From assembly GCA_947073895.1 (NCBI GenBank), contig CAMTNN010000012.1:1-18660 (forward strand): a stretch of 18,660 bases of DNA. The letters run 5' to 3'. Every line of letters begins with the position of its first letter. The first letter of the stretch is position 1. A program made the translations under genes and the position numbers. The stretch comes from an uncultured cyanobacterium. Lineage in GTDB: Bacteria; Cyanobacteriota; Vampirovibrionia; Gastranaerophilales; Gastranaerophilaceae. Of this stretch, positions 1 through 18,660 are shown in pieces. Under the pieces are notes generated by a model, which was not told the origin of the DNA, did not search any database, and saw nothing but the letters and a program-made list of their open reading frames with translations.

Positions 1-1
1 T

Positions 2-193
2 GCCGGTGAGAAAGTAACCGTGCAGATTGCCGGACAAAAGAAAGAGTCTGTAACCGCCTCCAACGGCAAATGGTCTGTCACGCTCGACCCGTTACAGGCA
101 GGAGGTCCTTATGAACTGACCATCGAAGCCTCGCCTGCCACTGAAAAGAAAAGCAAAAAGAAGAAACAGCACTTCCCTGTGCTTCCTGTGAAC
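2..193 (+). CDS. Partial sialate O-acetylesterase-like N-terminal fragment, probably foreign sequence
   Basis: The frame is open from base 2 and reads AGEKVTVQIAGQ, then GKWSVTLDPLQAGGPYELTI. This is the beta-sandwich N-terminal region typical of Bacteroidales sialate 9-O-acetylesterases, secreted enzymes that remove acetyl groups from sialic acids. The catalytic GQSNM segment that normally follows is absent. Instead a lysine-rich stretch runs in frame into a membrane metallophosphoesterase. By hand count GC is about 50% here and falls to about 33% by base 240. The match is by recognition of the family's wording, not by a search. It is best read as a truncated gene joined to unrelated DNA somewhere between about 165 and 215, by assembly error or a real rearrangement. 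The end coordinate is nominal. Confidence 0.55.
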
Positions 194-991
194 ATGAGCA
201 GGAGATGGGGAGTGCTGTTTTTATTTTTGTATTCTTGCTATATTGAGCCAAACAGGCTTATTGTAAGAGAGCTAAATTTAAACATTCCGAATTGGGATAA
301 ATCGTTGAATGGGATGAAAGTTGTGCTTGTCGGGGATTTGCATGTAGGAACAAGAAATGTTCCTTTAAAAAGGGTTGAACGGATTGTTAATCTGGTTAAT
401 AAACAGAATCCTGACATTATTTTACTTTTGGGAGACTTAGATTCTAAGGCTATAGTATATTCTAAAATTCCTTGTTCAGAAGTCTCCAAACAACTGGCAA
501 ATCTACATTCAAATTATGGAACATATGCTATTCGCGGTAATCATGATTATTTCCCATCCGGTATTATTTCACCAATTTATAAAAACGCAAATATTCCGCT
601 GTTGGAAAATGAATCTGCTTATTTTATTTTTAATGATAAAAAGGTGAGGGTTTGCGGAATAGAAGATATCTGGCATGAAAGAGTTCATCCGGAAACAGTT
701 CTAGGGGAGGTTAAAGAGCCTACCATTTTTTTATCGCATAATCCTGATATATTTCCGCAGGTTCCTTCTAAGGTTGCATTAACCGTAAGCGGGCATAACC
801 ATGGCGGAGAAATTTATTTTCCGTTATTAGGCGCACCATTTGTTCCTTCTGCTTACGGTCAAAAATACGTAAAAGGCTATGTTGTAGAAAATGATAAACA
901 CCTTTTTGTAACCTCAGGTATCGCGTGTTTAAGTCATTTTAGACTGTTTAATCCACCGGAAATCGTAGTTTTAAAACTGTATTCTACATAG
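194..991 (+). CDS. Membrane-anchored calcineurin-like metallophosphoesterase (YkuE-type)
   Basis: This is a predicted metal-dependent phosphoesterase of the YkuE/COG1408 type. Counting from the ATG at 194 it has 265 residues, close to the usual family length. A short hydrophobic segment (residues 6-16) is followed by the family-like YIEPNRL and MKVVLVGDLHVG (Asp48, His50). Further metal-ligand motifs are LLLGDLD (Asp81), RGNHDYF (Asn116, His117), SHNPD (His182) and SGHNHGG (His201, His203). The set is complete, so the enzyme looks active; its substrate cannot be told. The open frame continues upstream to base 2, but that part encodes an unrelated esterase fragment, so the true N-terminus is uncertain. 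ATG 194 lacks a clear Shine-Dalgarno, and a GTG at 212 preceded by GGAG is an alternative. Its end overlaps the convergent speB by 8 bases. Confidence 0.8.
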   Translation: MSRRWGVLFLFLYSCYIEPNRLIVRELNLNIPNWDKSLNGMKVVLVGDLHVGTRNVPLKRVERIVNLVNKQNPDIILLLGDLDSKAIVYSKIPCSEVSKQLANLHSNYGTYAIRGNHDYFPSGIISPIYKNANIPLLENESAYFIFNDKKVRVCGIEDIWHERVHPETVLGEVKEPTIFLSHNPDIFPQVPSKVALTVSGHNHGGEIYFPLLGAPFVPSAYGQKYVKGYVVENDKHLFVTSGIACLSHFRLFNPPEIVVLKLYST

Positions 992-1820
992 CCATTAATA
1001 ATTCTCTAATCACTTTTGTTGCAACAGCTGTAGAAGCGCCGGATGTATCATAATCAGGTGCAAGTTCAACAACATCAGCTCCAATAATATTGAAGTTAGA
1101 AAGATATTTGAACCAGCCAACTAATTCGTTAAAATTAAGTCCGCCGACTTCCGGTGTACCTGTCCCCGGCATGATAGCTGTGTCTAAAACATCCAAATCA
1201 ACTGTTACAAAAATATTTTTGTTTTTAAAGCAATCAAGTTCTGAATGTTCATGAATTAGAGTTCCATGTTTTTTCATTAATTCAAATTCTTCTTTCATTC
1301 CTGAGCGGATTCCAATTTGTTTAAGGTTTTCAAATCCTACGATTTCTGCAGAATGTCGAATTACTGCTGAGTGAGAAAGCGGTTCCCCTATATATTCTTC
1401 TCTTAAATCAGTATGAGCATCAAAGTGTACGATTGCTAAATCTTTGTAAAACTCGGACACAGCTTTGATTTCAGGTAATGTTACGAGGTGTTCTCCTCCG
1501 ATTCCGAATACTCTTTTGCCGTCTTTATAAATATCTCTAACGTTTTGTTCAATTACATCAAGTGATTTTTGAGTGTTTCCTAGCGGAAATTCTAAATCGC
1601 CTGCATCATGGAAGTTACAGTCTTCAAGATGTTTATCGAAATAAGGAGAATACTCTTCCAATCCCCAGCTTGCAAGTCTTATTTGTTCAGGTGCAAATCT
1701 GGAACCTGGTCTGTATGAAACAGTTCCGTCGAACGGAAGTCCTAACATAACTATATTAGAAGATTCATAATCTTCATTTTGTCCCATCCAATTTCTATCT
1801 AAAAACGGTCCTCTAAGCAT
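984..1820 (-). CDS. speB: Agmatinase/arginase-family ureohydrolase
   Basis: This is a cytoplasmic binuclear manganese ureohydrolase, most like agmatinase (agmatine to putrescine plus urea). All metal motifs are present in the 278 residues: GGEH (His111), FDAHTD (Asp134, His136, Asp138), SH at 149-150 and DLDVLD (Asp208, Asp210), followed by PGTGTPE (218-224) and a conserved Glu252 in VVELAP. Agmatinase, rather than arginase, is favoured by the GTGTPE wording and length, but guanidinobutyrase or another relative cannot be excluded. The start is supported by an AAGGAG about 7 bases upstream of the ATG (1827-1832 on the minus strand). It is divergent from glgP across a 247-base region and converges on the phosphoesterase, with the two stop codons overlapping. 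No other polyamine gene is in the window. Confidence 0.88.
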   Translation of the reverse strand: MLRGPFLDRNWMGQNEDYESSNIVMLGLPFDGTVSYRPGSRFAPEQIRLASWGLEEYSPYFDKHLEDCNFHDAGDLEFPLGNTQKSLDVIEQNVRDIYKDGKRVFGIGGEHLVTLPEIKAVSEFYKDLAIVHFDAHTDLREEYIGEPLSHSAVIRHSAEIVGFENLKQIGIRSGMKEEFELMKKHGTLIHEHSELDCFKNKNIFVTVDLDVLDTAIMPGTGTPEVGGLNFNELVGWFKYLSNFNIIGADVVELAPDYDTSGASTAVATKVIRELLMAM

Positions 1821-1860
1821 AATTTTCTCCTTTTTATAAATTTTATCATAAATATTTCTA

Positions 1861-1866
1861 ATTATA
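1861..1866 (-). promoter_or_regulatory. Candidate -10 box of speB
   Basis: The minus strand reads TATAAT here, 41 bases before the speB ATG, which would give a leader of about 35 bases containing the speB ribosome binding site. No convincing -35 hexamer is seen at 16-18 bases. The upstream copy of the TTTAGGATTAG repeat lies just behind it, where a -35 region would be. The whole region is AT-rich, so chance matches are common. Confidence 0.35.
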
Positions 1867-1878
1867 AATAACTAATAC

Positions 1879-1982
1879 TTTAGGATTAGTTTGTAACAAA
1901 ACTTAACAATTTGAAAAATGTTGTTATTACTGAGTTTTATAAATTTATCTAGTTTTTTAGGATTAGAAAATTTTACAAAACT
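1879..1982. repeat. Pair of imperfect direct repeats between speB and glgP
   Basis: TTTAGGATTAG occurs at 1879-1889 and again at 1956-1966, each followed by ACAAAACT (1896-1903 and 1975-1982) after 6 and 8 bases. The copies start 77 bases apart. The second ends two bases before the -35 hexamer of the glgP promoter, and the first lies behind the putative speB -10. The placement suggests regulator binding sites controlling one or both divergent genes, but this is inference. Confidence 0.5.
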
Positions 1983-1983
1983 A

Positions 1984-2012
1984 TTGCTTAAATGTTATTT
2001 TGTTGGTATAAG
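1984..2012 (+). promoter_or_regulatory. Promoter of glgP
   Basis: A TTGCTT at 1984-1989 and a TATAAG at 2007-2012 are separated by 17 bases, a good sigma-70-type arrangement. Transcription would start near 2019, giving a leader of about 49 bases with a small hairpin at its 5' end. The upstream repeat ends directly before the -35 box. Confidence 0.6.
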
Positions 2013-2019
2013 TTAGAGT

Positions 2020-2034
2020 GGACTTTATTAGTCC
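2020..2034 (+). other. Hairpin at the predicted 5' end of the glgP mRNA
   Basis: GGACT (2020-2024) and AGTCC (2030-2034) can pair around a TTATT loop, right at the predicted transcription start. Such 5'-terminal hairpins can protect an mRNA from decay, but the stem is only five pairs, and an operator role or chance is equally possible. Confidence 0.3.
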
Positions 2035-2067
2035 TTTAGTAGTACACATTAAAAAAGGTTGAAAATT

Positions 2068-3759
2068 ATGACATTACCAAACGTAGCTTATTTCTCAATG
2101 GAAATAGCAATGGATCAATCACTTAAAACTTATTCAGGTGGTTTAGGATTTTTGGCAGGTTCTCACATGTTATCTGCCGGTTATTTACAAATGCCAATGG
2201 TTGGTGTAACTATGTTATGGTCTTATGGTTATTATGACCAGAGAATTGACCACTCAGGCAACGTAGAAGTAGCTTATATTAGAAAATATTATGATTATTT
2301 AACTGACACAGGTATCGTAGTTGATGTTGATACTTTTGGTGAAAAAGTTAAAGTTAAAGCTTTCAGAGTTGAACCTGAATTATTCGGCACTTGCCCTGTA
2401 TATCTTCTTACAACAGACGTTGAAGGTAACAGTGACTGGGCTAAGAGCATTTCTCACAAACTTTATGACGGAAATGAAAAAATCAGAATCGCTCAAGAAG
2501 CAATCCTTGGTATCGCAGGTATTAGAGTTCTTCAAGCAGCTGGTTACAACTTTGATGTTGTACACATGAACGAAGGTCACGCTCTTCCAGCAGCATTTGA
2601 ATTATTAAGACAATACAACGGTAACTTGAACGAAGTTAAGAGAAAGACTGTATTCACAACTCACACTCCTGTTGCAGCAGGTAACGAAGTTCACTGGGTT
2701 GATACACTTCTTGAAGGCGGATTCTTCGCAGGTGCATCACGTGAAACAGCTATTCAGTTGGGTGGAGAAAACTTCTCATTAACAGTTGCAGCATTAAGAA
2801 TGTCAAGAATTGCAAACGCAGTTTCTCAGCTTCACGGTCTTGTAGCTAACAAAATGTGGGAATGGGTTGAAGGCAGATGCCCAATAAGAGCTATCACCAA
2901 CGCTGTAAACCTTCACTACTGGCAAGATAAGAGAATGAATGGCGACAAATCATTCGATGAACTTCTTGCAACAAAACGTGAAATGAAAGAAGAATTATTC
3001 AAATACGTTGCTAACGTAGCTGGTAAGAGATTTAACCCTGATGTATTAACAATCACCTGGGCAAGAAGATTTGCTGACTACAAACGTGCTTGGTTAATCT
3101 TGATGGATAAAGACAGAATCAACAAATTGTTAGACGAAAACAAAATCCAAATCATCTTTGCCGGTAAATTCCACCCGGATGATGTTATGGGTAAAGAAAT
3201 GTTTAACAAATTGTTGAACAGATCTCACTCATTGAAGAATGTTGTTGTTCTTCCTGGATATGAATTACAATTATCTGGTATGCTAAAACGCGGTACTGAT
3301 ATCTGGTTGAATACTCCGCTTCGTCCATTCGAAGCTTCAGGTACTTCTGGTATGTCAGCTAACGCTAACGGTGCTCTTCACTTATCAACATTTGACGGTT
3401 GGACAGTAGAAGGTACATTCCCTGGAATCAACGGTTACACTGTTGAATACCCTGAATTAGATGATGATATGCCATGGGAAGAAAGACACTGGAAAGATCA
3501 CGAATGTGTAATGGATATTATCGAAAATCAAATCATTCCTACTTACTATAACAATAAACAGGAATGGGCTAGATTGATGAGACAAGCAATCAGAACTGCA
3601 GAAGCTTACTTCAACTCTGACAGAATGGTAGTTGAATACTACAACAGATTGTACAAGCCAATTGCTCACGATGATTGCTCAGCTGGTGAAAAGAAGAAAG
3701 AATTAAACATTTCTGAAACACCTACATTTGATGCTTGGACTTATTCAAATATCAAATAA
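2068..3759 (+). CDS. glgP: Short GT35 alpha-glucan phosphorylase-like protein lacking the PLP lysine
   Basis: The 563-residue protein matches the short bacterial alpha-glucan phosphorylases (TIGR02094 type), which release glucose 1-phosphate from glycogen or maltodextrins. Visible landmarks are YFSMEI (8-13), YSGGLGFLAG (22-31), HMNEGH (166-171), FTTHTPV (about 206-212), ITNAV (276-280), WARRFADYKR (331-340), FAGKFHP (364-370) and FEASGTSGMS (421-430). In the family the last motif normally ends in a lysine that binds pyridoxal phosphate; here it is Ser430 (codon TCA at 3355-3357), so phosphorolysis is in doubt. The cofactor-phosphate contacts (Arg334, Lys339) and the glycine loop remain. ATG 2068 is chosen because AAGG lies 9 bases upstream; the in-frame TTG at 2059 is too close to it. 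C-ending codons are frequent, unlike the neighbours, suggesting very high expression. The gene is monocistronic, with its own promoter and terminator. Confidence 0.85.
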   Translation: MTLPNVAYFSMEIAMDQSLKTYSGGLGFLAGSHMLSAGYLQMPMVGVTMLWSYGYYDQRIDHSGNVEVAYIRKYYDYLTDTGIVVDVDTFGEKVKVKAFRVEPELFGTCPVYLLTTDVEGNSDWAKSISHKLYDGNEKIRIAQEAILGIAGIRVLQAAGYNFDVVHMNEGHALPAAFELLRQYNGNLNEVKRKTVFTTHTPVAAGNEVHWVDTLLEGGFFAGASRETAIQLGGENFSLTVAALRMSRIANAVSQLHGLVANKMWEWVEGRCPIRAITNAVNLHYWQDKRMNGDKSFDELLATKREMKEELFKYVANVAGKRFNPDVLTITWARRFADYKRAWLILMDKDRINKLLDENKIQIIFAGKFHPDDVMGKEMFNKLLNRSHSLKNVVVLPGYELQLSGMLKRGTDIWLNTPLRPFEASGTSGMSANANGALHLSTFDGWTVEGTFPGINGYTVEYPELDDDMPWEERHWKDHECVMDIIENQIIPTYYNNKQEWARLMRQAIRTAEAYFNSDRMVVEYYNRLYKPIAHDDCSAGEKKKELNISETPTFDAWTYSNIK

Positions 3760-3772
3760 GAGATAATTAAAA

Positions 3773-3804
3773 GGGGCGAAGCCGAAGGCTTCGCCCCTTT
3801 TTTT
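3773..3804. terminator. Strong intrinsic terminator between glgP and tcdA
   Basis: An 11-base perfect stem (3773-3783 with 3787-3797) closes a GAA loop and is followed by seven T on the plus strand. Four A precede it, so the minus strand also has a short U run. It probably serves both convergent genes, but is stronger for glgP. Confidence 0.92.
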
Positions 3805-4486
3805 ATTTAATTAAATCTTTTATAACTTCACCTGCAATAATTAATCCAACAACAGACGGTACAAATGCAATACTTGCGGGTAATCTTTGTCCCTCGTGTT
3901 TAATCGGCATTTCTTGGGAATAAACAACTTTAAGTTTTTTTACTCCTCGTCTTTTTAGTTCTTGCCTCATTACTTTTGCTAGTGGACAAACTGAAGTTTT
4001 ATAGATATCGGCTACCTCAAATCTTTCGGGTGACAACTTATTTCCTGCTCCCATTGAGGAAATTATTGGTACTCCTGCTTTTTGAGCTTGCATTACTAAT
4101 TCGATTTTTCCTGAGACAGTATCAATGGCATCTACAACGTAGTCATATTGGGTAAAATCAAAATTGCTTGCTGTTTCAGGGGTGTAAAAAGTTTTATAAA
4201 TATTTACTTTTGCATTTGGATTTATATCTAAAATTCTATCGCGTGCAACATCAACTTTAAATTTTCCTACAGTTGAATGCAGTGCAATAATTTGACGATT
4301 AATATTTGTTAAATTTACAGTGTCATTATCAATCAAATCGAGAGTTCCAATTCCGGTTCGGGCAAGTGCTTCTACCGTATAGCCGCCTACTCCGCCCACT
4401 CCAAATACTGCAACTCTTTTTTGAGAGAGTATATTTACTCCCTCTTCGCTGATTAACATTGATGTTCGTGCAAACTGTTCCTGCAT
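3803..4486 (-). CDS. tcdA: tRNA threonylcarbamoyladenosine dehydratase (TcdA/CsdL, ThiF fold)
   Basis: TcdA is an E1-like enzyme that uses ATP to cyclise the t6A base at position 37 of ANN-decoding tRNAs. The 227-residue protein shows the nucleotide loop GVGGVGG (29-35), LIDNDTVNLTNINRQ (51-65, with Arg64), the DAIDT metal/nucleotide segment (119-123), SSMGAGNK (143-150) and a conserved Cys167 in SVCPLAK. It is shorter at the C-terminus than E. coli TcdA, ending after the VGLIIAGEVIKDLIK helix, as many relatives do. The upstream sequence has no clear Shine-Dalgarno; the chosen ATG gives the normal family N-terminus. It stands alone between a shared terminator and a divergent orphan gene. Other ThiF-like E1 enzymes (ThiF, MoeB) are less likely because of the SSMGAGNKLSP wording. 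Confidence 0.88.
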   Translation of the reverse strand: MQEQFARTSMLISEEGVNILSQKRVAVFGVGGVGGYTVEALARTGIGTLDLIDNDTVNLTNINRQIIALHSTVGKFKVDVARDRILDINPNAKVNIYKTFYTPETASNFDFTQYDYVVDAIDTVSGKIELVMQAQKAGVPIISSMGAGNKLSPERFEVADIYKTSVCPLAKVMRQELKRRGVKKLKVVYSQEMPIKHEGQRLPASIAFVPSVVGLIIAGEVIKDLIK

Positions 4487-4492
4487 ATTACA

Positions 4493-4521
4493 TTTACTTT
4501 AGCATAAATAAATGTTAATAT
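4493..4521 (+). promoter_or_regulatory. Candidate promoter of the 4540 gene
   Basis: TTTACT (4493-4498) and TAATAT (4516-4521) are 17 bases apart, about 20 bases before the ATG at 4540. The match is moderate in very AT-rich sequence, and it lies in the gap divergent from tcdA, where some promoter is required. Confidence 0.35.
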
Positions 4522-4539
4522 GAATCTTCGGAGGGGTAT

Positions 4540-5304
4540 ATGAATTTATATGAATTAATAATGAGTGATACTATTTATTATCTTTTAACAATCTTAATTA
4601 TAACTCTATTAGCATTACCGCTTTATATTATGTCTTGTATTTTTCTTTTTAAAACAAAACAAAAAGCGTGGTTGATTGGTATTTTACTTGCTAGTCTAAT
4701 GTTATATCAATGTATACCTTGGTTTCTTGAGGGTAAGGCATATAATCATAATAAAATTGATTATATAGACTTAGCGGCTAAATTTGCATTATTTCCTATG
4801 CAAAAAGGTTATATTTATCAACGAGGGGGAACTCTTTTATGTTTATATAATTTACCACAAGAAATAAAATATCTTGAAAAAGCACATGGATACTTAGGTT
4901 TTGATGAGCCTACCAATACGTTACTAATTGAGTCTATTTTAGCATATTATAATTATGGTGATTTTGATAAAGTCATAGAAATTGGTAAAAATACTAATGC
5001 TAGTTATTTTGTTATGGCTTCTTATATAATGAAAAATGATTTTGAAAATGCACTTTTGATTGTTGATAAAGACTTAGAGCAAAATAAAAAAAAGACTTGG
5101 CTTTGCGTTTATAAAGCTAATATTTTACTCAACTTAAATCGAGAAGAAGAAGCTTTGTTATACTATAATCAAGCTGTAAATTCTGCTAATGGTAACAAAG
5201 CTTTAATAAAAAATCTAACTGAATATTACAAGAATAAAAACTATGTAAAAGATAAATGGGAAAAACAAAGAATCAAATATCTTCAAAAGGGCGGAGTTCT
5301 CTAA
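4540..5304 (+). CDS. Hypothetical membrane protein with TPR-like helical domain
   Basis: I do not recognise a named family. The 254-residue protein begins with two hydrophobic helices (about residues 12-37 and 43-61), followed by a helical region rich in Tyr, Leu, Asn and Lys. Its last half reads like tetratricopeptide repeats: ILAYYNYGDFDKVIEIGKN, then IMKNDFENALLIVDKDLEQ, then ANILLNLNREEEALLYYNQA, each a pair of helices with the usual A/Y/L pattern. This suggests a membrane-tethered scaffold whose TPR domain binds a partner. GGAGGGG (4530-4536) sits just before the ATG and supports the start. Codons are strongly A/T-ending, the opposite of glgP, so expression is probably low. A strong promoter for yebC begins right after it, so it is probably monocistronic. 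Confidence 0.75.
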   Translation: MNLYELIMSDTIYYLLTILIITLLALPLYIMSCIFLFKTKQKAWLIGILLASLMLYQCIPWFLEGKAYNHNKIDYIDLAAKFALFPMQKGYIYQRGGTLLCLYNLPQEIKYLEKAHGYLGFDEPTNTLLIESILAYYNYGDFDKVIEIGKNTNASYFVMASYIMKNDFENALLIVDKDLEQNKKKTWLCVYKANILLNLNREEEALLYYNQAVNSANGNKALIKNLTEYYKNKNYVKDKWEKQRIKYLQKGGVL

Positions 5305-5312
5305 ACTTTTTC

Positions 5313-5341
5313 TTGCCAATAAAAAAAGTTTCTTGTATTAT
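5313..5341 (+). promoter_or_regulatory. Promoter of the yebC-ybaB-recR operon
   Basis: TTGCCA (5313-5318) and TATTAT (5336-5341) are separated by exactly 17 bases, and each differs from consensus at one position. Transcription would begin near 5348, leaving a leader of roughly 24 bases that contains the AAAAGAGG ribosome binding site (5356-5363). Confidence 0.65.
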
Positions 5342-5371
5342 TGATAAGCAGGGATAAAAGAGGTATTAAAT

Positions 5372-6124
5372 ATGAGTGGACACTCAAAATGGTCAACGAT
5401 TAAACATAAAAAAGCAAAAACAGATTCGCTTCGTGCGGCTGAGTTTCAGAAGTTTTCGAGAGAACTTATTGTTGCGGCAAAATTAGGCGGTGGTGATCCT
5501 GCGGGTAACTTCCGTTTAAGAACGGCTATTGAAAAAGCGAAAGCTGCAGGACTTCCAAATGACAATATCAAACGCGCTATTGAAAAAGGCTGCGGAGCCG
5601 GAAGTAACGAAAACTATGAAGAAATGATTTACGAAGGTTACGCTGCAGGCGGTGTTGCTGTTGTTATTGAAGCTATGACTGATAATAAGAACAGAACCGC
5701 AGGTGATGTAAGAAGTTATTTCACTAAATTCAATGGTAACCTTGGCGAAACAGGCTGTGTTGGCTGGATGTTTGATAAAAAAGGCTGTATAACTTTTGAA
5801 GCTGAATCAGTTGATTTTGAAGCATTGTTTGAAGCAGCAATTAATCTTGATGCTGAAGATATTATTGAAGAAGAAGACGAATACAAAGTTTATACAGCAT
5901 TTGAAAATCTTCAATCTGTAACAGAAGGGCTTGAAGCAGCAGGTTTTAAATCAGTAACAGCTGAGTTTACAAGAGTTCCTCAGAACACAATTGAAGTAAC
6001 TGATGAAAAAACAGCGCAAAATATAATGCGTTTGTTGGGTAAATTGGAAGAACATGATGATGTTCAAAATGTTTACGCAAATTTTGATATTGATGACGAA
6101 CTAATGGAAAAACTAGACGTATAA
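5372..6124 (+). CDS. yebC: YebC/PmpR-TACO1 family protein
   Basis: The family has long been annotated as a DNA-binding transcriptional regulator; related mitochondrial TACO1 and recent bacterial work point instead to a role in translation, helping ribosomes through difficult sequences. The 250-residue length and wording are standard: MSGHSKWSTIKHKKAKTD at the N-terminus, the helical domain with GGGDPAGNFRLR (39-50) and GLPNDNIKRAIEKG (60-73), then YEGYAAGG, DNKNRTA and GCVGWMFDKKG. The acidic C-terminal half ends in ANFDIDDELMEKL. AAAAGAGG lies 8 bases before the ATG. It is the first gene of a run with ybaB and recR; the 21-base gap to ybaB suggests co-transcription. Nothing unusual is seen apart from fewer A/T-ending codons than the orphan upstream. 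Confidence 0.93.
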   Translation: MSGHSKWSTIKHKKAKTDSLRAAEFQKFSRELIVAAKLGGGDPAGNFRLRTAIEKAKAAGLPNDNIKRAIEKGCGAGSNENYEEMIYEGYAAGGVAVVIEAMTDNKNRTAGDVRSYFTKFNGNLGETGCVGWMFDKKGCITFEAESVDFEALFEAAINLDAEDIIEEEDEYKVYTAFENLQSVTEGLEAAGFKSVTAEFTRVPQNTIEVTDEKTAQNIMRLLGKLEEHDDVQNVYANFDIDDELMEKLDV

Positions 6125-6145
6125 GTATATAGGGAGGATTTCATT

Positions 6146-6484
6146 ATGATGAACATGATGAATATGATGAAACAAGCACAAAACATTCAAAAAAAATTAA
6201 TGGAAGCTCAAAATGACCTTTCAAACATGAGTATATCAGGTGAAGCAGGTAATGGTTCAGTTAGCGTAACTTGTGACGGTAAAGGTATCTTCAAATCAAT
6301 CAAGCTTTCTGCAGAAGCTATCAATCCGGAAAATCCTTCTGCTGTATCAGCTGATGATATTGAAATGTTAGAAGATTTAATTGCTTCTGCAATGAAGGTT
6401 GCTACTGATAAATCTAAATCAGAATTAGAATCAAAAATGAAATCAGTAACCGGTGGAGTAAACATCCCTGGATTGACTTTATAA
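6146..6484 (+). CDS. ybaB: YbaB/EbfC family nucleoid-associated protein
   Basis: YbaB proteins are small dimeric DNA-binding proteins associated with the nucleoid and usually encoded next to recR. The 112 residues have the expected layout: a Met-rich N-terminal helix (MMNMMNMMKQAQNIQKKLME), a glycine-containing beta section (SISGEAGNGSVSVTCDGKG, 29-47) with IKLSAEAINPE, then two helices and a glycine/proline end (GGVNIPGL). AGGGAGG (6131-6137) is 8 bases from the first ATG, which favours it over the later in-frame ATGs of the repeated MMN start. It is 8 bases upstream of recR, so the two are almost certainly co-transcribed and perhaps translationally coupled. dnaX, the common third partner, is not here; yebC takes its place. 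Confidence 0.92.
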   Translation: MMNMMNMMKQAQNIQKKLMEAQNDLSNMSISGEAGNGSVSVTCDGKGIFKSIKLSAEAINPENPSAVSADDIEMLEDLIASAMKVATDKSKSELESKMKSVTGGVNIPGLTL

Positions 6485-6492
6485 GGTAAAAA

Positions 6493-7089
6493 ATGATTTA
6501 TCCAAAATCTATTGCTTCATTAATAGAACAATTTCAAAAGTTTCCATCCGTTGGCCCTAAATCGGCTCAACGGATGGCTTTTCAAGTGTTAAAAATGCCT
6601 GTTAGTGAAGTTGAAAAATTTGCGAATGCTATTTTGGAAGCAAAACGAAGTGCAAAAACTTGTGAAGTGTGTTTTAATATATCAACTACCAGTCCTTGTG
6701 AAATTTGTGAATCACGCAATCGCAATCGTTCGGTTATTTGTGTTGTAGCTGAAACAAAAGACTTAATTGCAATCGAAAAAACCAACGAATATAAGGGGCT
6801 CTATCACGTTTTGCAGGGTTTAATATCACCTATGGATGGTATTGGTGCTGAGGATATCAGAATAAAAGAATTACTTACAAGATTAACAGCGGAAGAGGTT
6901 CAGGAAGTGATTTTAGCCTTATCTCCATCTGTTGAGGGTGAAGCAACAAGTCTTTATTTAACAAAACTTATTAAACCTTTTGGTATAAAGATATCAAGAA
7001 TTGCATTCGGGCTTCCTGTAGGGGCAGATTTGGAGTATGCTGATGAAGTTACTCTTGCAAGAGCAATAGAGGGACGTCGCGAACTCTAA
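6493..7089 (+). CDS. recR: Recombination mediator protein RecR
   Basis: RecR works with RecO/RecF to load RecA at gaps in single-stranded DNA. The 198 residues show the helix-hairpin-helix ([14 protein letters not shown], 17-30), a four-cysteine zinc site (Cys57, Cys60, Cys69, Cys72) and a Toprim domain opening with VICVVAE (81-87). The domain continues to [11 protein letters not shown] (143-153) and closes with the C-terminal [19 protein letters not shown]. The Toprim segment that usually reads NPxxEGEAT begins SPS here, a conservative-looking change of one normally constant Asn. AAGG sits 6 bases before the ATG. It follows ybaB by 8 bases and precedes a membrane orphan by 2 bases, so the four-gene operon probably reads through. 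Confidence 0.95.
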
Positions 7090-7091
7090 TC

Positions 7092-7679
7092 ATGAAAAAT
7101 TATACAACATTACGGTTTACGAATTCTAAAAAAGAGTTTTATTTATTTGAAATTATCTTGTTTTTTGTTTATTTAATTCCTGGGTTTCTTGCGATTTATG
7201 ATAAATTTAATGCAGAATATTTAGTGTTATTATTGGTTTTTGGATTGTTCTTAGGTTTTTTATTTTTTGTTATTGAACATAGTTATCATGTAATAATGAA
7301 TAAAGAAGAAAACTCTTGTAAGGTTATTCAAAAAGCATTATTCAGAAACCTTTATATGGTTGTAGATCAGCTTGCAGTCAGTGATATAAAAAATGCAAGT
7401 TTGTTTACATCTGTAAGACGTAAAAATAAACGTACTGAAACAACATACGGTATTTGTTTGAATTTGAAAAATGGCAGCGAAATCCGACCTTATGGCGGAC
7501 ATTCTACCAATAGATATACTTATTGGACAAATCTGGTAGAAGATATTAATGCTTTTTTGTCAGATAGTTCCGTATATAAAGAATTTCATTATAGACCTTG
7601 TGCATTCAGAATAATTGGTGTAATTTTTTCAGCATTATATTTTTATTTATGTATATCTGAACTCTTGACCAAGTTTTAG
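7092..7679 (+). CDS. Hypothetical membrane protein, three predicted helices
   Basis: No family is recognised. The 195-residue protein has hydrophobic segments at about 18-36, 43-62 and 171-192, with a soluble middle of about 100 residues. That middle (HVIMNKEENSCKVIQK, then a basic RRKNKRTETTYG, then LNLKNGSEIRPYGGHS) has the alternating beta character of a PH-like membrane-associated domain, but this is only an impression. The ATG lies two bases after the recR stop with no clear Shine-Dalgarno, so translation probably depends on coupling to recR. No terminator follows before the next promoter; the hairpin at 7948 may end this transcript too. Base use is A/T-rich and ordinary for the window. 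Confidence 0.75.
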   Translation: MKNYTTLRFTNSKKEFYLFEIILFFVYLIPGFLAIYDKFNAEYLVLLLVFGLFLGFLFFVIEHSYHVIMNKEENSCKVIQKALFRNLYMVVDQLAVSDIKNASLFTSVRRKNKRTETTYGICLNLKNGSEIRPYGGHSTNRYTYWTNLVEDINAFLSDSSVYKEFHYRPCAFRIIGVIFSALYFYLCISELLTKF

Positions 7680-7680
7680 C

Positions 7681-7708
7681 TTGCAACTTTTGAAAAAAGT
7701 GCTATAAT
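7681..7708 (+). promoter_or_regulatory. Strong promoter of the 58-codon gene
   Basis: TTGCAA (7681-7686) and a perfect TATAAT (7703-7708) are 16 bases apart, starting two bases after the stop of the preceding gene. Transcription would begin near 7715, giving a leader of about 26 bases with AAGAGAGGG at 7725-7733. This is one of the best promoter matches in the window. Confidence 0.7.
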
Positions 7709-7740
7709 ATTTATATACATTATTAAGAGAGGGTACCCCG

Positions 7741-7917
7741 ATGGATATTAGTTTAGTAAGTGGCGGAAGTGCTATGACACCTGAGGTTCAGGCACAGTAT
7801 GGCGTTAAATTAATACAAATGGCTAGAGCTTCAGAAGAGGCTGCTGCATCTGTTATTTTGGATGCTGTTGAAATCTCAAAAGAGGCTATGGATAAATTTT
7901 TGGCTGAGAGAGAATAA
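7741..7917 (+). CDS. Small 58-residue protein, possibly YjfB-like
   Basis: An intact frame of 58 codons starts at an ATG placed 7 bases after AAGAGAGGG and ends at TAA 7915-7917, between a strong promoter and a terminator, so it is a real single-gene unit. The product begins MDISLVSGGSAMTPEVQAQY and continues with an Ala/Glu-rich amphipathic helix (about 21-58: VKLIQMARASEEAAASVI and on to KFLAERE). The MDI start, the short linker, the Q-x-Q-x-x-V-K-L pattern and the length resemble the small YjfB putative motility family (PF14070), but I cannot verify that. It has no hydrophobic or signal segment, so it is probably a cytoplasmic helical protein. No motility gene is near. Confidence 0.8.
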   Translation: MDISLVSGGSAMTPEVQAQYGVKLIQMARASEEAAASVILDAVEISKEAMDKFLAERE

Positions 7918-7947
7918 GCCAACATTGGCAAGGGGCAAATAGTTGAT

Positions 7948-7982
7948 AAAAAAGCGGATTTAATCATAAAATCCGCTTTTTT
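7948..7982. terminator. Bidirectional intrinsic terminator
   Basis: A 14-base perfect inverted repeat (7948-7961 with 7969-7982) closes a 7-base loop. The arms begin with six A and end with six T around a GCGGATTT core, so both strands have a hairpin with a U run. It serves the 58-codon gene on the plus strand and pgi on the minus strand. A smaller inverted repeat, GCCAA-CA-TTGGC, lies at 7918-7929. Confidence 0.88.
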
Positions 7983-7984
7983 AA

Positions 7985-9373
7985 TTATAATGCCATCATT
8001 TTCGATTGAAGAGTCTGGGCTGATTCTTCAAATCCTGCCCTGCCCATTAGGGCGTAAGTATAGTTCTTCGCTTGTTCTACACCGGGTTGATTAAATGTAT
8101 TAATGTTATAAAGCTCGCCTGCGATAGCTGTTTGAACTTCTAACATATAAAGCAATTGCGCCACATTGTATTCGTCAACTTTTTCTAATGAAATTGTCAT
8201 TGTCGGACGAGAATAATCTGATAATGCAACTCTTGTTGAATCAGCTTCTGCATTGATTAGATCATTTATTGTTTTTCCGCCTAAGTAGCCTATACCTGTG
8301 TATTCAAATATCTTTGGAATTTCAAGTGTGGTGTCAAAGTTTTCTACACGAATAAATGTAATAATTTTATTGTTAGGGCCTTCATTGTATAACTGAATTT
8401 GTGAGTGCTGGTCAGTTGCTCCGAGAGCCTTAATCGGTGTAGGGCCTGCGTTAACTTTTTCTCCGTTATTGTTAACTTCTTTTCCCAATGACTCAGCCCA
8501 CAATTGAACGTACCAGTCTGAAACATACTTAAGTCTGCTTGAATAAGGCATCATAACAGAAAGATTTTTGCCTAATTTTGTGTCCATCAAGTATTGAATC
8601 AAAGCGCCTTGTGCAGCAATATTCTGGTTAATATCAGTATTTTTAAGCGCCAAATCCATATCTTTTACGCCATTAATAATCTGGTCAATATCAAGTCCTA
8701 CAAGAGCAAAAGGAACAAGCCCTACAGCTGAGAATATAGAGAATCTTCCGCCGACATCATCAGGCACTACAAAAGTTTTGTAACCTTCCTGATCGGCTAA
8801 TTGTCTTAATATTCCCATTTTTTTATCTGTTGTAGCAACAATATTTTTTCTGTAATCATCTCCGAGTTCTTTTTCAAGAATGTCTTTAATAATCATATAT
8901 TGGGACATTGTTTCGGCAGTATCACCTGATTTAGTGATTACGTTAACAAGAGTTTTCTTTAAATCAAGGATTTCTAAAATCCCGTTGATTGAATCAGGGT
9001 CAATATTATCAAGAAAGAAAATTCTTGGTAAACCATTTCTTTGTTCTGGAGTCAAAAGGTTCCAATAAGGTTTTAGTAACGCCTCTGTTACAGCAATTCC
9101 GCCAAGAGCTGAACCTCCGATTCCTAATACTAAGATATTATCAAACCTGCCTTTTACCATTGAAGCAAATTCTTTAACATACCAGACTGTTTCTTCGTTA
9201 TAACCAAGGTTCATCCACTGTAACCATTGACCTGGTTTGTCTTTTCGTTGATTAAGGTTTTTGATGATTTCTGCAATTCTATCTTTGTAGTTTGAAAATT
9301 CTTCTGCAATATTTAAACCGTTTTCGTTTCCGATTATCATTGCATCGGTGTTTTTGTAATTGAGTTTAATCAT
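7985..9373 (-). CDS. pgi: Glucose-6-phosphate isomerase
   Basis: This enzyme interconverts glucose 6-phosphate and fructose 6-phosphate in glycolysis and gluconeogenesis. The 462-residue length matches the compact bacterial form. Sugar-phosphate-binding and catalytic motifs are intact: GIGGSALGG (84-92), TKSGDTAET (147-155), GGRFSIFSAVGL (198-209), LWAESLGKE with the catalytic-type Glu284, DQHSQ with His313, and QPGVEQAK with Lys436. The start ATG is preceded by AAAGG at 10 bases. A TTGAAA/TACAAT promoter lies upstream, and the gene ends 3 bases past the shared terminator, so it is monocistronic. It would connect glucose phosphates, including any made from glucan by a phosphorylase, to glycolysis. 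Confidence 0.95.
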   Translation of the reverse strand: MIKLNYKNTDAMIIGNENGLNIAEEFSNYKDRIAEIIKNLNQRKDKPGQWLQWMNLGYNEETVWYVKEFASMVKGRFDNILVLGIGGSALGGIAVTEALLKPYWNLLTPEQRNGLPRIFFLDNIDPDSINGILEILDLKKTLVNVITKSGDTAETMSQYMIIKDILEKELGDDYRKNIVATTDKKMGILRQLADQEGYKTFVVPDDVGGRFSIFSAVGLVPFALVGLDIDQIINGVKDMDLALKNTDINQNIAAQGALIQYLMDTKLGKNLSVMMPYSSRLKYVSDWYVQLWAESLGKEVNNNGEKVNAGPTPIKALGATDQHSQIQLYNEGPNNKIITFIRVENFDTTLEIPKIFEYTGIGYLGGKTINDLINAEADSTRVALSDYSRPTMTISLEKVDEYNVAQLLYMLEVQTAIAGELYNINTFNQPGVEQAKNYTYALMGRAGFEESAQTLQSKMMAL

Positions 9374-9409
9374 CCAAATTTCGCCTTTCTCTTAATAATG
9401 TATAAAATA

Positions 9410-9437
9410 ATTGTACTATTAACAATTAAAATTTCAA
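9410..9437 (-). promoter_or_regulatory. Candidate promoter of pgi
   Basis: On the minus strand TTGAAA (9432-9437) and TACAAT (9410-9415) are 16 bases apart, each one mismatch from consensus. The start of transcription would be near 9403, about 30 bases before the ATG. Confidence 0.45.
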
Positions 9438-9512
9438 GGGTTTGTTAAGTAGTAATAAATAGGGATAGAGGGTAATAGGCATTGATAAAATTTTTGTTAT
9501 AAAATAGAAATT

Positions 9513-9839
9513 GTGAAGAGTATCTTAAAAACTTTATTTATATTTTTAGCTTTTATTTTTACTTTGAGTTTAACTCCTCAGGGCGAAAGTTTTTGTGATG
9601 CTCAATATATTCAAAATGACTATCAAAAAGTTGCGATTGTTTCAAATCCTATTTATGGTGGTGAGATTGTTGCGAATAGAGACTATAATACCTCGAATGG
9701 TTCTTTGAATAATCATTTGGCAGCAAATATATTTTTTGATAATAATGGTTTTATAAAAACTCCAACCCTTATTCAAAGGGATTTCATTCATAATTTATCG
9801 ACCAACTTTGAAAACGAAATAGCAATACGTGCACCATAA
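9513..9839 (+). CDS. Small secreted protein, unknown function
   Basis: The 108-residue product is not recognised. It opens with a clear signal peptide: basic MKSILK, a hydrophobic core LFIFLAFIFTLSL (about 8-20), then a polar TPQGESFC stretch with Cys28 near a plausible cleavage site. The mature part (about 80 residues) is Asn/Asp/Ile-rich with no visible repeats or motifs. The start is a GTG with no Shine-Dalgarno, and the frame is closed by a TAA 27 bases upstream, so no better start exists. A TATAAA at 9498-9503 would place transcription start within a few bases of the GTG, so this mRNA may be nearly leaderless. Only 50 bases separate it from the OadG-like gene, so they may share a transcript. 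Confidence is reduced by the weak start. Confidence 0.55.
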   Translation: MKSILKTLFIFLAFIFTLSLTPQGESFCDAQYIQNDYQKVAIVSNPIYGGEIVANRDYNTSNGSLNNHLAANIFFDNNGFIKTPTLIQRDFIHNLSTNFENEIAIRAP

Positions 9840-9889
9840 TCAATTAAGCTGTTTTGTATTAATTATGAATAGTAAAAAGGAGAAAAATT

Positions 9890-10132
9890 ATGGATTTAAC
9901 CTTGGTTAAAGAAGGTTTAGTTGTAATGGTTATTGGTATGGGAACAGTTTTTATATTCCTTGCAATAATGATTTGGGTAATGAATTTAACCTCATTTATT
10001 TTGAAATTTGTTAATAAATACTTTCCTGAAGAAATTCCACAGTTTAAAACCGTTAATAAGAAGAAATCTTCTAACAATGACGAAGAGATTGCAATTGCAA
10101 TAGCAGCAGCTATGCATAAAGCAGCTCTTTAA
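9890..10132 (+). CDS. oadG: OadG-family gamma subunit of a sodium-pumping decarboxylase
   Basis: The OadG/MmdD/GcdC family provides the small membrane subunit of biotin-dependent decarboxylases that export Na+ while decarboxylating oxaloacetate, methylmalonyl-CoA or glutaconyl-CoA. The 80-residue protein has one transmembrane helix (about 8-32) containing the signature GLVVMVIGMGTVFIFL. A polar linker follows, and a C-terminal helix reads EEIAIAIAAAMHKAAL, the typical ending of this family. An AAGGAG-type site (AAAAAGGAG) precedes the ATG. The alpha (carboxyltransferase), beta (OadB pump) and biotin-carrier genes are not in this window; instead a 39-residue membrane protein follows 15 bases later. 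Which substrate the complex uses cannot be told from the gamma subunit alone. Confidence 0.85.
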   Translation: MDLTLVKEGLVVMVIGMGTVFIFLAIMIWVMNLTSFILKFVNKYFPEEIPQFKTVNKKKSSNNDEEIAIAIAAAMHKAAL

Positions 10133-10147
10133 TGAAAGGAGAAATTT

Positions 10148-10267
10148 ATGGATAATAATGATAAATCATCTTTGCAGGAATCACATGGAACTGGTGTTTT
10201 AAGCACAATGATTTTTATGATTGTAACAGTTGCTGTGATGATTCTTTTAAAGAACTTTTTAGGATAA
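10148..10267 (+). CDS. 39-residue membrane microprotein downstream of oadG
   Basis: The frame has an excellent ribosome binding site (AAAGGAG, 10135-10141, 6 bases from the ATG), begins 15 bases after the oadG stop, and ends at a TAA directly before an intrinsic terminator, so it is very likely translated. The product starts with a polar segment (MDNNDKSSLQESHGTG) and continues as a single hydrophobic helix (about 17-34, VLSTMIFMIVTVAVMILL) ending in KNFLG. The polar N-terminus and the Lys after the helix suggest a one-pass membrane peptide. By position it could be an accessory subunit of the OadG complex, comparable in idea to the small epsilon subunit of Veillonella methylmalonyl-CoA decarboxylase. 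I see no sequence similarity that would prove it. Confidence 0.7.
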   Translation: MDNNDKSSLQESHGTGVLSTMIFMIVTVAVMILLKNFLG

Positions 10268-10270
10268 AAA

Positions 10271-10298
10271 AGGGCGGGACTTTAGTCCCGCCCTTTTT
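10271..10298. terminator. Bidirectional intrinsic terminator between the oadG unit and dapL
   Basis: A GC-rich 10-base stem (10271-10280 with 10285-10294) closes a TTTA loop; A-tracts on one side and five T on the other extend it. It ends the plus-strand oadG transcript, and the complementary strand likewise has a U run after the hairpin, ending dapL. Confidence 0.92.
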
Positions 10299-10299
10299 G

Positions 10300-11466
10300 T
10301 TATTTAAATAATTTTTTGAATCTTTCCATCGCTTCAATAGTGTTCTCTTTTGAACCAAAAGAGGTTAATCTAAAATAACCTTCTCCGTTTTTACCGAAAC
10401 CGGAGCCTGGGGTTCCGACTACTTGAATATTTTCAAGCAGATAATCAAAGAATTCCCATGAAGTCATTCCGTTAGGACATTTTAACCAGATGTATGGAGA
10501 GTGTTTACCGCCAACGTGCCAGATGTTGCATTCTTTTAGTGTTTCTGAAATCAATTTTGCATTTTCTTTGTAGTAATTAATATTTTCTTTGATTTCTCGT
10601 TGTCCTTCTTCTGTGAAAACAGCTTCCGCACCGCGCTGGATAATGTATGGTACTCCGTTAAACTTGGTTGTTTGACGTCTTAGCCACATTTTATTAAGTT
10701 TATCAAGGTTCTTAGGAACGATTGTGTAACCGCATCTTGTACCTGTGAATCCGGCAGTTTTAGATAGTGAGCAGAATTCTATAGCACAGTTTTTTGCCCC
10801 TTCAATTTCATAGATGCTTCTTGGTAACTCTGAATCAGAGATAAAGCATTCATAAGCTGAATCAAATAGAATGATTGCATTATTTTTTAACGCATAATCA
10901 ATCCATTCCTTTAATTGAGCCTTTGTGTAAACAGCACCAGTCGGGTTATTAGGTGAACAAATATAAATAATATCAGCATGTTCTGTCGGAGGTGCAGGCA
11001 AGAAACAGTTTTCACTGTTTGCTTCTGTGAAAATAACTTTTCTACCGTTCATAATGTTTGTATCAACATAAACAGGGTAAACAGGATCCGGAACAAGAAC
11101 TGTATTATTTTTGTCAAATAAATCCAAAATATTTCCTAAATCACTTTTAGCACCATCTGAAATAAAAATTTCATCAAGCTCAAGCTCTACATTGTTTTTT
11201 GCATAATAACCTTGAACTGCGGTACGTAAAAAGTCATATCCCTGTTCAGGGCCGTAACCTCTGAATGTTTCTTTGACCCCCATTTCATCAACGGCTTTGT
11301 GCATAGCTTCAACTACTGCTTTACATAAAGGGCGTGTAACATCGCCTATCCCGAGCCTAATTATATTTACCCCCGGGTTTTTACTTGTAAATTCGTTTAC
11401 TTTTTTTGCTACGGTTGAAAAAAGGTAGCTTTGTTCTAAATTCTCATAATTTTTGTTTATATTCAT
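10300..11466 (-). CDS. dapL: LL-diaminopimelate aminotransferase
   Basis: DapL converts tetrahydrodipicolinate directly to LL-diaminopimelate using glutamate and PLP, bypassing the succinyl or acetyl route to lysine and peptidoglycan precursors; it is typical of cyanobacteria, plants and chlamydiae. The 388 residues carry RLGIGDVTRPL (37-47), GYGPEQGY (70-77), SDGAKSD (103-109), SPNNPTGA (171-178), FDSAYECF (201-208), the PLP lysine Lys236 in SLSKTAGFTGTRCGY, and the C-terminal GSGFGKNGEGYFRLTSFGS. These are DapL-specific wordings, which separates it from other class I aminotransferases. AAGGA, 7 bases from the ATG, lies inside the end of the upstream gene, from which it is separated by 3 bases. 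It is the last gene of a three-gene operon with the bifunctional-nuclease-family gene. Confidence 0.95.
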   Translation of the reverse strand: MNINKNYENLEQSYLFSTVAKKVNEFTSKNPGVNIIRLGIGDVTRPLCKAVVEAMHKAVDEMGVKETFRGYGPEQGYDFLRTAVQGYYAKNNVELELDEIFISDGAKSDLGNILDLFDKNNTVLVPDPVYPVYVDTNIMNGRKVIFTEANSENCFLPAPPTEHADIIYICSPNNPTGAVYTKAQLKEWIDYALKNNAIILFDSAYECFISDSELPRSIYEIEGAKNCAIEFCSLSKTAGFTGTRCGYTIVPKNLDKLNKMWLRRQTTKFNGVPYIIQRGAEAVFTEEGQREIKENINYYKENAKLISETLKECNIWHVGGKHSPYIWLKCPNGMTSWEFFDYLLENIQVVGTPGSGFGKNGEGYFRLTSFGSKENTIEAMERFKKLFK

Positions 11467-11469
11467 TGT

Positions 11470-11766
11470 CTATTCCTTATTATAAGCATTTTTTGCAGCT
11501 ATTGAATCACTCATTTTATTAACTTCACGAGCCCAGTAACCTACGTTTGGAATAAAAAATCTCTCTTCTGGTTCTGCAGCCAAGGCTCTTTTATAATGTT
11601 CGGGGGCTTTTGTTCTTACTTCGGTTTTAAATTCTTCTTTCTGTATGCTGCTATTATAGGATGCAGCAGGATAAGTAAGCCCCATTATAACTGTTGTTGC
11701 ACCCCATATACCTGTAATAGGTATAAAATTCTTTACAAAATATCTATTAACAGGATTTATCTTCAC
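11470..11766 (-). CDS. Hypothetical 98-residue membrane-anchored protein
   Basis: The family is not recognised. The protein has a basic start (MKINPVNRYFVKNF), one hydrophobic segment (about 15-32, IPITGIWGATTVIMGLTY) and a charged helical tail of about 60 residues that includes EPEERFFIPNVGYWAREVNKM. A single-pass anchor with the tail in the cytoplasm would fit the positive-inside rule only weakly. The start is GTG, overlapping the upstream stop as GTGA, and GAGGAA lies about 8 bases before it, so translational coupling is likely. It is sandwiched between the bifunctional-nuclease-family gene and dapL with essentially no spacing. A real gene is likely because the spacing is tight and the ribosome binding site is good, but its role in lysine or nuclease function is unknown. 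Confidence 0.72.
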   Translation of the reverse strand: MKINPVNRYFVKNFIPITGIWGATTVIMGLTYPAASYNSSIQKEEFKTEVRTKAPEHYKRALAAEPEERFFIPNVGYWAREVNKMSDSIAAKNAYNKE

Positions 11767-12272
11767 TGATCAGATTCCTCGTGTCTTCCTTGCATTAATT
11801 TTTCAAAATCAGATGGTTTTATGTTTTGGATAAAATCTTTGAATTCTTGTGCTTCTTCTTCATCTTTGGCTGCATCCGTTGAAACAGAACCGTTCATGAG
11901 CACATTAGCCGTTACAAAAATAGGAGCTTTTGCTCTCATAGCAAGAGCTATTGCATCTGATGGGCGAGCATCAACTTCAATTGTTTCGTCGTCTTTTGTA
12001 ATAAATAGCGTTGCGTAATAAGTGTCTTTTTCAACGTCATTAATTTCGATTTTGTCTAGTTTATATCCTGTTTTTTCGATTAAGTTAGCTGCTAAATCGT
12101 GCGTCATAGGACGGGCTACAACAAGTCCTTCTATGCATCTGATAATTGCGCTTGCTTCGGCGGAGCCAATCCAAATCGGCAATGCTTTTCTGTTATCTAA
12201 ATCGTGAAGTACAACGATTGGCGAGTTTGTTCTAACATCAAGCGCTATACCCATTACTTTCATTTCTATCAT
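11763..12272 (-). CDS. Bifunctional nuclease (BFN/DUF151) family protein
   Basis: The DUF151 domain was named from a plant protein with RNase and DNase activity; bacterial members have mostly unproven roles. The domain fills about residues 4-125: MKVMGIALDV, SPIVVLHDLDNRKALPIWIG, the helix EASAIIRCIEG (39-49), RPMTHDLAANLIE and EVDARPSDAIALAMRAKAPIFV (99-120). The last segment, with its invariant DARPSDAIALA, is diagnostic. A Glu/Asp/Lys-rich tail of about 40 residues follows, and the usual UvrB/C motif seen in some members is not evident. AGAGGG, 7-8 bases upstream, selects the first of two near ATGs. It heads the operon with the 98-residue protein and dapL, and is divergent from nadK across 63 bases. 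Confidence 0.88.
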   Translation of the reverse strand: MIEMKVMGIALDVRTNSPIVVLHDLDNRKALPIWIGSAEASAIIRCIEGLVVARPMTHDLAANLIEKTGYKLDKIEINDVEKDTYYATLFITKDDETIEVDARPSDAIALAMRAKAPIFVTANVLMNGSVSTDAAKDEEEAQEFKDFIQNIKPSDFEKLMQGRHEESDQ

Positions 12273-12295
12273 AATTTTACCCTCTTTTGTCTCTG

Positions 12296-12328
12296 ATTAT
12301 ACCATAAACACTAAATCTATGTTATAAT
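12296..12328. promoter_or_regulatory. Overlapping divergent promoters of the BFN operon and nadK
   Basis: The minus strand has an extended -10 (TGG then TATAAT at 12296-12301), giving a leader of about 15-20 bases for the BFN gene. The plus strand has a perfect TATAAT at 12323-12328. The two boxes are mirror images 21 bases apart, so each lies in the other's -35 region, and neither has a good -35 hexamer. The plus-strand box ends 7 bases before the nadK ATG. Confidence 0.6.
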
Positions 12329-12335
12329 CCGTTGT

Positions 12336-13112
12336 ATGAAAATAAATGTAGTTTATAACAAAAATATTGACGGTTATAAAGATGTTCTTGAAGCTGTAGA
12401 GGGCCTTCTTATTAGTTATAAAACAGAATTTAAATCGTTTGATATTGATAATATGCTTTCTTTTGGAGAAATTTCTCTTGTAATCGGCGGTGACGGAACT
12501 CTTTTAAAAGCTGCACGATATTATGCCGATTCAAAAGTACCTGTGCTCGGGATTAACTTGGGCCGACTTGGCTTTCTTTCACAGGCGGCTTCTGTAGAAG
12601 ATGTTGTTGAAGCTGTTATAAATAAAAAATATTATACAGAAGAGCGTATGATGCTTACTGCTCTTGATAAACTTGCATTGAACGATTTTGTTATTAAGGG
12701 ATGTGATCCATCCAGAACATCAAAATTTTATCTTGAAATCAATGGTAAAAATGTTTGTGATTATATTGCAGACGGTTTGATTGTGTCTACCCCTACCGGT
12801 TCTACTGCTTACGGACTTTCTGCGGGCGGGCCGGTTTTATATCCGACAACAGATGTAATATCAATTGTGCCGATTTGTCCGCATACTCTTAATGCACGCC
12901 CGATTGTTGTTCCTGCAGGAGAAGAAATTACAATTAGAACTGGAGACAAACTGCTATCGGTTTCAATTGATGGGTTTGATACAACTAAATGTGTTGAAAA
13001 AATTATGATAAAGGCAGCTAAAAATAAAGCATTGTTGGCTTTCTTGAAAGAAGAACAGTTCTATTCTGTTTTAAGAGATAAGCTTCACTGGGGTATTTCT
13101 GAAACTAAATAA
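12336..13112 (+). CDS. nadK: NAD kinase
   Basis: NAD kinase phosphorylates NAD to NADP in the cytoplasm. The 258-residue protein has GGDGTLLKAA (51-60), GINLGRLGFL (72-81), an ALND variant of the usual NE/D motif (Asn116, Asp117), the glycine-rich ADGLIVSTPTGSTAYGLSAG (145-164), CPHTLNARPIV (181-191) and SIDG (210-213), which together are complete for catalysis. No Shine-Dalgarno precedes the ATG. A TATAAT ends 7 bases upstream, so the transcript may start at the ATG itself, a leaderless mRNA. No alternative in-frame start further in would keep the conserved beta strand INVVYNK. It is divergent from the BFN operon and converges on the AarF-like gene, overlapping it by 8 bases. Confidence 0.95.
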   Translation: MKINVVYNKNIDGYKDVLEAVEGLLISYKTEFKSFDIDNMLSFGEISLVIGGDGTLLKAARYYADSKVPVLGINLGRLGFLSQAASVEDVVEAVINKKYYTEERMMLTALDKLALNDFVIKGCDPSRTSKFYLEINGKNVCDYIADGLIVSTPTGSTAYGLSAGGPVLYPTTDVISIVPICPHTLNARPIVVPAGEEITIRTGDKLLSVSIDGFDTTKCVEKIMIKAAKNKALLAFLKEEQFYSVLRDKLHWGISETK

Positions 13113-14883
13113 CTGCTAAACTTTTTTCTGCCGTAGCTGTTGGATAGGATATAGACATTCTAATATCACATTTTGGTGCTAAGAATTGATATATGCATTT
13201 TGAAGCCTGAGTTTGGTTATTATAACTGTGATTTAAAGCATCTTTTATTGCAGTAAACGGATTTGAGGAATTTCTAAGCATACACATTAATGCTTGAGGC
13301 ATATCCTTAACGATTGTTGCAACATCTATGGTTTTTCCGGATAGTGAAGCTGCTTCGTTAATGCCAGTATAGAACTGCATTTGAGCTTTTAGTGCTGTTG
13401 CTGTTTCAGGATTAATATTCAATCCGTGTTTTTCAAGGATTGATTGCATTGTTCTTGTAATTTTATCAACATCTGTTATATTTGCTTTTTGTTGGAATAC
13501 AAGTTTTTGAATATCTTTTGCAATTTCGTCAATAAGAGCTCTTTCGTGATTTCCAGCTGCAAGAAGTTTTGAACCTTCGTGCATAATTCCCTCATTATTG
13601 CGGCATTGTTTTACAAAGTATTCAGCTAAACCCTTCGAATTACCTACAAAATAGTTTGCCAGAAACGAAATATCTTCAATAATTTTTTCTTTTCCTCTTA
13701 AGACACAGTTACCTGTATCAATAAATATAGGGGTTAAAACACCGTCAATTTCCGATATAAAATAATTTCCTGTATGCGGATCTCCGTGCATAATTGATGT
13801 TCCGCCTGATTTCATAAACATAAACTGCTCATCAAAAGCTTTTGTTACAGTTGTAGGGAGTTCTGAAATCACTCTTTCAGGGTTTTGTAACCATTGATTT
13901 GCTTCTATTTCTTTTGCATAAGTTTTAAAATATTTTGCAGGGTCGCGCTTGTATTCTTCAAGCATTTTTATTAAATCTTCCATTGAAATACCCTGTGCTT
14001 TTTCCATTAGAATACAGCTTCCGTCTTCAGACATTCGGGTTATATCTGCAACTCTATATCGTTTAGCGCCTTTTTGAAGTTCTTTGTTATACTTGAATTC
14101 TGCTGTGAAATCTAGTTCCATACGCCAGTCTTTGTATAGGTTTTGGAGCATTTTTATTTGAGATTCTGCCGTTGCTTCGTTTGGTGCAAATTCATAGATT
14201 AGACGTGCATAGATTTGTTCTTCCATTTCTAATTGTTTTGCATCAACATTTTGCTTAATCATTTTGACAATGATTTCTTCTCCGTTTGTTGTTCTGGCAA
14301 GATATGCTTCTCCGACTGTACCAGCTTTTAATGGTTTTATTAATTCGATTTCCGGCTTTACAAGGGCTCCTTCTTCTACATTGCCAATTAATTTTTGTTT
14401 AGAAGAAAATGCTCTGTTTACAATATCTTGAGCTTCGCTAAGTGTTCTGCTGAAAGGGTTGTTGCTTCTTGTTTGTTTTATTGCTTCCTGAATCTCTGGC
14501 GAAAATTTGCTCATCATTTCTGCATCGGAAGAAATAATTTGTGCGAATTTTGATGGGCCTACACCGCCTTTTTGCAGCATAAATAAAGTAATTTCTTCCA
14601 TTGAAAGATTTTTTGGCATTGTTTCTAATAATTTATTCTTTGCTGCATATTCTTTAAGAAGTGCTTGGAAGCTTTTATCATCCAGTATATGAGAAATTGC
14701 AGAAGGTGCCTTCTTTGAAAAACCTGCTTTATATATATCAAGCATTTGAGAATTACCGGAAGGAAGTCCTCTAAATTCAAACTGCATTTCGACTTTAGCT
14801 TCGCGCATACCTCTAAGAATACGCTTGCCGACTCCGGTGTGTTCACCAATGAACAATAGACTTTTTCTTAATGCTCCAATCAT
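13105..14883 (-). CDS. Divergent AarF/ABC1/UbiB-family kinase-like protein
   Basis: UbiB-family proteins are atypical kinases, often linked to quinone or other lipid metabolism. In this 592-residue protein the family's KxGQ segment is recognisable but changed (GPSKFAQ, 109-115, with Ala instead of Gly). The alanine-rich nucleotide loop reads KAGTVGEAY (186-194), the nucleotide lysine is Lys207 in EEIIVKMIK, MELDFTAE matches 255-262, the catalytic loop is HGDPHTGN (366-373), and the metal-binding DFG is DTG (389-391). Lys and both Asp residues are present, so ATP binding is plausible, but three family hallmarks are altered. The C-terminal 190 residues are helical without known motifs; no clear membrane span is seen. 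GGGGA precedes the ATG. It follows the helical 14940-15479 protein by 56 bases on the same strand. Ubiquinone genes are absent from the window. Confidence 0.75.
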   Translation of the reverse strand: MIGALRKSLLFIGEHTGVGKRILRGMREAKVEMQFEFRGLPSGNSQMLDIYKAGFSKKAPSAISHILDDKSFQALLKEYAAKNKLLETMPKNLSMEEITLFMLQKGGVGPSKFAQIISSDAEMMSKFSPEIQEAIKQTRSNNPFSRTLSEAQDIVNRAFSSKQKLIGNVEEGALVKPEIELIKPLKAGTVGEAYLARTTNGEEIIVKMIKQNVDAKQLEMEEQIYARLIYEFAPNEATAESQIKMLQNLYKDWRMELDFTAEFKYNKELQKGAKRYRVADITRMSEDGSCILMEKAQGISMEDLIKMLEEYKRDPAKYFKTYAKEIEANQWLQNPERVISELPTTVTKAFDEQFMFMKSGGTSIMHGDPHTGNYFISEIDGVLTPIFIDTGNCVLRGKEKIIEDISFLANYFVGNSKGLAEYFVKQCRNNEGIMHEGSKLLAAGNHERALIDEIAKDIQKLVFQQKANITDVDKITRTMQSILEKHGLNINPETATALKAQMQFYTGINEAASLSGKTIDVATIVKDMPQALMCMLRNSSNPFTAIKDALNHSYNNQTQASKCIYQFLAPKCDIRMSISYPTATAEKSLAVI

Positions 14884-14939
14884 GTAATAATCCCCAATGT
14901 TATATATATAAAGTCATTAGGGGTAAAATAATTGCGTAT

Positions 14940-15479
14940 TTATTTTAAATGTAACAAATTTTTAATAAAATTTTTGATTTTTGCAAACATATTTTTGAAG
15001 TATCCGAAGAACCCTTTTTTTACTTTATTTTTTACGACTTCTTTTACGATTTCTTTTTCCAATCCGTCTCGTTCGGTTTCAACTGTTGCAATAGTTTCTT
15101 TTATAATATCTCTTGCTTTGTTAATAACTTCTTCCGGATTAACAGTCGGATTTTGTTCTGCTGTTTCCGCAACTTTTTGTGCGATAGGGTTGTCAGATTC
15201 TTTCATTGCTTCAAGTGTTTTTTTAGCTATTGAACCAAGCTCTCCTGTTACTTTATCTACCAAATCGGATGTTTTTTTAGGGCCTTCCTGTACGATTTCC
15301 ACAATTTCTCTGGCAGCAGTCTTTTTGAACTCATCAGGATGTGAAACAATATTACTAAGATGAGTAATTCCATCTTGAATTCCCTCTTTTGCAAGGCCTT
15401 GTAAGTTTGTTAATTCAGGGTTGATTTTGTTTACTAAGCCTGCTATATCAGGTTTTTTAGGTAGAAATGGAGGTATCAT
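14940..15479 (-). CDS. Hypothetical helical protein with amphipathic C-terminus
   Basis: No family is recognised. After a Pro-rich start (MIPPFLPKKPD) the 179-residue protein is almost entirely charged helix: repeated Glu/Lys/Ala/Ile/Val segments such as REIVEIVQEGPKKTSDLVDK and ARDIIKETIATVETERDG. It ends in a basic aromatic amphipathic helix (about 154-179, KKGFFGYFKNMFAKIKNFIK). The pattern resembles phasins, apolipoproteins and other proteins that lie on membrane or lipid surfaces; that is an impression from composition. AAGGA about 8 bases upstream supports the ATG. It lies between mutL (69 bases) and the AarF-like kinase (56 bases) on one strand. The opposite strand also has an open frame, but it is Ser/Phe-rich low-complexity antisense without a ribosome binding site. 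Confidence 0.72.
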   Translation of the reverse strand: MIPPFLPKKPDIAGLVNKINPELTNLQGLAKEGIQDGITHLSNIVSHPDEFKKTAAREIVEIVQEGPKKTSDLVDKVTGELGSIAKKTLEAMKESDNPIAQKVAETAEQNPTVNPEEVINKARDIIKETIATVETERDGLEKEIVKEVVKNKVKKGFFGYFKNMFAKIKNFIKNLLHLK

Positions 15480-15548
15480 ATAAATAATCCTTTTTTTGTT
15501 ATATCTATCTAAAACCTGTAAAAAAACTTTTTGCTATTTTATTTACCC

Positions 15549-17336
15549 CTATTTGTTTCTTTGGAAAAATTTTGCAATATCTCTGTGTTCAAAGAATTTT
15601 GAAACAGGTCTTCCGTGAGGACAAGTTTCAGGGTTTTCACATTTGCGCCAGTTGCGGATTATTTCTTCCATTTGATACTGGTTTAAGTATGTGTTGGCTT
15701 TTACTGCTGCTTTGCAGGAAGTTGTGATTAATATTTTTTCTTCAATATTGTCAATATCACCGGATATGTTTTCTAAAATATCCGCTAAAATTTCTTTTGG
15801 AGCTACTTTAGAAATCATTTGAGGTACTTTTTTGAAAATAACTTCCGTATCCGAAAGAAAATCTATCTCGTATCCAAATTGGAGCAGTTTTTCTTTATTG
15901 CTTTCTAAGAGAGTTTTATCAGAAGGTGAAACTTCTAAAACATCTGAGATGAATAAAAGCTGACAGTCAATATTTTTAGTTTTTTTTAATGTTTCGTAGA
16001 TGTAACGTTCTTCTGCAATGTGTTGGTCAACAATTTCCAGTCCATTTTCTTTTTCTATCAGAATGTAGGTTTTTTTGTATTGACCTATAATGACATCTTC
16101 CTGCTTGAATTCAGGTTCTGATACAACTTTTGTCTGTACAGGAGCAGGAGTATTTTCTTTAACTATTTGAAGCTTCGGTCTGTTTTGATTTTTAGGTCGA
16201 AGGTCTTCTTCAAAATTTTTGGTGAAAATATCTGAAATTGATTCTGTTGCAGGAACATAAGTTTCGTATTCAGCAGTTGCTGCTTCTTCTGCTTTTTGAG
16301 TAACAAATTCTTCTATAAAAATCGGTTCTTTTTCTTTCGCTGTTTCAATAACAGAACGTAATGCATCATTAATTGAGGCTTGGATAAAATTAAAAATCTG
16401 GTTAGGATTTTTATAACGCACTTCTTTTTTTGTAGGGTGAACGTTAACATCAACATCAGCAGGTGGTATTTCAAGATTAAGCACAATAAACGGATATCGT
16501 GAACTTCCTGTAAGATTTTTGTATACCATATCAATGGATTTTTGGAATACCGGGCATTTTACTGCGCGTGAGTTAACATACATATAGTAATCTTTTTTGC
16601 TTGCTCTGGTATAATCAGGAGTACTTACAAAACCTGATATTTTTAAATCTGCAAGTTTATCTGTTTTGAGAACAGGTTTAAGATTAGATACAACATCATT
16701 TGAGAACAATTCTTTGATTGTTTGTATTTGTTCGTTTTGGGCTGTTGTTTTAACCGCTGTTTTGCCGTTAAATTTCAGTTCAAACGAGATTTCGGGATGA
16801 ACAAGTGCGATTGTTTGAATATATTCATTAATGTATGCAAATTCTGTTTTTGCGCTTTTTAAAAACTTTAATCTTGCAGGCAGATTGTAGAATAAATCAC
16901 GGATTTCCATAATCGTTCCGACAGCGCAGCCTGTAGGTGTTTGTTTAACTTCCGAATTTTGACATTCAACTTTTGTGCCGTTATCGAATTCTGCAGTTCT
17001 TGTGATACAAGTAAGTTTTGATATTGAAATTATACTTGCTAAGGCTTCGCCTCTGAATCCCATAGTTCTAATGTCGAATAAATCTTCGCCTGTTTGTATT
17101 TTGCTGGTTGCGTGTTTTGAGAATGCTAACAAAATATCATCGGGATGAATTCCCGACCCGTTATCTGCTATTCTTAAATCACGGCATTCATTGGAAACTT
17201 CGACGCTGATTTTTGTTGCACCGGCGTCAACAGAGTTTTCTACCAGTTCTTTTACAACAGAATAAGGTCTTTCAATTACTTCCCCTGCTGCAATCTGATT
17301 TATTACGTGTTTTGATAGCTGAACTATTCTCCCCAT
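15549..17336 (-). CDS. mutL: DNA mismatch repair protein MutL, endonuclease type
   Basis: MutL couples MutS mismatch recognition to strand incision. The 595 residues show the GHKL ATPase (LVENSVDAGA 31-40, DNGSGI 58-63, GFRGEAL 93-99), the transducer domain ending at VDVNVHPTKKEVR (295-307), a Pro/Glu-rich linker (about 340-420) and a C-terminal endonuclease domain. The nicking site is present: DQHIAEERYIYE (437-448) fits DQHxAxxExxxE with Ile for Ala and Glu for His, together with SCKAAVKA (540-547) and CPHGRP (572-577). This marks a MutH-independent system. No Shine-Dalgarno precedes the ATG; a TATACT ends 6 bases upstream, so the mRNA may be leaderless. It is the first of three same-strand genes and is divergent from the dehydratase activase-related gene. 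Confidence 0.96.
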   Translation of the reverse strand: MGRIVQLSKHVINQIAAGEVIERPYSVVKELVENSVDAGATKISVEVSNECRDLRIADNGSGIHPDDILLAFSKHATSKIQTGEDLFDIRTMGFRGEALASIISISKLTCITRTAEFDNGTKVECQNSEVKQTPTGCAVGTIMEIRDLFYNLPARLKFLKSAKTEFAYINEYIQTIALVHPEISFELKFNGKTAVKTTAQNEQIQTIKELFSNDVVSNLKPVLKTDKLADLKISGFVSTPDYTRASKKDYYMYVNSRAVKCPVFQKSIDMVYKNLTGSSRYPFIVLNLEIPPADVDVNVHPTKKEVRYKNPNQIFNFIQASINDALRSVIETAKEKEPIFIEEFVTQKAEEAATAEYETYVPATESISDIFTKNFEEDLRPKNQNRPKLQIVKENTPAPVQTKVVSEPEFKQEDVIIGQYKKTYILIEKENGLEIVDQHIAEERYIYETLKKTKNIDCQLLFISDVLEVSPSDKTLLESNKEKLLQFGYEIDFLSDTEVIFKKVPQMISKVAPKEILADILENISGDIDNIEEKILITTSCKAAVKANTYLNQYQMEEIIRNWRKCENPETCPHGRPVSKFFEHRDIAKFFQRNK

Positions 17337-17342
17337 AATTTA

Positions 17343-17348
17343 AGTATA
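17343..17348 (-). promoter_or_regulatory. Candidate -10 box placing mutL transcription at its ATG
   Basis: The minus strand reads TATACT (17343-17348) with only six bases, TAAATT, between it and the mutL ATG. A typical start site 6-7 bases past the -10 would coincide with the first codon. No other ribosome binding site is visible. The -35 region is pure A/T and not convincing. Confidence 0.4.
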
Positions 17349-17368
17349 CAATAAAAATTTTTTAGTAT

Positions 17369-17374
17369 TATAAT
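17369..17374 (+). promoter_or_regulatory. Candidate -10 box of the 17406 gene
   Basis: A perfect TATAAT at 17369-17374, with TATACA at 17345-17350 as a poor -35 at 18 bases. It would give a leader of about 25 bases containing AGAGG at 17393-17397. Note that the TATACA overlaps the mutL -10 on the other strand. Confidence 0.4.
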
Positions 17375-17405
17375 AATGTTATATTAATTTACAGAGGAAG
17401 TATAA

Positions 17406-18533
17406 ATGGCAAAGGGTAAAAAAGTTAAGGTAACGTTTCCTCATATGGGAACAATTTCAATTGCGTGGGCGTCAGCATTAAGGAAAATAGGTGTAGAACC
17501 GTTTGTTCCTCCTTATACAAGCAAAAAAACGCTATCACTTGGGACAAAGAATTCACCGGAAGCTATTTGCCTTCCTTATAAACTCATTCTGGGTAATTTT
17601 ATTGAAGCGATTGAAGGCGGAACTGACTATGTTGCTATGATTACTTCACCGGGAATTTGCAGACTTGGTGAATATGGAAACAATATTTATAACACACTTA
17701 AAGATTTAGGTTACAAAACAAACTATATTGAACTCTCTCTTTATGATGGTATCAGAGGATTGTATAAGTTTTTAACCGAAATTTCAGGAAAAAATGACCC
17801 GATTTTGATTATGCGCACCATTAATATACTGATGCGTAAAATTTTTGCAATTGACGATTTAGATACTGCTCTTTCTTATTATAGAGCACGTGAAATCAAA
17901 TTCGGTGACGCTGAAAAAAATTATAAAAAAGCTTTAAAAATGATTGATAAAGCAGGCAATACTAAGGATTTAAAGAAAGCTTACGAACTTGCGCTTAAAG
18001 AAATTGAAAAAACAGAAATCGACGAAAACAGAGAAGTTTTACATGTTGATTTAACAGGTGAAATTTTCCTTGTAAATGATGAATTCTCTAATCAGAATAT
18101 TGAACGTGAACTTGGCAGAATGGGAGTTCAGACAAGAAGAAGCCTTACAGTAGGAAGCTTTTTGAAAGATGCAATTATACCTAAAGCTTTCCAAAACAAA
18201 GAAACTCACCTTCAGAGAGCTGAAAAAATGGCAAAACCTTACTTGATGAGAGATATCGGCGGTGATGCTTTGGAATGTGTTTCTGACGTTGTATTTGCAG
18301 ATAAAAAAGGTAAAGACGGAATTATCCATATTTCTCCGTTTACCTGCATGCCGGAAATTATGTCTCAAAATATTTTCCCTACAATGCGAGGAGAACATGA
18401 GATTCCGATTTTGACCCTGATTATGGATGAGCAGACCGGTAAGGCTGGTTATATTACCCGTCTTGAGGCGTTTGTTGACTTAATGCGTCGTAAAAAACGT
18501 GCTAAAGAAAGTAAAAATAAGACAAGAATCTAG
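17406..18533 (+). CDS. Acyl-CoA dehydratase activase-related protein (COG3580/3581 type)
   Basis: The 375-residue protein reads like the half of the 2-hydroxyacyl-CoA dehydratase activase-related family that resembles the dehydratase (HgdB/BcrC-like, CoA protein activase group) and lacks the actin-like ATPase. Landmarks are VTFPHMGT (9-16), KNSPEAICLPYKL (48-60, Cys55), ITSPGICRLGEYG (79-91, Cys85), DLTGEIFLVNDEFSN (215-229), Cys291 in ALECVSDV, and HISPFTCMPEIMSQ (308-321, Cys314). In the family such cysteines are candidate ligands for an iron-sulfur cluster; the position of these four fits that but is not proof. The middle (about 150-210) is a charged helical insertion. AGAGG, 8 bases upstream, supports the ATG. 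The ATPase half (BadF/HgdC) is not in the window. Its stop overlaps the next convergent gene by 4 bases. The family's function is unknown. Confidence 0.72.
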   Translation: MAKGKKVKVTFPHMGTISIAWASALRKIGVEPFVPPYTSKKTLSLGTKNSPEAICLPYKLILGNFIEAIEGGTDYVAMITSPGICRLGEYGNNIYNTLKDLGYKTNYIELSLYDGIRGLYKFLTEISGKNDPILIMRTINILMRKIFAIDDLDTALSYYRAREIKFGDAEKNYKKALKMIDKAGNTKDLKKAYELALKEIEKTEIDENREVLHVDLTGEIFLVNDEFSNQNIERELGRMGVQTRRSLTVGSFLKDAIIPKAFQNKETHLQRAEKMAKPYLMRDIGGDALECVSDVVFADKKGKDGIIHISPFTCMPEIMSQNIFPTMRGEHEIPILTLIMDEQTGKAGYITRLEAFVDLMRRKKRAKESKNKTRI

Positions 18534-18660
18534 TCAATCCAATCAATACCGGTGCAATCTACAAGTCTTGTTTCTACAAAAAACTTATAGTAGTCTACGA
18601 GTTTTTCAAACTCATCCGGCTCCATTGTGAATTTTTTAGGAAGAAGATCTTCAAATAATC
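18530..18660 (-). CDS. 3' end of an unidentified minus-strand gene
   Basis: The minus strand is open from the window edge to a TAG at 18530-18532, giving 43 codons that continue beyond the window. The visible C-terminus is acidic and aromatic, containing LFEDLLPKKFTMEPDEFEKL, then VDYYKFFVETRLVDCTGIDWID. I do not recognise the family. The tail-to-tail arrangement with the preceding gene (stops overlapping by 4 bases), matching two other junctions here, supports its being real. Confidence 0.55.
   Translation of the reverse strand, partial: LFEDLLPKKFTMEPDEFEKLVDYYKFFVETRLVDCTGIDWID

Follow-up and report, generated by a model that had tools for sequence, protein, structure and literature searches.

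Serine in place of the PLP-anchoring lysine, and a newly invariant lysine, in a clade of GT35-type glucan phosphorylase homologues from Vampirovibrionia

What becomes of a GT35 glucan phosphorylase when the lysine that anchors its PLP is replaced by serine? The question is raised by one gene in the window, by which we mean the whole 18,660-nucleotide stretch of DNA analysed here, from a Gastranaerophilales (Vampirovibrionia) genome. The gene occupies an open frame on the plus strand (2059 to 3759; 566 aa counted from TTG). The ATG at 2068, giving 563 aa, is the likelier start because AAAAAAGG lies upstream of it and most of the best 120 listed relatives are 562 to 564 aa long; residue numbers are counted from TTG 2059 throughout. 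The following features define the gene and its putative active site:

2068..3759, plus strand: lysine-less homologue of GT35/TIGR02094-type alpha-glucan phosphorylases (TIGR02094, PF00343, predicted model)
3331..3372, plus strand: motif EASGTSGMSANANG, residues 425 to 438, containing Glu425 of the catalytic site and Thr429 of the phosphate loop, both conserved in every group (alignment)
3355..3357, plus strand: TCA codon of Ser433, which occupies the site of the PLP-anchoring lysine (translation, alignment)
3064..3084, plus strand: phosphate-binding segment RRFADYK with R336, R337 and K342, each in 251 of 251 clade members (alignment)
2137..2148, plus strand: GGLG phosphate loop, residues 27 to 30, kept (alignment)

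The window protein scored 468 bits with the TIGR02094 profile (cut-off 191.7) and 78.9 bits with the Pfam model PF00343 (gathering score 27), and its predicted model (pLDDT 87.1, pTM 0.87) had a GT-B fold like that of solved phosphorylases. The phosphate-binding basic residues, the GGLG loop and the catalytic Glu expected of GT35 were all present; the PLP-anchoring lysine of EASGTxxMK was absent, with Ser433 at its position. The N-terminal domain DUF3417 (PF11897) reached 11.5 bits, over residues 7 to 22 only (cut-off 25), and the GlgA model TIGR02095 gave 31.2 bits (cut-off 328.45). Between the half-domains, about 50 positions of the TIGR02094 profile (around 322 to 375) were missing, at window positions 2973 to 3004, about residues 290 to 325. 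Judged by sequence, the window gene is a member of a clade of TIGR02094 homologues that is divergent and of single origin, and we file it outside the proven PLP-dependent phosphorylases because the defining PLP lysine was checked and is absent.

The corresponding residues of the closest solved relatives are EASGTSGEKAEMNG, with Lys opposite the window Ser. The first-pass annotation had reported this serine as a feature of the one gene and had noted that TCA lies at least two changes from AAA or AAG. Both observations hold, and the substitution proved to be a property of a clade. Residue comparisons were made with the loci L111 to L207 that had a tblastn match and with database proteins, leaving out P0137 (a fragment without the motif) and L118 (a fragment), and leaving proteins shorter than 480 aa out of the clade count. 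Since one gene can occur with two ends, distinct counts were taken on the shared core, which reduced 265 clade members to 251 and 138 Lys-bearing TIGR02094-type proteins to 135. Among the 251 distinct clade members, window included and sorted by the absence of Lys at 433, the residue was Ser in 246, Gly in 2, Ala in 2 and Thr in 1. Ser stood at 433 in all of the best 120 database proteins of 8000 scored, and a divergent member used as query added 69 listed proteins (65 with Ser, 2 with Ala, 1 with Gly, and a fragment that lacks the motif). When the nearest short Lys-bearing form was the query, Lys was found at 433 in 120 of 120 among the matches listed (8000 scored). Relatives from other families of the class, with frames of 540 to 619 aa, had Ser, Gly or Thr.

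At the codon level, the first 110 loci all had Ser (TCN) and, as some of them are the same contig entered twice, correspond to 88 distinct genes (TCA 51, TCT 27, TCC 8, TCG 2). Over all loci, the 149 distinct genes with non-Lys motifs, to which this count was restricted, had TCA in 74, TCT in 44, TCC in 17, TCG in 8, AGT in 2, and AGC, GGC, GGG and ACC in one each. A sequencing or assembly error was ruled out by the non-Lys state in 88 distinct genes and by the use of both serine codon families. In-frame stop codons were seen within the matched stretch of three Ser-type genes (L016 in G005, L154 in G241, and G115:C23).

We then placed the non-Lys proteins in a tree of 57 proteins, in which all 21 non-Lys rows formed one clade (SH-aLRT 100), with the short Lys forms, the long Lys forms, the fusions and canonical GT35 all outside it. 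This tree was rooted on the canonical GT35 group, with no other GT family, and included the trait's own columns. Canonical GT35 branches far outside the clade on this canonical-rooted tree and has the lysine, so that an ancient PLP-free ancestor was not favoured. A pattern scan for a small residue at 433 covered 386 genomes of the phylum and matched 164, every one of which belongs to the window's class; the 203 genomes from other classes gave no match. The pattern allowed no mismatch, required Met at 432 and may therefore overlook members, and one phylum was scanned. Candidatus Gastranaerophilales is named in the titles of many records among the nearest loci. Two genomes, G092 (L169/L181) and G107 (L170/L180), each had two diverged Ser-type paralogues.

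The rest of the active site was intact. R336, R337, K342, E425 and T429 were present in all 251 clade members and are common to the Lys-bearing forms (R or K at 336), in line with the earlier claim that neighbouring phosphate- and sugar-site motifs are kept. Codon use in the window gene suggests that it is well expressed: C-ending codons made up 0.60 (79/132) of those for five two-fold amino acids, compared with 0.11 to 0.44 in 16 other window genes, and GGT supplied 30 of 41 Gly codons, a share equalled by one short window gene only (6/8). High expression, also proposed before, is thus supported by the share of C-ending codons, though the GC3 of 0.30 is second to 0.33 in the window. The clade-wide non-Lys state, the invariant active-site residues and the codon use give good support to selection as opposed to decay; a one-off mutation or decay was rejected.

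A glucan-binding or regulatory pseudo-enzyme, one of two possibilities offered earlier, would fit the missing cofactor lysine. Gene content was compared in 45 hand-picked genomes of the class, comprising 37 carriers of the Ser-type gene and 8 non-carriers. Three carriers (G059, G072 and G078) had an ordinary canonical GlgP besides the Ser-type gene, as a regulatory role would allow. In the other 34 of 37, however, no Lys-bearing GT35 to regulate was found, and the protein search for canonical GlgP was positive in 1 of 146 Gastranaerophilaceae genomes, its other rows being weak matches to frames of Ser-type size. The window's own genome, which is 83.6% complete, had no second, lysine-bearing glgP by TIGR02094 or PF00343, and no Lys-bearing GT35 was found in 9 other same-genus genomes searched. 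A GH77 (malQ-family) gene was present in 35 of 37 carriers and 4 of 8 non-carriers, and the Ser-type gene adjoined malQ in two distant genomes. In G057, malQ (L179 4027-6270) directly precedes it; in G069 (L183), one strand carries in succession an MFS gene resembling sugar transporters, a GT5-like gene, malQ and the Ser-type gene. The pairing of malP with malQ is known, and by analogy this arrangement points to maltodextrin use. No glucan gene was found among the scanned neighbours (one or two each) of L169, L174, L175, L181 and L182, and in the window the genes on either side are encoded by the other strand and appear, by eye, unrelated to glucans. Together with Glu425 and the phosphate ligands in 251 of 251 members and codon use suggesting high expression, these data make a pseudo-enzyme very unlikely. 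An active alpha-glucan enzyme is likely, and is favoured over an idle pseudo-enzyme because the sites are kept, the codon use is that of a well-expressed gene, 34 of 37 carriers lack a Lys-bearing GT35 and malQ is adjacent.

Several further observations concern glycogen genes of the class. The GT5-like gene of G069 (L183:10479-12845, minus strand) encodes a protein of 789 aa and neighbours both malQ and the Ser-type gene, and several genomes have further long frames that match GlgA in part. In G207 (L187; Gastranaerophilaceae), no Ser-type gene was found and the gene for a GT3 synthase adjoins one for a long phosphorylase of the Lys type, which may reflect displacement or contamination. One family of the class has proteins of 1256 to 1277 aa (L188 to L192, e.g., L188:3398-7189); that of L188 joins a GT3 glycogen synthase, DUF3417 and a Lys-bearing GT35 domain in one chain.

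If the enzyme is active, another residue might serve the cofactor, and the alignment offered a candidate. Position 410 is Lys in every one of the 251 clade members and in none of the 139 Lys-bearing GT35 proteins; this invariant Lys410, absent from Lys-bearing relatives, is new here. Residue 410 was T in 80, V in 40, I in 11, A in 3 and L in 1 of the 135 distinct Lys-bearing TIGR02094-type proteins, and Y in 3 and F in 1 of 4 canonical GT35 proteins. No row of a 23-protein alignment had a gap from 401 to 433. The predicted model puts K410 one turn from S406, both on helix 403-412, and S433 on helix 429-435. By comparison with Lys-bearing TIGR02094-type proteins, residues E210, H212, A244, W267, Q289, W334, S406 and K410, among others, have turned invariant or almost invariant in the clade; those with a feature of their own, together with Tyr401, are:

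3286..3288, plus strand: AAA codon of Lys410, the candidate for a replacement lysine, on helix 403-412 (alignment; helix from the model)
3274..3276, plus strand: Ser406, one helical turn before Lys410, clade-invariant (alignment)
3259..3261, plus strand: Tyr401, start of the helix-bearing segment, conserved almost throughout, with 250 of 251 in the clade (alignment)
3058..3060, plus strand: Trp334, clade-invariant; Phe in 135 of 135 distinct Lys-bearing TIGR02094-type proteins (alignment)
2692..2694, plus strand: His212, clade-invariant; Phe in 135 of 135 Lys-bearing TIGR02094-type proteins, Trp in 4 of 4 canonical GT35 (alignment)

Residue 406 was Gly in 77, Ala in 51 and Ser in 7 of the Lys-bearing TIGR02094-type proteins, and it presumably corresponds to a PLP-neighbouring alanine of the rabbit muscle enzyme; the equivalent of Lys410 is presumably residue 657 there, which is not known to contact PLP, a point against Lys410 as the anchor. 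Lys306 was ruled out as a unique replacement lysine, since Lys occupies that position in 4 of 4 canonical Lys-bearing GT35 proteins.

Our preferred reading, to which we assign a probability of roughly 0.4, is an active GT-B-fold alpha-glucan phosphorylase whose PLP anchor has shifted from position 433 to Lys410. The clade would descend from PLP-dependent TIGR02094-type glucan phosphorylases and would have retained phosphorylase activity on maltodextrin or glycogen. PLP would sit in the old pocket, its 5'-phosphate held by R336, K342, T429 and the GGLG loop, and its aldehyde anchored by the invariant Lys410 on the adjacent helix 403-412 instead of by position 433, now a small residue. What we infer here is that the protein is active as an enzyme, that it binds PLP, that the named residues have these roles and that Lys410 reaches the PLP aldehyde. 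According to reviews, the PLP phosphate of glycogen phosphorylase performs proton transfer, unlike in other PLP enzymes (PMC6411801, PMC9081730), and in MalP the cofactor is bound to Lys646 while further lysines sit at its phosphate (PMC11046441). A moved anchoring lysine would be chemically acceptable because phosphorylases use the PLP phosphate for catalysis. The loss of Lys433 and the gain of Lys410 are suggestive of a moved anchor, not proof, as they represent one unreplicated evolutionary event; an intermediate with both lysines was seen in 0 of 139 Lys-bearing proteins. A wider change of function is possible, given the further newly invariant residues. The original interpretation thus stands in part: its pseudo-enzyme branch is disfavoured by the invariant catalytic residues, the 34 carriers and the malQ adjacency, and its other branch, another lysine or mechanism, appears to fit better and has a candidate in Lys410.

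Another mechanism could dispense with the anchor altogether. GT4 trehalose phosphorylase has a GT-B fold and is not known to need PLP, and the clade enzyme might likewise be a phosphorylase that is PLP-free or binds PLP non-covalently, with phosphate or loose PLP in the kept sites and Lys410 as a charge only. The fully kept phosphate-site residues are consistent with this, the malQ linkage suggests phosphorolysis, and a review (PMC8950772) describes for GT4 and GT35 phosphorylases a likely front-side mechanism with orthophosphate supplying the proton. It would, however, make a coincidence of the new invariant lysine, near the motif and at a mostly hydrophobic position, and the PLP phosphate that acts as acid/base in the known family would have no obvious replacement. 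We regard it as quite improbable.

Alternatively, PLP may have been lost and the vacated pocket may bind the nucleotide of an NDP-sugar, giving an ADP- or UDP-glucose glucosyltransferase on a phosphorylase frame and reversing the proposed origin of GT35. Three of five clade members scanned outscored six Lys-bearing relatives on TIGR02095, as this would predict. Nevertheless, the window score is far under the GlgA cut-off, two of the five clade proteins had no TIGR02095 match, and with the GlgA model NF001903 a Lys-type protein (24.0) came close to the window (26.5). Thr429 and the TIGR02094-type Asn418 are also kept. Furthermore, GlgA was over cut-off in 29 of 37 carriers, which already have a normal synthase, and GlgC in 27 of 37; both were below cut-off in 8 of 37 (G039, G044, G057, G063, G069, G072, G078 and G102), and ADP-glucose is therefore no general partner. 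Overall, a nucleotide-sugar enzyme seems unlikely. Loss of PLP, whether its place is taken by a nucleotide sugar or by phosphate only, is nevertheless the chief competitor of the anchor swap. The broader proposition of a GT35 lineage that dropped PLP and went back to using a nucleotide-sugar donor, or plain phosphate, in the same phosphate sites is, in our estimate, unlikely.

With a GT35 lineage that naturally lacks the PLP lysine, the role of that lysine in phosphorylases can be tested directly. If true, the anchor swap would clearly exemplify a lysine for cofactor binding that has shifted to another helix. PLP loss, if true, would bear on the proposed origin of phosphorylases from nucleotide-sugar enzymes (PMC11046441), and a reversion would mean that present-day gut bacteria have retraced, in the opposite direction, the path proposed to lead from nucleotide-sugar glycosyltransferase to PLP phosphorylase. 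Some clade proteins are named alpha-glucan, starch or glycogen phosphorylase in databases; with these annotated names, and with no Lys-bearing GT35 found in most Gastranaerophilales examined, glycogen use therefore rests on annotation, a predicted function. We found no description of a lysine-less GT35 in the open-access literature, subscription papers being mostly outside the scope of that search.

Among known systems, the TIGR02094 phosphorylases, represented by the Segatella copri glycogen phosphorylase (9l6i/20yr), differ from the clade, which lacks Lys433 and has Lys410 and other new invariant residues, and from the window protein, which lacks DUF3417 and has the gap of about 50 profile positions around 322 to 375. 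Short Lys-bearing TIGR02094 proteins (about 560 aa; e.g., L185 and P0190) share its length and its lack of DUF3417 at 34 to 37% identity, but have Lys433 in 120 of 120 among the matches listed and never Lys410. Canonical GlgP/MalP (TIGR02093, PF00343) is distant in sequence, with PLP on Lys646 in E. coli MalP (PMC11046441). The GT5 glycogen synthase GlgA is set apart by the score of 31.2 against 328.45, and the window keeps the phosphorylase motif except for the lysine. Finally, the GT4 retaining trehalose phosphorylase, for which PMC8950772 likewise gives a likely front-side mechanism, belongs to a different GT family from GT35.
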